Positions 1-64,000 of a stretch of DNA of 64,000 nt are shown one piece after another (position 1 is the stretch's first letter; every line of letters begins with the position of its first letter). Location: NCBI GenBank assembly GCA_011089965.1, contig JAANAU010000001.1, positions 248,001 through 312,000 of the forward strand, given 5' to 3'. The position numbers and the translations under genes are program-made. The notes beneath the pieces were generated by a model. The model saw only the letters and a list, made by a program, of their open reading frames with translations. It ran no database searches and was not told where the DNA came from. The stretch is from Magnetococcales bacterium (GTDB lineage Bacteria; Pseudomonadota; Magnetococcia; Magnetococcales; Magnetaquicoccaceae).

Positions 1-65
1 CTTGCATATCATTTCATATCATTTCAACAGGAGCAGCACAACCCGGAACCGATTCAAATACACCC

Positions 66-230
66 ATGGATCATGATCTCTCTTTTGACATGCCGAACAG
101 CAATTGCGCCAATTGCGCTCCCAATGGCGGCGTGGATTGTATTATGCGGGCAAACAGTTGGAACATGTGTCAATTTACACGCCAGCATGTCGGCTATGGC
201 CTGCCAGGCCATGGTCGGTCAAACCCATAG
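66..230 (+). CDS. possible small Cys-rich protein or C-terminus of an upstream gene
   Basis: A 54-codon frame runs from the ATG at 66 to a TAG at 228-230. It contains a CANC pair (two cysteines three apart) and several Asn and Asp residues, and its composition looks more protein-like than the competing frame starting at 73. The frame is also open back to the left window edge, so it could be the tail of a truncated upstream gene. No ribosome binding site stands close to the ATG; a GGAG lies about 30 bases upstream. I do not recognise the family. Confidence 0.25.
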   Translation: MDHDLSFDMPNSNCANCAPNGGVDCIMRANSWNMCQFTRQHVGYGLPGHGRSNP

Positions 231-258
231 CCGAAACGTGGCGAATAAAGGTGTGGAG

Positions 259-591
259 ATGGAAGACGTACTGATCCTGGACCGGGAACACGTTGCAGAA
301 TTACGCCTTATCGTTACCAGGCATGGGCTGCGCATCATGCAAGAGGCATCGCCCTGGGTAATACTGGTCGAAGGCGAAATTGATAATTTTGCTGTGTTTG
401 AAAATAAAAAAGGTATATTCTCCATCTCCACAACCCTTTCCAGCCAGAATGAAGCTCATTTAACCCCTTTCAACCTTACGGCAAACGAAATATTATTCAT
501 AAAGGCATGGATACACAGAAAAACTTTATTTAAGAAAAACCGTCCCGGTGATGGATGCGAATGGGATTCAACCGGATTTTCCTGTCCTTAA
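259..591 (+). CDS. hypothetical protein, 110 aa
   Basis: I do not recognise this protein. The frame is open from the window edge, but the ATG at 259 is preferred because AAAGG lies at a normal distance upstream and because the region 66-230 codes better in another frame. The product is soluble and mixed in charge, with no signal peptide, membrane segment or known motif, and ends in a short Lys/Arg-rich stretch followed by a Cys near the C-terminus. If the ATG at 73 were used the protein would be 172 aa with a hydrophobic Cys-containing leader. Confidence 0.45.
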   Translation: MEDVLILDREHVAELRLIVTRHGLRIMQEASPWVILVEGEIDNFAVFENKKGIFSISTTLSSQNEAHLTPFNLTANEILFIKAWIHRKTLFKKNRPGDGCEWDSTGFSCP

Positions 592-815
592 CCACTTCAA
601 ACACATTTTCAATCGACTCCTCCCAAAGCCTGCACAAGAGATCGAACAATCCATATCGACCCTGCATCCAAATTCCTTGCGTGCACGCACAATCTGTCTG
701 ATCATCTTGTACTGATGTCCTGCGCTGGCAACCTCGAAGAGCGCTCTTTCTTGCATATTTCCACTTCGCACACACTCCGGAAAGACCACCACAGGCAAAG
801 GCAGAGAGCCAACCG

Positions 816-1382
816 ATGATTCTTGAGAAAGAATTTTTTGAATATGTCACCGATGATCAAGGACGGACCCATCTTGCGCTGCGCGTCAAGGTTCCTCATC
901 ATCTGTTGCAGGCCATGGGATTGCTCACCGACGCATCAGACGAAGAGAGCGCCCTCCTGATCACCCAGATCCCGCTCAAAAGCATACGGGACATCCAGGA
1001 ACGCTGCGTTTTCACCGCAGAGTTCGCCACAGTGGAGGAGAATCCTGAATTCAACCCCCCGGTGCAACTGGTCACCATTCCCTGCCGGTCTGCGATAGGG
1101 CATGGCCGCTGCAAACGCACGGGGGAGGATCGCCCCTGCACCCTGTTTGGAGTCATGTCGTCGGTCCAAACCGGCGACAAGGATCCGGTTCATCTCATCG
1201 TGGCACCCAAACCTCCCGGTACGGAACTGCTGCCCTCTGAAGAGACCTGGCTGCTTCAAAAACGGGACACCTATGAACACTCCTTGCGTCAATGGGATGA
1301 TCTTTTGACACCTGTTCATCTGGTTTTGGATGCCACAACACGGGGGGTGCAATTCTGGTTGCGCTCCTGGCTGGGCAAATAG
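816..1382 (+). CDS. hypothetical protein, 188 aa
   Basis: The protein is soluble and lacks a signal peptide. Its middle part, about residues 90-115, holds two cysteines (CRSAIGHGRCKR and RPCTLF), and the C-terminus is Trp-rich (FWLRSWLGK). The stop codon lies only nine bases before the ATG of the cupin gene, and the CcmI-like gene follows with a four-base overlap, so the three genes are probably one transcript. The family is unknown to me. The 224 bases upstream hold no convincing plus-strand gene. Confidence 0.75.
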   Translation: MILEKEFFEYVTDDQGRTHLALRVKVPHHLLQAMGLLTDASDEESALLITQIPLKSIRDIQERCVFTAEFATVEENPEFNPPVQLVTIPCRSAIGHGRCKRTGEDRPCTLFGVMSSVQTGDKDPVHLIVAPKPPGTELLPSEETWLLQKRDTYEHSLRQWDDLLTPVHLVLDATTRGVQFWLRSWLGK

Positions 1383-1391
1383 GCGGTGCGC

Positions 1392-1826
1392 ATGACTCTT
1401 TCGACACGTTCATTATGGGTACTGGTTTTCATGCTGGCCCCGGTGTGGGCTGGACATGCCGACACTGCCTACCAGAAAGTCCAGCCTCTGCTCTCCACAA
1501 CCCACACCGTACTCAACGAACCTTTGCAACATGGTGACGGTTCTCCCTTGCAGATCAATTCCGCCATCATCACCATTCAACCGGGTGAAGAGACGGCCTG
1601 GCACAAGCATGGCATGCCCATGTACGCCTACATCCTGTCCGGAAGCGTGACCGTAAACTATGGGGAACAAGGCGAACGCACCTTCGCTGCCGGCAGCGCC
1701 ATGGTCGAAGCCATGGATCACTGGCATCGCGGCACCAATCGCGGTCTGGAGCCGGTACGCATTCTGGTGGTCTATTTCGGCAACCCATCTTCCAAGCAGG
1801 TCATTCTGCAAGAGCGAACCCCATGA
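1392..1826 (+). CDS. secreted cupin-domain protein
   Basis: The N-terminus carries a classical Sec signal peptide (hydrophobic LWVLVFMLAPVWAG, then a GHADTAY cleavage region), so the mature protein is periplasmic. The rest is a single small cupin barrel: the first motif has the metal-binding pattern HKHGMPMYAYILSG (two His), the second includes AGSAMVEAMDHWHRG with further His residues. The ATG at 1392 is preferred over a GTG six bases earlier. The substrate cannot be read from sequence. The last four bases overlap the start of the CcmI-like gene, which suggests translational coupling. Confidence 0.85.
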   Translation: MTLSTRSLWVLVFMLAPVWAGHADTAYQKVQPLLSTTHTVLNEPLQHGDGSPLQINSAIITIQPGEETAWHKHGMPMYAYILSGSVTVNYGEQGERTFAAGSAMVEAMDHWHRGTNRGLEPVRILVVYFGNPSSKQVILQERTP

Positions 1827-2692
1827 ACTGGATCTGGATTTTACCTGTCATACTGGTCATTGCACTGTTATGGACCTTTCATCCGGTGTTCCTGCGCCGG
1901 GGTGGTGATCCTTTGCCTGTCGGACTTGAAGGGGATCTGCGCGCAGAGTGGATGACGCAAAAGGAGTCACTGCTGCTGCAACTCAAGGAGATGGAACTGG
2001 AACGCGCTCCAGACCCGATGGCAGCCACCACCAGAACGGCACTGGAACGGGAACTGGCGGCTTTGCTGACCCGTATCGACAACCTGAAAACCACACCCGG
2101 ACAGGCTGCAATTGTGCCATCAGCCATTCCCAAAGGACCACTGGACATTGCCATGGCCATCTCGGTCATGTTGTTCATCACTGTGACCACGGGTCTGTTG
2201 TACCTGTTCATGGGCACACCGCGCACCGTGGCACCGAGCAGCGCCCAGCCTCAGGTCAATGCCCATGAAATCGCCACCATGGTGGAACAGGCCGCCAAAC
2301 GGTTGCAAGCCAATCCGGACGACATCCCGGGATGGATGCGTCTGGCCCGCTCCTATCAGGTCATGAACCGCCCCAACGACGCCATGGCTGCCTATACCCA
2401 TGTGCTGACGCGCCAACCTGATCTGGTGGATGCCATTGTGGCCCTGGCAGAACTGGAGCTGCACGCCACAGATCCGCAGCGTCAACAATCCGGGAAACAG
2501 CGGCTGCAAACCCTCCTGACCCAGCATCCGGACCATCCCGAGGCGCTGTGGCTGCTCGGTGGTGCCGCCTTTCGCAACGGTGATTCCGCCCAGGCACTGG
2601 CTTTGCTGAACCGACTCAAGGCCATACTGCCCCCTGGATCCGAATCGGCCAAAACCGTAGAACAGGCCATCGAACAGATCCGCAAGCCTTAA
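1823..2692 (+). CDS. CcmI/CycH-like TPR membrane protein
   Basis: The domain order matches CcmI, the apocytochrome c chaperone of the System I maturation complex. There is an N-terminal membrane anchor (residues 3-22), a cytoplasmic coiled segment rich in Glu/Leu/Arg (about 35-85), a second membrane segment (about 108-128), and a periplasmic TPR domain (about 145-285) with NPDDIPGWMRLARSYQ and YTHVLTRQPD repeats. No other ccm genes are visible here, so the role is inferred from architecture alone. The window does encode c-type haem proteins (59-60 kb and the cyclase at 23.6 kb) that would need such maturation. Confidence 0.75.
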   Translation: MNWIWILPVILVIALLWTFHPVFLRRGGDPLPVGLEGDLRAEWMTQKESLLLQLKEMELERAPDPMAATTRTALERELAALLTRIDNLKTTPGQAAIVPSAIPKGPLDIAMAISVMLFITVTTGLLYLFMGTPRTVAPSSAQPQVNAHEIATMVEQAAKRLQANPDDIPGWMRLARSYQVMNRPNDAMAAYTHVLTRQPDLVDAIVALAELELHATDPQRQQSGKQRLQTLLTQHPDHPEALWLLGGAAFRNGDSAQALALLNRLKAILPPGSESAKTVEQAIEQIRKP

Positions 2693-2856
2693 CCGGGCTG
2701 CACCATCTGGAGATCAGGCGTGGTGGATGTCATGGGCACGGGTGATTGGGAATCCTGGTGCCGCTCTGGCCATTCGGGTATGATGGATTCGATATCGTCG
2801 TGTGACACCACTCCCGAGTCCATCAACCCAATTTTTCTTTTCCAAGGAGAGCCTTC

Positions 2857-3099
2857 ATGGGACTGTCCACCTCACACTTGCTGATCATCCTGGTGATCGT
2901 TCTGGTCGTCTTTGGTGCCGGGAAACTACCGGGTGTGATGCGCGACCTGGGACAAGGGGTCAAGAGTTTCAAGGATGCCATGACCGGCGACAAGGACAAA
3001 GACAAGGATCTGCCCGAAGAACCCAACCAGAAACCGGACGAAAAAGTCGCAACCGCCAATCAAACCATCGAGGGTCAAGTCAAACGCGATCCCACCTGA
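2857..3099 (+). CDS. tatA: twin-arginine translocase subunit TatA
   Basis: The 80-residue protein has one N-terminal membrane helix (about residues 6-22) followed by the family's [20 protein letters not shown] hinge and amphipathic helix, then a charged Lys/Asp/Glu tail. TatA oligomerises to form the pore for folded proteins at the inner membrane. An AAGGAGAG ribosome binding site precedes the ATG. It is the first gene of a tatA-tatB-tatC run followed closely by RNase J and ftsK. A plausible client in this window is the FecR-like protein at 54.6 kb, whose signal has a twin arginine. Confidence 0.97.
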
Positions 3100-3125
3100 T
3101 GTGGATGGCTGTGGAGTGAAGCCGC

Positions 3126-3494
3126 ATGTTCGGACTCAGCTGGATTGAATTCTTTGTCATTCTGATCGTTGCCCTGGTGGTCATCGGGCCGGACAAGCTG
3201 CCGGAAGTGGCGCGCGGTCTGGCGCGCATGATCCGCCAGTTCCAACGCATTGCCAGCGAGGTCCGGGAGAGCATCCGCATGGAAGATCTGGAAACCACCA
3301 TGCGGGAGAGTTCCCACTACACCCCACCTGCCATGCCTGCTTCTCTGCCTCCACCGGCCCATTTTCAGGAGCCTGAAAAAACGCCTGCCCCGGTTGTACC
3401 ACCCATTCCGAACCAACCCGGTGTCGGCAAACCGCCAACTCCGGATACGGTTCCCTCCTCATCCACCCACACTCACGATTCGACCCGCCCATGA
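3126..3494 (+). CDS. tatB: twin-arginine translocase subunit TatB
   Basis: TatB forms the substrate receptor with TatC. The start, MFGLSWIEFFVILIVALVVI followed by GPDKLPEVARGLARM, is diagnostic: a Glu within the membrane helix and the GP hinge leading into the amphipathic helix. The C-terminal third is Pro/Thr-rich and low in complexity, as is common for TatB. The stop overlaps the start of tatC by four bases. Confidence 0.97.
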   Translation: MFGLSWIEFFVILIVALVVIGPDKLPEVARGLARMIRQFQRIASEVRESIRMEDLETTMRESSHYTPPAMPASLPPPAHFQEPEKTPAPVVPPIPNQPGVGKPPTPDTVPSSSTHTHDSTRP

Positions 3495-4258
3495 TGGGAC
3501 CCAATGATACTGCTCCACTGCTGACACATCTGACCGAACTGCGCAACCGCCTGATCATTTCGGTGGGGGCAATCCTGGTTGGTTTCTTCATCTGCTGGGG
3601 CTTTTCCGAAGAGATCTTTGCCTTTCTGATCCGTCCGCTCAAAGAGCTTTTGGGACCGAATGACAAAATGATCTTCACCGGCCTGCATGAAGCCTTTTTC
3701 ACCTATTTAAAGGTTTCATTGTTCGGTGGTCTGGTGATTGCTCTGCCGGTCCTGTTGAGCCAGTTATGGCTGTTTGTGGCACCCGGTCTCTATGAGTCGG
3801 AGAAAAAATCGTTTCTGCCATTTCTGCTCATGACCCCAGGCCTGTTCTTTCTGGGGGCGGCCATGGCTTATACTTTCGTTTTTCCTTTGGCCTTCAAGTA
3901 TTTTCTGAGTTTTGCCACCCCGGATATTGCGGCCATGCCGTCGATCTCCGAATATCTCAGTCTGATCATGCTGTTGATGCTGGCTTTCGGACTGGTCTTC
4001 GAGATGCCGATTGCGCTCCTGCTGCTGATCAAAACCGGAGCTGTCAGCACCCAGGCTCTGGTTGACAAAAGACGGTATCATATTGTCTTTGCCTTCGTGC
4101 TGGCCGGCATCATCACGCCGCCTGACCCGATTTCCCAGATCATGCTGGCCATACCGATGTGTCTGATGTATGAAATCTCCATCATTCTGGGACGTGGCAT
4201 CGAACGCAAACGGGCGCAAAACAACGCCCTGACCCCACAACAGGAGTCTGCCCCATGA
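3491..4258 (+). CDS. tatC: twin-arginine translocase subunit TatC
   Basis: This is a polytopic inner-membrane protein of usual length (255 aa) with six predicted helices. Family signatures include the N-terminal LTHLTELRNRL, which helps bind the twin-arginine motif, PLKELLGP, FTGLHEAFFTYLKVS and the late AGIITPPDPISQ. It overlaps tatB upstream by four bases and the RNase J gene downstream by four bases, so the four genes are probably translated from one message. Confidence 0.98.
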   Translation: MMGPNDTAPLLTHLTELRNRLIISVGAILVGFFICWGFSEEIFAFLIRPLKELLGPNDKMIFTGLHEAFFTYLKVSLFGGLVIALPVLLSQLWLFVAPGLYESEKKSFLPFLLMTPGLFFLGAAMAYTFVFPLAFKYFLSFATPDIAAMPSISEYLSLIMLLMLAFGLVFEMPIALLLLIKTGAVSTQALVDKRRYHIVFAFVLAGIITPPDPISQIMLAIPMCLMYEISIILGRGIERKRAQNNALTPQQESAP

Positions 4259-5937
4259 GCCGACCACACCTCGCCCCCCTGGAGATCATGCCCCTGGGTG
4301 GATTGGGCGAGATCGGCATGAACCTCATGGTGTATGGCTATGAAAACAAACTGCTGATCGTGGATTGCGGTTTGACCTTTCCCGGCCCGGATACTCCGGG
4401 TGTGGATTTCATCATTCCCGATGTGCGCTTTCTGGAGGAGAACCGGGAACGGGTGGCAGGCATCGTTCTGACTCACGGCCACGAAGACCACATCGGTGCC
4501 ATGCCCTATATCTGGCCACTGCTCCAGACCCCGATCTATGGCACTGCCATGACTCTCGGTCTTCTGGAAGGCAAATTCCGGGAACATGGACTGCTGGGAC
4601 AGGCAGAGATGATCGAGGTGAAACATCGTCAGGCCATTCAGATCGGGCCATTCAACATCACCTTCATCCATGTCACCCACTCCATTGTGGACTCCTCTGC
4701 CCTGGCCATCCGGACCCCTCTGGGCACGGTGGTTCATACCGGTGACTTCAAGATCGACCACACCCCGGTCAACGAACGTCCCACTGATCTCTACTCCTTT
4801 GCCCAACTGGGCGAGAAAGGGGTTCTGGCCCTGCTTTCCGACTCCACCAACATCAACCGACCCGGAGCCACGGTTTCTGAACAAAGCGTCAGCGATGTTT
4901 TTGCCAAGCTTTTTCCCCGGGTCAAAGGGCTGTTGATTGTGGCCACCTTTGCCTCGAACATCCAACGGATCCAACAGGCCATGCATGCTGCGGTTGCCGT
5001 CAACCGCAAGGTGGTTCTCAATGGCCGCTCGATGATCGCCAATGTCAATGTGGCCCGTGCCCTGGGGTTCATCGACATTCCACCCGACACCCTGATCGAC
5101 ATTCGCAAGCTGGACCACTATCCCCGTGATCAGATCATGGTGCTCTCCACCGGCAGCCAGGGCGAACCGAACTCTTCGCTGGTGCGCATTGCCTCGGGAG
5201 AGCATCAGGAGATCACGATTCATCCCGGAGACTCGGTGGTTCTCTCCTCCCGCTTCATTCCCGGCAACGAACGCACCATCTGGTCTTTGATCAACCTGCT
5301 GTTCAAGAGCGGGGCAGATGTCATCCACGAACGCATTCTTCCTGAGGTGCATGTCTCGGGACACGCCCCGCGCGAAGATCTGAAACTGATGATTGCCTTG
5401 ACACGCCCGAAATTCTTCATTCCCATTCATGGCGAGCGGCGCCATCTGCACAATCATCGCGATCTGGCGGTCAGCCTGGGCATTGCGCCCCAGAACGCTT
5501 TGGTATTGGAAAATGGCGAACGGGCCGTGCTGACCCGCGATGCCGTACAACGGGACGGCACCATTCCCAGCGGTCGCGTATTCGTCGATGGCAAAGGGGT
5601 GGGTGATGTGGGCGATATCGTGTTGCGTGATCGTCTCCATCTGTCCGAGGATGGCATGGCTGTCGTGATGCTTGTGGTGTCCAAGGCCACGGGTGAAATC
5701 CTGCAAAGACCCGAACTGCTCACCCGGGGCGTGGTCTATGAGGATGATCACCAGAATCTGCTGGAAGAGGCCAAGGATGCGGTTGAGGCTGCTCTTGCCC
5801 TGGGATCCAAAGGGATGGACTTTGCCGATGACGAGGTGGTCGGTGCCTCTGAAATCGCCCAACGCGCCTTGCGTCGTTTCTTCAAGAAGAGATTGGGCCG
5901 ACGCCCGGCGGTATTTCCTCTGGTCATGGAGATGTAA
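4255..5937 (+). CDS. rnj: ribonuclease J
   Basis: RNase J is a metallo-beta-lactamase/beta-CASP nuclease with endo- and 5'-3' exonuclease activity in RNA processing. The zinc motif LTHGHEDHIGAMPYI lies near residue 72; later ligands are in FIHVTHSIVDSS and VHTGDFKID. The beta-CASP part has VLSTGSQGEPNSSLVRIA and HVSGHAPREDL. The length, 560 aa, is normal. The start overlaps tatC by four bases and ftsK begins three bases after the stop. Proteobacteria carrying RNase J are mostly in the alpha class and relatives, which fits the proposed placement. Confidence 0.96.
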   Translation: MSRPHLAPLEIMPLGGLGEIGMNLMVYGYENKLLIVDCGLTFPGPDTPGVDFIIPDVRFLEENRERVAGIVLTHGHEDHIGAMPYIWPLLQTPIYGTAMTLGLLEGKFREHGLLGQAEMIEVKHRQAIQIGPFNITFIHVTHSIVDSSALAIRTPLGTVVHTGDFKIDHTPVNERPTDLYSFAQLGEKGVLALLSDSTNINRPGATVSEQSVSDVFAKLFPRVKGLLIVATFASNIQRIQQAMHAAVAVNRKVVLNGRSMIANVNVARALGFIDIPPDTLIDIRKLDHYPRDQIMVLSTGSQGEPNSSLVRIASGEHQEITIHPGDSVVLSSRFIPGNERTIWSLINLLFKSGADVIHERILPEVHVSGHAPREDLKLMIALTRPKFFIPIHGERRHLHNHRDLAVSLGIAPQNALVLENGERAVLTRDAVQRDGTIPSGRVFVDGKGVGDVGDIVLRDRLHLSEDGMAVVMLVVSKATGEILQRPELLTRGVVYEDDHQNLLEEAKDAVEAALALGSKGMDFADDEVVGASEIAQRALRRFFKKRLGRRPAVFPLVMEM

Positions 5938-5940
5938 TTC

Positions 5941-8900
5941 ATGACTGTACGAAAACGTCCCGGTCCCGCTCCCACCGAGCCTGCGACCACGCTTGGCATG
6001 ACCATTGTCCGCGAGGCATTGGGCCTGGTTCTGCTGTTTCTTGGCATCTTTGTTCTGCTCACCCTGTTGAGCCACAACCCGGAAGATCCCTCGTTCAATC
6101 ATGCCAGTGAAAGTGCTGCTGTCCACAATCTGGCGGGCCGAACCGGCGCTCTGCTGTCGGATGCGCTTTATCAGGTATTCGGTTATGGTGCCATCTGGCC
6201 GGTGATCTTTCTGTTGGTTCCGGGATACCGTCTGCTGCGCTCGCGGCCTGAAGAAGAGATCTTTCTGGACAGACTGATTGCTGCTCCGGTTCTTGCAGTG
6301 GTGACGACCACGCTGCTCTCTTTGTTGAGCGGCGCATCTCCGGCACCTGACGCCTTTCCACCCACCGGACCCGGTGGCGTTGTAGGTACGGTATTGGGAG
6401 AGAGCATGCGCCACGCCTTTGGCCTGTTGGGCAGTCTGCTGCTGCTGGCCCCGTTGACCATCCTCTCTCTGATGGTTCTTGGACGGATCTCCTTCACGGG
6501 ACTGATCGAATCATTTCACAACGAATCCGGAGAGCTGCGTCTGCCCACGCCAGCCACCATTGCCCACTCCCGTGATGCTCTGGTGGAATCGGGCAGCCAC
6601 CATTTGACCCGGTTTCTGGCTCTGACCGGCAAAATCGTGGCTGCGGTCATTGCCATGCTGGCAGCCATCCCCATTCTGATCGGACAGTTGTGGCACAAGC
6701 GTGCTGTTCTTGCGACAAAAGCGGCTCCGCCGGTCCGTTTTGAACCTTCACCCCCGCCACCTTTGGCTTGCATGCCGCCAGAACGGCGTGAACCCGTACT
6801 GGAGATCCCCCAACCGCAACCCGAACCTCCACAGCCTGCACCAACACCAGAGCCAACGGCCACGCCTTCCCCCTCGGCACCTGCTGACTCCATGGCAACA
6901 CAGCACGAACCGACCGGAACGGCGACTCCGCTCTCTTCAGCCCAGCACGCTTTATCCGTGGCGATCTCGGTTCCGGCAGAGATCCTGACCCCGGCCACGG
7001 TCACTGATCTGATCAAGCCGCACGGCGTGGTTTTTCTGCGCAAAAGCGAACCTTCAGAACCTCAGACACAACCGACTCCAGAACCGCCCCCCTCCCTGGA
7101 TCAACCGCTCATGCCCGTGGAACTGGAGCCGGATGACCTGCCTGCTGCTCCCAATCCCCCCCTGCCGGATCCACCCCAACATGCCCCATCCGGTGTGATT
7201 TTCGGGGTACGTTCCGGAGGAGATGCGCGCACTCCGAAAGAGACGACCATCACACAGAATCCTGAGCTGGTGGATGATCTGGAGATGCCTGTCGAGGCCG
7301 AAACCATGGCAATCGAGCCGCAGGATGACATGGATGAGGATGAAGATGAGGAGGCAGATGACATGGATGAAGATGAGGAGGAGGCAGAAGCGGAATTCTC
7401 CTTCCCATCCCCGATATCAGAGGAGGAGTTGCCCCCTCTGCCGCCCCTGACCATGCTGGCTCTGCCGGAAGAGAACGTTTACCAGGGACCAACACGGGAA
7501 GAGCTGCACTCGACCGCCCGTCTGCTGGAGCAGAAACTGGAGGACTTCAAAGTCAAAGGGCAGATCATCGATGCCCATCCCGGACCGGTGATCACCACCT
7601 ATGAACTGGATCCGGCACCGGGTCTGCGTGCAGCCAAAGTGGTCGGTCTGGCCGATGATCTGGCCCGCTCGATTGCTGCGGTATCGGTGCGGGTGGTGGG
7701 GAATATTCCCGGCAAAAACGTGATCGGAATCGAAATTCCCAATCAGAATCGCCGTACGGTCTATCTGCGAGAAATTCTCGACTCGGACACGTTTCGTCAG
7801 GTCAAAAGTCCTTTGGCCATGGCCTTGGGATCGGACATCAACGGGCGTCCCGTGGTTCACAATCTGGCCAAGATGCCCCATCTGCTGGTGGCTGGAACCA
7901 CGGGTTCGGGCAAATCCGTAGCGGTCAATGCCATGATCTGCTCTGTCCTGTTTTCCGCGCGACCCGAAGAGGTACGTTTCCTGATGGTCGATCCGAAAAT
8001 GTTGGAGCTGTCGATCTACGAAGGAATTCCCCATCTGTTGGCTCCGGTGGTGACTGATGTCAACAAGGCAGCCACCCTGCTCAAATGGGCAGTCGCCGAA
8101 ATGGAAGAGCGTTACCGTCTGATGTCAGAGTTGGGGGTGCGCAACCTGAGCGGCTACAACCAGCGCATTCAGGAGTGTCTGCTCGCTGGTGATGAACCGA
8201 CACGCCGGGTCAAGGTGGGCTTTGATCCGGAAACCGGACGCCCTGTGGAGCAGGAAGAGCCGATCCCGCTGGAAAAGAAACCGCTGATCGTCATCATCAT
8301 TGACGAGTTGGCCGATTTGATGATCCAGGTCGGCAAGGATGTGGAACCGGCCATTGCCCGTTTGGCACAGATGGCGCGCGCTGCCGGTTTGCATCTGATT
8401 ATCGCAACGCAACGGCCCTCTGTGGATGTGATCACCGGGCTGATCAAGGCCAACTTCCCCACCCGACTGGCTTTTCAGGTCTCTTCCAAAATCGACTCGC
8501 GCACCATTCTCGACTCCATGGGTGCGGACCGTTTGCTGGGCATGGGCGATGGCCTGTTCCAACCCCCTGGCACCGGTCATTTGCAACGCATTCATGCCCC
8601 ATTCGTCTCGGATGGGGAAGTCCACAAGCTGGTCAAGTTCCTGAAATCCACCGGACGACCGGAATATGATCCGTCGATTCTGGCCAATACACTGGGGGAT
8701 GACGGCGAGGATGCGGGTCTGGGTGGAGAGAGCATGGGGGATGAGTATGATCCCTTGTACGATCAGGCCGTGGCTGTCGTGATCCGGGCCAAAAAGGTCA
8801 GTACCAGCATGGTACAAAGACACTTCAAGATCGGATACAACCGGGCCGCACGCATCGTGGACCGCATGGCTGCCGATGGCCTGATCTCCGAACCCAACCA

Positions 8901-8952
8901 TGCCGGCAAACGCGAGGTTTTGACGCAACCGGGTGGTGGCATGCGCGGATGA
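5941..8952 (+). CDS. ftsK: DNA translocase FtsK
   Basis: FtsK pumps DNA at the septum and activates XerCD at dif. The N-terminus (about residues 20-185) holds the membrane helices. A long linker follows that is first Pro/Glu-rich and then, around residues 460-485, almost purely acidic (repeated DMDEDEDEE-type units). The motor domain has Walker A GTTGSGKSVAVN near residue 650 and a Walker B region IVIIIDELADLM. The C-terminal winged-helix gamma domain is complete (VSTSMVQRHFKIGYNRAARI). Transcription probably ends in the repeat hairpin at 9196. Confidence 0.97.
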   Translation: MTVRKRPGPAPTEPATTLGMTIVREALGLVLLFLGIFVLLTLLSHNPEDPSFNHASESAAVHNLAGRTGALLSDALYQVFGYGAIWPVIFLLVPGYRLLRSRPEEEIFLDRLIAAPVLAVVTTTLLSLLSGASPAPDAFPPTGPGGVVGTVLGESMRHAFGLLGSLLLLAPLTILSLMVLGRISFTGLIESFHNESGELRLPTPATIAHSRDALVESGSHHLTRFLALTGKIVAAVIAMLAAIPILIGQLWHKRAVLATKAAPPVRFEPSPPPPLACMPPERREPVLEIPQPQPEPPQPAPTPEPTATPSPSAPADSMATQHEPTGTATPLSSAQHALSVAISVPAEILTPATVTDLIKPHGVVFLRKSEPSEPQTQPTPEPPPSLDQPLMPVELEPDDLPAAPNPPLPDPPQHAPSGVIFGVRSGGDARTPKETTITQNPELVDDLEMPVEAETMAIEPQDDMDEDEDEEADDMDEDEEEAEAEFSFPSPISEEELPPLPPLTMLALPEENVYQGPTREELHSTARLLEQKLEDFKVKGQIIDAHPGPVITTYELDPAPGLRAAKVVGLADDLARSIAAVSVRVVGNIPGKNVIGIEIPNQNRRTVYLREILDSDTFRQVKSPLAMALGSDINGRPVVHNLAKMPHLLVAGTTGSGKSVAVNAMICSVLFSARPEEVRFLMVDPKMLELSIYEGIPHLLAPVVTDVNKAATLLKWAVAEMEERYRLMSELGVRNLSGYNQRIQECLLAGDEPTRRVKVGFDPETGRPVEQEEPIPLEKKPLIVIIIDELADLMIQVGKDVEPAIARLAQMARAAGLHLIIATQRPSVDVITGLIKANFPTRLAFQVSSKIDSRTILDSMGADRLLGMGDGLFQPPGTGHLQRIHAPFVSDGEVHKLVKFLKSTGRPEYDPSILANTLGDDGEDAGLGGESMGDEYDPLYDQAVAVVIRAKKVSTSMVQRHFKIGYNRAARIVDRMAADGLISEPNHAGKREVLTQPGGGMRG

Positions 8953-9065
8953 CCGGTGCCGTACAGGTTGGACCCGGATGGCGTGCAAGCAAGGGAATCA
9001 GAGCCTCTGTCAACGGCTGGGGGGGAACCAAAGCGGACGGACGGATCGTTCCTTACACCATCATC

Positions 9066-9262
9066 AGGGGTCCAGGGGGGTTATCCCCCTGGTGGGGTCC
9101 AGGGGTGAAACCCCTGGGACTTTAAATGTTTTAAATTTTAACAGAAACATTAATAAATCATTTTTTAAACATTAATACATTAAAACATTAAAACCCTGGG
9201 GGATGAATCCCCCAGACCCCCTCTTTTTTTTCAATAATTGGATATTCATACTCGGCTCAAGA
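9066..9262. repeat. composite intergenic repeat, copy 1, with terminator hairpin
   Basis: The 326 bases between ftsK (+) and the PilZ gene (-) hold no gene. They carry two GC-rich inverted units (GGGTCCAGGGGGGTTATCCC and GGTCCAGGGGTGAAACCCC, 9068-9120), about 70 bases of A/T-rich DNA, and a perfect 20-base palindrome CTGGGGGATGAATCCCCCAG at 9196-9215 followed by ACCCCCTC and eight T. The same set, in the same order, recurs at 12821-12993. The palindrome plus T-run looks like a rho-independent terminator for ftsK. Confidence 0.85.
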
Positions 9263-9278
9263 ATCACCAAACCGCCTC

Positions 9279-10130
9279 TTACACGCCGTGTCGTTTGCGC
9301 GCCGGGCGTCCGGCACCGGTGCGACTGCCCCCTTTGGTGATGGTTTCGATGGTTTCGACCAGTCGATCCACACTCATGGCATCAGCCACCGAAAGCATCA
9401 CGAACTTCACCCCATACAGTTGACGGGCCACTTGCACATCCTGGCTGTCCCGAACCTTCGTGATTGCTGTGATGGTGCCGAAGATATTGATGGGGGTGCC
9501 CATCAGGATCTCCCCGATGATCGACAATCCGACCCGGTCTCCGCTCTCCAGGGATACGGGCAGTCCGGCACTGGTGAAAGAGAGTCCTCCCGGAGAGATG
9601 TCAAAGATAGGCACCACAAAGGGATCTGCCCCTTTTTTATGGACCTGGATCTCCAGTTTCATATCTGCCGGGATCTCCACCCGCATTTGCTGCCGTTTGG
9701 TGGAGATCTGGAATGCCGGTGGCCAGGAGAGTTCAATGGCCTGCCCCGACTCCACACGCTGGACTCTGCGGAAGGTGACAACCGTCCGGAACATCTCCAA
9801 TCCCAGACAAAAACCGATCACCACCCGGGCTGATTTGCGGATGCGCAGGTTGCCATCTGGTGGTTCCAAGGGTGTCATCAGGATCCATCGGGGATCCTGT
9901 TCCTGACTGGAGCTTTCCCCAGAACTCTGTTGAACCTTTGAAGCGTATTGCGACAACAAAAGATCTGCCGCATGTTTTTTCAGGCTGTTCAGATCTTCCG
10001 AGAGACTGAGCAAACGGGCACCATAGGATTTCTCCTCACCATCGATACGGACCTCCAACAAGACCCGCTCCTGCACTGCACGATGGAGGATCTCCAGGAC
10101 ATTGGCCTGACCATGCAACCCTTTTTCCAT
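9279..10130 (-). CDS. YcgR-like PilZ domain protein (c-di-GMP receptor)
   Basis: The N-terminal half (residues 1-150) resembles the YcgR/YpfA beta-barrel domain, including IGFCLGLEMFRTVVTF-like strands. The PilZ domain follows with both c-di-GMP motifs: STKRQQMRVEIP (RxxxR) near residue 155 and DISPGGLSF (DxSxxG) near residue 190. Proteins of this type bind c-di-GMP and, in the best-known case, slow the flagellar motor. The C-terminus ends in a short basic tail. The gene stands alone on the minus strand; the effector partner is unknown. Confidence 0.88.
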   Translation of the reverse strand: MEKGLHGQANVLEILHRAVQERVLLEVRIDGEEKSYGARLLSLSEDLNSLKKHAADLLLSQYASKVQQSSGESSSQEQDPRWILMTPLEPPDGNLRIRKSARVVIGFCLGLEMFRTVVTFRRVQRVESGQAIELSWPPAFQISTKRQQMRVEIPADMKLEIQVHKKGADPFVVPIFDISPGGLSFTSAGLPVSLESGDRVGLSIIGEILMGTPINIFGTITAITKVRDSQDVQVARQLYGVKFVMLSVADAMSVDRLVETIETITKGGSRTGAGRPARKRHGV

Positions 10131-10246
10131 AATCCGTCACACTCCTTGCCAAACTGCCAGGCAGTCATGATTCAAGCAGGTTTTTCCCGGCTGATCCGGG
10201 GCGATTGATTGCATGCAAATATTACACCAGAACAGTCACATCCACG

Positions 10247-11101
10247 CTATTGGTAACGCACCCCCTTGCCACCTGTCGGAGGAGGTGGGGTATTGACCTT
10301 GCCATCCGGTCCCTGGGCGCTGGGTGGCGGGGGGGGATTGACCTGTTTGAAATCGGTCGGAACCTGGAACAGTGCTGCGTCCTGACTCCCTTCGCGAATG
10401 GCGGAGAGTTCCATATTGGCCTGACGCCCTTCCCCCATGCGTACCGGCAGACGCAATGCGCTGTCGATCCATTGGAGATAACTGTTGCGTTGCTCCTTGA
10501 AGCTGTGGACGAATTCCCACTTTTCGGTATCCCGGCCATCGATTTTTTCCACACCCAACAGTTTGCGCTCCATGAGCGGTCCCTGATCGGGTTGTTGACG
10601 AATCACGATCCGGCGTTGAGGATCGACCCACAAGGTGACCCCATAGCCGCCCCCCTCCTTACTGGTGGCTTTGACGCTCCATTTTTCGGATGCAATCCCA
10701 TGGATGATCTCTTGGCCACCCTGACTGCAACTCAATTGCGGATCGCTCTTGCACGGTCCCTGGGGATCATTGGGCATCCTCTCCACATCGGGTCTCGGCG
10801 GCATCAAGGCTTCGCTCAGACCTTCGTAATACTCTTTTTTGTCGGGTATCAAGGTATATGCCTTGCGGTCTGCCATATTGACGATCAACACCTTTTTGGT
10901 GCCCTGATAGACCCCTTCCGAGCGAAACCGGTCTGATCCGACAAAAAGTTTGCCATTGGCACGATCCTTGGGATCTGCCGGATTGACCATCACGATGTCA
11001 GCGGCAAAGGGTGCAGCATACCACGATGCGTCAGAAAGATGGGGCATCAGGCAGGCCACTGCAACCAGCGCCCTGGTCAAGGAGAAGCGAATCATGGACA
11101 T
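10247..11101 (-). CDS. exported protein of unknown function
   Basis: A Sec signal peptide ([20 protein letters not shown]) is followed by a predicted periplasmic beta-rich domain with repeated short strands ([49 protein letters not shown]). Such patterns occur in DUF4412/LolA-like proteins, but the match is loose. Two cysteines ([15 protein letters not shown]) could form a disulfide. The C-terminus is low-complexity Pro/Gly. I chose the ATG at 11101 because GAGGGG sits nine bases upstream; a GTG at 11110 is the longer option. It is divergent from ndk. Confidence 0.75.
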
Positions 11102-11277
11102 CCAGAACACCCCTCATGGAAAATTGTGTCAAAATGAACAGCAACCGGATCAATATATCTTGGCAGAAGGCCAGAAATCAAGCTATACACGGATCCTGCG
11201 CTCCACCCGTACCAAGGCCTTGGGCACGTATCGGATCAGGATCGCATTCTGCCAACCATTTTGAATCTTCCAGGAGC

Positions 11278-11709
11278 ATGACAGTGGCTGTACAACGCAC
11301 CCTTTCCATGGTCAAACCCGATGCCGTGGCCAAAAATGTCATCGGCGCCATCTACTCCCGTTTCGAGGCAGCAGGGTTGCGCATCGTTGCGGCCAAGATG
11401 GTCCACCTCACTCCGGCCCAGGCTGGTCAATTTTATGGGGTTCACAAGGGCAAACCCTTCTATGACGATCTGGTGGCCTACATGAGTTCCGGACCGATCA
11501 TGGCGCAGATTCTCGAAGGGGAAGAGGCCATTGCCAAGAACCGTGAAGTGATGGGGGCCACCAATCCCGCCAAAGCCGCACCCGGCACGATTCGCGCAGA
11601 TTTTGCCGACAGCATCGAAGCCAATGCCGTACATGGCTCGGACGCCCCGGAGACCGCAGCTCAAGAGATTGCGTTCTTTTTTGGTCAGATGGAGATCTGC
11701 CCGCGTTGA
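11278..11709 (+). CDS. ndk: nucleoside diphosphate kinase
   Basis: Ndk moves the gamma phosphate of ATP onto nucleoside diphosphates via a phosphohistidine. The protein has the usual 143 residues, the N-terminal [11 protein letters not shown], and the active-site region with His in [12 protein letters not shown], preceded by [17 protein letters not shown]. The start ATG follows CAGGAG, giving the normal family N-terminus. Its stop lies just before or inside the start region of rlmN, so the two genes are probably cotranscribed. Confidence 0.98.
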
Positions 11710-11732
11710 GCGCACACGGCATCCCGACTCCC

Positions 11733-12785
11733 ATGTCCCGGCTGCGTCTGACCGGCCTGACCCGTGCCGAACTGACCGATCTGATGATCCAATGGGGCGA
11801 GAAGCCTTATCGGGCACAACAGCTCTGGTCCTGGGTCTTTGTCAAGCTGGCCGATTCGGTCGAGGCCATGACCGATCTTTCCAAGCCGTTCCGCGTCCGT
11901 CTGGCCGAAGAGATCGCCCCATTGCGTCCCCGGGCGATCTCGCACCGGGTGTCGGCAGACGGTACGGAAAAGTGGTTGCTGGCATGTGACGATGAAACGG
12001 TGATGGAGACGGTTTTCATCCCTGAAACCAACCGTGGCACGGTCTGTGTTTCTTCGCAGGTTGGATGCAGTCTGGCCTGTCCATTCTGCCGCACCGGCAC
12101 CCTTCCTCTGAAACGCAATCTGACGGCTGCCGAAATCGTTGAACAGGTCACCTTTGTTCGGGCCACCATGGCCGAACGCGGGGTGCGTGTGACCAATGTG
12201 GTGTTGATGGGTATGGGAGAGCCGTTGTACAACCTGGAGGCAGTCACACGGGCAGTCCAAATCATCAAGGATGGCAATGGACTGGCCATCGGCTGTCGCA
12301 AGCTGACCATCTCCACCTCGGGAGTGGTCAGCCGCATGGCCGAAGCAGGCCGCAATCTGGATATCAATCTGGCCATTTCGTTGCACAGTGTCCGGGATGC
12401 TGTCCGGGATCAACTGGTGCCGATCAACAAGAAATTCAATCTGGCGGCGCTGCGACAGGCTGCTCTGGCATGGCCGTTACGGGGCCGCGGGCGGGTCACC
12501 TGGGAATACGTGTTGCTGGACGGAATCAACGACGCCCCGGAAGATGCCCGTGAACTGGTTCTGTGGCTGCGCGGCATTCCCTCCAAGGTGAACCTGTTGG
12601 GTTTCAACCCCTGGCCAGGTGCACCCTACTCCCCCTCCTCCCGCGACACCATATTGCGGTTTCAAGAGATCGTAGCCAACGCCGGCATCGTCACCATCAT
12701 CCGTGACAGCCGGGGTGCGGATGTGGGGGCTGCGTGCGGTCAACTGGCGGGCGATGCCGATTCAGATGACCGCAAATACAGTTAA
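11733..12785 (+). CDS. rlmN: dual-specificity 23S rRNA/tRNA methyltransferase RlmN
   Basis: RlmN is a radical-SAM enzyme that methylates C2 of A2503 in 23S rRNA and of A37 in some tRNAs. The iron-sulfur motif is CSLACPFC (near residue 112); GMGEPLYN and the C-terminal GAACGQL cysteine are typical, as is the N-terminal GEKPYRAQQLWSWVF. The ATG at 11733 gives the family N-terminus; a TTG at 11706 overlapping the ndk stop is the alternative and adds nine residues. Confidence 0.96.
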   Translation: MSRLRLTGLTRAELTDLMIQWGEKPYRAQQLWSWVFVKLADSVEAMTDLSKPFRVRLAEEIAPLRPRAISHRVSADGTEKWLLACDDETVMETVFIPETNRGTVCVSSQVGCSLACPFCRTGTLPLKRNLTAAEIVEQVTFVRATMAERGVRVTNVVLMGMGEPLYNLEAVTRAVQIIKDGNGLAIGCRKLTISTSGVVSRMAEAGRNLDINLAISLHSVRDAVRDQLVPINKKFNLAALRQAALAWPLRGRGRVTWEYVLLDGINDAPEDARELVLWLRGIPSKVNLLGFNPWPGAPYSPSSRDTILRFQEIVANAGIVTIIRDSRGADVGAACGQLAGDADSDDRKYS

Positions 12786-12820
12786 ACCGCACCTGTTACA
12801 GGATGCATCGTTTATATCAA

Positions 12821-12993
12821 AGGGTCCAGGGGCCTATGGTCCCTGGTGGGATCCAAGGGCAACGCCCCAATAAAACAAATGACACATTCCAAAACGGTTT
12901 TGGTTTGACATGAAAACATGAAAACCCTGGGGGATGAATCCCCCAGACCCCCTCTTTTTTTCAATCATTGGATAGATGTGCTCGGCTCAGGAA
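12821..12993. repeat. composite intergenic repeat, copy 2, with terminator hairpin
   Basis: This is the second copy of the element at 9066-9262, again between two convergent genes (rlmN + and maeB -). It starts with a degenerate pair of GC-rich units (AGGGTCCAGGGGCCTATGG, GGGATCCAAGGGC), runs through A/T-rich DNA, and ends with the identical palindrome CTGGGGGATGAATCCCCCAG at 12927-12946, ACCCCCTC, seven T, then TCAATCATTGGATA and CTCGGCTCAGGAATC, both nearly identical to copy 1. Confidence 0.85.
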
Positions 12994-13007
12994 TCCATAT
13001 CCAGTCA

Positions 13008-15317
13008 TCAGCCCCCCATTCCCACCGAACAGGCCCGAACAGTCTCATGCACCCGCTCCTGGGCCTGAACCGCTGCAAACGCGGCCATATTGACCAGGCC
13101 GCGCACCGACACGGTGGGGATCATCACATGAGCAGGCAAGGCAGGCCCCAACAGAATCGGTCCGATACGCACACCGTTCCCCAGAGTCAACAGCATGTCA
13201 CACGAGATATTGGCCGCATCCAGATTGGGCATGATGAGCAGATTGGCCCGTCCTTTCAGGCGTGACCTGGGGCAGATGGCGTTGCGCACCTCTTCGGAAA
13301 GGGCGGCATCGGCACGCATCTCGCCATCGGCCTCCAGATCCGGATCCATTTGGTGGATCAAGGCCAAAGCATCCCGCATCTTGGTGGTATGAGGTGCCCG
13401 ATAGGAACCAAAACTGGACGAAGAGAGCAGGGCCGCCTTGGGGGTCAGGCCAAACCGCCGCAACTGCCGGGCAGCCCGGATGGTCATTTCGGCGATCTGT
13501 TCGGCAGTGGGATCAGCGATCACGTTGGTATCCGAAATGAAAAAGGTGCCCGAGTCCAGAATGACACCGCTCAAGGCCGTGAAGTGACCCACCCCCTTAG
13601 CGCGCCCAATGACATCGCGAATGACCTGCAAATGTTCTCGAATGCGTCCGGCAGCTCCGCACAGCATGGCATCCGCATCGCCTCGTCGCGTCAGCAGTGC
13701 GGCGGTCACGGTGGAGGAGTTCAACAGTTCGCGACCGGCGATCTCCGGAGTGACTCCGCGTCGCTCCATCAGGTGATGATATTCGGTGCAGAAGGTCTCA
13801 AAACGGGAATCCTGAACCGGATCGACCAATTCAAAATCGCGATCACGCTGCATGCGCAACCCAAGCTGGCGAATCCGCGCCAGAATGACTTCCGTGCGTC
13901 CCACCAGAATGGGACGGCAGATCCCTTCGGTCACCATTTCGTCGGCGGCATGCAACACCCGCTCCTCTTCGGCCTGGGCCAGGGCCACCCGTTGACGCGG
14001 ATGACGGCGGGCACGCTCGAAGATCGGACGCATGATCTGCCCGGAGCGAAAAACAAACTCCGACAGCATGAAACGATAAGTATCCATATCCAGGATGGGC
14101 CGGGTGGCCACGCCGCTCTCCATGGCAGCCAGCGCCGTGGCTGAGGCCACCTCGACGATCAATCGGGGATCAAAAGGCTTGGGAATGAGATATTCGGGAC
14201 CGAACTGGAGATTCTCGCCTGCATAGGCGATGGCCACGGTCTCCGGAACCGGAACCCGCGCCAGATCCACCAGTGCCTTGACACAGGCCCGTTTGATCGC
14301 CCCGTTGATCCGGGTGGCACCCACATCCAATGCCCCCCGGAACAAGAAGGGAAAACAGAGTACATTGTTGACCTGATTCGGATAATCCGACCGTCCGGTC
14401 GCGATGATGGCATCCGGACAGACATTGCGCACCTCATCCGGGAAGATTTCCGGAGTGGGATTGGCCAAGGCAAAGACCAACGGCTGAGGGGCCATGATCT
14501 GCACCATTTCCGGGGTCAACGCACCCGGACCCGAGAGTCCCAGAAACAGATCCGCTCCGGCAATGGCTTCGGAGAGGTTGTGAATATCCCGATCCGTGGC
14601 ATAGACCCGTTGTTCCGGGGAGAGATCGGTGCGATCCGTCCGCAAAATCCCATTCAGATCGGCCACGGTGATCTGCTGGACCGGCAACCCCAACTCGACA
14701 AGCATGTTCAGACAGGCAATGGCCGCTGCTCCTGCACCCGAGGTGGCCACCGTGATCTCTTCCAATCTTTTATTGACGCAATGCAACCCATTGATCACGG
14801 CAGCGGCCACCACGATGGCCGTGCCATGCTGATCGTCGTGGAAGACTGGAATATTCATCCGTTCGCGCAGTTTGGCCTCAATGGTGAAGCACTCCGGGGC
14901 GCGAATGTCTTCCAGATTGATGCCGCCAAACGTAGGTTCCAGGCTGGCCACGATCTCGACAAAACGATCCGGATCGCGTTCATTGACCTCCAGATCGAAC
15001 ACGTCGATACCAGCGAATTTCTTGAACAAGGCGGCTTTGCCTTCCATGACCGGCTTGCCGGCCAGAGGTCCGATGGCACCCAGCCCGAGGACAGCCGTTC
15101 CATTGGTGATGACGGCCACCAGATTGGCCCGTCCGGTCAGTTCGGCGGCTTCATTGGGGTTGGCGACAATCGCTTGACAGGCTGCGGAGACTCCCGGAGA
15201 GTAGGCCAGGGAGAGATCCCACTGGGTGGTCATGGGTTTGGTGGGAACAACCGACAATTTGCCCGCCGGTTTCATCCGATGATACTCCAGGGCACTGGCT
15301 TTCAAATAATCGTCCAT
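13008..15317 (-). CDS. maeB: NADP-dependent malic enzyme (MaeB type)
   Basis: MaeB decarboxylates malate to pyruvate and makes NADPH. The first about 430 residues are the malic enzyme: [51 protein letters not shown] and the nucleotide site [14 protein letters not shown]. The C-terminal about 330 residues are the phosphotransacetylase-like regulatory domain ([31 protein letters not shown]-type [12 protein letters not shown]). The length, 769 aa, is normal for this two-domain form. The gene is monocistronic and converges on rlmN. Confidence 0.97.
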
Positions 15318-15635
15318 GGGAATGTCCTTATTCGCAGGTGCGTCAGATAGTCAAAACGATCACAATCAAGAGGAGTGATAACACACGAAGCATGCATTTG
15401 TCGCGCCTAAATGAAAACGGCTATTGATTTTCAGGGGGCCAGACTTGCCCCTTCCGTGGATCTTCGGTACACTCGTGCCCAGAACCACACGGAATTTGTG
15501 ACAACACCGACCATGCATGCTTGACTATGCCAGAAAATTGATTAAGATATTTTGTTTACTCTCTTATGGTGCCGGACGACACCCGCCATAAGCGCAAGAT
15601 AGAGCCACACCAAGACCCTTATAGAGGCAGACTCC
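15318..15635. other. divergent intergenic region maeB/rpsP
   Basis: These 318 bases separate divergent starts. The right part holds the promoter listed at 15521-15549 and, after it, an imperfect inverted repeat with arms CTTATGG (15563-15569) and CCATAAG (15586-15592) that would sit in the rpsP leader RNA. I see no gene here. Confidence 0.5.
15521..15549 (+). promoter_or_regulatory. candidate sigma-70 promoter of the rpsP operon
   Basis: TTGACT at 15521-15526 and TAAGAT at 15543-15548 are 16 bases apart (AAGATA with 17 is an alternative reading). The predicted start near 15556 leaves a leader of about 80 bases before rpsP. It is the best -35/-10 pair in this gap, but no experiment supports it. 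Confidence 0.45.
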
Positions 15636-15881
15636 ATGTCGGTACGTATTCGTATGCAACGCAGAGGATCCAAAAAACGGCCCTTCTATGCCGTGGTAGC
15701 CGCCGATGCCCAAATGCCCCGGGACGGACGCTTTCTGGAAAAACTGGGCATTTTCAATCCTGTCAAAGAGACGGATCGGATTTCGCTCAATATGGACCGG
15801 ATCAACCATTGGCTCGGAGTGGGCGCAGTCCCCTCAGACACCGTGGCACGGTTGATCAAACAGGTCCAGGCTTCGGCCTGA
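15636..15881 (+). CDS. rpsP: 30S ribosomal protein S16
   Basis: S16 assists assembly of the 30S subunit. The 81-residue protein has the family start MSVRIRMQRRGSKKRPFYAV, VVAADAQMPRDGRFLEKLG and the FNPVKETD motif. It opens the rpsP-rimM-trmD-rplS-rnhB operon, with rimM starting one base after its stop. Confidence 0.98.
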   Translation: MSVRIRMQRRGSKKRPFYAVVAADAQMPRDGRFLEKLGIFNPVKETDRISLNMDRINHWLGVGAVPSDTVARLIKQVQASA

Positions 15882-15882
15882 C

Positions 15883-16467
15883 ATGCCGAATCAGGCCACC
15901 CGCTGGGTGGCCGTAGGTCGTTTGCAAGGTGCCTTCGGAGTGCACGGTGAAGCCAAAGTGCTTCCTCTGCCGTTACCGATAGCACGTCTATTGCCAGATC
16001 CGGATCCGCATTGGGAACTGAAAGCGGATTGGCTGCTTTCCCAACCCACCTGGTGGATGGGACGCACCACACCACCGGATCTGACGGCCCGGATCATTGC
16101 CAGTCGTATGCATGATCGCGCGTTTCTGGTGCGCATCGCCGGATACGAAAATCGCGAACAACTGCAAACCATGGCTGGCATGCTGGTCTGGTGGCCGGAC
16201 AACCGGTTGCCGGATCCGGGAAAAGACCGCCACTTCTGGGTTCACCTGATCGGCATGCAGGTCTTGGCCAGCCAGGATGACCACCCGGAAAACGGATTCA
16301 AGGAGATCGGAGTGGTGGAAGAGCTTCTGGCCACCGGATCCAATGACGTACTCGTGGTGTGCGCCCGGGATGGAACCGAACGGCTGCTCCCGTTCATCCG
16401 CGACACCATTCTCAGGGTGGATGCACAGGAACAACAGATGCATGTCCGCCTGATGCCCGGACTGTAA
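15883..16467 (+). CDS. rimM: ribosome maturation factor RimM
   Basis: RimM binds S19 and helps mature the 30S head. The N-terminal barrel starts with WVAVGRLQGAFGVHGEAKVLP, the family signature; the C-terminal PRC-barrel region contains HFWVHLIGMQVLA, GVVEELLATGSNDVLVV and LLPFIRDTILRVD. The middle (residues 35-75) is longer and less typical than in most RimM. The position between rpsP and trmD is the classical one. Confidence 0.95.
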   Translation: MPNQATRWVAVGRLQGAFGVHGEAKVLPLPLPIARLLPDPDPHWELKADWLLSQPTWWMGRTTPPDLTARIIASRMHDRAFLVRIAGYENREQLQTMAGMLVWWPDNRLPDPGKDRHFWVHLIGMQVLASQDDHPENGFKEIGVVEELLATGSNDVLVVCARDGTERLLPFIRDTILRVDAQEQQMHVRLMPGL

Positions 16468-16471
16468 GATC

Positions 16472-17272
16472 ATGCGTTGCACGATCCTGACCTTGTTCCC
16501 GGAGATGTTCCCGGCCATCCTGGGCAGCTCCATCCTGGGCAGAGCCGCCAAACGCGGATTGATCGTAACCGAACTGGTCCAGATCCGGGATTTTGCCACG
16601 GATAAACACCACAGGGTGGACGATTCCCCATTTGGTGGCGGTCCCGGCATGGTACTGAAACCCGATGTCCTGGAACGGGCCGTCACCCGGGTCAAATCCG
16701 AGCATCCGGGCCGGGTGATCTGGCTCTCCCCGCAAGGAAAACCGTTCACCCAGGAGGATGCCCGGCGGTTCGCTGCCTGGCCCCATCTCATTCTGGTGTG
16801 CGGCCACTACGAAGGGGTGGATGAACGGTGGATCACACAAGAAGCCGATGAAGAGATCTCTCTGGGAGATTATGTCTTGACCGGAGGGGAACTCCCGGCC
16901 ATGGTGATCCTCGATGCCGTGGCCAGACTGATTCCGGGCGTACTGGGAGACGCGGAAAGTGCTGTGGCCGAATCCTTTGGAACCGGGTTGCTCGATCACC
17001 CGCACTATACCCGGCCTGCCCACTGGCAACCGCTCCGTGGCGGTGAAGCACGGGTGCCGCCCACACTGCTCTCTGGAGATCATGGGGCGGTGGCAGCCTG
17101 GCGACGCCGACAAGCGTTGCTGCGCACCTTGATCCGCAGGCCGGATCTGTTACAGCGCGTGGCATGGAATCGCCACGAACGCCGTTTGATCGAGGCGTTG
17201 GCCAAGGATCTGGAGGCCATGGAGAACGATCAGGATGACTCTCGCAGCCGCGAGACTCTTTTGCACACATAA
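16472..17272 (+). CDS. trmD: tRNA (guanine-N1-)-methyltransferase TrmD
   Basis: TrmD methylates G37 of tRNAs and prevents frameshifting. Recognisable motifs are [34 protein letters not shown], the SAM-binding trefoil-knot region [15 protein letters not shown] and [14 protein letters not shown], and HYTRPAHW. The C-terminus runs about 15 residues past the usual end. It lies four bases after rimM and 17 before rplS. Confidence 0.97.
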
Positions 17273-17289
17273 GACGGGAAAGAACCATC

Positions 17290-17637
17290 ATGAACGCATT
17301 GCAAATGTTTGAACAGGCACAGATCAAAGCCGAACCCCCCAAATTCGATGCCGGTGATACCCTGCGCGTCCATGTACGGGTGATCGAAGGCACCCGTGAA
17401 CGGATTCAGGTGTTTGAAGGGGTGTGCATCGCCCTGCGCAACGCCGGATATCGCTCGACCTTTACGGTACGCAAAGTCTCTTTTGGCGAAGGGGTCGAGC
17501 GTCTGTTTCCGCTCTACTCGCCCAAACTGGACAAAATTGAAGTGCTGCGGAAAGGGGATGTGCGCCGCGCCAAGCTCTACTACCTCCGCGACCGCACAGG
17601 CAAGGGTGCCCGGATCCGGGAAAAACGGGACTGGTAG
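17290..17637 (+). CDS. rplS: 50S ribosomal protein L19
   Basis: L19 sits at the 30S-50S interface. The sequence shows [52 protein letters not shown] and the end [18 protein letters not shown], all canonical, with the usual 115 residues. The gene is cotranscribed with trmD and rnhB. Confidence 0.98.
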
Positions 17638-17645
17638 TTGCGCGA

Positions 17646-18314
17646 ATGGCTGCCGGTTCCCGACCCGGCTTGACCTTGGAACAGGCGTGTGCTGCGTCCG
17701 GTTTCACCACCATTTGCGGGGTGGACGAAGCTGGACGCGGCCCGTTGTGCGGCCCGGTGGTGGCTGCGGCAGTGGTTTTTCCGACCCATGGCCAACTCTC
17801 CAGGGAACTGGACGGGATAGACGACTCCAAACGGCTGACCCCGGCAGAACGAACCCGATTGGCAGACCGGATCCGGCATCATGCCCTGGCCACAGGCCTT
17901 GGCTTGGCCAAGGCACAAGAGATCGACCAGCTCAATATTCGTCGTGCCACACTCTTGGCCATGACACGCGCCATTTCCGCCTTGCAGCACACCTCCGACG
18001 CATCCCCCCTGGCTCCGGATTATCTGTTGATCGATGGCCGTGATCAACCCGAAGATCTCCACTGCCCGGCAAAAACGGTGATCAGAGGTGATCAGATCTC
18101 GCTCTCCATTGCGGCAGCCTCCATCCTCGCCAAGACCCATCGGGATACCCTCATGGCGCAGTTGGCCATACGTTATCCAGGGTATGGCTGGGAACGCAAT
18201 GCCGGCTACCCTACCGCCGAACATCTCCGGTCACTGCAAACCCTGGGCATCACCCCGGAACATCGGCGCAGCTATGGACCTGTGGCCCGTTTGTCGACAA
18301 AAGGGGAATCATAA
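17646..18314 (+). CDS. rnhB: ribonuclease HII
   Basis: RNase HII cuts the RNA strand of RNA-DNA hybrids and single ribonucleotides in DNA. The active-site block GVDEAGRGPLCGPVVAAAVV supplies the Asp-Glu pair; DDSKRLTPAERTRLAD and SIAAASILAKTHRD carry the others. It is the last gene of the operon; the stop is followed by the stem-loop region at 18323-18639. Confidence 0.96.
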   Translation: MAAGSRPGLTLEQACAASGFTTICGVDEAGRGPLCGPVVAAAVVFPTHGQLSRELDGIDDSKRLTPAERTRLADRIRHHALATGLGLAKAQEIDQLNIRRATLLAMTRAISALQHTSDASPLAPDYLLIDGRDQPEDLHCPAKTVIRGDQISLSIAAASILAKTHRDTLMAQLAIRYPGYGWERNAGYPTAEHLRSLQTLGITPEHRRSYGPVARLSTKGES

Positions 18315-18432
18315 AATTCAAGACCAAGGGCCGACTCTCCTGATTCCTGCTCAGGCATCGCACCCTTGGCCTGAGACGTGGCAAAGCCTACGTCCCATCC
18401 CGCAATTCACTGGATCTACGATCAGGAGAGTA

Positions 18433-18639
18433 ACCAGGAGTCCGATTTGAGGGGGGGGAGATCGGACTCCTGGTGAGGGGTGTGGTGAGACCACACCCCT
18501 ATCTGCATATATAAATACCAAGGGCCGACTTGAGGGGGGGGAGGCCGAACCCTTGGTAAGGGACACAATGCGTCCCATCTCAGAATCATAAGGAATGATC
18601 AAGGGTTGGATTAGGGGGAGGAGTTCCAACCCTTGATCA
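18433..18639 (-). ncRNA. candidate anti-Shine-Dalgarno stem-loop RNA array
   Basis: Four stem-loops stand in a row. Loop 1: 14-bp perfect stem 18433-18446/18461-18474 with a 14-base loop. Loop 2: 11-bp stem 18476-18486/18490-18500 with a three-base loop. Loop 3: stem 18517-18529/18544-18557 with the same 14-base loop as loop 1. Loop 4: 15-bp perfect stem 18596-18610/18625-18639 with a 14-base loop. Read on the minus strand, the large loops are CTCCCCCCCCTCAA (twice) and ACTCCTCCCCCTAA, complementary to Shine-Dalgarno sequences. The inner stem of loop 3 forms G-U pairs only in minus-strand RNA; the plus strand would have A-C mismatches. I therefore assign the minus strand. Confidence 0.6.
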
Positions 18640-18746
18640 AGACCATGCTCAACACATGGCCAATACTGCCGGACTGCAATAAAACTGATTGTGCACGATC
18701 ACTTGGTCTGACATCCGTGTCTCGTGCTCTCTCCTTGTTGCCATTC

Positions 18747-18776
18747 TATATATCAAGATGCGCGCCAATTTGTTAA
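18747..18776 (-). promoter_or_regulatory. candidate promoter upstream of the stem-loop array
   Basis: On the minus strand TTAACA (18776-18771) and TATATA (18752-18747) are 18 bases apart, a fair sigma-70 pair. Transcription would start near 18740 and run into the stem-loops about 100 bases later. The A/T-rich setting makes chance matches easy. Confidence 0.3.
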
Positions 18777-19021
18777 AAAAAATTTTATATTAAAAATCAA
18801 ATAAATAAAGAATGAGACTCACTCTCGTTCTCAACCAGGGGTGAAAAATTTTATGCGGTTTGGAGCAACCATGAGAAAAATATACCGCACTGCAACATAT
18901 CAAAATCAATCCATAACAGTTAGTTAAGATACGGTGACAAATTTTTTTACACTTTTGGATCCCGTAAAAAAATCCTCCACCCTGGTTTCCACCCAAAGCC
19001 GCGAATGGAGAACGACCAGGT

Positions 19022-20449
19022 TCAAAATGCCGAGGAGCCTTTTTTCAACTGTTGCAGGCGATAATTAAGCGTCTGACGGGAGATGCCGAGCAGAGTGGCT
19101 GCCAGACTCTTGTTACCCTGGGAACGTTCCAGTGCCTCTTCAATCAGCAACGTTTCGGTTTCACGCAGTGTGGGCAACTTGCCTGTGAGACGCTTGAAGG
19201 GATTTTCCGGCCAGGCAACGGCCAACGGATCTTCGACCACACTGTTGCTCAGGATGGTCTCCCGGAACCGCTCCAGAGAGAGCAATCCAGAGTGATGCCG
19301 CGCTACGGCATCAAACACAATGGCCCGCAACTCACGAACATTGCCAGGAAAATCATAGGTATTCAACAAATGAAACAACTCCGGAGGCGGTACGGGCGGA
19401 GATTTGCCCATGGCCTGAGCCGCTTCCTCGATAAACTGCGTGGTCAAAACGAGCAGATCCTCCTTGCGCTCACGCAACGGCGGGATCCGCACCTGATGGG
19501 ATGAAAGCCGGAAATAGAGATCCGAGCGGAAACTCTTTTCAGCCATCATCTCCTTCAAATCGCGATTGGTCGCACAAATGATCCGGGCATCGGTCTTCAT
19601 GTAGCCATCCGATCCCAAGGGATAATATTTGCGCTCCTGCAACAGCCGCAACAACTTGACCTGGGAAGACTCCTTGAGATCGCCAATCTCATCGAGAAAC
19701 AAGGATCCACCCGCGGCTGCGGCGATCATCCCTTCCCGATTGTCATTGGCCCCGGTGAACGCCCCTTTGCGATGGCCAAACAGGGTGTCGGAAAACATGT
19801 TGTCATCCAGACCCGCAACATTCAAAGCCACCAGCGGCCCCTGACGATGGCTCACCTGATGGATGGCCTGGGCCAACAACTCCTTGCCCACACCGGTTTC
19901 ACCGATGATCAATACCGGCTCCGAAGAGGGGGCAATGGCCTCGACATACTGAAATACGGCCCGCATCTTGCGACTTTGGGTCAGAATGGCCGCAAAGGCA
20001 GCGGCATCCTGCAAGGAGTCCTCCAGAAGATAGTGTTTCAAAGTCCCCAGTTCCCGTTGCAGGGAACGTACCTCCATGGCGCGCTTGATGCTGGAGATGA
20101 AACGGCTGTTCTCAGCCGGTTTCACCAGGTAGTCGAAGGCACCATCCTTCATGCACTGCACGGCGATCTCCACCTCCTGATTGGCAGTCATGACGATCAC
20201 CGGGATTTCCGGATACCGCTCCTTGACCTTGGGCAGCAGTTCATTGCCCGAGGCAAACGGCATCACCAGATCCAGCACCACCACCGCTGCCCCATGCTCT
20301 TCCAGAAACGGCAACAATTGACGGCCATCGGTCAAGGTGACCACTGGCGATACATCTGCGGTCTTCAACAGGATCTTGGAACTGAACAGTACCGTCTCTT
20401 CGTCATCCACCAATACAATCGGCAAGCTCTTTTTGACCGGTTCACTCAT
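19022..20449 (-). CDS. NtrC-family sigma-54 response regulator
   Basis: The protein has an N-terminal receiver (residues 10-125; phospho-acceptor Asp in VVVLDLVMPFASG, Lys in YLVKPA). An AAA+ sigma-54 activation domain follows (about 155-390), with Walker A GETGVGKE, the sigma-54 contact loop GAFTGA intact, and LFLDEIGDL. The C-terminal Fis-type helix-turn-helix is NKSLAATLLGISRQTLNYRL. It should activate sigma-54 promoters when phosphorylated by the kinase encoded just upstream, whose stop overlaps its ATG by four bases. No clear -24/-12 promoter is visible nearby, so its targets are unknown. Confidence 0.93.
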   Translation of the reverse strand: MSEPVKKSLPIVLVDDEETVLFSSKILLKTADVSPVVTLTDGRQLLPFLEEHGAAVVVLDLVMPFASGNELLPKVKERYPEIPVIVMTANQEVEIAVQCMKDGAFDYLVKPAENSRFISSIKRAMEVRSLQRELGTLKHYLLEDSLQDAAAFAAILTQSRKMRAVFQYVEAIAPSSEPVLIIGETGVGKELLAQAIHQVSHRQGPLVALNVAGLDDNMFSDTLFGHRKGAFTGANDNREGMIAAAAGGSLFLDEIGDLKESSQVKLLRLLQERKYYPLGSDGYMKTDARIICATNRDLKEMMAEKSFRSDLYFRLSSHQVRIPPLRERKEDLLVLTTQFIEEAAQAMGKSPPVPPPELFHLLNTYDFPGNVRELRAIVFDAVARHHSGLLSLERFRETILSNSVVEDPLAVAWPENPFKRLTGKLPTLRETETLLIEEALERSQGNKSLAATLLGISRQTLNYRLQQLKKGSSAF

Positions 20450-23250
20450 CCGACATCTCCGCGCAAGGTGTCCACGTACAGGGGCAGACGCACGGTCACG
20501 GTCGTCCCGCGATCCGGCTGGGAATCAAAACTCAAGGTTCCGGCATGATTTTCAATGATGGTGCGCGTGATCGAAAGACCCAACCCCATGCCACCGGATT
20601 CACTCTTGGTGGAAAAGAAGGGATCGGTCAACTTGCTCAGATGCTCGGGCGGAATGCCACACCCCTGATCACGGATGATCACCTGAAGATGGGTGTGGTC
20701 CGATTCGCCCAAAACCGCAATATCCACCCGCTGGCAACGGTTATCCAGGGCATGCAAGGCATTCTGAATGATATTGATGAACGCCTGTTCCAACTGTTGG
20801 GCATTGCCCCGGATCATCAACGGTGTTGGTGCCGGGGTAAAAATGCAGTGATCGGTCGCTGCCCGGATCTGACTTTGCAGAATCAACATGGCAGATTGAA
20901 TCGGATCATGGATCATGACCTTATGGGCCAGAAGCCTCTTGTCCTGACGGGCCATCTGTTTCAATCCGGCAATGATGGTCTGAATGCGTTGCGAACTCAT
21001 GCGGATCCCATCCAAAAGACGGGGAACCACTTCCATGGCCTCATCCAAGGCCATGCCACCCAGATAAAAGGCCCCGGAACGCTCATGAGCATGCTGCAAA
21101 ATGGGGCGCGCATCTCCCCAGATCGCAGCCAGAATCGGTACGTTGAACTGAATGGCGTTATTGGGATTATTGACCTCGTGAGCCACACTGGCCGACAGAA
21201 CTCCCAAAGAAGCCAAGCGGGCATTACGCAAATTCTGGGCCTGAAGGGTGTGTTTTTCCGTGACATCCCGACAGACTGCCAACACTTCCGAGACTTTGCC
21301 ATCATGAAAAATCGGTGCCAGACGGGCCTCCCACCAGGCGGAATCCCCATCGGTAAACGGAAACTCCACGGCCTGTCCGGTCACAAACACCTCATCCAAC
21401 CGCTCTCGCAACGCAGACAAACGCGCTCCCGGAAAAAGATATGCCGGAAATTGCGGCAACAATCGGTTGCAATATTGCACGGCTCCATTCCGATCCAAGG
21501 TCATCAACAAATCAGGGGAGTGATGAAAGAGCGTGCGCAGTTTCTCCTCCGAGATCTGCATGGCCCGTTGGGCGCGCCGCCGCTCTTCGGCCTCACGAAA
21601 CTTGAGAATCCCAAAAGCCAGATTGTTCGCCAGATTCTCCAACAACTGGATCTCTTCGGAATCAAAGGAGTCCGAGGCGCTGCTGTAGATGTTCAACGTA
21701 CCCAAAGGCAACAGATCATCCACCGGCAACGGCAAGGCCAAAGATGAAACATAACCGCGTCGGCTGGCCTCGCGACGCCAGGGGGCAAAATTGGGATCGG
21801 ATTGGATCTCCCGCGCCAAAATCGGTTTGCCGGTACGAAAGGCCGTACCCGTGGGTCCGCGTCCTTTTTCCGTGTCGTCCCAGGTAATCTCCAAAGTATC
21901 CAGATAATCGTCATCAAAGCCGTATTGGGCTGCCGGAACAATGCGGCCATCGACTGCGGCAAAACCGACCCAGGCCATACGATAGCCACCCTGTTCCACA
22001 ATCAGACGACAGATCCGTTTGAGCAGTTCCTGTTCGGAAGTGGCCTTGATCATGGTTTCGTTGCCATGACTCAGGGTCAGCAGTGTACGGTTGGCGCGTC
22101 GAATCGCCCGTTCTGCCAGTTTGCGCGGTCGAATATCCCGGGCAAAATGGCAATGGATCGTGTCCCCATCCATGGAGAGCAGCGTGGTCTGAACCTCCAG
22201 ATGCAAGATGGCCCCGCTCTTGGTGCGCACGGCAGTCTCCATGCAGCGGATGCGGCTCTTTTCCAGATCGTCGCAATGATCCTCCCAGAGGTCCGAGGAC
22301 CAGTCGACATGTACATCCACGACGGTCATGGTCAACAGCTCTTCACGGCTGTATTCCACAGCCTGACACATCGCCTCGTTGACATAAATGAAGCGACCGC
22401 CCGGCTCCACCCAGCAGATCATGTCTGCCGCATGATCCACACTGAACTGGGTCCGTTTCAACAGGTGATCGGTCTCTTTGTGGACCTGCAAGGCATTTTC
22501 AAACAGCGCCAATGCCTGATTGATGAATCGGGCCAACAGTCCCAACTCATCTTCGTGGTGTTTCGATGGTACGGCAATCGGCTGCCGGGCCGGTTCTGCC
22601 GGATCCACACTGGCCAACTGTCGCCCGATCAGCAGAATGGGACGGGTCAGCAGCCGATGAAAGGTGATGGTCAGAATCGATGCCAGCAGAAATGCCTGCA
22701 ACAAACTGCTCAACAGGGTAAACCCGGCGCGCAGCATGAAATCCTCGGCACTCACATAGGCATCGACCGCAATGGTCAACTCACCTGCTGGTTGATCGTT
22801 GAAGGTCAACGGAATGGTGATCGTGAAATCTTCGTCCAACAGTCGGGAAGCCACCCAACGGGTCATGCCGGTCGAAGGTCGGGTCCGTTTTTTATCGTGA
22901 AACGGCATACCAGTCGGGGTGCGCAAATGAGCCTGATGCACACCCTGACACTGGAACAGACCGGACAACACCTTTTCCGCCTGCACCGAATCCTGATGAT
23001 GAGTGGCCTGCGCAGCCGATTCACGAATAATTCCAAGCATTTGCGTAATGTTTGCACGAATGCGCTGACGTTCGCGGTAAAGATCGAAAGTCACCTCCGC
23101 CATCCCCAACAGCACTCCCATGCACAGACCCAACAACACCGCAGTGCGGGCCTGACGATAAGAGAGACGATGACGCATCGGCAAACGCATGGGCGGTACG
23201 GCGATCCTGTGTGTCATGAATCTGTGAGTCCCCTCCCCCTTGGCAACCAT
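20446..23250 (-). CDS. membrane sensor histidine kinase (PAS-GAF-PAS)
   Basis: Two membrane segments (about residues 37-57 and 180-200) flank a periplasmic domain of about 120 residues, then a HAMP-like stretch. A PAS domain (about 275-395) and a GAF domain (about 400-560, with GRGPTGTAFRTGKPILAREI) follow, then a second PAS (about 575-690). The kinase core has the H-box SVAHEVNNPNNAI and an ATPase domain with NIIQNALHALD, DQGCGIP and GGMGLGLSI. It is paired with the overlapping regulator gene. A later ATG at 23217 has the stronger GGGGGAGGGG upstream and may be the true start. Confidence 0.92.
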   Translation of the reverse strand: MVAKGEGTHRFMTHRIAVPPMRLPMRHRLSYRQARTAVLLGLCMGVLLGMAEVTFDLYRERQRIRANITQMLGIIRESAAQATHHQDSVQAEKVLSGLFQCQGVHQAHLRTPTGMPFHDKKRTRPSTGMTRWVASRLLDEDFTITIPLTFNDQPAGELTIAVDAYVSAEDFMLRAGFTLLSSLLQAFLLASILTITFHRLLTRPILLIGRQLASVDPAEPARQPIAVPSKHHEDELGLLARFINQALALFENALQVHKETDHLLKRTQFSVDHAADMICWVEPGGRFIYVNEAMCQAVEYSREELLTMTVVDVHVDWSSDLWEDHCDDLEKSRIRCMETAVRTKSGAILHLEVQTTLLSMDGDTIHCHFARDIRPRKLAERAIRRANRTLLTLSHGNETMIKATSEQELLKRICRLIVEQGGYRMAWVGFAAVDGRIVPAAQYGFDDDYLDTLEITWDDTEKGRGPTGTAFRTGKPILAREIQSDPNFAPWRREASRRGYVSSLALPLPVDDLLPLGTLNIYSSASDSFDSEEIQLLENLANNLAFGILKFREAEERRRAQRAMQISEEKLRTLFHHSPDLLMTLDRNGAVQYCNRLLPQFPAYLFPGARLSALRERLDEVFVTGQAVEFPFTDGDSAWWEARLAPIFHDGKVSEVLAVCRDVTEKHTLQAQNLRNARLASLGVLSASVAHEVNNPNNAIQFNVPILAAIWGDARPILQHAHERSGAFYLGGMALDEAMEVVPRLLDGIRMSSQRIQTIIAGLKQMARQDKRLLAHKVMIHDPIQSAMLILQSQIRAATDHCIFTPAPTPLMIRGNAQQLEQAFINIIQNALHALDNRCQRVDIAVLGESDHTHLQVIIRDQGCGIPPEHLSKLTDPFFSTKSESGGMGLGLSITRTIIENHAGTLSFDSQPDRGTTVTVRLPLYVDTLRGDVG

Positions 23251-23572
23251 TCAATCTTCAAGAGATCTCATCAATAAAAGCCTCCATTGGATCAAACGGA
23301 TGTCAATTTATTTATCACAAAAGCATTCCAATAATTTTTTAATCTGATCCATGGCAGTACCGTATACAGTCACAAGATCTCTGTCAATCATCCATTTGAT
23401 CGTGATCAAACAGCGCCATTTCCCCTTGCCCGATCCACATTATCATGCATACTTAGACTGGTTTCAATCCGGATCTGCCGAACGGTTTCCATCCGGATTT
23501 GCCTGGTGATTGCGCCCAGTGGCGTGGCGCATTTGGGCTTGATCAACCCCAGACCGTTATCCAAGGACCGCC
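23251..23572. promoter_or_regulatory. divergent control region with a 19-base direct repeat
   Basis: This gap separates the kinase (-) and cyclase (+) starts. GTTTCAATCCGGATCTGCC (23461-23479) and GTTTCCATCCGGATTTGCC (23485-23503) match at 17 of 19 positions, 24 bases apart, each centred on the palindrome ATCCGGAT. They lie about 70-110 bases before the cyclase gene. A regulator binding on two helical turns is a natural reading, but no protein can be named. The rest is A/T-rich and without genes. Confidence 0.4.
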
Positions 23573-25330
23573 ATGCGCTTCTGGTTGTCTTCCCTGCAAC
23601 GTCTCTTCCCTTGGATGGCCAATCTAAAAGCGATTCCAGACCGACTGGGCGGACGCATTCTGCTCTTTGTCGGCTGCACTTTTCTCGTGGGCTGGCTGCT
23701 GTTGTCAGTATTGGTCTCCCAGATTCACGAACATCTGATCATGAGTCAAAACGAACGCTCCGTTTTACTGGTCACACGCAGCGTTGCCAGCGGGTTGCGC
23801 ACCATCATGCTGGCCGGAGATGCCGAGATTGCCGAAAACTACCTGCGCAATCTTCAGGAAGTCAACGGCATGCTGGATTTCCGCATCCTGCGCATCGACG
23901 GTTCCGAAGCCTTCCGCACCAACGAAACCATCCGCTTTGTCAACAACCGTCTGGGCGGCGAACGGTTCTCTCTGCATAAAAAAGAGATCAAAAATCAGAT
24001 TCTGCCCAGCGACTCCCCCATTTTGCGCCAGATGCTGGTCACCAACCGGGAGGTGCCGATCTATGAACAGGATCCCACCAACCAGACCCCCATGTTGACC
24101 TTCATCGCCCCGATTCCTTCTCAGGACGAATGCCGGGGGTGTCATGGCCAGGGCGACGCCATCCGTGGGGTCATCAAGCTCACCATGTCTCTGGCCAAAG
24201 CACGGCAAGAGATTGAACAGGCCCGCTGGTGGATCTATGGACTGGGCATCCTGATTGCCGGTATGGTGATGTTGATCATTCATCTGGTGGTACGCCGTTC
24301 CGCGGTCGCACCCCTGGAACACATGACAAAAATTCTTTCTGAAAACCCAAAACATGATCTGGAACGATTCATCCCGCTGCACGGCTGCGCCGAATTTCGC
24401 CAGATGGCCACGGCCTTCAATCAACTGACCACCCAGTTGCGTGATGCCTGGAATGACCTGAGCGGCGAACGGGACAAACTGACCACCATCGTTCTCAGCG
24501 CCCGGGAAGGAATTGTCGTGACCAATCGCCACGAAGAGATCGTCCTGGTCAACCCGGCAGCAGAGCGACTGCTGGGCAGAACCTCCATGCAGATCCGCAA
24601 TGATGGTTTTTTACACCTGTTTCACGATCCAGTGCATATGAATGCCTTGCGTGCAGATCATGCCCAGGAGTTGCCCGGACTGGTCTGGTTCAATGAACGG
24701 ATGTTGCAGATTCACGCCGCCTCGATTGAAGACAGTTCTGGCCATATGATCGGTGCCGCCGCCATGATTCGCGATGTCACACGCGAAAAAGCCTTGGAAG
24801 ATGAGTTGCGCAAACTCTCCCATACCGACGGATTGACCGGTCTGCACAACCGCCGCCGCTTTGATGCCGCCTTGCTGGAAGAGTATGACCGGGCCAAACG
24901 CTATGGCCTGATTCTGGGCATTCTACTGTTGGATGTGGACCACTTCAAACGGTTCAATGACAGTCATGGCCATGATCAGGGAGATCGGGTGCTCAAAGGG
25001 ATTGCCGAGGTGATGCGTTCCCACTTTCGCTCTGTGGATTATGTCTGCCGCCTGGGTGGAGAAGAGTTCTGCGTGATCATGCCCAGTACCGGTGCGTCGG
25101 GTGTCATCCGGTCCGCAGAACGGCTGCGCAGCAGTGTGGAACAGATGGTGATCGATGACCTTCACGTCACGGTCAGCATCGGGGTGGCCATATTCCCCGA
25201 AGCCGGACAGAATGAATCCGCTGCCTTGATCAAGGCAGCGGATCAAGCCCTCTATACTGCCAAAAAACGGGGACGCAACCAGATCTGCTATTTCACTCCG
25301 GAGTTATCGGACTCTCCGGCAAGGTCGTAA
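23573..25330 (+). CDS. membrane diguanylate cyclase with periplasmic haem-c motif
   Basis: The protein would make c-di-GMP in response to a periplasmic signal. Membrane helices at about residues 27-50 and 222-244 bound a sensory domain that contains CRGCHG at residues 187-192, a CxxCH covalent haem site. A HAMP segment, a PAS domain (about 300-415) and a GGDEF domain (about 420-580) follow. The catalytic motif is GGEEF, and RSVD five residues before it is an intact inhibitory site. DVDHFKRFNDSHGHDQGD is a complete active-site strand. The last 38 bases overlap the convergent gene. Confidence 0.9.
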   Translation: MRFWLSSLQRLFPWMANLKAIPDRLGGRILLFVGCTFLVGWLLLSVLVSQIHEHLIMSQNERSVLLVTRSVASGLRTIMLAGDAEIAENYLRNLQEVNGMLDFRILRIDGSEAFRTNETIRFVNNRLGGERFSLHKKEIKNQILPSDSPILRQMLVTNREVPIYEQDPTNQTPMLTFIAPIPSQDECRGCHGQGDAIRGVIKLTMSLAKARQEIEQARWWIYGLGILIAGMVMLIIHLVVRRSAVAPLEHMTKILSENPKHDLERFIPLHGCAEFRQMATAFNQLTTQLRDAWNDLSGERDKLTTIVLSAREGIVVTNRHEEIVLVNPAAERLLGRTSMQIRNDGFLHLFHDPVHMNALRADHAQELPGLVWFNERMLQIHAASIEDSSGHMIGAAAMIRDVTREKALEDELRKLSHTDGLTGLHNRRRFDAALLEEYDRAKRYGLILGILLLDVDHFKRFNDSHGHDQGDRVLKGIAEVMRSHFRSVDYVCRLGGEEFCVIMPSTGASGVIRSAERLRSSVEQMVIDDLHVTVSIGVAIFPEAGQNESAALIKAADQALYTAKKRGRNQICYFTPELSDSPARS

Positions 25331-27158
25331 GGGGCAACACCATTTTCAAATCCATGGGATCATCGGCCCCATGGGTTTCAAAAGCATATTTCTCCAGAAG
25401 TTTACGCATGGGTTTGTTATCCACACGCACCACGCAGACCAACTGCTCCAGGCCACGTTTGCGGGCAATGCCGATCAGTGTGCCCAGCAGGGTGCTGGCC
25501 ATCCCTTTGGCACGATTGCCGATCTGCACCACAATGGAGGTCTCGCCGATGTTGCCGGACTCCAACCAGAAGTAACGTCCCACGGCCAGAATGGTTTCAC
25601 GCGGTCCCTTGCGACGCACGATGCACAGGGCCAGATCCCGACTCTGGTTGACATTGACCATGGTGCTGGCCTTGTGACGCGACATGCCATCCGGTCGATA
25701 GCGGTAGCGTTGCAGGACGGTTTCATCATCATGGGAGTAGAAGAACTCCTGATAAATCCGCTCATCCGAGGCATGCAAAGGCCGCATGATGAAGACATTC
25801 CCTTTCAGACGCAGACGGATCTCTTGTGGATCGCCCAACTCCTCGACCCGGCTCGGCTGGGCAATCTGATAATCCGGCACCCAATGGTGAGTGCGCACCT
25901 GGGTCAGGAGTTGATCGCGGAACTGCGGATGGGCCACCTGGATCAACTCCAGGGCACGCTCCCGCACGCTTTTGCCACGCAAGGTGGCAATGCCATATTC
26001 GGTGACCACATAGTGGACATCCCCACGCGATGTGACCACACCCGATCCTTCGGTCAGAAACGGCACGATCTTGGAGATGGTGCCATTCTTGGCCGTGGAT
26101 GGCAGGGCGATGATCGGACGGCCACCCCGGCTCATGGCCGCACCGCGAATGAAGTCCACCTGTCCACCGATCCCGCTGTAAAAACGCCTGCCAACCGAAT
26201 CCGATACCACCTGTCCGGTCAGATCCACCTCGATGGCACTGTTGATCGCCACCATATTTTCGTTGCGGGAGATGATGGCCGGATTGTTGACATACTCGGA
26301 AGGATGGAATTCGACATGGGGATTTTCATGGACAAAATCGTACAGCCTTTGGGTTCCCATGCAGAACGAGGCGATCATCTTGCCGGGGTGAAATGTTTTG
26401 CGCACATTGTTGATCACCCCGTTGCGGAAAAGATCGATCACCCCATCCGAAAACATTTCCGTATGAATGCCCAGATCCTTGTGTTTGGTCAGTGCCCGCA
26501 ACACCGCATCCGGAATCCGTCCGATCCCCATCTGCAAGGTGGCACCATCTTCGATCAGCTGGGCCACATACTGTCCGATCCGCACGGCTGCCTCATCCAG
26601 TTCCGGAGGCGGCAGGATCGGCATGGGCAGATTGGCCTCGATACAGGCATGAATGGCACTGACATGGATGAAACTCTGACCAAAGGTGCGCGGAACCAAA
26701 GAGTTGATCTGGGCGATCACATGGCGGGCCGATTTCCAGGCCGATGACACGATATCCACCGATGGCCCAAGGGAACAATAACCATATTGATCCGGGGGTG
26801 AGACCTGAATCAGGGCCACGTCAATCGGCAGAACCCCGTCAACAAACAATGAAGGGATTTCTGAAAGAAAACAAGGAGTATAGTCAGCCACCCCAGCAGC
26901 CACGGCCTTGCGGGTGCCCGGACCCAGAAACAGCGAATTGACATTGAAACTGCGTCCATATTTGGCCTCGGTCCAGGGATGGGGACCAAGAATCAAAATA
27001 TGCACCATCTCCAGATCGCGGAATTCACCCGCATGTTTGACCAGATCCTCGGTCAAGGCATGGGGACAAGCCGCATTGGAGGCGACGAAAATCCGATCCC
27101 CGGATTTGATGAACTGTTTCCAATCCGTCAGCTTGGGGGGCAAAGCATTTTTGGCCAT
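25293..27158 (-). CDS. acetyl-CoA hydrolase/CoA-transferase fused to a GNAT acetyltransferase
   Basis: Residues 1-430 are an acetyl-CoA hydrolase/4-hydroxybutyrate CoA-transferase-type enzyme: ALIQVSPPDQYGYCSLGPSVD, QMGIGRIPDAVL, HTEMFSDGVIDLFRNG, SGIGGQVDFIRGAAMSRGG and VVTEYGIATLRGKS. The remaining about 180 residues form a GNAT domain, with the acetyl-CoA loop near IGNRAKGMASTLLGTLIGIARKRGL. The ATG at 27158 follows AAGGAGAG; the longer frame adds nine residues. Fusion to an acetyltransferase suggests protein lysine acetylation, for instance self-acetylation, but the substrate is unknown. Confidence 0.9.
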   Translation of the reverse strand: MAKNALPPKLTDWKQFIKSGDRIFVASNAACPHALTEDLVKHAGEFRDLEMVHILILGPHPWTEAKYGRSFNVNSLFLGPGTRKAVAAGVADYTPCFLSEIPSLFVDGVLPIDVALIQVSPPDQYGYCSLGPSVDIVSSAWKSARHVIAQINSLVPRTFGQSFIHVSAIHACIEANLPMPILPPPELDEAAVRIGQYVAQLIEDGATLQMGIGRIPDAVLRALTKHKDLGIHTEMFSDGVIDLFRNGVINNVRKTFHPGKMIASFCMGTQRLYDFVHENPHVEFHPSEYVNNPAIISRNENMVAINSAIEVDLTGQVVSDSVGRRFYSGIGGQVDFIRGAAMSRGGRPIIALPSTAKNGTISKIVPFLTEGSGVVTSRGDVHYVVTEYGIATLRGKSVRERALELIQVAHPQFRDQLLTQVRTHHWVPDYQIAQPSRVEELGDPQEIRLRLKGNVFIMRPLHASDERIYQEFFYSHDDETVLQRYRYRPDGMSRHKASTMVNVNQSRDLALCIVRRKGPRETILAVGRYFWLESGNIGETSIVVQIGNRAKGMASTLLGTLIGIARKRGLEQLVCVVRVDNKPMRKLLEKYAFETHGADDPMDLKMVLPLTTLPESPITPE

Positions 27159-27274
27159 GTTCTCTCTCCTTGAGCATGATGGCATTCCTGTTCGTTTCCA
27201 CGATCTTAGGATGCGATTGTGGAAAGCTCAAGAACAAATCATGCACAAGGGACAAGAACGTTGACCCGTCATAT

Positions 27275-27499
27275 TCAGAATGCCTGTTCCGCAGCACTCT
27301 TTTGCACGGCCACGGGCGACAAGGCGACCACATACGCCTTGGAGGCCATATATTGCGGTACCGAGTTTTGCTGACTGATCACCTGAAGCGTGGCGGAAGA
27401 TTGGTTCTGCACCTTCTGAAACACTTTCTGCGCTGCTGTACGGGCACGCACCATGTTCATGCTGGTGATTTCGGTCATAAGGCTGTTGGTCACGTTCAT
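27275..27499 (-). CDS. small hypothetical protein, 74 aa
   Basis: The start has AAGGA at good spacing. The product is Gln/Ser/Val-rich, with N-terminal helix MNVTNSLMTEITSMNMVRAR and heptad-like spacing, and no Cys, signal or membrane segment. It faintly resembles the short YjfB-type putative motility proteins, but I would not name it so. It is divergent from the hemerythrin gene. Confidence 0.55.
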   Translation of the reverse strand: MNVTNSLMTEITSMNMVRARTAAQKVFQKVQNQSSATLQVISQQNSVPQYMASKAYVVALSPVAVQKSAAEQAF

Positions 27500-27688
27500 G
27501 AGAGGATCCTTGTGAAATAGAAATTCGCCCGGAATGACTCCAAGGCCGTTAACCGCAATTTAAGCAAGAATCGCTCCATTTTTTTACACGCACAGCCGAC
27601 TTCCGGGTATGTTTTCTGCCGAGATTCTGATAAACTGTTAAAGACATCCAAATCATCCTCAATCCAGTTCCCTTAGGAGGTGACATCC

Positions 27689-28078
27689 ATGCCCAACCCC
27701 AACGATTGGAATGACCAATGGAATACCGGCGATGCACAAATCGACCAGGAACACCAGAAATTGTTCAAGATGCTTCTCTTATTCAACGAAGCCTGGGAGA
27801 TGGGCTACTCTTTGGTACGTAGCACCCTGGATGATGTAATCGCTTATACAAATTATCACTTCAATCATGAAGAAGGCCGATATGCAGAAATGAATTTTCC
27901 GGAACTGTCCCGCCATAAGGAGCAACACCGCGAATTTCTGGACCAGTTGCACGCGTTCCAGGACAAACTCAATCAGGGTGAAGACCGGGATGCGCTGGGA
28001 TATGATTTTGGCCAATTCCTTCAGAACTGGCTGATTCAACACATCCAATCCGAAGACAAACGCGCCTTTGCCGCATAA
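27689..28078 (+). CDS. bacteriohemerythrin
   Basis: A single-domain hemerythrin, which binds oxygen at a di-iron centre. The ligand set is visible in order: WNTGDAQIDQEHQKLF (His, Glu), YTNYHFNHEEGRY (His-x3-His-Glu), HKEQHREFL (His-x3-His), and the C-terminal LIQHIQSEDKRAF (His, Asp). The ATG at 27689 has a near-perfect TTAGGAGGTGA five bases upstream. In magnetotactic and other microaerophiles such proteins are linked to oxygen sensing or delivery. A GC-rich hairpin follows the gene. Confidence 0.95.
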   Translation: MPNPNDWNDQWNTGDAQIDQEHQKLFKMLLLFNEAWEMGYSLVRSTLDDVIAYTNYHFNHEEGRYAEMNFPELSRHKEQHREFLDQLHAFQDKLNQGEDRDALGYDFGQFLQNWLIQHIQSEDKRAFAA

Positions 28079-28103
28079 ACGCACGGCCAGAGCACGGTTG
28101 CAG

Positions 28104-28124
28104 GGGGGGGCGAACGCCCCCTTT
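28104..28124 (+). terminator. GC-rich terminator-like hairpin after hemerythrin
   Basis: GGGGGC (28106-28111), GAAC, GCCCCC (28116-28121) followed by TTT. The T-run is short, so termination may be weak. Confidence 0.5.
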
Positions 28125-28160
28125 GGAAAGGCCCTGGCCACCCATGGCCCAAACCACTAC

Positions 28161-28523
28161 CTACAGATGCGCCGTTCCAAGCACGGGTTGACTCTTTTTT
28201 CCCACTGTCGCGGTTTGAGTCATCATGGGTGTCATCACGTGCTGACCCAGCAAGGCATGTTTCACCGAAGCCGGATCCATGTCCAACTGCTGACAGATCC
28301 ATTGAAACGAACCAACACTGCGGCGATTCGAGGAGATCCAGGCCACAGCCTCCGCACGGGTGGTACGCTCCTGTAGATCAAGAATGGCCCGTTCCAGAAC
28401 CGCGGCCCACAAACGCCGGGCATTTTCGTTATCCAGGGTTCTGATTTCCGGATCGCCTGCATAGGGGCGCAATGGTCTTGTGGGATGACGGGGAACCGGG
28501 TTCTTGTGGGACAAAGCAGGCAT
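28161..28523 (-). CDS. hypothetical protein, 120 aa
   Basis: I do not recognise it. An AGGAG lies seven bases before the ATG. The core (residues 33-90) looks like a compact helical domain: ARRLWAAVLERAILDLQE, then WISSNRRSVGSFQWICQQLD and DPASVKHALLG, the last resembling a helix-turn-helix. The N-terminus is Pro/Arg-rich and the C-terminus is low in complexity. It is the last gene of the minus-strand run below purU. Confidence 0.7.
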   Translation of the reverse strand: MPALSHKNPVPRHPTRPLRPYAGDPEIRTLDNENARRLWAAVLERAILDLQERTTRAEAVAWISSNRRSVGSFQWICQQLDMDPASVKHALLGQHVMTPMMTQTATVGKKSQPVLGTAHL

Positions 28524-28630
28524 GAGACATCTCCTAAAAGCGTCAAAAGTCTTTGGGCCAATCGCCTATTAAACAAACTCAAGCAGATCTCATGCCAAGT
28601 TTGTTTAATGCCAACTCTGCCCGACAACGC

Positions 28631-29491
28631 TCAATGGAAGACGATGGTCCTGCCTTGCCAGTCGATGATTTTGTGTTCGATGAATTTACGTAAAGCAGAT
28701 GCCAACACCTGTTTTTCAATATCGGCACCGACCTGCTTCATATCCAGAACCGAAAACTGATGGCCAATCCGGACCACATCCTGAACAATAATCGGTCCCT
28801 CATCCAATGCGCTGGTGACAAAATGAGCGGTAGCGCCGATAAGCTTGACACCGCGCCGATAAGCCTGTTCATACGGATTGTTGCCAATAAAGGAAGGCAA
28901 AAAAGAGTGATGAATATTGATGATCGGTATCCGGGCCTCTGCCAGGAACTCGGCAGAAAGGATCTTCATGTACCGGGCCAAAACCACCAGATCCGGATCA
29001 CACTGCTCGATGATTTCAAGCTGTTTTTTCTCAAAAAGCTTGCTGTCACCCGTTGTTGGCACATAATGGAACGGAATGCCGAGTTTGGTCATCACCGGTT
29101 CGATCTCCAGGTGATTGCTGACCACGGCCCGCAAGTCAATGCGCAGATCGCCGCTCATCCACCGGGAGATGATCTCCAGTGGACAAGCCAGGGTCTTGGA
29201 ACAGAACAATACCACCCGTGGCCGCTCCAATGGATCATGGAAGGAATATTCCATGTCGAGTTCACGGGCAATGGGAAAAAATTTCTCGGTCCAGGTCTGG
29301 ATCGCTTGCCGTTCCCCCTCTTCACACCCTTCGATACGAATGAAAAAATGGCCGCGTTCGGAGTGCTGGGCAAGATCCAGAATGTTGAACAATTCACCGG
29401 CAAAAAAACCGGTGATGCGGGCATCCAACCCCACCTGGTCTTTGCATTGGCCAAGAAAGATGATCTCTGATGCGGTTTGGGTCATCATCAC
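28631..29491 (-). CDS. purU: formyltetrahydrofolate deformylase
   Basis: PurU hydrolyses 10-formyl-THF to formate and THF, balancing one-carbon pools. An N-terminal ACT domain (residues 10-95, CKDQVGLDARITGFFAGEL) is followed by the formyltransferase fold with VVLARYMKILS, the catalytic Asn/His in NIHHSFLPSFIGNNPY and the Asp in SALDEGPII. Length is normal. It lies 17 bases after fabH. Confidence 0.95.
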   Translation of the reverse strand: MMMTQTASEIIFLGQCKDQVGLDARITGFFAGELFNILDLAQHSERGHFFIRIEGCEEGERQAIQTWTEKFFPIARELDMEYSFHDPLERPRVVLFCSKTLACPLEIISRWMSGDLRIDLRAVVSNHLEIEPVMTKLGIPFHYVPTTGDSKLFEKKQLEIIEQCDPDLVVLARYMKILSAEFLAEARIPIINIHHSFLPSFIGNNPYEQAYRRGVKLIGATAHFVTSALDEGPIIVQDVVRIGHQFSVLDMKQVGADIEKQVLASALRKFIEHKIIDWQGRTIVFH

Positions 29492-29507
29492 ACCCTTGTA
29501 TCCATCA

Positions 29508-30494
29508 TTACCATTTCACCAGAGCCGATCCCCAGGTGAATCCACCGCCAAAAGCCACCATCATGACCCGATGTCCCGGTTGGATGCGTCCAGCGCGCAC
29601 CACCTCATCCAAAGCCAATGGCACACTGGCCGCCGACGTATTCCCATGCCGGTCCACGGTCACAGCCACCCGTTCCATGGACATACCCATCCGTTTGGCC
29701 ATGCTTTGAATGATGCGAATGTTGGCTTGATGGGGAATCAGCCAATCGACCTGCTCTTTGGAGAGGTTGTTGGCCAACAGCGTCTCATCCACGCACGACT
29801 CCATGGCCTTGACCGCCTGCTTGAACACTTCATTCCCCTGCATGCGCAACACCCCCATGCCCCCTCCAGGTGGCGGTCCACGGGAAATCCCGCCATCGGC
29901 ATGCAACAGATCGATCTGCGCCCCATCGGCATGCAGATGGGTGGACAATACGCCCCGTTCCCCATCGTTGAGTTCTGCCTCCAGGACCACAGCTCCTGCC
30001 CCATCGCCAAACAGGATGCAGGTGCCCCGATCCGTCCAGTCCAGGATGCGGGTGGTGGTCTCGGCACCGATAACCAAGACCCGCCAGCAACTGCCAGCCC
30101 GGATGAACTGATCGGCTATGGCCAAAGCATGAATGAAACCGGCACATACGGCTTGAACATCAAATGCCGGGATGCGTGTCGAGGAAATACCAAGCTTATA
30201 CTGTACAATTGAGGCTGTCGAAGGAAAGATCAAATCGGGCGTGGTCGTACCCACGATGATCAGATCCAACGTATCCGCCGCAATACCCGCCGCCTGAATG
30301 GCCCGGCGACTGGCCTCGGCAGCCAGATCCGAGGTGAACTCCCCTTCTGCGGCCATGCGACGCTCGGTAATACCAGTACGGGTGGTGATCCACTCATCCG
30401 AGGTATCGACGATCCGGGCCAGATCGCTGTTGGTGAGACGTTTTTCCGGGAGATAGGAACCGGTGCCGATAATGCGGCCACGCAACCTGGACAT
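29508..30494 (-). CDS. fabH: 3-oxoacyl-ACP synthase III
   Basis: FabH condenses acetyl-CoA with malonyl-ACP to start fatty acid synthesis. The catalytic triad is visible: Cys in [13 protein letters not shown], His in [10 protein letters not shown], Asn in [13 protein letters not shown]. The family N-terminus [18 protein letters not shown] marks the ATG at 30494, four bases after the plsX stop; the frame itself extends 24 codons into plsX. Confidence 0.97.
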
Positions 30495-30498
30495 GCGT

Positions 30499-31533
30499 CT
30501 ACTCTTCCTTTGCGCCCTGGTGGTCCAACTCTGCCAAGAGCGCGATCTCGCGACGGATCTTCTCATTGACCCGGTTGGCCGCCAGTCCGACAGCCACGCC
30601 TATCGCCCGACTGAAGGCATACGGATCGGCTGATCCGTGACTCTTGACCACAATGCCATTCAATCCCAAGAGAATGGCGCCATTATATTTGCGTGGATCG
30701 ACCCGGGAACGGAACGTGGTCATGGCCGGTTTGGCAGCCAGATAGCCCATCTTGGTCCAGATCGACTCACTGAAGGCATCTTTCAGAAAGTGGGTCAACA
30801 TGCGTGCCATTCCTTCGATGGTTTTCAGGGCGACATTGCCGACAAAACCATCGCACACCACCACATCAACCCCTCCGGAAAAGATCTCGTCAGCCTCCAC
30901 ATTACCGATAAACCATGGGTTTGCCCCATGCTTGAGCCGCTCTCCAGCCTCCTTGACCACCTCGTTGCCCTTGATCTCTTCCTCGCCAATGTTGAGCAGA
31001 CCAACACGGGGTTTGGCCACTCCCATCACTGCCGAGGCATAGATCCGTCCCATCAGGGCAAACTGACAGAGATGATCCGAGGTGCAATCCACATTCGCAC
31101 CCACATCCAACATCAAGGTTTGTCCGGTAACCGATGGCATAAGCGCGACAATGGCCGGACGATCCACGCCGGGCAGAGTCTTGAGCACATAGCGTGCCGT
31201 GGCCATGAGCGCACCAGTGTTGCCGGATGAGACAAAAGCTGCCACTTCGCCGCTTTTGACCAGATTGGCACCAACCCGCATGGAGGAGTCTTTCTTGGTA
31301 CGCAGGGCCACCGAGGGCTTTTCTGCCATGCCCACCACTTCACGGGCCGGATGAATGACAAACCGACCGCGATCCGCACCGATGCGTGCCAGTTCCGCCT
31401 CGATCACCTCGGGTTGCCCAACCAGAGTAAAGGCACAATCCGGGTGTTGCTCCAAGGCCATGACTGCCCCTTCCACCGGGGCACCGGGGGCACGATCTCC
31501 ACCCATGACATCCAAGGCAATACGTATGGTCAC
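30499..31533 (-). CDS. plsX: phosphate acyltransferase PlsX
   Basis: PlsX converts acyl-ACP to acyl-phosphate for phospholipid synthesis. Motifs include [71 protein letters not shown] and [15 protein letters not shown]. It sits between rpmF and fabH, the standard arrangement, and the coupling to fabH links phospholipid and fatty acid synthesis. Confidence 0.98.
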
Positions 31534-31560
31534 GATCTACCTACCCGATTCCGACCAGGG

Positions 31561-31743
31561 TCACCCCTCCTTGACGGCCACAACCTCCTTGCCTTTGTAC
31601 CAGCCACAGTGAGGACAAACCCGATGCGGGGGACGCGGCTCCTGGCAATTGGAACAGAGCGCCAGGGCCGGAGCGGTCAGGGCATTATGTGCGCGCCGCA
31701 TGCCGCCACGGGAGGAGGAGATTTTCTTTTTTGGTACAGCCAT
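31561..31743 (-). CDS. rpmF: 50S ribosomal protein L32
   Basis: L32 is a 60-residue subunit protein. [19 protein letters not shown] is canonical. The Cys pairs CSNC and CPHC make this the zinc-binding form. It lies directly after the yceD-type gene. Confidence 0.98.
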
Positions 31744-31811
31744 GGGTCAACTCCTTAATGATGTTTCCAAGATGATGTCTGTTTCCCGCAACCTGGCGCG
31801 TCCCAACGAGG

Positions 31812-32441
31812 TCACGAAAACTGCCAGTTTTTCAGAACCGCGAAGGGGCTGCCAGACGCCTGGACGCGACACCCACAAGGATTGCGATTCAAATCTGCCC
31901 CGCACGCGCTGCACAGACCAGCACATCCGGAGACGCAAACCGGATGCATGGGCAGGGCCAACAACAACTCCTCTTCGACCAGGTGGCGGATCTTCAACAC
32001 CCCATCGGTCAAAAACTCCAAATCCTCTTCGATATGCCACTGCCGACTCTGAATCGCCGGATCAGCACCCACCGCATAGTAGGCCTGGATGGAGGCCGTC
32101 AGATCCAGAGGAAAATCCGCCAGACAACGCACGCAGGTCATCACCATATCCGCACGACAATGACCGCGCACCCACACCCGCATGCGCCCCTCTTGCCAGA
32201 CCGGTCTGGCTTCGATCAGCGCCGCCACCGGAGTGGTGATCTGCCCGGCCTTGGACAGCTCCGGCAAAGCGTCCGAAGGCAACACCCCAGCCGTCTGCCA
32301 CGGGTTGGAACGATGGATCAGGTGGTTCAGATCCAGGATCACTGCCGTCAGATCCCGCGCCTCGGCAACCAACTCCTCCCAACGCGGCGTCGGCAGAGAG
32401 GTACGCTCCTCCTCGATACGCCATGGATCCACCACATTCAC
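31812..32441 (-). CDS. YceD-family (DUF177) protein
   Basis: DUF177 proteins precede rpmF in most bacteria and are linked to 23S rRNA accumulation. The core MTCVRCLADFPLDLTASIQAYY gives the CxxC pair, and the C-terminal block LPMHPVCVSGCAGLCSACG with NPCGC gives further cysteines, as in the family. The length (209 aa) is slightly above average because of an extended N-terminus. The start overlaps the DUF2065 gene by four bases. Confidence 0.92.
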   Translation of the reverse strand: MNVVDPWRIEEERTSLPTPRWEELVAEARDLTAVILDLNHLIHRSNPWQTAGVLPSDALPELSKAGQITTPVAALIEARPVWQEGRMRVWVRGHCRADMVMTCVRCLADFPLDLTASIQAYYAVGADPAIQSRQWHIEEDLEFLTDGVLKIRHLVEEELLLALPMHPVCVSGCAGLCSACGADLNRNPCGCRVQASGSPFAVLKNWQFS

Positions 32442-32623
32442 CCCCGCACCCAGTAAACCACTCCCAAACCCAATGCCATCAACACAAAACCCGTACCTCG
32501 CAACATCTCATCCGGCAAATCGACAATGGATGCCACCCAACGCCGCATGCTGCCGGGTGCCAGAAAATAGGGCAGTCCTTCCAAAATCAACACCAAACCC
32601 AGTGCTGTGATAAAATCCCGCAT
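32438..32623 (-). CDS. DUF2065 small membrane protein
   Basis: The 61-residue protein has two hydrophobic helices (residues 5-22, 42-58) with the family pattern LVLILEGLPYFLAP and VLMALGLGVVYWV. DUF2065 genes typically follow hflC, as here. Function is unknown; co-occurrence suggests a small accessory of the HflKC complex. Confidence 0.88.
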   Translation of the reverse strand: MRDFITALGLVLILEGLPYFLAPGSMRRWVASIVDLPDEMLRGTGFVLMALGLGVVYWVRG

Positions 32624-32688
32624 TGCTGTTTTTCCTGAACGACACCCGGCAGGTCAGACGATCTTTGTCAACAACCCGTTCCCCGCGT

Positions 32689-33570
32689 CTAGCGGACCGG
32701 AGGTATCGGTCCCTGCTGCAAAAACCGGAAAAATCCAGATGGCTCCAGCACCACGGTGGTCGAGTCCTTGCCCAACGATTTGGTATACGCCTCCAAGGTG
32801 CGCGTCAACTCAAAAAAGCGCGGATCCTGTTGATAGGCATCGGCATAGACCTTGGTGGCTTCGGCATCACCGGCACCGCGAATCTGTTGCGCACTCTTGT
32901 AGGAATCGGCCAACAAAACCTCCCGTTCCCGCACCGCTTTGGCGCGAATCTTGACAGCCTCCTCCTCACCCTGGGCGCGATACTGTTTGGCCTGGCGCTC
33001 GCGCTCGGTCTGCATCCGTTTGAAGACCGCCTTGGAGTTCTCCACCGGCAAATCGGTGCGTTTGATGCGCACATCCACGATCTCAATGCCATATTTGTTG
33101 GCCTGGACATTGGTCTGTTCCCGGATCCGCAAAGTCAGATCCGAGCGGGACTCGGAGACGATCTCCATCATGGTGAACTGACCCAGCACTTCGCGAATAT
33201 TGGAGTAGATGATGTCGTTCAACCGGTCCGCAGCCCCACCCTCATCGCGCACGGTCTGATAGAACTTCAAAGGATCCACGATGCGCCAGCGGGTGTAGCT
33301 GTCCACCTTGAGATTCTTCTTGTCCGCAGAGAGGATCTCCTGGGGTTCCTGATCAAACTCCAACAGCCGCCGATCAAAAAAATGGACCTCTTGCAGAAAC
33401 GGGATCTTGAAATGCAACCCCGGATCGGTGATGGCAGGCTCCATCGGCTTACCCAACTGCACGACCAAAGCCTGACGCCACTGGGCCACGGTATAGGCCG
33501 ACTGGGTCAACGTAATCAGAAGCGCCACGCCAACCAGGGTCAGCCCCAAAGAGAGATTTTTTTGGATCAT
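32689..33570 (-). CDS. hflC: HflC, FtsH protease modulator subunit
   Basis: HflC with HflK forms a SPFH-domain cage around FtsH in the inner membrane. There is an N-terminal anchor (residues 5-24), then VVQLGKPMEPAITDPGLHFKIPF and the SPFH/band-7 core, then a long coiled region (QTERERQAKQYRAQGEEEA and AKAVREREVLLADSYKSA). The start overlaps hflK by four bases. Confidence 0.96.
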   Translation of the reverse strand: MIQKNLSLGLTLVGVALLITLTQSAYTVAQWRQALVVQLGKPMEPAITDPGLHFKIPFLQEVHFFDRRLLEFDQEPQEILSADKKNLKVDSYTRWRIVDPLKFYQTVRDEGGAADRLNDIIYSNIREVLGQFTMMEIVSESRSDLTLRIREQTNVQANKYGIEIVDVRIKRTDLPVENSKAVFKRMQTERERQAKQYRAQGEEEAVKIRAKAVREREVLLADSYKSAQQIRGAGDAEATKVYADAYQQDPRFFELTRTLEAYTKSLGKDSTTVVLEPSGFFRFLQQGPIPPVR

Positions 33571-34703
33571 TGGGCTTCTCCTCGTCCATGCGTTGCGTCA
33601 CCCTTGGCATTGCCATCCTGGCGCGTCCCTTTGCCCATGGACGGAGGGATTTGCAGATAGGGCAACAGATTCTGCCCGGCCTTGGGATCGACGATCACCT
33701 TGTTGATCCCGCTCAACACCTCTTCCATGGATTCGAGATACAACCGGGTTTCGGTCACATCACGGGCCTTTACGTACTCTTTGAGAATGGCCTGAAAGCG
33801 ATGGACATCACCCTGGGCGCGGATCACCTTGGCCGTACGATAGGCTTCGGCCTCCTGGATCACCTTGGCCGCTTCACCTTTGGCCTTGGGAAGAATGTCG
33901 TTGGCATACCCCTGGGCCTCATTGACCGCCCGCTCCCGGTCTTCCCGGGCGCTGGCCACATCCTTGAAGGCATGCACCACTTCGGGTGGTGGTGCCACTT
34001 TTTGCAGTTGCACGGCCACGATCATGATGCCGCTGTTGTAGCTGTCCAGGATCTTTTGCATGGTCTGCTTGGCATCGGACTGAATCTTCTCCTTGCCAGC
34101 CGTAAGGGCGCTGTCGATTTCGTTCCGTCCGATCACCTGCCGGATGGAGGATTCGGCAGCATCGCGCACCACTTTGTGACGATCCCCGGAGGGATTGCGT
34201 GAATTGAACAGATAGTTGGCAGCCCCTCCGTCCTTGATGCGATACTGCACGCTCATATCGATGTCGATGATATTTTCATCCCCGGTCAGCATGAGGGATT
34301 CGGCAGGCACATCCACATCATCCCCGGCAGAACGGACATCCCCGCGCGCCCGTGAACGATAACCGATCTCGATCCGTTCGACCTTGGTCACCTTCGGGGT
34401 CAACACCGTGGCAATGGGATAGGGCAAACGCCAATGGGGGCCGGGTCCGGTGGTCTCCACATGCCGACCAAAGCGCAGCACCACGCCGTTTTCATCCGGA
34501 CCCACCACATAGATTCCGGTTGCCATCCAGACCGTAATGGCGATCACGATCAGGATCGGTCCGATTTTGGCAAGGGGATTACGACCACCTTGTATACGTT
34601 CTTTAAGAAGTCGGACGATCTGGTCCACATCCGGAGGCTGCGGCGGCACACCTCCCCCATGGCCCCAAGGCCCAGATCCCATTCCATTATCGTTCCATGC
34701 CAT
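33567..34703 (-). CDS. hflK: HflK, FtsH protease modulator subunit
   Basis: HflK is the partner of HflC. The N-terminus is Gly/Pro-rich (GSGPWGHGGGVPPQPPDVD), followed by a membrane helix (about residues 47-67), VVGPDENGVVLRFGRHVETTGPGPHWRLPYP, the band-7 domain and a helical C-terminal part. CCGGAGGAGAAC precedes the ATG. A 10-bp hairpin sits in the leader at 34741-34770. Confidence 0.97.
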   Translation of the reverse strand: MAWNDNGMGSGPWGHGGGVPPQPPDVDQIVRLLKERIQGGRNPLAKIGPILIVIAITVWMATGIYVVGPDENGVVLRFGRHVETTGPGPHWRLPYPIATVLTPKVTKVERIEIGYRSRARGDVRSAGDDVDVPAESLMLTGDENIIDIDMSVQYRIKDGGAANYLFNSRNPSGDRHKVVRDAAESSIRQVIGRNEIDSALTAGKEKIQSDAKQTMQKILDSYNSGIMIVAVQLQKVAPPPEVVHAFKDVASAREDRERAVNEAQGYANDILPKAKGEAAKVIQEAEAYRTAKVIRAQGDVHRFQAILKEYVKARDVTETRLYLESMEEVLSGINKVIVDPKAGQNLLPYLQIPPSMGKGTRQDGNAKGDATHGRGEAQ

Positions 34704-34740
34704 GGCCCGTTCTCCTCCGGTGCAAGTCTGGACGCAACAC

Positions 34741-34770
34741 GCCGGTTGCCTCCTTCAGAAGGCAACCGGC
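34741..34770 (-). promoter_or_regulatory. leader hairpin with embedded Shine-Dalgarno upstream of hflK
   Basis: GCCGGTTGCC and GGCAACCGGC form a perfect 10-bp stem with a 10-base loop. Read on the minus strand, AAGGAGG straddles the loop and the second arm. Eight bases later a GTG opens a 17-codon frame that ends inside the hflK start region. No U-run follows, so it is not a simple terminator of the upstream antiporter gene. Confidence 0.35.
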
Positions 34771-34842
34771 TGAACCCATCATTTTCCATCAAGGAGCCAT
34801 CGGAGTAAAGGCGTTATTTTGCATTCCCGGGTCAAACCCGCA

Positions 34843-36210
34843 TTAAGGGGTGACAGGGGCAGATGCAGAAGTCGCAGCCTGGTTGACAGTGACAGAGGGT
34901 ACCGCACCGTGATAGCGGTCCCCTGTTGGCTCCCAACCCACCGTGGCCAGCATCACAAAAAAGCCGATGATATAGGCCACCGTAACATGCCAGCCATGAC
35001 GCAACCAGCTTCCCACAGACTTGGCCTCATGAAACTTGTTGGAAATGGCCACACCCGCAGAAGATCCAAACCAGATCATCGAACCGCCATAGCCAACCGT
35101 ATAGGCCAACATCCCCCAGTCATACCCGCCCTGTTTGATCGCCAGAGCCGTCAAAGGGATATTGTCAAAGACCGCCGAGACAAAACCCAATCCAAAGGCG
35201 GTCTGCCAGGAGGCGACAGGCAGCTTTTCCACAGGCATCAACGAAGCACACATCACCAACGACAACAGAAAAACAGAGCCGGTAAAAGTCTCAGGCAACA
35301 GGTTCCAATCCGGCTTGCGCACCGGTGCCGAAACCAGCAATGCGACCCAGACCGCCACCCCGATGAAGGGGAAGGTGTCCGAGATTTCATTGAATTTCAC
35401 ATTGATAACCACATTGACTGAGATCGCCATGATCAGGATGAAAGCCACAATCAACACGCGGGGCACATCAACCCGCACCCCTTCCGGAGGCGCAACATTG
35501 ATCGGTGCATGTTTATGCTGCTGCATGGCTGCCGGAATCCCGCTGACCACAATGGCGACAATCGCTGCCGCATACGCATGCAACACCGCAGTCGGACTGA
35601 CTCCGGCAATCCACATCATGGTGGTCGTGGTGTCCCCCACCACGCTGCCCGATCCCCCGGCATTGGAAGCGGCCACAATCGCGGCCAGATAGCCGACATG
35701 CACCTTGCCGCGAAACACCACGTTGGCAATACTTCCCCCGATCAACGCTGCGGCGATGTTGTCCAAAAAGCTGGACAAAACAGCAATCAGAAACAACAAC
35801 ACAAACCCGCCCTGCCAACCCGCAGGCAAAAACTTCGGCAACAGATCCGGCACCTTGCTGTGTTCAAAATGGTTGGACAACAAGGCAAACCCCATCAGCA
35901 AACAGAAAAGATTGGCCAGAATCACCCACTCGTGCTGAAGATGCAACCACAAACCTTCCATCCCCGGACCATGCTTGAACCCGGTGAACATGAACTTGTA
36001 AATCAAAATGACCGCCAAGCCCGTCAATGCCACCTGCAAGGTGTTGTTGTGAAACAACGCCACCCCAATCAAAACCATGGCAAACAGAATGAAATCAACC
36101 GGAATCCCCAACAACGCCGGCCCCCCAGCCCCCGCACTATGGGCTGCCCAACCATCCAACGGCAACAGTAACAAAGCAAACAGTCCAAAAACAGGAAGAT
36201 AACGTTTCAT
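34843..36210 (-). CDS. NhaD-type Na+/H+ antiporter family membrane protein
   Basis: A signal-like first helix is followed by about 11-12 hydrophobic segments. The ion-transporter (ArsB/NhaD) hallmarks are SSFLDNIAAALIGGSIAN in the first half and SAVFDNIPLTALAIK in the second, the inverted-repeat DN motifs of the fold; VAASNAGGSGSVVGDTTTTMMW is also typical of NhaD. Expected role is Na+ (or Li+) export against protons. The ion is inferred, not shown. Upstream lie an inverted repeat and a tandem repeat (36224-36307). Confidence 0.88.
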   Translation of the reverse strand: MKRYLPVFGLFALLLLPLDGWAAHSAGAGGPALLGIPVDFILFAMVLIGVALFHNNTLQVALTGLAVILIYKFMFTGFKHGPGMEGLWLHLQHEWVILANLFCLLMGFALLSNHFEHSKVPDLLPKFLPAGWQGGFVLLFLIAVLSSFLDNIAAALIGGSIANVVFRGKVHVGYLAAIVAASNAGGSGSVVGDTTTTMMWIAGVSPTAVLHAYAAAIVAIVVSGIPAAMQQHKHAPINVAPPEGVRVDVPRVLIVAFILIMAISVNVVINVKFNEISDTFPFIGVAVWVALLVSAPVRKPDWNLLPETFTGSVFLLSLVMCASLMPVEKLPVASWQTAFGLGFVSAVFDNIPLTALAIKQGGYDWGMLAYTVGYGGSMIWFGSSAGVAISNKFHEAKSVGSWLRHGWHVTVAYIIGFFVMLATVGWEPTGDRYHGAVPSVTVNQAATSASAPVTP

Positions 36211-36223
36211 TGCCTAGTAGTCC

Positions 36224-36279
36224 TTATATAGCTGAATTGTGAACAGGATCTAACACTGTATCACCATTCAGCTATATAA
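36224..36279. promoter_or_regulatory. 14-bp inverted repeat upstream of the antiporter gene
   Basis: TTATATAGCTGAAT (36224-36237) and ATTCAGCTATATAA (36266-36279) are perfect reverse complements with a 28-base spacer. The left arm begins 13 bases before the ATG, so in RNA the stem would lie just upstream of the ribosome binding site; as DNA it could be an operator. Confidence 0.5.
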
Positions 36280-36307
36280 GTCAATCCTAATTAAGTCAAT
36301 CCTAATT
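36278..36307. repeat. tandem 15-bp direct repeat
   Basis: The unit AAGTCAATCCTAATT occurs twice head to tail (36278-36292, 36293-36307) and a third copy begins with AAG. It abuts the inverted repeat and lies in a strongly A/T-rich stretch. It could be a pair of regulator sites or simple slippage. Confidence 0.6.
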
Positions 36308-36345
36308 AAGCAAAATTAATTAACGATTATTAATATTGAATAATT

Positions 36346-36675
36346 TCAACATGAGGGCACTGGAAACGGGATAGAGGGAATTACTCGTGTTCGATTATGG
36401 CTTGAGATGGGAATCTGTAACCCCACCACGTATCTCTGGTGTGAAATCGGCGCGCCGGACTCGACCCTTAATCCGGCACGGCCACCCATATCGACAGGCT
36501 CGGACGGGATCGCCGCCGTTTCTGTCTCTCCTATTGATTCGCACCTATACGTCCGTGTCAGGGAGTCCCCGATGTTGCGTGCCGGGTCCACGTTTGTAGG
36601 ATTCGACCAGAAGGGGATACTGAAGAAATTGAATTTTTTGCGTTCTGCCTTGGATCTGCGCTTGTAACTTATCCT
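36346..36675. other. unexplained G/C-balanced stretch next to tRNA-Thr
   Basis: After the A/T-rich control region the composition changes abruptly. Open frames exist on both strands: plus 36407-36667, 86 codons, ending KKLNFLRSALDLRL; minus 36346-36591, 81 codons. Neither has a good ribosome binding site or a family I know. It could be a decayed mobile-element fragment beside a tRNA, or a structured RNA. Confidence 0.3.
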
Positions 36676-36751
36676 TGGAGCCGACGCGGGGAATCGAACC
36701 CCGAACCTACGGATTACAAATCCGTTGCTCTGCCAATTGAGCTACGTCGGC
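36676..36751 (-). tRNA. tRNA-Thr (anticodon TGT)
   Basis: On the minus strand the 7-bp acceptor GCCGACG/CGTCGGC is followed by the D arm GCTCAATTGGCAGAGC. The anticodon stem ACGGA/TCCGT holds the loop TTTGTAA (anticodon TGT), and the T arm is CGGGGTTCGATTCCCCG. The CCA end is encoded. Length is 76 bases. All stems pair fully. Confidence 0.97.
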
Positions 36752-36964
36752 ACTGCGCAACCAAAAATCCCCAACACTATACCAAACCGATATGCCATCA
36801 GGCAAGCCCAACTTTCTGGCCTGTCATCCATGGCGTCTCTGTCTACCAATTTCTTCTCAGGTTTCAGCTGCTCATGGTCGATATGGCTTCAAGATTGGAA
36901 CGTGTGTGCAAGATGCACCTGCATATTATTGCAATACAGGATAAAACCAGCAAGGATCCCCGTG

Positions 36965-38923
36965 ATGCGTCATGACAACAAACAATCCGCATTTGGTGGC
37001 TCAAGATTTGGCGGTGTCCTATTATCGCTGGCCATGTGGTTGCAACCGTGCCAAAGTCAAGCAGATGTCATGGCGTTCTGGCAGGCAGTCGATACGGCTC
37101 AGGCCAGAAATCCACAAATTCATCGTGCCGAAGCGGTATTACGCGCAGCACGCGAGGACAATCCCAAAACGTTTGCCAAATTGCTGCCGTATGTCAATCT
37201 GCGGGCTGTCGATGTCTTGCGAGAAGGGACGCATTATCAAACCCGTGGTACTGACCAGCATGGAGATCCACGGACAGTCTCTTTGTCTGTCAATCAACGG
37301 CTGGTCAATGTACCATTCTGGATCGATCATGCACAAAGCGATGTGCATGTGGAAGCGGCCTTTGCCGATTTGATGGCCATGCGCCAAGAGATTGCATTGC
37401 GGGTGGCCACGATTACCTCCAACTGGCTGGAAGCACGGGAGGTATATGAATTAGCAAAAAAATACATCACCATCACCCAGCACCATCTGGCAGAAAACAC
37501 ATTGCGTTTCAATGCCGGTGAATCGACGGAAACCGATGTGCAGCAGGCAGCGTCACGCGCCCATCAAGCGCAAGCCAGCTTGCGGGATGCCCGCAACACC
37601 CTGGAAAAAGAGACGGCCTTCTTCCGTGAGGTGGTCGGAGCCAATCCCGATGCAGATCTCTCTTTGCCGGAATACACCTGGGAAGAGCCTGCCGATCTGA
37701 ATACCCGGATCTGGAAATGGATCGAGGATCGTCCGGAGATCTGGGCAGCCCGCGCCCGACACGGGGAAAGCGCCATGACCGAACAGATGGAACGAGCCGC
37801 CCATTTGCCGACACTGGATCTCAGTTATACCGCCAGCCGTACCTGGGATGCGGAATTGGGGGGATCGACCGGAAGATCGATCAAGGAAGATGAAAGCGCC
37901 CATTCGGTCAGTTTGATTCTCAATCTCCCTCTGTTCAGTGGATTGGAAACGGTCAGTAAAACCCGTGAGGCCAAGGCCCTCAAAGAGGCGGCCATGACCG
38001 AGTTGGATCGCTTGCGCACCTTGGCACGCCGTGAGGTGGAAGAGGCACGATTCGATTTGAAAAACAATAAAGAAGCCATTGTCTCCCTCGAACGGGCACT
38101 GGTCTTCAGTGAAAAGGCGGCTGCCGGACTCCAGGAGAGTTTTCATGCCGGCACGCGCACGTTGTTGGATGTGTTGGATGCGCAGTTTGAGGTGCATACC
38201 TTGCGCACCAATCTGGTGCGACATCGTTACCAGGCACAACTGGCAGTTGTTCGTTTATGGAAAAGTCTGGGTCGCTCCCTGCAAACCACGACTCCGGCAC
38301 GCAGCGGTTCCCATGTCGAATCGATCCAACAGACCGATGCCGGACGGGATGCAGTGGTGCGCACCGCCTATACCCAAACCAGAAACGCCATGGAGGAGAG
38401 CCAGCGCTCTGCAACCGATGAAGGGTTGCAGCTATTATTGAATGAACTGGAAATGGCCCAACAAGCACCCAAGTGGAATCATGCCCAACAAGCCCGGCCA
38501 TTGCAGGAGTTGCACAAACCTCAGGAGAAGCCATCCCCGGTGCGGCCAGATATGAACGCCATGTCCTTGCATAAATCGGATCGACCAGCACCCAAAGGTT
38601 TTCCCGAATGGCACGATGACGGACGGTTCATGGTCCATATCGGGACATTCCAGAAAGAGGAAGAGCTGACCGCCCGGATGCGTGCCTTGGGAGATATCGG
38701 CATTCCCAGTTGGTCAGAGAGGATCCATGCCCCGGATGAACGTGCCATGACCCGATTGTTGGTTGGTCCTTTCATCTCTTATGATCAGGTTCTGGAAGCC
38801 ATGACCATCATCAACCGCAAAACGGGCAACGCGGTGGGATGGGTGCCGGTATTGACCAGAAGCGGTGAACCGGATGGCATCATTTTGCGTTTCACTCAAA
38901 CCTTGGAGGAGTTGATTCCCTAG
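36965..38923 (+). CDS. TolC-family outer-membrane protein with C-terminal SPOR domain
   Basis: Residues 1-35 look like a signal peptide (GVLLSLAMWLQPCQSQA). Residues 40-450 are the TolC/outer-membrane efflux fold, with repeated AHQAQASLRDARNTLEKE and ARREVEEARFDLKNNKEA helices and the typical SFHAGTRTLLDVLDAQFEVH. After a Pro/Gln/Lys-rich linker, residues about 549-650 form a SPOR domain (FMVHIGTFQKEEELTARM, RLLVGPFISYDQVLEAM), which binds denuded peptidoglycan at division sites. The frame extends 80 codons upstream across the tRNA, so the ATG at 36965 is chosen. The stop overlaps the convergent cNMP-REC gene by four bases. Confidence 0.9.
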   Translation: MRHDNKQSAFGGSRFGGVLLSLAMWLQPCQSQADVMAFWQAVDTAQARNPQIHRAEAVLRAAREDNPKTFAKLLPYVNLRAVDVLREGTHYQTRGTDQHGDPRTVSLSVNQRLVNVPFWIDHAQSDVHVEAAFADLMAMRQEIALRVATITSNWLEAREVYELAKKYITITQHHLAENTLRFNAGESTETDVQQAASRAHQAQASLRDARNTLEKETAFFREVVGANPDADLSLPEYTWEEPADLNTRIWKWIEDRPEIWAARARHGESAMTEQMERAAHLPTLDLSYTASRTWDAELGGSTGRSIKEDESAHSVSLILNLPLFSGLETVSKTREAKALKEAAMTELDRLRTLARREVEEARFDLKNNKEAIVSLERALVFSEKAAAGLQESFHAGTRTLLDVLDAQFEVHTLRTNLVRHRYQAQLAVVRLWKSLGRSLQTTTPARSGSHVESIQQTDAGRDAVVRTAYTQTRNAMEESQRSATDEGLQLLLNELEMAQQAPKWNHAQQARPLQELHKPQEKPSPVRPDMNAMSLHKSDRPAPKGFPEWHDDGRFMVHIGTFQKEEELTARMRALGDIGIPSWSERIHAPDERAMTRLLVGPFISYDQVLEAMTIINRKTGNAVGWVPVLTRSGEPDGIILRFTQTLEELIP

Positions 38924-39939
38924 GCCCGGGAATAATCACTGTGGGGCACGATGCAGCGGTGGATCCAGTCACGCAGCAGACCCGTATATTTATGTGTCTG
39001 CTCCTCACGAACCGGTTCCACCTCCTCCAGAGCCGTACGTTGTGCCTTGTGTCGGGATAAGGCATGCTGGACCGCCCGCACCAACGAGCGCCGGTTCACC
39101 TGACCCTTGATCAGATAATCCTGCGCCCCCTGCTCCACCGCCAGGATCGCCTGCTGATCATCATCCATGCCTGTGAAAACAATAATAGGAGTGTCATAAG
39201 CCTGTTGTTGCATGCGCCCAAAGGTCTCCTCATACCCCTGACTGTCCGGCAGATGTAAATCCAACAAGATCAAATCAAATTTGTCCTGTCGCAGCAGACT
39301 CTCCGCCTCCTGGAAGGTGGTGGCGTGGGTCAAATGGTACACCGGGAAACGCAACAGATCCTCCCGGTTCTCCACCGAGTTGGCCAACCACGCCTGAATC
39401 ATCGAGAAAAATTCCAGCTCATCCTCCACGATCAGGAAATGATAACACACACTGAAATCATGCACATTTGGCAGTCTGCGACATGGATTCAAACCGGCAG
39501 CACCACTTTTGACCCCCTTTTCCCCTTTGCCAGAACGTGCCGCCTTTTTCCCCTTGCCCCCGGCACCCGCCACTCTGGAGCCGTGTTCCAGATCGAACAG
39601 CCTCTGGGACAGATGACGAATCAAACGAAAGGCAATCGACGGATCCTGATGCATGCGTGCAATGAACATCTTTTCATCAATGCCCAGAATAAACGACTCT
39701 TCCAGGGCCGTGGCGGTTGCAAACCGCTCATGGTTGACAGTAAACGCCGAGGCAATGCCAAAAATCTCCCCAGCTCCGATCTCAACCCGCATGCTCTTGC
39801 CCGCAGAGGTCACGCGCGTCAGCTCCACCCGACCCTTGCGCACCATGTAGAATTTGTCCGAGACCTCACCTTGACGGAAAATGATCTCTCCTGCCTGATA
39901 ATGTTTGCCCAGTTCTCTGGACTCATCCACCTGCATCAC
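38920..39939 (-). CDS. cyclic-nucleotide-binding domain fused to a receiver domain
   Basis: Residues 10-125 are a cNMP-binding domain ([33 protein letters not shown]). A basic linker ([14 protein letters not shown]) leads to a receiver at about 165-300, with acidic pocket VEDE, phospho-acceptor Asp in [13 protein letters not shown], Thr in IVFTG, and Lys in YLIKGQ. There is no DNA-binding output. It is the last gene of the four-gene signalling operon and overlaps the preceding gene by 17 bases, so it is a plausible terminal acceptor of that phosphorelay. Confidence 0.9.
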
Positions 39940-42061
39940 GCACTCTCCTGCCCTCGATACACGCCTTCATCGCCTGATCGGCCTTTTCAATCTCGGCCAA
40001 CAGACTCTCCACCAGCACAACATCCGCACCCCCGGAACGGGCCACAGCCTCAACCTCCAAAACAATCGGACGCAAACGCACCAAACCAAACTGCGCCGAC
40101 AAACTCTTCAAAGAATGCACTTCCAGACGCAAACGCTGGATATCCCCGACCAGAAGGGCAGTCCGGATCCGGATCATCCGATCCTTCAGCCCGCTCTGAA
40201 AGGTCTCCAGAACCTTGTAGAACTCCTCGCCCAGATCCTCCTGCAACTCTTTGATCTTGTCCCGATCAATCGGTTCCCGTTCGTTCGGATCGTTTTGCCA
40301 ACCCTGCCCGGAGGCCGCCGCAGCCTCTGTCATGGCCTGCGGACGCGACAACCAACGACTCAACACCCCCAACAACTCGCCACGCTTGAACGGCTTGCTC
40401 AAATAGTCATCCATGCCAGCCGCCAGGCACTTCTCCCGATCCCCCTGCATGGCATTGGCGGTCAGGGCAATCACCGGAGTACGCACGCCGGATGTTTGTT
40501 CCTGCTGACGCAATGCACGGCTGGCTGCATAACCATCCATCTCGGGCATCAAACAGTCCATCAGCACCAGATCATAGGAGTGGCGCGCCAATTTATCCAA
40601 AGCGATCCGGCCATTGGCCGCCACATCGATGCGCAGTTGAAACGGACGCAACATCCCCTTGATCACCGCCAGATTGATCGGGTCATCTTCGACCAACAAC
40701 AAGGAGCGGTTCTCCGGGATCACCACATCCCGCAACTCATTGGCACCACTCCGTTCCGGCGCCGGATGCCCGGAGCGCGCCATCTGAAACGGAATCACCA
40801 CCCGAAACGTGCTCCCCTTTCCCAGAGCACTCTCCACACTGATCTCTCCCCCCATCATGCGCACCAGACGATTGGTAATGCTCAATCCCAATCCCGTGCC
40901 TCCGAATTTGCGGGTTGTGGAGCTGTCCACCTGGGAAAAGGCATCAAACAGCCGCGAAAAATTTTCCGGACTGATCCCAATGCCGGTATCCCGGACCGTA
41001 AAGGCAATCACCGCCTGCTCATGGGAGAGCTTGACCGGTTCCACCGTCAACAATACACGGCCCACCTCGGTAAATTTCAAGGCATTGGACAGCAGGTTGG
41101 TCAAGATCTGACGCACCCGCACCGGATCTCCCACCAGATCGCTCGGCAACAGACCGCCATACTCGACAATCAGATCGATCTCCTTGTTGGCCGCCACCTG
41201 ACCAAACAACACGTTCAACTCATCCAACAAAGACCACAATCCAAATGGAATGGTCTCCAACTCCAATCGACCGGCCTCGATTTTGGAAAAATCAAGAATA
41301 TCATTGATGATAATCAATAAATTCTCACCAGAACGCCGAATCGTCTCCAGATAAAGCCGATACTCCTCCGGCAACTCCAGATCCATCAACAGCTCGGCCA
41401 TACCCAGAATGCCGTTCAACGGGGTCCGGATCTCATGGCTCATGACTGCCAGAAACTCGCTTTTGGCCATGTTGGCCCGTTCCGCAGCCAGCATGGCGGC
41501 ATGCAGTTGCTGTTCGTTGGCCGCCAGCTTTGCCAACGCCTGTTCGGCATTGCACCGGGCAGTATCCAAGGCGCAATTTTTCTGTTCCAGCGCCCTCCTG
41601 GCCAACAGCAGATACTCGATATTCTTGACCCGCGCCAGAATGATCTGCGGACTGGAGGGTTTGCGTATATAATCGATGGCCCCCAGGGCCAACCCCTTGG
41701 CCTCGTCTTCAAATTCGGTTTTGGCCGTCAGAAAAATGACCGGAATCGAGGCGGTTGTCGCATCCTCCTTGAGTTTCTTGATGGTCTGATAGCCATCCAT
41801 GACCGGCATCATGATGTCCAGCAAAATGATGTCCGGGACCACCCGCCGCACCACCTGCAACGCTTTCACCCCATGGGTGGCGACCAGAATCTGGAAATGA
41901 TCGTTCAAAGCGCTGCGGATGATATCGATGTTTTCCGGCTGATCGTCCACCAACAGCACGATACTCTTGCATCGATCCTCCATTGGACCAGAATCGTTTC
42001 CCAACACGGATTGACTCTCCATCTTCACGACTCCAAGATAACACCCATGCGCGTTGCCCAC
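39923..42061 (-). CDS. hybrid histidine kinase REC-HisKA-HATPase-REC-Hpt
   Basis: Domains in order: receiver (about 33-150; Asp in [15 protein letters not shown]), coiled helix, HisKA ([19 protein letters not shown], about 205), ATPase ([30 protein letters not shown]), second receiver (about 450-570; Asp in [14 protein letters not shown]), and an Hpt domain with His in [15 protein letters not shown] near residue 645. It is soluble and has no membrane segment, so it must be fed by the membrane kinase upstream or by a ligand. The start overlaps that gene by 37 bases; an ATG 14 codons in is possible. Confidence 0.92.
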
Positions 42062-44958
42062 TGCCGAAGCAGCTCCAGGCAGCGGTCATATTCATACATT
42101 TCCAGATTTCTGACCATCGCCTGCCACCAGGCATAACTCTCCTGGTCCGTGGCCCAACGCTCCATGGCCCGAATCATCTCCTCTGCCCGGACATCCAGGA
42201 TCAACAACATGTGTGCTGCCTGTTGCATCAAAGGCCGCAAACCATCCGGATCGATCTCACCAGCCACCTCTCCGTTCACGACCGTTGCCACCGTGCCAGC
42301 CGGATCCGGAAAAGCGGTCTTGACCGCCAACAACACGGCTTCCAACTGGCGGGAGGTATCGGCAATCAAGGGACGCAAGGATTTCTTCCCATGCCGCTCC
42401 TTGGCCCCATGTTCGACCCGCATGGCGGCCAGACTCAATTCAACCGCCCCAATCGTGGCTGCTCCCCCTTTCAAGGTGTGTGCCACCCGTTCCAGCTCAT
42501 TCCACTGCTTGCCTTCCAGCAACTCGCTCATCAGTCGGCAGGCTTGAGCCTGACTGGCCACAAACTTGTTCATGACCCGACGATACAAAGCAACATCGCC
42601 ACCCATGCCCCGCAAACCCGCCCGCGTATTGATACCGGGCAAAACCGGCAACGGGGTTTTGAGTTCACTCTCCTCTCTGGGCAGGGGGAGCAGAGGTATT
42701 CCATCGACAAATGCCAACGGTTGCGCATCCGGATCATGAGCATCCATCGCAATGGATTTGCCAAACCGAATCGTACAGATGAACCGACTGCCCTGGCCCG
42801 GGATGCTCTCAACAGCAATCTCGCCCCCCATCATCGTGACCAGACTCTTGGCAATCGCCAATCCCAAACCCGTCCCTCCATACCGCCGCGTGGAACTGCT
42901 GTCTCCTTGGTGAAACTTTTGAAAAATCGCGGAGAGCTGCTCGGGTGTCATGCCGATGCCAGTATCACGAATCGCAAAACGCAATACCATCTCCGAAGAA
43001 CTCTCTTCGATACGATCCACTGCCACCACCACCTCCCCATGATCGGTGAACTTGATGGCATTATTGGTGAGATTAAGCAATACCTGACGCAACCGCAACG
43101 GATCTCCCAGCAACGGAATGGTCAGAGGTTCTGCCAGCTCGATCCGGAATTGCAGAGATTTCTCCTGTGCCTTGACCTGCATGGAGCTTTCCAGGCTGAC
43201 CAACACCTCAGCCAGGTCAAAAGCCGTGCGCTCGATCACCATTCCCCCGGACTCGATGCGTGAAAAGTCCAGGATATCGTTGATCATGCGCAACATGCCG
43301 TTGGCCGAGGCATAGAGCTTTTGCAGATAATCCCGTTGACGATTGGTCAAGGCCGTTCGCAGACACAAATGGCTGAAGCCGATGATGGCATTCATCGGCG
43401 TCCGGATCTCATGGCTCATATTGGCCAGAAACTCCCCTTTGATCCGACTGGCCTCTTCCGCATGCTCTTTGGCCGTGCGCAACTCCTGCTCCAGAATCTT
43501 GTGTGGAGTCATATCCAGCAAAGTGCCCGTCACCCGCAGGGGGGCATGGCTGGCATCGCGATCAATACGCGCATTGCACTGCACAAAACGGATCTGACCA
43601 TCGGGCCGCACCACGCGAAACTCCAACTCAAACTCCAAAGCCTGAGTGTGCAGCGTACTCTCCACGGTATGGTTCACCAACCCCCGGTCATCGACATGCA
43701 CTGCTGCCAGAAACCGTTTATGGCTGGGCAACAGGGCATGCGGGCGCAATCCGAAGATCCGATACAACTCGGCAGACCACTGCACAGACCCGGCGAGCAG
43801 ATCCCACTCCCAACTCCCCAGATGAGCCAGCCGTTGCGCCTGATCCAAAAGCTCCAGATGACGCCGGGTGATCGCCTCCACCCGCACCCGTTCTTCCACC
43901 TCCCGCTCCAGATCCAGGTTGAGTTGGGCCAAAATGCGTGTGCGATCCATGACCCGCTGCTCCAACTCCCGGCGGATCGCCCACAAGGCGCGGGTGCGCT
44001 CCTCGAACAGGGCAGCCAACTCCTCCAGTTCATCCCCGGTCCCAACCGGAGCAATGGCAAAGGTGTCGTCATCCGTGGCCAGACGCACCCGTTGACACAA
44101 CTTCAGAATCGGCTCGGCAGCTCTGGCTCCCAGATGCATGGCCAGCAACATGGAGATGATCACCAACGCCAGACCCAACAAGGTGGCATTGGTGATACTC
44201 TCATAAATCGGCGCACGTATCGCTGTTTTGCTGACCGTCAGACGTTGTCGCACGCCCAGACGCGTCAAAATGGCCGATCCAGGGGGGGGAGTCATGATCA
44301 ACTCCAGCGTATCCCCAGCCTCCGGTGCACCGGAGTGATACAACACCTGATCTCCCCACAGAATGGTCCGCTGAATCATCTTGTCGCCAGCCACCACATC
44401 GGCCAGCAGACCGGGAAGATCCACGTGGACGATCATCGCCCCCTGTATGGTATCATCCAATACGATGGTCTGACTCAGAATCAGATACCTGCCGGAGGCA
44501 TCGATCATCGGAGCCGGACGGCTGACGGTCAGGGCCACACGCCACACCGGTGCGTCGCGGGGCGGGGCATTGTCACCATGTTCGATGAACAACGGCGTCC
44601 CATCGAAATTGACCAGGGTAAAGGCTGCAATATGCCGACCACTGGAAAAGTTGCGCGCCAGTTGTGGCAGATGCGGATCATGCGCAGTCCCCTCCACCAG
44701 AGCATGAATCATCAAAGGGTTGCGCGCAAACTGCTCCAGGTTCTGGCGCAGAAAACCAATCCGCGTTTCCACCCGTTCAAACAGCGCCTGTCCATGCGCC
44801 CGCAAGGCCGTGATCGACTGCTGCCGCAACGAATGGATCATGTCGGCCTGCAACAAACCCAAGACCAGGACCAGGGCAGCCCCAACAAAGGCACTGAACT
44901 GGACGATATATCGCCGTCGCAACTGACCCGAGGTCACGGGTTGGATGGTCGTATTCAT
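42025..44958 (-). CDS. membrane sensor histidine kinase with PAS and Hpt domains
   Basis: An N-terminal helix (residues 19-41) and a second (about 250-270) enclose a large periplasmic sensory domain of the Cache type. HAMP-like and coiled regions, a PAS domain (about 370-490), HisKA ([20 protein letters not shown], about 515) and an ATPase domain ([30 protein letters not shown]) follow. The C-terminus has an Hpt domain ([16 protein letters not shown]) but no receiver, so phosphate must pass through the receiver of the next protein. The start overlaps the binding-protein gene by four bases. Confidence 0.92.
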
Positions 44959-47123
44959 GGTCTGGCGCTCACCGGCACCACCCGGCCATCGGCAGCGATC
45001 CGACCCAGATGATAATCACCCACCCCCAAGGCATCATGACGATTTTCGGCAAACGGAACCGTCAGGCGCTTGATCACACTCTCATGCAGTGGCAACGACT
45101 CCAGGGTGGCGCGTACCACCCGACGCTCGCTGCTGCCAGCCGCACGCATGGCGGCTGCAAGCATCCGGGTCAATTCGTAGGCATGGAGGAAACCACTTCC
45201 CAAAGCCGGTGGCAATGCCCCGGCCACTTGGCCAAAATAGCGACGTGCCCGCCGGACCAGCTCCTCCTGGGCAGGATTGGCCGGGTCATCGGGAAAAAAG
45301 GTCTGGGGAAAAACCAGATCCATATGCGCCAGAATCGCCAGCTCTTCGGGAGTCAGACGCGCCCCCAGCAATCCCCAGTGGGAGACCACTGCCACCGTCG
45401 GCAGATGACGGGCCAGATCCAGCAGCAGAGGAATGGTCTCACCCGGGGTATCGACCAGAATCACCGCTTCTGCCCGACTTTCGGCCAAACGCGACAGCAA
45501 GTCGGCTGTCCCCCCGGGCAGACCGTTTTCCACCCAATAAACCAACTCCGGATGGATGCCAAAGGCGTGAAGATGACGCCTCAGGATCTCTGCAAACTGA
45601 TGTCCCCATCCGGAATTTTCCAATACCAGGGCAATGCGGTGGCTGCGGGCCAAGGCGGCCTTGGCCAGAAATGGGGCTGTCCAGCGATCATTCAGGCTGA
45701 AGCGGAACACCTGGTTGGGTGTATAGCCGTTTTCGGTCAAATTGCGCGCTGCCGACCAGGGCAACAGCATGGGCAATCCCAATTCATGGACTGCATCGAT
45801 TTCCGATGAGACCACGGAACTCTTCTGTCCCCCCATGACTGCCACCAGAGGGTCCAGACCCGCAAAAAACTTCAGATTATCCAGACCGCGCGTAGCCAAC
45901 CCGTGATTGTCCCGAGTCACCAGATGGATTGGACGGCCCAACACCCCGCCACGTTCATTGATCTCTGCCAATGCAAACTGCACACCGCGCCGCAACTCCA
46001 AACCAACCAGCGCACTCTCTCCGGAAAGCTGGGCATCCAGACCCACGAGCACAGGCTTCTCCTGTTGTCCGGTCCAGACCGGCAACAGCAACCGCTCCTC
46101 CAGCCTGGCCATCACATCCGATCCGATCTGCTCTTCAAACTGCCGCGCCAACACGGCACCCAAGTGTTGGAACGATGCCCGACCTTCCGGCAACAGTGCA
46201 TGCACGATGATCCCGGACTCCCCCAACTCCTGCAACACCTCCATCTCCCGCGTCCGCACCTCGGCACGCTGCCATCCGGACAGCTCACGGACCAGCTCCA
46301 ACAGCCTCTCCTGATCATGGGCAGTCAGCATATCCAAGGCATCGCGACTCATGGCCAGCAGATAACCGGTCTGGGCATGACCGCTCAGGGTCAAATGACG
46401 CTGCCCTCCATGGGCAGGCACGGCACGCACGGACCACAGGGTCACATCCTGCACCGGTGGCGTTTCGGTTTCGACAGAGAACTCCGCCGCGATCCCGGGT
46501 ACGGATTGCGCCCCAAGGCGGGTCATGAACTCGGGCGTGATGCGGTTTTCCGGCTGCCCTGCCCACACGCTCAAACCAGCAAACTGCTCCGGTTCGAGCA
46601 AGGGGCGATCAGCCAGCCAATGACGACTGCCGCCATCCCAGATGGCCAACCCCTCCAAACCCAGACGGCGCACCTTGTCCAACAACAGGCGACCGAAATC
46701 ATCCGCCAACACCTGTTGAAAAGCCTCCCGGGTGGGAAACATAAATGGGAGATCCAACACCTGCACAGCCTCGATCCGTCTGGCCAGACAGCTCAGAGGC
46801 ACCAGGATCATGGAGAGTTCACCCCGGCTGGCCAACTCCAGCATCCGTTCATCGCCACCGAAATCAACGGCAGAATGGAGACTCAAACGGACAGTTCCGC
46901 TCTCCGGGGTTGCCAACTGCCCGGCCAGACGCTGAACCGCCTCCCGCTCCACCGGACCTATTGTCGAGGCCATACCCAACCGCAAGGTCAGGACACGTTC
47001 CGCATCCCGGCCATTGCCCACAGGCAATGGCTGCAAAAAACTGTTCCCCAACCGCATGGCCAGGAGTGCCAATACCAGACCCAGAAACAACATCAGAATC
47101 TGTCGAAACCTTTTCTCCGACAT
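44955..47123 (-). CDS. membrane-anchored double solute-binding protein (DctP-like plus LivJ-like)
   Basis: A signal-anchor helix (residues 9-24) exports the protein. Residues about 45-345 resemble TRAP-transporter DctP binding proteins ([37 protein letters not shown]). Residues about 355-722 resemble type I periplasmic binding proteins of the LivJ class ([50 protein letters not shown]). The usual ligand-gripping Arg of DctP (consensus KIRV) is replaced here by SVWAGQP. No permease genes are near. As the first gene of the kinase operon it is likely a sensor input. Confidence 0.88.
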
Positions 47124-47147
47124 CTGCGGCCTACCACTCTGGCGACT

Positions 47148-47516
47148 TCATGCCCAACGCTCCCAGGCAATCCAGGACCAGATCAACACCGTGTTGATCA
47201 AGGCGACCAGCACTGCTGCGGAACCCAGATCCTTGGCCCGACCAGACAAGGGGTGACGTTCAGGCCCAATCCGATCCACCACGGCTTCAAGCGCCGAGTT
47301 GAGCAGTTCCACCACCAACACCAGCAACAATGAACCGATCAACAAGGCCCGTTCCACCCCATTCTGTCCCAGCCATACCCCCGCAGGAAACAGGATCAAC
47401 ACCAACATCAACTCCTGGCGAAAGGCTGCCTCATGACGCCAGGCCGCCTGAAAACCCAACATGGAGTAACCGGCAGCATCCACCACCCGTTTCAGTCCTG
47501 TAGCACCCGGTTTCAT
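47148..47516 (-). CDS. dgkA: diacylglycerol kinase
   Basis: DgkA recycles diacylglycerol to phosphatidic acid. Three membrane helices and the signature VVELLNSALEAVVDRIG, followed by HPLSGRAKDLGSAAVLVALI, identify it. The ATG at 47516 has AGGAGG upstream and gives the normal small-enzyme length (122 aa). The longer frame has ten extra residues of poor quality. Confidence 0.95.
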   Translation of the reverse strand: MKPGATGLKRVVDAAGYSMLGFQAAWRHEAAFRQELMLVLILFPAGVWLGQNGVERALLIGSLLLVLVVELLNSALEAVVDRIGPERHPLSGRAKDLGSAAVLVALINTVLIWSWIAWERWA

Positions 47517-47547
47517 GCCCGCCTCCTGGCCACGATCCGTGTCCAAT

Positions 47548-48198
47548 CTACCATGCCGTTTCTCCCGTCAATAGAAAATGTTTGACCCAATGGGCAGCAC
47601 GGCGCGAAAAGACCAGTCCCACATGCATGACCGGCAGAGTGGCATGCACGGCTCCAGGCAGATGGGTTTCGGCCACTGCCACCACACCATCGTTGGGAGC
47701 AGGCAGCCCCCAGATGAGATGACTCAATCCCAACGGCAACGTACCGGACAAAACCCCGACCTGACGCCCTTCCGGAACCCGCAACTCCCGTTGACCATCC
47801 AGGGCACCAAACAGGCTGCGCCCGAGCAGCCATGCCCCACCTGCCCAACGGGCCAACCTTTGCGCGGACAAGGATCCCTGAAAGGGGGTTCCCAATGCCA
47901 CCATCCGGCCTATCGGGGCATCGGGATGACGCTCCAACATCCGCAACGCCACCAGACCACCCAGACTGTGACACACCAAATGGACCGAACCTGCGGCCAC
48001 CCGTTTCATCCCCGGTCCGAAACGCAACTCCAGAAACTCCCACAACGCTTCGGCATTCTCCTCCAATCCCCGGCGCACAGTGGGATAATGGAAGGTCAGC
48101 ACCCGATAGCCATCCTGACGCAAACGCCAGTCCAACCACTTGAATTCGGTGCCATCCAGCCACAAGCCATGCACCAACACCACACTCTCCGCAACCAT
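47548..48198 (-). CDS. alpha/beta hydrolase, lipase-like
   Basis: The core begins SVVLVHGLWLDGTEFKWLDW (oxyanion region), and the nucleophile elbow is HLVCHSLGGLVALRML. The acid is likely in APNDGVVAV and the His in LPVMHVGLV. The ATG at 48198 has GGAGGAGGAC just upstream; the frame continues 48 codons further but without a start signal. Substrate is unknown; a carboxylesterase or acyl hydrolase is likely. Confidence 0.85.
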   Translation of the reverse strand: MVAESVVLVHGLWLDGTEFKWLDWRLRQDGYRVLTFHYPTVRRGLEENAEALWEFLELRFGPGMKRVAAGSVHLVCHSLGGLVALRMLERHPDAPIGRMVALGTPFQGSLSAQRLARWAGGAWLLGRSLFGALDGQRELRVPEGRQVGVLSGTLPLGLSHLIWGLPAPNDGVVAVAETHLPGAVHATLPVMHVGLVFSRRAAHWVKHFLLTGETAW

Positions 48199-48397
48199 GG
48201 CGTCCTCCTCCAATCGCTGTTTTCCGCTCCGGAAAGCGGTTGCTTCTGGCGTTATTCTACGTCCAACAAACCACACAAGCCAACCGCAGATGCGCATGAC
48301 CCCACCTGCTGAAGCCATGCAACTGATCTTTCCATGCGCCATCGTGGATCATCCAGAACCATAGACAGACATCAACCATGAAGGAGCTGACCGTAAC

Positions 48398-48577
48398 ATG
48401 AAGAACGACAAAAAAATCAGAATGGTGCAAAAATCGCTGCGCTTTCCGGAACCCTTGGCAGAGTGGCTCGGCAACCAGGCCGAAGCCGAACGCCGCTCCT
48501 TCAATCAAATGGTGGTCATGACACTGGAGAAGATGCAAGAACAGCTCCCGGTGAGCGCGGGGGGAACGGACGGCTGA
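48398..48577 (+). CDS. small ribbon-helix-helix protein, Arc-like
   Basis: The 59-residue product has the Arc/MetJ pattern: a basic beta strand VQKSLRFPEPLAEWLGNQAE, then AERRSFNQMVVMTLEKMQEQ for helix B. It should bind DNA as a dimer. AAGGAG precedes the ATG with 12 bases of spacing. It is divergent from the hydrolase and convergent with the MCP gene. A partner toxin is not evident; a 77-codon frame at 48610-48843 is unconvincing. Confidence 0.72.
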   Translation: MKNDKKIRMVQKSLRFPEPLAEWLGNQAEAERRSFNQMVVMTLEKMQEQLPVSAGGTDG

Positions 48578-48785
48578 TCAACCTGTACAACCATTGCGGG
48601 ATAAAAACCATGGTCAAGTGCCTGCTGGAGTACCGACCGGATGCAGAGGAAAACATCCTGGAACTGCCGACCTTTGCTGTCACCCGATCCACAAGGGTGC
48701 CTCAGGCCATCCAGAGTGGCCGCGTTCTCTTTCCATTGCGTCCCTACCTGCCACTGAACGGGCAGGATCCCGGATGGCCAGCACC

Positions 48786-51392
48786 TCAAACCTTGAAGCG
48801 CGCGACCAACCCTTTCAACTCCTTGGCCATGCCGGTCAGTTGACCGGCACGCTGATCCAACAGACCACTGATGGTGCGCATCTGACCCGCTTCGTCGTTG
48901 ACCGATGCCATGGCACGGGCGATCTCGCCAGTGGCCGATGCGGCCTCGGTGACGCTGCGGGTGATCTCTTCCGCCCCCTGCGAGGCATGCAGAACATTGT
49001 TGGAAACCTCCCCGATCCCCTGACTGGCCTGCCCCATCTGGTTGCTGACCTCCTGCATCCGGCCAAACACCTGTATCACCTCGTGGGAGCTTCCCACCAG
49101 ACGGGAGACCGCTTCGCCCAACCGTTCGGTCACCTCACTGGTCTCACCCGCAGCAATGTCCATGGCCAGAGAGACCGCCTCGACCGCTGAAGACTGGGTC
49201 GTGACGGCCTGGGCGATTTCACTGTTGGCAGAAGAGATCCCTTCAATCAACTGGATGATCTCACGAATGGCCTCCGAGACATCGCCCGATTGTCCCTGAA
49301 TCGCTCCGGCCTGATCGTGAATCATCTGGGTGGCAAAGCCGGTCTGCCTCGCCAGCTCTTTCACCTCATTGGCCACCACGGCAAACCCCTTGCCCGCATC
49401 CCCGGCTCCGGCAGCCTCGATGGAGGCGTTCAAAGCCAGCATGTTGGTCTGCTCGGCAATGTTGTTGATCACTTCGACCACGGATCCGATCTCCTGGGCG
49501 CTCTTGGCCAACTGTTCCATCACGCCACCGGAACTCAAGATCCGCTCTGCCGCCTTCTGGGAATGGGCGTCCGCAAAGGAACAACGGTCCCGCACCGCCT
49601 GAAAAGAGGAGGTCAGATCCTGAATCGAAGAGGCCGCAGACGTAACGGAGTTGTTGGCACGCACCGCACCATCGGCAATCGAGGTCAAGGCGTTGCTCAC
49701 CTGTTCCGTGGCTTCTGCCACATGACTCAACACCCCGGAGGTCTCCTGGGACGCCTCAAAAACCGACTGAATATTGCCGCTGGCTTGCGTGGTTCCGGTG
49801 GCAATACCGGTCAGGTTGGCACTCGCCTCCAGAGCCGAGGCCGAGACCTGGGTCATGGTGGCACTCAACTCCTCTACGGCTGCTGCCGTGGTGCCGGCCT
49901 TTTCCATCATGTTGACCGAACTGCCGTTCAACTGGGCTGAAACCGCAGCCAGATCCATGGCCGATTTTTCCAGGTCATGGGCATTGGCCGTCATGCTCAC
50001 CACCAGATCGCGCAAAGATGCGACCATCTGGTTCATGGTGCGGCCCAACTGGCCGATCTCATCCTCACGCCTGAAATCCACACCGGCATTCAGATCCCCG
50101 GTTGCCACCTGATTGGCAAAAAGCTTCAACGTTCCCAAAGGACCGGTGATCAGACGTGTAATCACCATCGAAAAGATTGCTGCCAATACGCCAGCCACCA
50201 CCGCCACCACCAGAGCCACCATGGCGCGCATGCGCGACTCGTCACGGGTTTGGCTCTCGATCTCTTTCATCTGCTCAACCGCCTTGGCCACGCTCTCCTC
50301 GATGATCGGCTCCATCTGATGCACTGCCTTGCGCATTTTCTCGCTCAGCTCCTGGATCCGATTGTTCTGGGCCACCAAGGCCATGAATGTTTCTTCATAC
50401 TCCTTCATGAGCGACAGAATCGCCTTTTTGAACTCCTCCGGAATCGCCGAAGCCTGAACCGAGGTCATGATGATTTTGGCGGTTTTGCGGGTCTGCTCGA
50501 CATATTTTTCCTGTGAGCGCAGCAGGTAATCTTTCTCATGCCGACGCATGGTCAACAGGTTCATGCCGATCCCCGGTACGGAGTGGGATTCCAGTATCCC
50601 CTCGACCACGCGCGCCTTTTCGCTGATGCGTTGATAGACCGGCTCTTCCAGTTGGTTGAGCACATCCTTGTGACGCGCCGACACAAACGCCTCAAACGCT
50701 GCCTGATACTCGGCCAATGCCTGTTCCAGCTTCTCTTTGAGACCCTTGTTCAAACGGGAGGCCGTCAAAGAGTTCTTGAAGAGTCCGACCTGGGTCTGAA
50801 ACTGGGTGACATATTTGGATTTGCCGCGCACCACAAAATCCTTTTCATTGCGCCGCAACTCCCCGAGTACAATCTCCAACTGGGCCACATCCAGGTCATT
50901 CAGAATCTTTTCCACCTCATGCACCGCTTTGCGGAACCGCCCCTGCAAACCCGACTCATGATCCAAACCCTGAACTTTCCAGGCTTCGACCATCTCCAGA
51001 AAAGCGGTATGATAACCATGCATGAGGCCGTTGAGCTTTTCAGCCATGTGCGTACCGCTCTGACCTCCAACCGGCTCGTGCAGTTTCTTGAGCCGGTCTG
51101 CCTCGCGGCCCGCCGCTGCAACCGATTGGGTCACCCGATCCACATATTTCAGATCCTTGCGCGCCAGAAAATCCTTTTCGCTGCGCCGCGCCTCCAGAAT
51201 GAACCGGTGCATGGTGGTAAAGGCATCCTTGCGATCCCCGTACTCGGTGCGCAGATGTTCATAAGAGTCCAGGGTGTCAAACACTGCATAATAATACTGT
51301 CCAACCACGCTCAAGAAAAACAGTCCGGTGACGCCAAAAGCCACAGCCAGCTTGCGTCCTATCGGAAGATTACCGAAAAAATTCTTTTTCAT
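48786..51392 (-). CDS. methyl-accepting chemotaxis protein with triplicated helical sensor
   Basis: A membrane helix (13-35), a periplasmic region (36-385), a second helix (388-410), a HAMP and the signalling domain follow. The conserved hairpin reads [24 protein letters not shown]. The sensor has three repeats of about 105 residues, each starting with RR-x-EKD-[FY]-[LV]-x-R-x4-KYV (residues 69-84, 180-194, 282-298) and containing a YxxxF element about 55 residues later. This extends the two-module HBM ligand domain. It lies 13 bases after the GGDEF/EAL gene and ends near 48786. Confidence 0.93.
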
Positions 51393-51405
51393 TATTTATG
51401 CCTTT

Positions 51406-53526
51406 CTATATTGTCTTTTGACTTTTAACTTCCGGAAACACAATAACAGAACCACCGCCGGAATGAAGCTTTGGTGAAAAACCTGGTTTTTCCTGAAAGA
51501 TACGATCCTCACCCAGAAATAACGCAATCTCTTCCGGAGGGACCGGCTGGCTGAACAAAAACCCCTGAACCAGATCGCAACCCAGAGTGCGCAAGAACTC
51601 CAATTGATCCGGTGCTGCCACCCCTTCGGCCACCACCTGAAGATTGAGATTCTTGGCCATGGAGATGATGGTCTTGGTGATGGCGGCATCATCCGGATCG
51701 GCAATGATGTCACGCACAAAAGCCCGGTCGATCTTCAGGGCATGAATGGGAAAACGTTTAAGATAGCTAAGAGATGAGTATCCTGTACCAAAATCATCGA
51801 TGGAAAGTTGCAGATTCATCTGTTTGAGGGTATGCAAGGTGATCACGGTTTCATTGACATCGCGCATGAACATCCCTTCGGTCAACTCCAACTCCAGATA
51901 TTGGGCAGCCAACCCCGTATCCTGAAGGATGCGCGCCACCTTGGCCGGCAAATCACGGTTCTGGAATTGACGGGCAGAGAGGTTGACAGCCATGCGGATC
52001 GGTGCAAACCCCTCTTCCTGCCACTGCATGCTCTGCTGACAGGCGGTCCGCAACACCCACTCCCCCATGGCGGCAATCAGATCGCTCTCTTCGGCAATGG
52101 GAATGAAGTTGGCCGGCGAAACCAAACCCAACTCCGGACTGCGCCAGCGAATCAACGCCTCGACACCGACCAGACGTCCGGTGATCACATCCAGTTGGGG
52201 TTGATAGTGCAAGAACAGCTCCTGGCGTTCCAATGCCAGACGCAAACCGTTTTCAATGGCCATACGCTTGGCCGAAATGGCATCGATCTCCTTGGTAAAG
52301 AAGTGAATGGCATTGCCTCCCTGCTCCTTGGCACGCCGCATGGCGGATTCGGCTTTTTTCAGGTGGTTGTCCTCGTCTCCGGCATCGACCGGATAGAGCG
52401 TGATCCCGATACTGGCGGTCAGATAATAGCGTTCCAGCTCGACCAGAAAGGGTTCACTCAATACGGCGAGCAATTTTCTGGCAATGCGTCCGGCATTGTT
52501 CCCCTGGGTCAGACCCGTGGCAATCACGACAAATTCGTCACCGCCCACCCGGGCCAGTGAATCCTCATCCCGCAGGCATTGGGTCAAACGAACCGACACA
52601 TCCCGCAGAATGCGATCCCCCACAGACCGACCAACGGCCTCGTTGATCAGGGTGAAACGATCCAGACCAATGAACAGCACACCGGCAATCTGATTGTAAC
52701 GCACCGCATAGGAAAAGGATTGCCGCATGCGATCCTTGAGCAGCAGACGATTGGGCAACCCGGTGAGAGAGTCGTGATGGACCAGAAAGTGCAGCTCCTG
52801 CTCGGAACGCTTGATGCCGGACAGATCCGAAAAGACCTTCACAAATTGCCGAATCTCTCCGGCCCCATCCCGAATGGCATTGATGTTGGCAAATTCCGGG
52901 TAGACCGCACCGTTCTGGCGTTGACTCCACATCTCGCCACGCCAGTGACCGAACTGGGCCAACTCCTGTTCGATCAGCCGGTAGCTGGCCGCATCATGCT
53001 GGGTGGAGTAGAGCAGGGCCATGGGCTGATGGACCGCCGCCTCTTCGGTATATCCGGTAATCTGGGTGAAAGCGGGATTGACCGATTCGATGATCCCGTT
53101 GGAATCCGTGACCATGATCCCTTCCGAGGTGTTCTGATAAACACTGGCTGCCAGACAGAGTTCCACTTCGGTCTGGCGACGCACCTCCACCTCGATTTTC
53201 AAAGCCTGGTTGGTACGGGTCAACTCGCGGGTGCGCTCTTCAATGCGTTTCTCCAGAAGCTCCTTGTCGCGCTGGATCTGTTGAATGAACTCCTGGCGAC
53301 TCTGCTCATGCAGAAAATTTTTGCGATGCAGTTGGATCAATACGAACAGAAACAGCCCCCCCAACAAGGCCAATGCCGTATGATGAACAGTATGATTGTG
53401 CTGTGCTGCGTCAACAATTTCAACAAATGTTATCGCAAACCCCTCTTCATTCACAACCCCCAAAAGCCACAAGGAGGCCAGCGCACTCCAAACAACCCAC
53501 CATGGTCTGTTGCGCGCGCCTTGCAT
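51406..53526 (-). CDS. PAS-GGDEF-EAL protein (c-di-GMP turnover)
   Basis: Two N-terminal helices (about residues 10-30 and 50-70) anchor the protein, followed by a coiled coil, PAS (about 135-245), GGDEF and EAL. The EAL site looks complete (VEALIRW, MNLSARQF, ELTEGMF, DDFGTGYSSLSYLKRFP, VVAEGV), predicting a phosphodiesterase. The GGDEF keeps RDED and GGDEF, but its first strand reads FIGLDRFTLINEAVG, losing the first metal Asp and changing K, D and H, so cyclase activity is doubtful. The ATG at 53526 is preferred over a TTG at 53571. Confidence 0.9.
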   Translation of the reverse strand: MQGARNRPWWVVWSALASLWLLGVVNEEGFAITFVEIVDAAQHNHTVHHTALALLGGLFLFVLIQLHRKNFLHEQSRQEFIQQIQRDKELLEKRIEERTRELTRTNQALKIEVEVRRQTEVELCLAASVYQNTSEGIMVTDSNGIIESVNPAFTQITGYTEEAAVHQPMALLYSTQHDAASYRLIEQELAQFGHWRGEMWSQRQNGAVYPEFANINAIRDGAGEIRQFVKVFSDLSGIKRSEQELHFLVHHDSLTGLPNRLLLKDRMRQSFSYAVRYNQIAGVLFIGLDRFTLINEAVGRSVGDRILRDVSVRLTQCLRDEDSLARVGGDEFVVIATGLTQGNNAGRIARKLLAVLSEPFLVELERYYLTASIGITLYPVDAGDEDNHLKKAESAMRRAKEQGGNAIHFFTKEIDAISAKRMAIENGLRLALERQELFLHYQPQLDVITGRLVGVEALIRWRSPELGLVSPANFIPIAEESDLIAAMGEWVLRTACQQSMQWQEEGFAPIRMAVNLSARQFQNRDLPAKVARILQDTGLAAQYLELELTEGMFMRDVNETVITLHTLKQMNLQLSIDDFGTGYSSLSYLKRFPIHALKIDRAFVRDIIADPDDAAITKTIISMAKNLNLQVVAEGVAAPDQLEFLRTLGCDLVQGFLFSQPVPPEEIALFLGEDRIFQEKPGFSPKLHSGGGSVIVFPEVKSQKTI

Positions 53527-53669
53527 GTTGTTTCGGCTCCCACCTTGTGATCCCACTTGAAATACAAACAATTCTTGTAAAAATCATTCTGTAACCAAGT
53601 GTATCAGAAACCTCTGCCCGGCGTCAAACATCACACAACGTGCAGTGCCATTCCTCTTTGATTCAGAAC

Positions 53670-54077
53670 CTATCGACACAAACGCTTGCTGGACATCTCA
53701 TTAAAGACAAAATTTGCAATCGCATAACCGAGCATTGCACAATCTTTAGTAATATTGAGAGCGATCCCGCGTGCGGTTTGCCTGGCCACACGGCAGGCAA
53801 AGGTGTAGTGCTCTTTGCCGAGCTGGATGGTTCCACTGCCAACCCGTTCCAGATGATCACGTCCATCCTGGGGGGTGACCATGAAAAAACCGGTCAGGCT
53901 CACGTCTTCGGATTCACCATGCAGGCGTTCACCGTTTTCAAAGGTGATGGTGACCGGGAAACACATCCCATACCGCTCATGGCCCCGTTGATCGGGAGGT
54001 TTGCCTCGCCGTTCTTTGGGCCGCACGGTCGCGGGGCTGCCGGTCGTCACTTTTTTACCAGACCAACTCCCTGTCAT
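53670..54077 (-). CDS. single-domain PilZ protein
   Basis: A PilZ domain with QRGHERYGMCFPVTI (RxxxR) near residue 32 and EDVSLTGFFM (DxSxxG-like) near residue 57. The N-terminus is short and basic. It lies next to a second PilZ gene and near the c-di-GMP turnover gene, so a local c-di-GMP response module is plausible. The effector is unknown. Confidence 0.8.
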   Translation of the reverse strand: MTGSWSGKKVTTGSPATVRPKERRGKPPDQRGHERYGMCFPVTITFENGERLHGESEDVSLTGFFMVTPQDGRDHLERVGSGTIQLGKEHYTFACRVARQTARGIALNITKDCAMLGYAIANFVFNEMSSKRLCR

Positions 54078-54098
54078 GGCACCCTCGCATTATAATCA

Positions 54099-54446
54099 TT
54101 ATGAATGGGGCATCACATCCTCAGCGCAGCCCTGCCAGATCGTCCCAAAGCTTTCATGCGGATCGAGAATGGTCAATCCGATGCCATTCGATTGGACATG
54201 AACAACGCGACATGAAAATTCTCTCTTCAGATTGAGCACAGTGAGACGCAACATCCCGGATTGACCCACCCTGATCCCTTCAACACCACCTGAAGTCGTC
54301 ATAAAAATCCCCCGAGAGGATACATCCCTGGTTGCCCCCCGCATCACCGGTCCATCCAGCAGTTCCAGGACCACCTGAAAGGTGAAACAGATCCGCTGGG
54401 ATCGACGGCGCGACGTGCCGACCATTTTTTCCTGTTCATCCTCCAT
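54099..54446 (-). CDS. single-domain PilZ protein
   Basis: Motifs RRRSQRICFTFQVVLE and RDVSSRGIFMTT match PilZ. It lies 21 bases upstream of the other PilZ gene and the two are probably cotranscribed. The two proteins share the fold but little else, so they may bind different partners. Confidence 0.8.
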   Translation of the reverse strand: MEDEQEKMVGTSRRRSQRICFTFQVVLELLDGPVMRGATRDVSSRGIFMTTSGGVEGIRVGQSGMLRLTVLNLKREFSCRVVHVQSNGIGLTILDPHESFGTIWQGCAEDVMPHS

Positions 54447-54597
54447 GGAGTCTCCCGTGCATGCACCAGTTGGCCGTCGTCTCTGATCCTCTCCGGATCA
54501 GACGGTAAAAATGATTTTGTCACGATCAATTTTTTTCAGCAAGAGCTGTCTACAGGGTGAATATGCCACAAAGAGTTGCTGCACTCTTTGCGTCACA

Positions 54598-55314
54598 TCA
54601 ATAATGACGCCCGACAGGTTCAAAAGGGGGCCGACGGTTCACCAGGGCTTCCAGCATGAACAGCTCTTCATCGGTATGGTTGAGCATGGGTGCAGTATGG
54701 ATGACACCGTTTGGTGTCAGATAACGCGAGGCGTGATGGGTGGCATGCAGGTCAGAACCTTTGCCAGGCAGGGCATGCTGCATGCGGATCTCGATGGTTC
54801 CATAGCAAAGACACAGATAATCCTGCTCGGGTGCAACCTGCAAAAACAATCCGGTCCCCCGGACACCGATGGTCGCCGTGGGAATGACCAGGGTGCGGGC
54901 ACCACTGCCGAATACCGACAGGACTCTACCCGATTGGAGGGTGAAACCGGTGGCGGCTGCCACGACCGGTTCCTCCACTGGTGGAGCATGGGAAGCCGGA
55001 TGGTCAGGTTCGGGTGTGGATTCGGGCAAATTGGCGGAATGAAACGTAAGGGTGGTATGGGCACCCAACAAAAAGGCATCGTCTCCTGAAACCAGCACCA
55101 GGCGGCTGTGGGCACCTGTGGAGAGCGTAACACCCGGCAGGATCTGATCATATGCGTTCAGAATGCGCCCATCCAGCCATGCCTCACCCTCGATCCACTG
55201 CACCCCTTGCCTGACTGGCATGAGCACACATCCGGCAGGCCACAAGGCTGCACTCCATACCACAGAGTGCCACAGGAATTGACGCCGGGTGGAACCTTCT
55301 CCGGTCATGCGCAT
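54598..55314 (-). CDS. Tat-exported FecR-domain protein
   Basis: The N-terminus STRRQFLWHSVVWSAALWPA is a twin-arginine signal, so the protein probably uses the TatABC system encoded at 2.9-4.3 kb. The mature domain is FecR-like: EGEAWLDGR, GVTLSTGAHSRLVLVSGDDAFLLG, TGFTLQSGRVLSVFGSGARTLVIPTATIGVRGTG. FecR domains outside iron signalling often pair with surface or chemosensory systems. The ATG overlaps the last base of the msrB stop. Confidence 0.82.
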   Translation of the reverse strand: MRMTGEGSTRRQFLWHSVVWSAALWPAGCVLMPVRQGVQWIEGEAWLDGRILNAYDQILPGVTLSTGAHSRLVLVSGDDAFLLGAHTTLTFHSANLPESTPEPDHPASHAPPVEEPVVAAATGFTLQSGRVLSVFGSGARTLVIPTATIGVRGTGLFLQVAPEQDYLCLCYGTIEIRMQHALPGKGSDLHATHHASRYLTPNGVIHTAPMLNHTDEELFMLEALVNRRPPFEPVGRHY

Positions 55315-55781
55315 CAGGTCTGATCTCCTTCCGGCACAAACCGGAGTGCCAAACCATTATTGCAATACCGGGTGCCTGTGGGCGAACCCCGGTCTTCAAA
55401 GACATGGCCCTGGTGACCACCACAGCAAGCACAGTGGTACTCCGTACGAGGCACGGCCAGTTTGTCATCGGTCTTGGTGGCCAAAGCTCCCGGAATGGCT
55501 TGGAAAAAACTGGGCCAACCGGTGCCGCTGTCATATTTCATGGCCGAAGAGAACAGCTCAGCACCACAACCGGCACAGAGAAATCTCCCCACCCGGTATT
55601 CACGATTGAGAGGGCTGGTAAAGGGACGTTCCGTCCCTTCCTGACGCAACACCAGGAAGCACTCGGGTGAGAGGCAATGACGCCACTCCTCTTCGCTCCG
55701 GACTGATGCTGACTCCACGGCCTGCCCCTTTACAAAAAGATATAAGTCATTCTTGCTGCTACAAGAAAGATCGGCAGTCAA
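55314..55781 (-). CDS. msrB: peptide methionine-R-sulfoxide reductase
   Basis: MsrB repairs oxidised methionine. The catalytic Cys is in TGTRYCNNGLALRF, and the zinc pairs CAGC and CACC are present, with the family core YDSGTGWPSF. Start is uncertain: the ATG at 55781 lies inside the csp terminator hairpin (55769-55795), while a GTG at 55718 follows AAAGGGG and also gives a full-length domain. It is coupled to the FecR-like gene. Confidence 0.93.
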   Translation of the reverse strand: MTADLSCSSKNDLYLFVKGQAVESASVRSEEEWRHCLSPECFLVLRQEGTERPFTSPLNREYRVGRFLCAGCGAELFSSAMKYDSGTGWPSFFQAIPGALATKTDDKLAVPRTEYHCACCGGHQGHVFEDRGSPTGTRYCNNGLALRFVPEGDQT

Positions 55782-55795
55782 CCACCCTGCCGATC
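55769..55795 (-). terminator. rho-independent terminator downstream of csp
   Basis: GATCGGCAG and CTGCCGATC form a 9-bp stem with a 9-base loop, followed on the minus strand by TTTCTT. It lies 15 bases after the csp stop and overlaps the longer msrB start. Confidence 0.7.
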
Positions 55796-55809
55796 CTTCT
55801 GGACAGTTG

Positions 55810-56022
55810 TTACAAGGTCACGACGTTTTCGGCTTTCGGTCCTTTGTCACCGGCCACGACGTTGAACTCCACACGCTGCCCTTCGGTCAAGGTGCGGAAG
55901 CCGCTTCCGGAAATGGCGCTGAAATGGACAAAGATGTCCCCTTTGCCGCCAGCGCGCTCGATGAAGCCAAACCCTTTACCCTCGTTGAACCACTTGACGG
56001 TTCCTGTCTCACGATCTGCCAT
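55810..56022 (-). CDS. cold-shock domain protein
   Basis: A 70-residue CspA-family RNA chaperone. RNP1 is GKGFGFI and RNP2 is DIFVHF, with the start [21 protein letters not shown] long leader of about 95 bases runs from the promoter at 56123-56151, usual for cold-shock genes. It has its own terminator, so it is monocistronic. Confidence 0.97.
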
Positions 56023-56122
56023 GGTACTCTCACTTCACTCCTGATGGTTGCTAAACAGTTTGGCAGAACGATCCTGACAAGCATGCGGAAAGGCTTTGCT
56101 CTCGATACGACTGCCGATTCAG

Positions 56123-56151
56123 TTTATAGGATATAACACACTCTGCGCCAA
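56123..56151 (-). promoter_or_regulatory. sigma-70 promoter of csp
   Basis: On the minus strand TTGGCG (56151-56146) and TATAAA (56128-56123) stand exactly 17 bases apart, a near-consensus pair. The start near 56115 leaves a leader of about 95 bases. The rest of the gap (56023-56351) holds a run of T at 56160-56168, no gene, and must also contain the divergent start of the RTX gene. Confidence 0.6.
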
Positions 56152-56351
56152 AGGTAAACATTTTTTTTGCGCTCCGACGCAAACATCAAACATTGCCTGC
56201 GCCATGGCGTGCGGACAAGGGTGCCAACCGGTGCAAAGGTGCATTTTGTGATTGATTTTTTCTGTCCGTAAGATACCATGCATTCATGATGTGGCCTGCC
56301 TGACCAGAACCCCCTGCGCACCGACTCCATCGGGAAAAAGGTTGACAACTC

Positions 56352-58487
56352 ATGATCCACTCCACGCTTGCCTCCCTCTTCGACAGACTGCACGGCCGCT
56401 TCTCGTCCAGACCTGAGGATGCACCTGACAGGCCTGGTGCCGGGATCCCGGCACGGATCGACGCATGGATCTCGGCTCACTGGCCAGACCTTGAAGAGAT
56501 GGTCGACACTCTTCCGTCCATACATACCATCACCGACTTTTCTTCCATGTCCAATCCGCCACCGTTGTTCCTGTTTCACGGCATGGCCGAGGAAAACGAC
56601 ATTGTGGAAGGCTCACCGGTGTATGATTTCAATGCCGATGAACTGGGCAGCGACTCCCCTGTCCCCCCTCCTCCCCTCACCTTTACCATCACCGGTGCGG
56701 ATGCCGGATTGTTCGCCATCGATGCCAGCTCCGGTGAAGTCACCTGGAACAGTGACCAGGAGTTCGGAGAGGCTGAAAGTTATACCTTCACCATCACGGC
56801 CTCGGCAGAAGAAGAGGCTCTCGTTCACGAAGAAATCCGATTGCTGGTCAACGACAACCGGTTTGTGCGTACGGTCACCCGCATCATGAATACAGACCAG
56901 GAGGCACTGACCTTGACCGGAAGTGACAATCTGGGGATCAACGGCAATGCTCTCAACAACATGCTGGTCGGCAACCTCGGGGCCAACGCCATGGCCGGTG
57001 GAGAGGGCGACGACACCATCCGTGGCGAAGGCGGTCATGACCTGTTACACGGAGATGCCGGCAATGACACGTTGAATGGCGGCTCTGGACACGACATCCT
57101 GTTCGGAGATAACGGCAACGACTCTTTGAGTGGCGGCAGCGGCAATGACCGGTTGGATGGCGGTGCAGGGAGCGATACTCTGGCTGGTGGCCGTGGCAAT
57201 GATCTGTATGTAGTGGACAACACGGAAGACACGATTACCGAAAACGCCAACGCAGGCATGGATCAGGTTCACAGCTCCATCACCTGGATTCTGACCGATC
57301 ATCTGGAAGAACTGCGACTGCTCACCGACACCAACATCAATGCCACGGGCAACCGCCTTGACAACACCCTGCACGGCAATAACGGTGACAATGTCTTGCG
57401 TGGGGATGGGGGACGCGACCTGTTGAATGGCAATGGCGGCAACGATTCGTTGTATGGCGATGATGGCAATGACACCCTGTCTGGTGGCGCTGGCAACGAC
57501 CTGTTGAATGGTGGAGCCGGCATGGATCGACTGGTTGGTGGCAGCGGCAACGATACGTATGTCATGGACGGTTTGAAAGATCGGATCGACGAGCGCGCCA
57601 ATGGTGGCACGGATCTGGTGCAGAGCACCATCTCCTGGAGATTGGATCAACACCTTGAAAACCTGACACTGACCGGAACCGGCAATCTGCGTGGCAGTGG
57701 CAATCGCGCGACCAATCTCATCCATGGCAATGCCGGCAACAACACCCTGGAAGGTAACGAAGGCAACGACACCCTGCATGGTGAAGCAGGCCATGATCTG
57801 CTTGACGGCGGATCCGGAGCCGATGCCATGCATGGGGGCAGCGGAGATGACCGCTACCTGGTGGATCACTCCGGGGATACGGTGATCGAAGAGCAGGACG
57901 GGGGCACGGATCTGGTCACCAGTTCCATCACCTGGACCCTTGGCGACCATGTCGAACATCTCACCCTAACCGGCTCCCGGAACCTTTCCGGCACGGGCAA
58001 TGGTCTGAACAACACCCTGATCGGCAATCGCAGCGCCAACGTGTTGCGGGGCGGAGCAGGCAATGACCAGTTGGATGGAGTCTCCGGAGGTGACGATCTC
58101 CAGGGCGAAGAGGGCGATGACATTCTGATGGGAGGTTTGGGAGCAGATCGCCTCACCGGCGGCGCGGGAGCGGATCAATTCAAGTTTCTCAGTCCCGAGG
58201 ATCGCGGCGACATCATGACCGACTTCACCCCTGCGCAGAACGACCAGCTGGCCTTTGTCAACCGCAATTTCGGCAACATGGCCACCGGCCCTCTGGATGG
58301 TTCCCTGTTGGGTGTCAGCGCCACAGGCAATGCCACGACCGCCACGGAGCGGTTCCTCTTCAACACCACCACGGGTCAATTGCGCTACGACCCGGATGGC
58401 AATGGTTCCCGGGCTGCCGTCACCATCGCCACGTTGAATTCTCTCACCACCCTCTCGGCCAGTCAGATCCTGATCGTGGCCAACTGA
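56352..58487 (+). CDS. RTX calcium-binding repeat protein with cadherin-like domain
   Basis: No N-terminal signal peptide is visible, which fits type I secretion through a C-terminal signal. Residues about 75-170 resemble a cadherin-like fold (FTITGADAGLFAIDASSGEV). From about residue 200 the protein is built of GGxGxDxLxGG nonapeptides folded into parallel beta-roll modules. Three modules start with Y-V/L-V/M-D at about residues 285, 402 and 502. The C-terminus ends in FLFNTTTGQLRYDPDGNG, as in other RTX proteins. The transporter is not in this window. Confidence 0.92.
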   Translation: MIHSTLASLFDRLHGRFSSRPEDAPDRPGAGIPARIDAWISAHWPDLEEMVDTLPSIHTITDFSSMSNPPPLFLFHGMAEENDIVEGSPVYDFNADELGSDSPVPPPPLTFTITGADAGLFAIDASSGEVTWNSDQEFGEAESYTFTITASAEEEALVHEEIRLLVNDNRFVRTVTRIMNTDQEALTLTGSDNLGINGNALNNMLVGNLGANAMAGGEGDDTIRGEGGHDLLHGDAGNDTLNGGSGHDILFGDNGNDSLSGGSGNDRLDGGAGSDTLAGGRGNDLYVVDNTEDTITENANAGMDQVHSSITWILTDHLEELRLLTDTNINATGNRLDNTLHGNNGDNVLRGDGGRDLLNGNGGNDSLYGDDGNDTLSGGAGNDLLNGGAGMDRLVGGSGNDTYVMDGLKDRIDERANGGTDLVQSTISWRLDQHLENLTLTGTGNLRGSGNRATNLIHGNAGNNTLEGNEGNDTLHGEAGHDLLDGGSGADAMHGGSGDDRYLVDHSGDTVIEEQDGGTDLVTSSITWTLGDHVEHLTLTGSRNLSGTGNGLNNTLIGNRSANVLRGGAGNDQLDGVSGGDDLQGEEGDDILMGGLGADRLTGGAGADQFKFLSPEDRGDIMTDFTPAQNDQLAFVNRNFGNMATGPLDGSLLGVSATGNATTATERFLFNTTTGQLRYDPDGNGSRAAVTIATLNSLTTLSASQILIVAN

Positions 58488-58497
58488 AATACACATT

Positions 58498-58530
58498 CCC
58501 ATCCCCTGGAACCATCTGCCAGGGGATGGG
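58498..58530 (+). terminator. strong hairpin between convergent genes
   Basis: CCCATCCCCTGG and CCAGGGGATGGG form a perfect 12-bp stem with a 9-base loop, 10 bases after the RTX stop. No T-run follows on either side, so it may stop or stabilise transcripts from both directions rather than terminate alone. Confidence 0.5.
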
Positions 58531-58553
58531 GAACACGGACAGATCACACGGCA

Positions 58554-58880
58554 TCAGGAGGCATGGGCATTCACCCAATGCAAGGCATCACTGGGCAAGG
58601 TGCGTTTGTGTCCGGCCTCATCCAGATAACCAATGCGCCCGGTGCGCAACAACGCAACAACTCGCTTGCGGGCATCATTTTCGTTCAATCCAGACACCTG
58701 CCGCACCCAATTCACATGATAGTGAAACAATCCCAGCAGAAAATCCGGAGTCAATCCCATCGACAACTCCCTCCCGGTATCCATGCGCCCCTCTTCATGC
58801 TCCACCAAAGGCCACTGACCCCGCACCCCGGTCCATAAACCGGATGAAACAACACAGGAATCCCGACGGATTGTATCCAT
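58554..58880 (-). CDS. hypothetical protein, 108 aa
   Basis: The ATG at 58880 has GGAGG at six bases. The N-terminus (residues 1-35) is poorly structured; residues 40-100 are helical: GLTPDFLLGLFHYHVNWVRQ, GLNENDARKRVVALLRTGRI. This could be a winged-helix or antitoxin-like fold, but I do not recognise it. It is convergent with the RTX gene. Confidence 0.55.
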   Translation of the reverse strand: MDTIRRDSCVVSSGLWTGVRGQWPLVEHEEGRMDTGRELSMGLTPDFLLGLFHYHVNWVRQVSGLNENDARKRVVALLRTGRIGYLDEAGHKRTLPSDALHWVNAHAS

Positions 58881-59310
58881 GACCAACCTCCGCAATCCCA
58901 CCGTGAATACGCTCACGCACCCTCGCCTCCCCCAGGATTGGCAGGTGCCACTACCTTCCATTAATCAACTCTCGCGATGCAGCATAAGACCAGGCCAATT
59001 CCAGGGTCAATCCTTTTTTTTGCACGCTTTCACTTATTTTATTTGTTTTATTTATCAATAAATTATTTACTATTATTATATTTATATAAATCAGAAAATG
59101 ATATATAAAAAAAATATTATTTTTGTTATAATTCATTCCACAACAAAATTCCAACCTTCCAAGAAAATCTCACAAAAACAAAGCCCAATCCTCCCCCTGC
59201 AAACCATAACAGTTCATGTTCACAATTATAAAAAATCGCTCCATGCGGCATACGAGAAAAAAATACTCGTCACGCAAATGGTTGCTTTTGACCCCACCGC
59301 AACAGAGGAT
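58881..59310. other. A/T-rich intergenic region
   Basis: About 59000-59290 is strikingly A/T-rich, with runs of A, T and TATTATTATAT, against the G/C-rich surroundings. I see no gene; several short frames exist by chance. It contains the promoter region of the 58554-58880 gene and the 3' end of the cytochrome transcript. No clear terminator is seen. Confidence 0.5.
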
Positions 59311-60264
59311 CTACAGGGCGTGACAGCTCAGACACAAGGCGCTGCCAGCGTTATTGACGCGCAGAAAGGAAGGATTGATGGAAGAGCTGCTGTTCGGTGC
59401 CACACCATGCGGATCATGACAGGAGGCGCACTCCACACGATAGGTGCTGCCGGACTTGTAGAAACGGACCTCGTTGGGATCCGGGCGGGAGTCGTTGTCC
59501 TTGTCGTAAAAGGCGATGCGGCTGAGGGAAACCGTGGGACCGAGAAAATCATTGCCAATACGGGCCGTGGGCAGATCAATACCCACGGGATGATCGTTGC
59601 GCAGATCGGTGCCAATGGCAAAGGCGGTGAAATCAGTCGCCACCTCTGGACCGGATGGACCACTGTGACAGGCCAGACAACCAACACCACCATTGGGAGA
59701 GGTGGCAGCCAAGGCATGGTGATTGGTAGAGGTGGTGGACGAACCGGTTCCGCTCCAGGAGTCCAGAAAGGCCTCCTGATGGCTGGTGCGACTGGCGGCA
59801 TTGTATTTACCGGAGCCGGGCATATTGATGATCGAGTCCACGGCCACAGTGCCGTCGTGACAGGAGAGGCAGGCCAGGGAGCTGACCCCGGGGGCGTTGA
59901 CCGCGGCAGTCAGAGTGCTGGTCCCCAGCTGGTCATATGTCTGGTAGGTATTGGACTTCAATGTGCGGTTCCAAAGCGGTGCGGAGATGTTTTCATTGGC
60001 CCCGTGCGGGGTGTGACAGTAGACACACACCTCACCATAGTTGTTACGTACGGTGATCATGGCCCCGCTGACTCCAGAGGTCGATTGGGTCAGATTGTGA
60101 CGGGTGTTGGCAATGCCGCCGATGTTACTGAAGTTTGTTGGATAATCCGCAGCCGTGACCACGCCGGCGCAGGTTGCGATCATCAGGATCAGCCAACCCA
60201 CCAGAGCTGTGGGTGTGCTTCTCGTTTTTGAGACTCTACACGAATAAACAAAGGGTGCGCGCAT
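59311..60264 (-). CDS. periplasmic five-haem cytochrome c (doubled-CxxCH type)
   Basis: After a Sec signal peptide (ALVGWLILMIATCAGVVTAAD), five CxxCH haem-c motifs are spread along the mature protein: CVYCH, CLSCH, CLACH, CASCH and CLSCH, with context typical of doubled-CxxCH cytochromes (SFLRVNNAGSALCLSCHAL at the end). The frame extends far upstream, so the ATG at 60264 is chosen because it yields the signal peptide. It lies downstream of the NHL lipoprotein gene and is probably cotranscribed. It likely carries electrons in the periplasm or at the outer membrane. Confidence 0.93.
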   Translation of the reverse strand: MRAPFVYSCRVSKTRSTPTALVGWLILMIATCAGVVTAADYPTNFSNIGGIANTRHNLTQSTSGVSGAMITVRNNYGEVCVYCHTPHGANENISAPLWNRTLKSNTYQTYDQLGTSTLTAAVNAPGVSSLACLSCHDGTVAVDSIINMPGSGKYNAASRTSHQEAFLDSWSGTGSSTTSTNHHALAATSPNGGVGCLACHSGPSGPEVATDFTAFAIGTDLRNDHPVGIDLPTARIGNDFLGPTVSLSRIAFYDKDNDSRPDPNEVRFYKSGSTYRVECASCHDPHGVAPNSSSSINPSFLRVNNAGSALCLSCHAL

Positions 60265-60370
60265 GGCGGAATCTTCATTAAGATGTTGAAAAATTATGAA
60301 GTCAACCGCAAGGTTTGCATCATGCATCCAGGCCTTGCATCCGTGGATATCGCAAGTCGGCTGCCAAAGT

Positions 60371-61525
60371 TCACGGCTTGGGTCGAAAAGTCGACAGGGG
60401 TTGACCCGTGAGAATCGCGGCTCCTTCCGGCTCGGACAGGATGCGGAACACCTCGATCTTGCCGAACCACTGATCCACGATGTAAAGACGGTCGGTCTCA
60501 TCGCTGGCAATACCGGCTGGAGAGGAGAACAGGCCTGGTCCATCCTCCTGACCGCGCTCTCCGAAGGGCAACAACAGGGTGCCGTCGTCGGTGAACACCT
60601 GAATGTTGACAAAGGAACCATCCACCACATAGACCCGTCCATGCCGATCCACAGTCAAGGCGCGCGGACGGGAGAACTGGCCAAGGGCCTGTCCGACCTG
60701 ACCCCATTTGGCCAGGAATTTTCCATCCCGGTCAAAGACCTGCACCCGGAAATTGCCGGAATCGAGCACGAAAACCCGTCCATCCGGTCCCACAGCCACA
60801 TCTGCGGGATAGGAGAGTTCCCCATCTCCAGAGCCACGTTTGGCAATCTTGTGGATGACGCCACCCTCCGCATCGAAGATCCAAAGGGCATGGTGTGCGC
60901 CATCCTTCGGATCCCGATCCGTGACGTAGATCCGATCACCGGCAGGGCTGACCGCAATGCCGCCAGGACGCACCATGCCGCTTTGTTTGCCAAGGGTGCG
61001 AAGCCACAACCCAAGCGGATCATACACCATGATCACTTTCTGTTGTGAATCGACTACATAGACCTGACCGGCCCGATCAACGGCAACGCCCAAAGGTTGC
61101 AACAACTTGCCCTCGAAACGTCCACCGAACTGAAAATAACGCCGCCGCACGGCATCAAACACATGGATCACCCCGGCCATGGAGTCGCTGACAAAGATGC
61201 GCCCCTTGAAAGCAGCCACCCGGACCGGCTTCTGGAACACCCTGCGGGAGGAGGAGGAGGAGTCATCAGCGATCATTTTCAACAGGTTGACATCTTTTTT
61301 CTGATTGATCTCCACATCGCCCGGCGTGCGCAGTACGGTCTCCCACATGAAACGGGGCTGCTCAGGCGGCATGGGCCAATAGTAGTTCCGGGACTCCTCC
61401 ACCGGGGACGGTCGTTGCCCGGCAGTTGGCAGACACCCCCCCCAGATCGGCAAGAACAGCAGGAGCAACAGGACGAAACCGCTGTGAAAGGCCTTTTTAT
61501 TCTCATTTATTGGAATTTTCATCAT
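60371..61525 (-). CDS. NHL-repeat lipoprotein
   Basis: The N-terminus has a lipoprotein-type signal (FHSGFVLLLLLFLPIWGGC). The rest is a six-bladed beta-propeller of NHL repeats: PLGVAVDRAGQVYVVDSQQ, PGGIAVSPAGDRIYVTD, PADVAVGPDGRVFVLDSGN, PRALTVDRHGRVYVVDG, PAGIASDETDRLYIVD. The start is unclear; ATG codons at 61525 and 61522 precede the signal and lack a good ribosome binding site. NHL proteins beside multihaem cytochromes are common in porin-cytochrome electron-transfer clusters, which suggests a scaffolding role here. Confidence 0.88.
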   Translation of the reverse strand: MMKIPINENKKAFHSGFVLLLLLFLPIWGGCLPTAGQRPSPVEESRNYYWPMPPEQPRFMWETVLRTPGDVEINQKKDVNLLKMIADDSSSSSRRVFQKPVRVAAFKGRIFVSDSMAGVIHVFDAVRRRYFQFGGRFEGKLLQPLGVAVDRAGQVYVVDSQQKVIMVYDPLGLWLRTLGKQSGMVRPGGIAVSPAGDRIYVTDRDPKDGAHHALWIFDAEGGVIHKIAKRGSGDGELSYPADVAVGPDGRVFVLDSGNFRVQVFDRDGKFLAKWGQVGQALGQFSRPRALTVDRHGRVYVVDGSFVNIQVFTDDGTLLLPFGERGQEDGPGLFSSPAGIASDETDRLYIVDQWFGKIEVFRILSEPEGAAILTGQPLSTFRPKP

Positions 61526-61829
61526 TTTGATTACCAATTTTGATAAATACCGCCAGAGAAGAATGGTTGCGGATCTGAGCATCCTGCCGTTTTCATTTCT
61601 GCAACAACACACAACAAGCGCACCCCGTTCCATTGTATGCATACGATCCATTACGTCAATCGCTTCCTGAAAGCTTCTGTTTCGCATCCAACACCGACCT
61701 GATCCAAGCTTACGCCAGCATCATCCGATTGCAGCCCATTCCGTTCGATTGGAGTTGTCACGGCACGAACAAACGGTTATTCTAGGATATCAATGATTGC
61801 GCCACTCATTTTTATCAGGAATCCGGCTC
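61526..61829. other. divergent intergenic region NHL/MCP
   Basis: This gap of about 300 bases lies between the NHL gene (-) and the MCP gene (+). Apart from a 10-bp palindrome GTATGCATAC near 61635 I see nothing in it. No sigma-28 motility promoter is obvious before the MCP. Confidence 0.4.
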
Positions 61830-64000
61830 ATGCAATGGATCCATGCCATCCGGCTGCAAACCAAATTCATGATCATGCTGTTTTTTCCCCTGTTGGGAAT
61901 ATTGGGATTTGGCGGCATGGTCATTCTGGAAAGACAAGCAATCTTTCAGGAAATGCGCACCGTGGCGCAACTGGTGGAACTGGCCATCAAAATCAGCACA
62001 ACCACCCATGAGTTGCAGAAAGAGCGCGGCATGTCCGCCGGTTTCCTGGGCAGCAAGGGGGAGAAGTTCAAACAGGAACTCCCCAAGCAGCGCCTTCAGG
62101 GCAGCGATCCAGCCATCAACGGACTGCAAGAGTTTGCCAAAGGGTTTGATGCGCACAGTCTCGCCAAAGGATTTGCCAAATCTCTGGAGCAGGCTCTGAC
62201 CAAGACTCAGGCCATGGAATCTTTACGCAGGAAGATCGATACCCTGGCCATCCCCGCACCCGAGGCCCTGGGCCACTATACCGACACCATCGGCCTGCTG
62301 CTGACCACGGCAGGTGAAGTGGCTCAATTGGCCACCCATCCCGAACTGACCGATCTGGCTGCCGCCTATGTCGCCCTGATGCGCGCCAAAGAGGGCATGG
62401 GACAAGAACGGGCCACATTGACCAACACCTTCAGCCAGAATGCCTTTGGACCCGGCATGTTGCGCCAGTTTGGCCGCCTGGTGGGCGAGCAGGAGAGTCA
62501 TCTGAGCACCTTTCACGCCGCATCCACACCGGAGCTGCAAAACTTCTACAAAGAAAGAATGACAGGGCGCACCAGCGAGGAGGTGGAAAAGTTCCGCAAG
62601 ATCGCTTTTGACAAACCCTTGGGAGGCTTTGATGTGGATCCGGGCTCCTGGTTTGCCGCCATCAGTGAAAAAATCAATCGCGCCAAAGAGATCGAAGATC
62701 GTCTGGCTGCCGAATTGACCACCACCGCCGATCAGGTCCGTGGCCAGGCGGCCTCCGGTTTCTGGATCGGACTGGTGCTGGTGATTTCGATTCTGTTGCT
62801 GGCAACCGGACTGGCACTCTACTTTGCACGGAATATTCTGGCTTTGGTGGGTGGAGAGCCATCGGAAGTGATGCATCTGATGGAACAGGTGGCCAAGGGA
62901 GATCTGACCGTCTCTTTCAACGGTTCCCATACCAAACGTCAGGGCATTCATGCTGCTGCTGCCAGCATGGTGGACAACATTCGTCAGATCGTGGTTCAGA
63001 TTCATCTTCAGACCGATACGCTCAAAGCATGCATTGCCGAACTGCTGGACGCAAAAAAGATGCTGGATGTGGATGCCGGTGCGGGTGGACGCATGGTGCG
63101 TGCCGTGGAATCGGCCAACATGGAGATGACCCGCGATGTCACCACCATCGAAGAGAATGCCAACTGCACCAATGACCGGGTGAATGCCGTAGCCAGTGCC
63201 ATTGAGCAACTCTCCCGCGCCAACAACGACATGGCCACAGCCGCCAATCATGCCTCCTCGACAGCCGGAACCATTGCAGCAGCCTCCGAAGAGATGACCG
63301 CCAATCTGACCGGGGTGAATGACAGTCTGATCCAGGTCAACAGCTCCGTAGCCACGGTCGCGGCGGCAGTGGAAAAAATGACCGTCACCATCCACGAGGT
63401 ACGTCAACGCTGCGAATCGGCCAGCCGCGAATCGAGTCAGGCCGACAAACTGGCCGATGAAGGTCTGGCCATGATGGAGCAACTGGCCGAATCGGCCCGG
63501 GAGATCGGCAATGTCACCGGACTGATCAACAGCATTGCCGAACAGACCAACATGCTGGCGCTCAATGCCGCCATCGAGGCTGCCGGTGCTGGACAGGCCG
63601 GAAAAGGGTTTGCCGTGGTGGCCAACGAGGTCAAGGATCTGGCGCGTCAAACGGGGGAAGCCACGGTGACGATCTCGAACCGGGTGCAAGAGATCCAGAC
63701 TCAAACCCAGCAAGCCGCCGAATCTGTCCGCCGCATTGCCAGTGTCGTCGAAACCCTGGTGGTCTCCAATCGTGAGATCACCCAGGCCGTGGGCGAACAG
63801 GCAAATGTCACCATGGAGATCGCCCACTCCATGAGTGCGGTCTCGACTGCTGCCGAAGATGTCACCCGCAACACCCAGGAGTTGGCTGCCGCTGCCAATG
63901 AAGTGGCCCGTTCTGCCGAGGAGTCCGCAGAAGGGGCCAAAAACATCGCTCAGGCTGCCACCGAAGCAGCCTGTGCCGCTGCCGAGTTGACCCGCAACAG
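61830..64000 (+). CDS. methyl-accepting chemotaxis protein with NIT domain (partial)
   Basis: The reading frame is open to the window end, so the C-terminus is missing. A short N-terminal helix (residues 13-33) precedes a NIT (nitrate/nitrite-sensing) domain whose signature [15 protein letters not shown] stands near residue 65. A second helix lies around 310-330, then a HAMP-like stretch and the signalling domain. The hairpin reads [33 protein letters not shown]. The ATG at 61830 has TCAGGA upstream. It probably steers the cell in response to nitrate or nitrite, inferred from the domain alone. Confidence 0.9.

What the first reader, a model, noticed from the sequence alone, without database searches (positions are those of the whole stretch)
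18323..18639. Array of stem-loops displaying anti-Shine-Dalgarno loops: candidate new small RNA
Three large hairpins have unrelated stems (14, about 13 and 15 bp) but loops of exactly 14 bases that are alike: CTCCCCCCCCTCAA twice and ACTCCTCCCCCTAA once, read on the minus strand. Conserved loops on covarying stems are the mark of a functional RNA. The loops are complementary to Shine-Dalgarno sites, as in the cuckoo/CcsR-type small RNAs described in alphaproteobacteria. Strand evidence: the inner stem of hairpin 3 pairs by G-U only in minus-strand RNA and has A-C mismatches on the plus strand. A short 11-bp hairpin separates two units, and a candidate promoter lies at 18747-18776. This is the most unusual element in the window.
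Basis: partly seen in the sequence, partly recalled or inferred. Interest (0 to 1): 0.82.

Follow-up and report, generated by a model that had tools for sequence, protein, structure and literature searches.

The report
Kinase-linked small RNA with C-rich loops
Beside a two-component regulator, these bacteria (Magnetococcales) carry a previously uncatalogued small RNA whose repeated hairpins keep C-rich loops while their stems change, probably to bind G-rich sites on messenger RNAs and turn genes down; the longest versions occur in a family that seems to have lost the usual RNA helper protein Hfq.

Summary
The window (a Magnetococcales genome) carries, on the minus strand, three large hairpins with C-rich loops plus a fourth, degenerate one. 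The array recurs in 22 genomes of four families of the order. Loops stay C-rich (C6-10, usually ending UC) while stems change completely between genera, with compensatory changes; G-U against A-C counts put the RNA on the minus strand. In f1, f8 and f12 the array lies behind the same histidine kinase/NtrC-like regulator pair (two f1 genomes differ). No Rfam family matches, cuckoo and 6C included. Most likely: kinase, regulator and sigma54 drive an RNA of about 420 nt whose loops pair with G-rich ribosome-binding sites, as in sX13 and B11, in a layout like cbrA-cbrB-crcZ. Expression, targets and regulation are untested. Unexpected: Hfq was not found in any of 18 genomes of this family but in 28 of 30 other Magnetococcales; the longest arrays are in the Hfq-less family. 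The leader carries a hairpin matching the CsrA consensus.

The parts
18747..18767 (-). sigma54-type -24/-12 promoter TGGCGCGCATCTTGATATATA (GG-N10-GA); expected start near 18741
   Evidence: same kind of site before the array in all 22 loci; pattern found in 19 of 48 genomes, reversed control in 1; rpoN present
18838..18855 (-). conserved AT-rich block CATAAAATTTTTCACCCC (relatives: AAAATTTTGCACCTCC), candidate regulator (enhancer) site
   Evidence: alignment; similar blocks in g14 and g9
18933..18951 (-). second conserved upstream block GTGTAAAAAAATTTGTCAC (relatives GTAAAAAAAATCGCCACC)
   Evidence: alignment
18710..18721 (-). leader hairpin GACA-CGGA-TGTC, match to the CsrA consensus ACANGGAUGU
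   Evidence: GGA present at this place in all nine g1 genomes, stem covaries (G008 GAACTA/TGGTTC), closing A-U lost in G002; CsrA gene present
18642..18662 (-). conserved small hairpin GGCCATG...CATGGTC before the first C-loop unit
18596..18639 (-). C-loop hairpin H3 (first transcribed), 15 bp, loop ACTCCTCCCCCTAA
18560..18576 (-). spacer hairpin GGGACGC...GTGTCCC
18516..18558 (-). C-loop hairpin H2, bulged stem, loop CTCCCCCCCCTCAA
18476..18500 (-). spacer hairpin, 11 bp, loop CTC; relatives keep it with G-U and compensatory changes
18433..18474 (-). C-loop hairpin H1, 14 bp, loop CTCCCCCCCCTCAA
18372..18397 (-). spacer hairpin TGGGACGTAG...CCACGTCTCA
18321..18371 (-). fourth unit H0, loop degenerate here, C-rich in G004, G005 and G010
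19022..20449 (-). NtrC-like response regulator (receiver, sigma54 AAA+, Fis HTH), likely activator
   Evidence: Pfam; 83-90% identical in genus
20446..23250 (-). PAS/GAF sensor histidine kinase
   Evidence: Pfam

Best explanation
It is a stand-alone small RNA of about 420 nt, a new RNA family of the Magnetococcales. A sensor kinase signals to its NtrC-like regulator, which activates a sigma54-type promoter just behind its own gene; the RNA displays several hairpins whose C6-10(UC) loops pair with G-rich tracts at ribosome-binding sites and repress translation or destabilise those mRNAs without Hfq. Repeated units raise the dose of loops per transcript. The 5' CsrA-type hairpin may link it to CsrA (stability, or light titration). 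Shown by sequence: conserved structure, strand, conserved C-rich loops, promoter motif, linkage to the kinase/regulator. Inferred: transcription, activation by this regulator, base pairing with mRNAs, CsrA binding.
For: Array in nine of eleven genomes of the genus plus three of g2, three of g9, one of g13 and six of g14. Kinase-regulator-promoter-array order kept in three families (f1, f8, f12) although stems are unrelated and array length and the gene beyond differ. 9 of 10 stem pairs change on both sides while 100% of cells stay paired; slid controls 24-59% (selected hairpins). G-U 64 vs A-C 24 over all stems; 21 vs 0 in the seven g2 C-loop stems. GG-N10-G(A/C/G) ahead of every array. In g14 the last C-loop hairpin is followed by a T run, an intrinsic terminator, just as the C-rich terminator loop of mycobacterial B11 does the targeting (PMC12395582). 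sX13 of Xanthomonas shows that C-rich loops can repress mRNAs with G-rich start regions, Hfq-independently (PMC3771888). No Hfq found in 18 of 18 genomes of this family.
Against: No expression data. The -12 element is GA (once GG) in g1, g9, g13 and g14 loci instead of the canonical GC, which only g2 has. In g14, and apparently in G008, the array is not next to the regulator; in G004 about 3.8 kb lie between. GAGGGGG-N3-10-ATG sites exceed the reversed control (69 vs 25 in this genome) but as much in genomes where no array was found (G007 118 vs 19), so the target test is uninformative.
Confidence: 0.62

Rival explanations
1. The array is a sponge rather than an mRNA repressor: its C tracts titrate a C-tract-binding protein (for example a KH/S1 protein, or Rho) or a G-rich small RNA, in the way CrcZ titrates Hfq/Crc.
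For: Multiple copies of one motif in one transcript and the kinase-regulator-sigma54-sRNA layout are those of cbrA-cbrB-crcZ (PMC8871633). Copy number varies freely (1-6), as expected of titration.
Against: C-loops presented on stable stems are the known format of mRNA-pairing sRNAs (sX13, 6C/B11); no candidate binding protein was tested; Hfq, the CrcZ target, was not found here.
Confidence: 0.22
2. The RNA is a CsrB/RsmZ-type sponge of CsrA, on the minus strand through its leader, or on the plus strand where the loops read GGGGGAG and contain GGA.
For: The leader hairpin matches the core of the SELEX consensus RUACARGGAUGU (PMC7652899) in most g1 genomes, with GGA kept in all nine; CsrA is present; all plus-strand loops hold GGA.
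Against: Only one clear site per minus-strand transcript in g1, none obvious in g9 or g14. Plus strand contradicted by the G-U bias, folding energy, promoter and direction. CANGGATG is common by chance (29 in the window).
Confidence: 0.08
3. A DNA-level repeat (REP-like, terminator cluster or mobile element) between two genes, with no RNA function.
For: Tandem hairpins at the 3' end of rnhB.
Against: Only one locus in the genome, no dispersal, conserved promoter and linkage over several families, strand-specific G-U pairs, no terminator-like site in the window region.
Confidence: 0.03
4. A member of the cuckoo/CcsR anti-Shine-Dalgarno family.
For: C-rich loops, several units in tandem.
Against: No Rfam hit; no DUF1127 gene adjacent; sigma54-type promoter; loop core C6-10(UC).
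Confidence: 0.03

Closest known systems
sX13 sRNA (Xanthomonas)
   Same: Several stable hairpins with C-rich loops in one sRNA; Hfq-independent; loops act on G-rich motifs near translation starts (PMC3771888)
   Different: Three fixed loops with 4-5 C in 115 nt; different neighbours; Gammaproteobacteria; no sequence match found
6C RNA / mycobacterial B11
   Same: C-rich hairpin loops; targeting by a C-rich loop, in B11 that of the terminator (PMC12395582), as the g14 anatomy suggests
   Different: Actinobacteria, two C-rich loops (PMC6582537); Rfam search gave no 6C match at E<=5 in the window region or E<=0.5 in relatives
CrcZ with CbrA/CbrB (Pseudomonas)
   Same: Kinase gene, sigma54-activating regulator gene, then a sigma54-dependent sRNA as its own transcription unit (PMC8871633)
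   Different: CrcZ binds Hfq/Crc; here C-rich loops and, in family f1, no Hfq found
Cuckoo/CcsR RNAs (Alphaproteobacteria)
   Same: Tandem units with C-rich, anti-SD-like loops
   Different: RpoHI/RpoHII promoter and DUF1127 gene (PMC10253847); neither seen here

Membership tests
cuckoo/CcsR RNA | match to a curated Rfam model of such RNAs | tested here: not met
   no hit at gathering; E<=5 gives only chance hits incl. ar7 13.2 bits vs cutoff 60
cuckoo/CcsR RNA | association with a DUF1127 gene | tested here: not met
   flanking genes are RNase HII and the regulator; the rest of the genome was not searched for DUF1127
cuckoo/CcsR RNA | CCUCC anti-SD core in loops | tested here: inconclusive
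   CCUCC/CUCC in most g1 loops; g2 loops are ACCCCCCCCTCTA
6C RNA (RF01066) | match to the Rfam model | tested here: not met
6C RNA (RF01066) | hairpin loops with six or more C | tested here: met
sigma54-dependent sRNA beside its regulator (CrcZ type) | sRNA directly behind a kinase and sigma54-activator gene pair | tested here: met
   f1, f8, f12; not in g14 or, apparently, G008
sigma54-dependent sRNA beside its regulator (CrcZ type) | -24 GG / -12 GC promoter | tested here: inconclusive
   GG-N10-GC in g2; GG-N10-GA or GG elsewhere
sigma54-dependent sRNA beside its regulator (CrcZ type) | transcription requires rpoN and the regulator | not testable with these tools
   needs cultured cells or a reporter
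CsrA sponge (CsrB/RsmZ type) | many GGA-loop hairpins in the transcript | tested here: not met
   one leader site in g1; C-loops have no GGA on the transcribed strand

The most novel reading that the evidence does not exclude
In a bacterial family that has lost Hfq, a sigma54-controlled multi-loop RNA has expanded into a chaperone-free global regulator (or titrates a C-tract-binding protein that took over part of Hfq's role), with CsrA as its partner through a conserved 5' hairpin.
Probability: 0.15. Interest if true: 0.8.

Novelty: new variant of a known kind. Interest (0 to 1): 0.62.

Why it matters
The searchable papers hold no regulatory RNA for the Magnetococcales. This one joins two known designs: a kinase/sigma54-activator-linked sRNA (CrcZ logic) and C-rich-loop targeting (6C/sX13 logic). 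Because loops stay and stems are replaced, it is a clear case of a loop-constrained RNA family that plain sequence search misses. Its variable loop number beside a clean apparent loss of Hfq makes the question of how sRNAs work without Hfq testable by comparing sister families.

Tried and rejected
Rfam at gathering and relaxed thresholds: no family. Plus-strand reading: rejected by folding energy, G-U bias, promoter and synteny. REP/dispersed repeat: only one locus in the genome. Phylum scan with the hairpin model (299 genomes): the only hits outside the order were one each in G065 and G213; the G065 hit lies in a different tandem repeat, G213 was fetched but not examined. Because the first look caps the candidates scored, absence elsewhere is weak evidence. 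Regulator relatives in Geobacteraceae and others (about 50-59% identity): no C-loop array behind them. Target enrichment by GAGGGGG before ATG: uninformative. First MAFFT alignments of hairpins across genera misplaced the unrelated stems, so the model was built from a gap-free set. The papers on 6C in M. tuberculosis and on the cuckoo family were not held.

Full report
WHAT IS THERE. The window lies in a Magnetococcales genome (G000; the closest named records for the neighbouring regulator are Magnetococcales MAGs). Between rnhB (17646-18314, plus strand; RNase HII by Pfam) and an NtrC-like response regulator (19022-20449, minus; receiver, sigma54 AAA+ and Fis HTH domains), itself preceded by a PAS/GAF histidine kinase (20446-23250, minus), lies about 700 nt of non-coding DNA. 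Its rnhB-proximal half holds the hairpin array. Folded as RNA the minus strand reaches -175.8 kcal/mol, z -8.0, against -154.8, z -4.7, for the plus strand.

UNIT PLAN. Read on the minus strand: sigma54-type promoter (18767-18747), leader with a small GGA hairpin (18721-18710), a hairpin GGCCATG/CATGGTC, then C-loop hairpin H3, spacer hairpin, H2, spacer hairpin, H1, spacer hairpin, and a fourth unit H0 whose loop is degenerate here but C-rich in G004, G005 and G010. Within the window the stems are diverged copies, not unrelated sequences.

COMPARISON. A DNA search found the array in eight further genomes of the genus, between rnhB and the same kinase/regulator pair in most of them. In G004 about 3.8 kb separate it from the regulator, and in G008 the regulator contig ends about 70 nt behind the regulator gene while the array lies on another contig. 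The two genus members without it (57% and 76% complete) lack a close regulator match too, so absence there may be incompleteness. In the sister genus g2 (G013, G014, G017) a related regulator is followed by a canonical GG-N10-GC site and three or four hairpins with loops such as ACCCCCCCCTCTA on quite different stems, away from rnhB. The same order of parts occurs in family f8 (G041, G037, G024) and f12 (G028), again with other stems. In family f13 (six genomes) the RNA stands apart from the regulator but keeps the promoter and the upstream AATTTTGCAC block, and ends in a C-loop hairpin followed by a T run, an intrinsic terminator. The promoter pattern matched in 19 of 48 genomes, not all of these hits being arrays, while the reversed control pattern hit one. 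That makes 22 genomes; all have GG-N10-G[A/C/G] in front (G037).

STRUCTURE AND STRAND. In nine gap-free hairpins from seven genomes, all 90 pair cells are standard pairs, and 9 of 10 pairs change on both sides; sliding the partner by one column drops pairing to 56-59%. These hairpins were chosen for the model, so this shows compensation, not discovery. Over all stems of eleven loci, counted with G-U and A-C tolerated alike, G-U pairs outnumber A-C 64 to 24; several of the A-C cases are loop-edge C...A. In the seven g2 C-loop stems the ratio is 21 to 0. The RNA is therefore the minus strand of the window. In 1.26 Mb of unrelated background, C6+ loops on stems of 11 bp or more occurred three times.

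REGULATION. rpoN is present. The -24 GG and the first G of the -12 element are invariant in all loci; the base after it is A in most, C in g2, G in G028. In this genome the intergenic TGGCACG-N4-YTGMW sites include two with GC and one with GA, so GA is unusual but not excluded. Conserved AT-rich blocks 70-200 nt upstream are plausible sites for the regulator. That this regulator drives the RNA is inferred from linkage.

MECHANISM. C-rich loops on stable stems acting on G-rich start regions are established for sX13 (PMC3771888; Hfq-independent) and B11 (PMC12395582; terminator loop). I consider the same here most likely (0.62). A sponge of a protein or RNA, the logic of CrcZ (PMC8871633), is the main rival (0.22). 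My test for targets, GAGGGGG 3-10 nt before ATG, exceeds its control about threefold here but as much in genomes without a detected array, so it says nothing.

HFQ AND CSRA. Hfq (PF17209) was not found in any of the 18 genomes of family f1 but in 28 of the other 30 Magnetococcales, the two misses being incomplete genomes. Arrays have 2-6 C-loops in f1, three or more as a rule, and 1-2 in the Hfq-bearing families. This is a correlation from what looks like one loss event. CsrA is present, and the leader hairpin of g1 matches the core of the SELEX consensus RUACARGGAUGU with GGA in the loop (PMC7652899); G028 also has CACAAGGATGTC after its promoter. The 8-mer alone is common by chance; the conserved place and covarying stem are what make it notable.

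KNOWN OR NEW. No Rfam family matches in the window or in relatives, and the searchable papers hold nothing on Magnetococcales sRNAs. It works like sX13/6C and is wired like CrcZ; it is not a tested member of the cuckoo, 6C or CsrB families. I rate it a new variant of a known kind.

LIMITS. MAGs, no expression data, a candidate cap in the genome searches, and rough E-values for the short hairpin model.

Noticed in passing
whole genomes, family f1 (G000-G017): Hfq not found in all 18 genomes of this Magnetococcales family but in 28 of 30 other genomes of the order: apparent lineage-specific loss.
   Followed up: partly
18710-18721: Leader hairpin matching the CsrA SELEX consensus, conserved in g1; similar motif in G028 (f12).
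   Followed up: partly
18770-19021: Conserved AT-rich blocks (AAAATTTTGCACC, GTAAAAAAAATNNCCACC) upstream of the promoter, shared in part with g14 and g9; candidate binding sites of the regulator and a handle on its regulon.
   Followed up: no
L011:650-4440: In G004 about 3.8 kb separate regulator and array; a weak histidine-kinase-like match lies in between.
   Followed up: no
L012:6760-6900 (G009): The rnhB-proximal units of G009 are replaced by two different large hairpins (CCAAAGGTCGGCACC...) without C-rich loops.
   Followed up: no
L039:31-120: Group II intron match near the start of the G014 contig.
   Followed up: no
L250: The G065 hit of the hairpin model lies in a tandem repeat (CTCCCCC/GCCAGGGGGAGG) in a different family of the phylum, unrelated to the array.
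   Followed up: no
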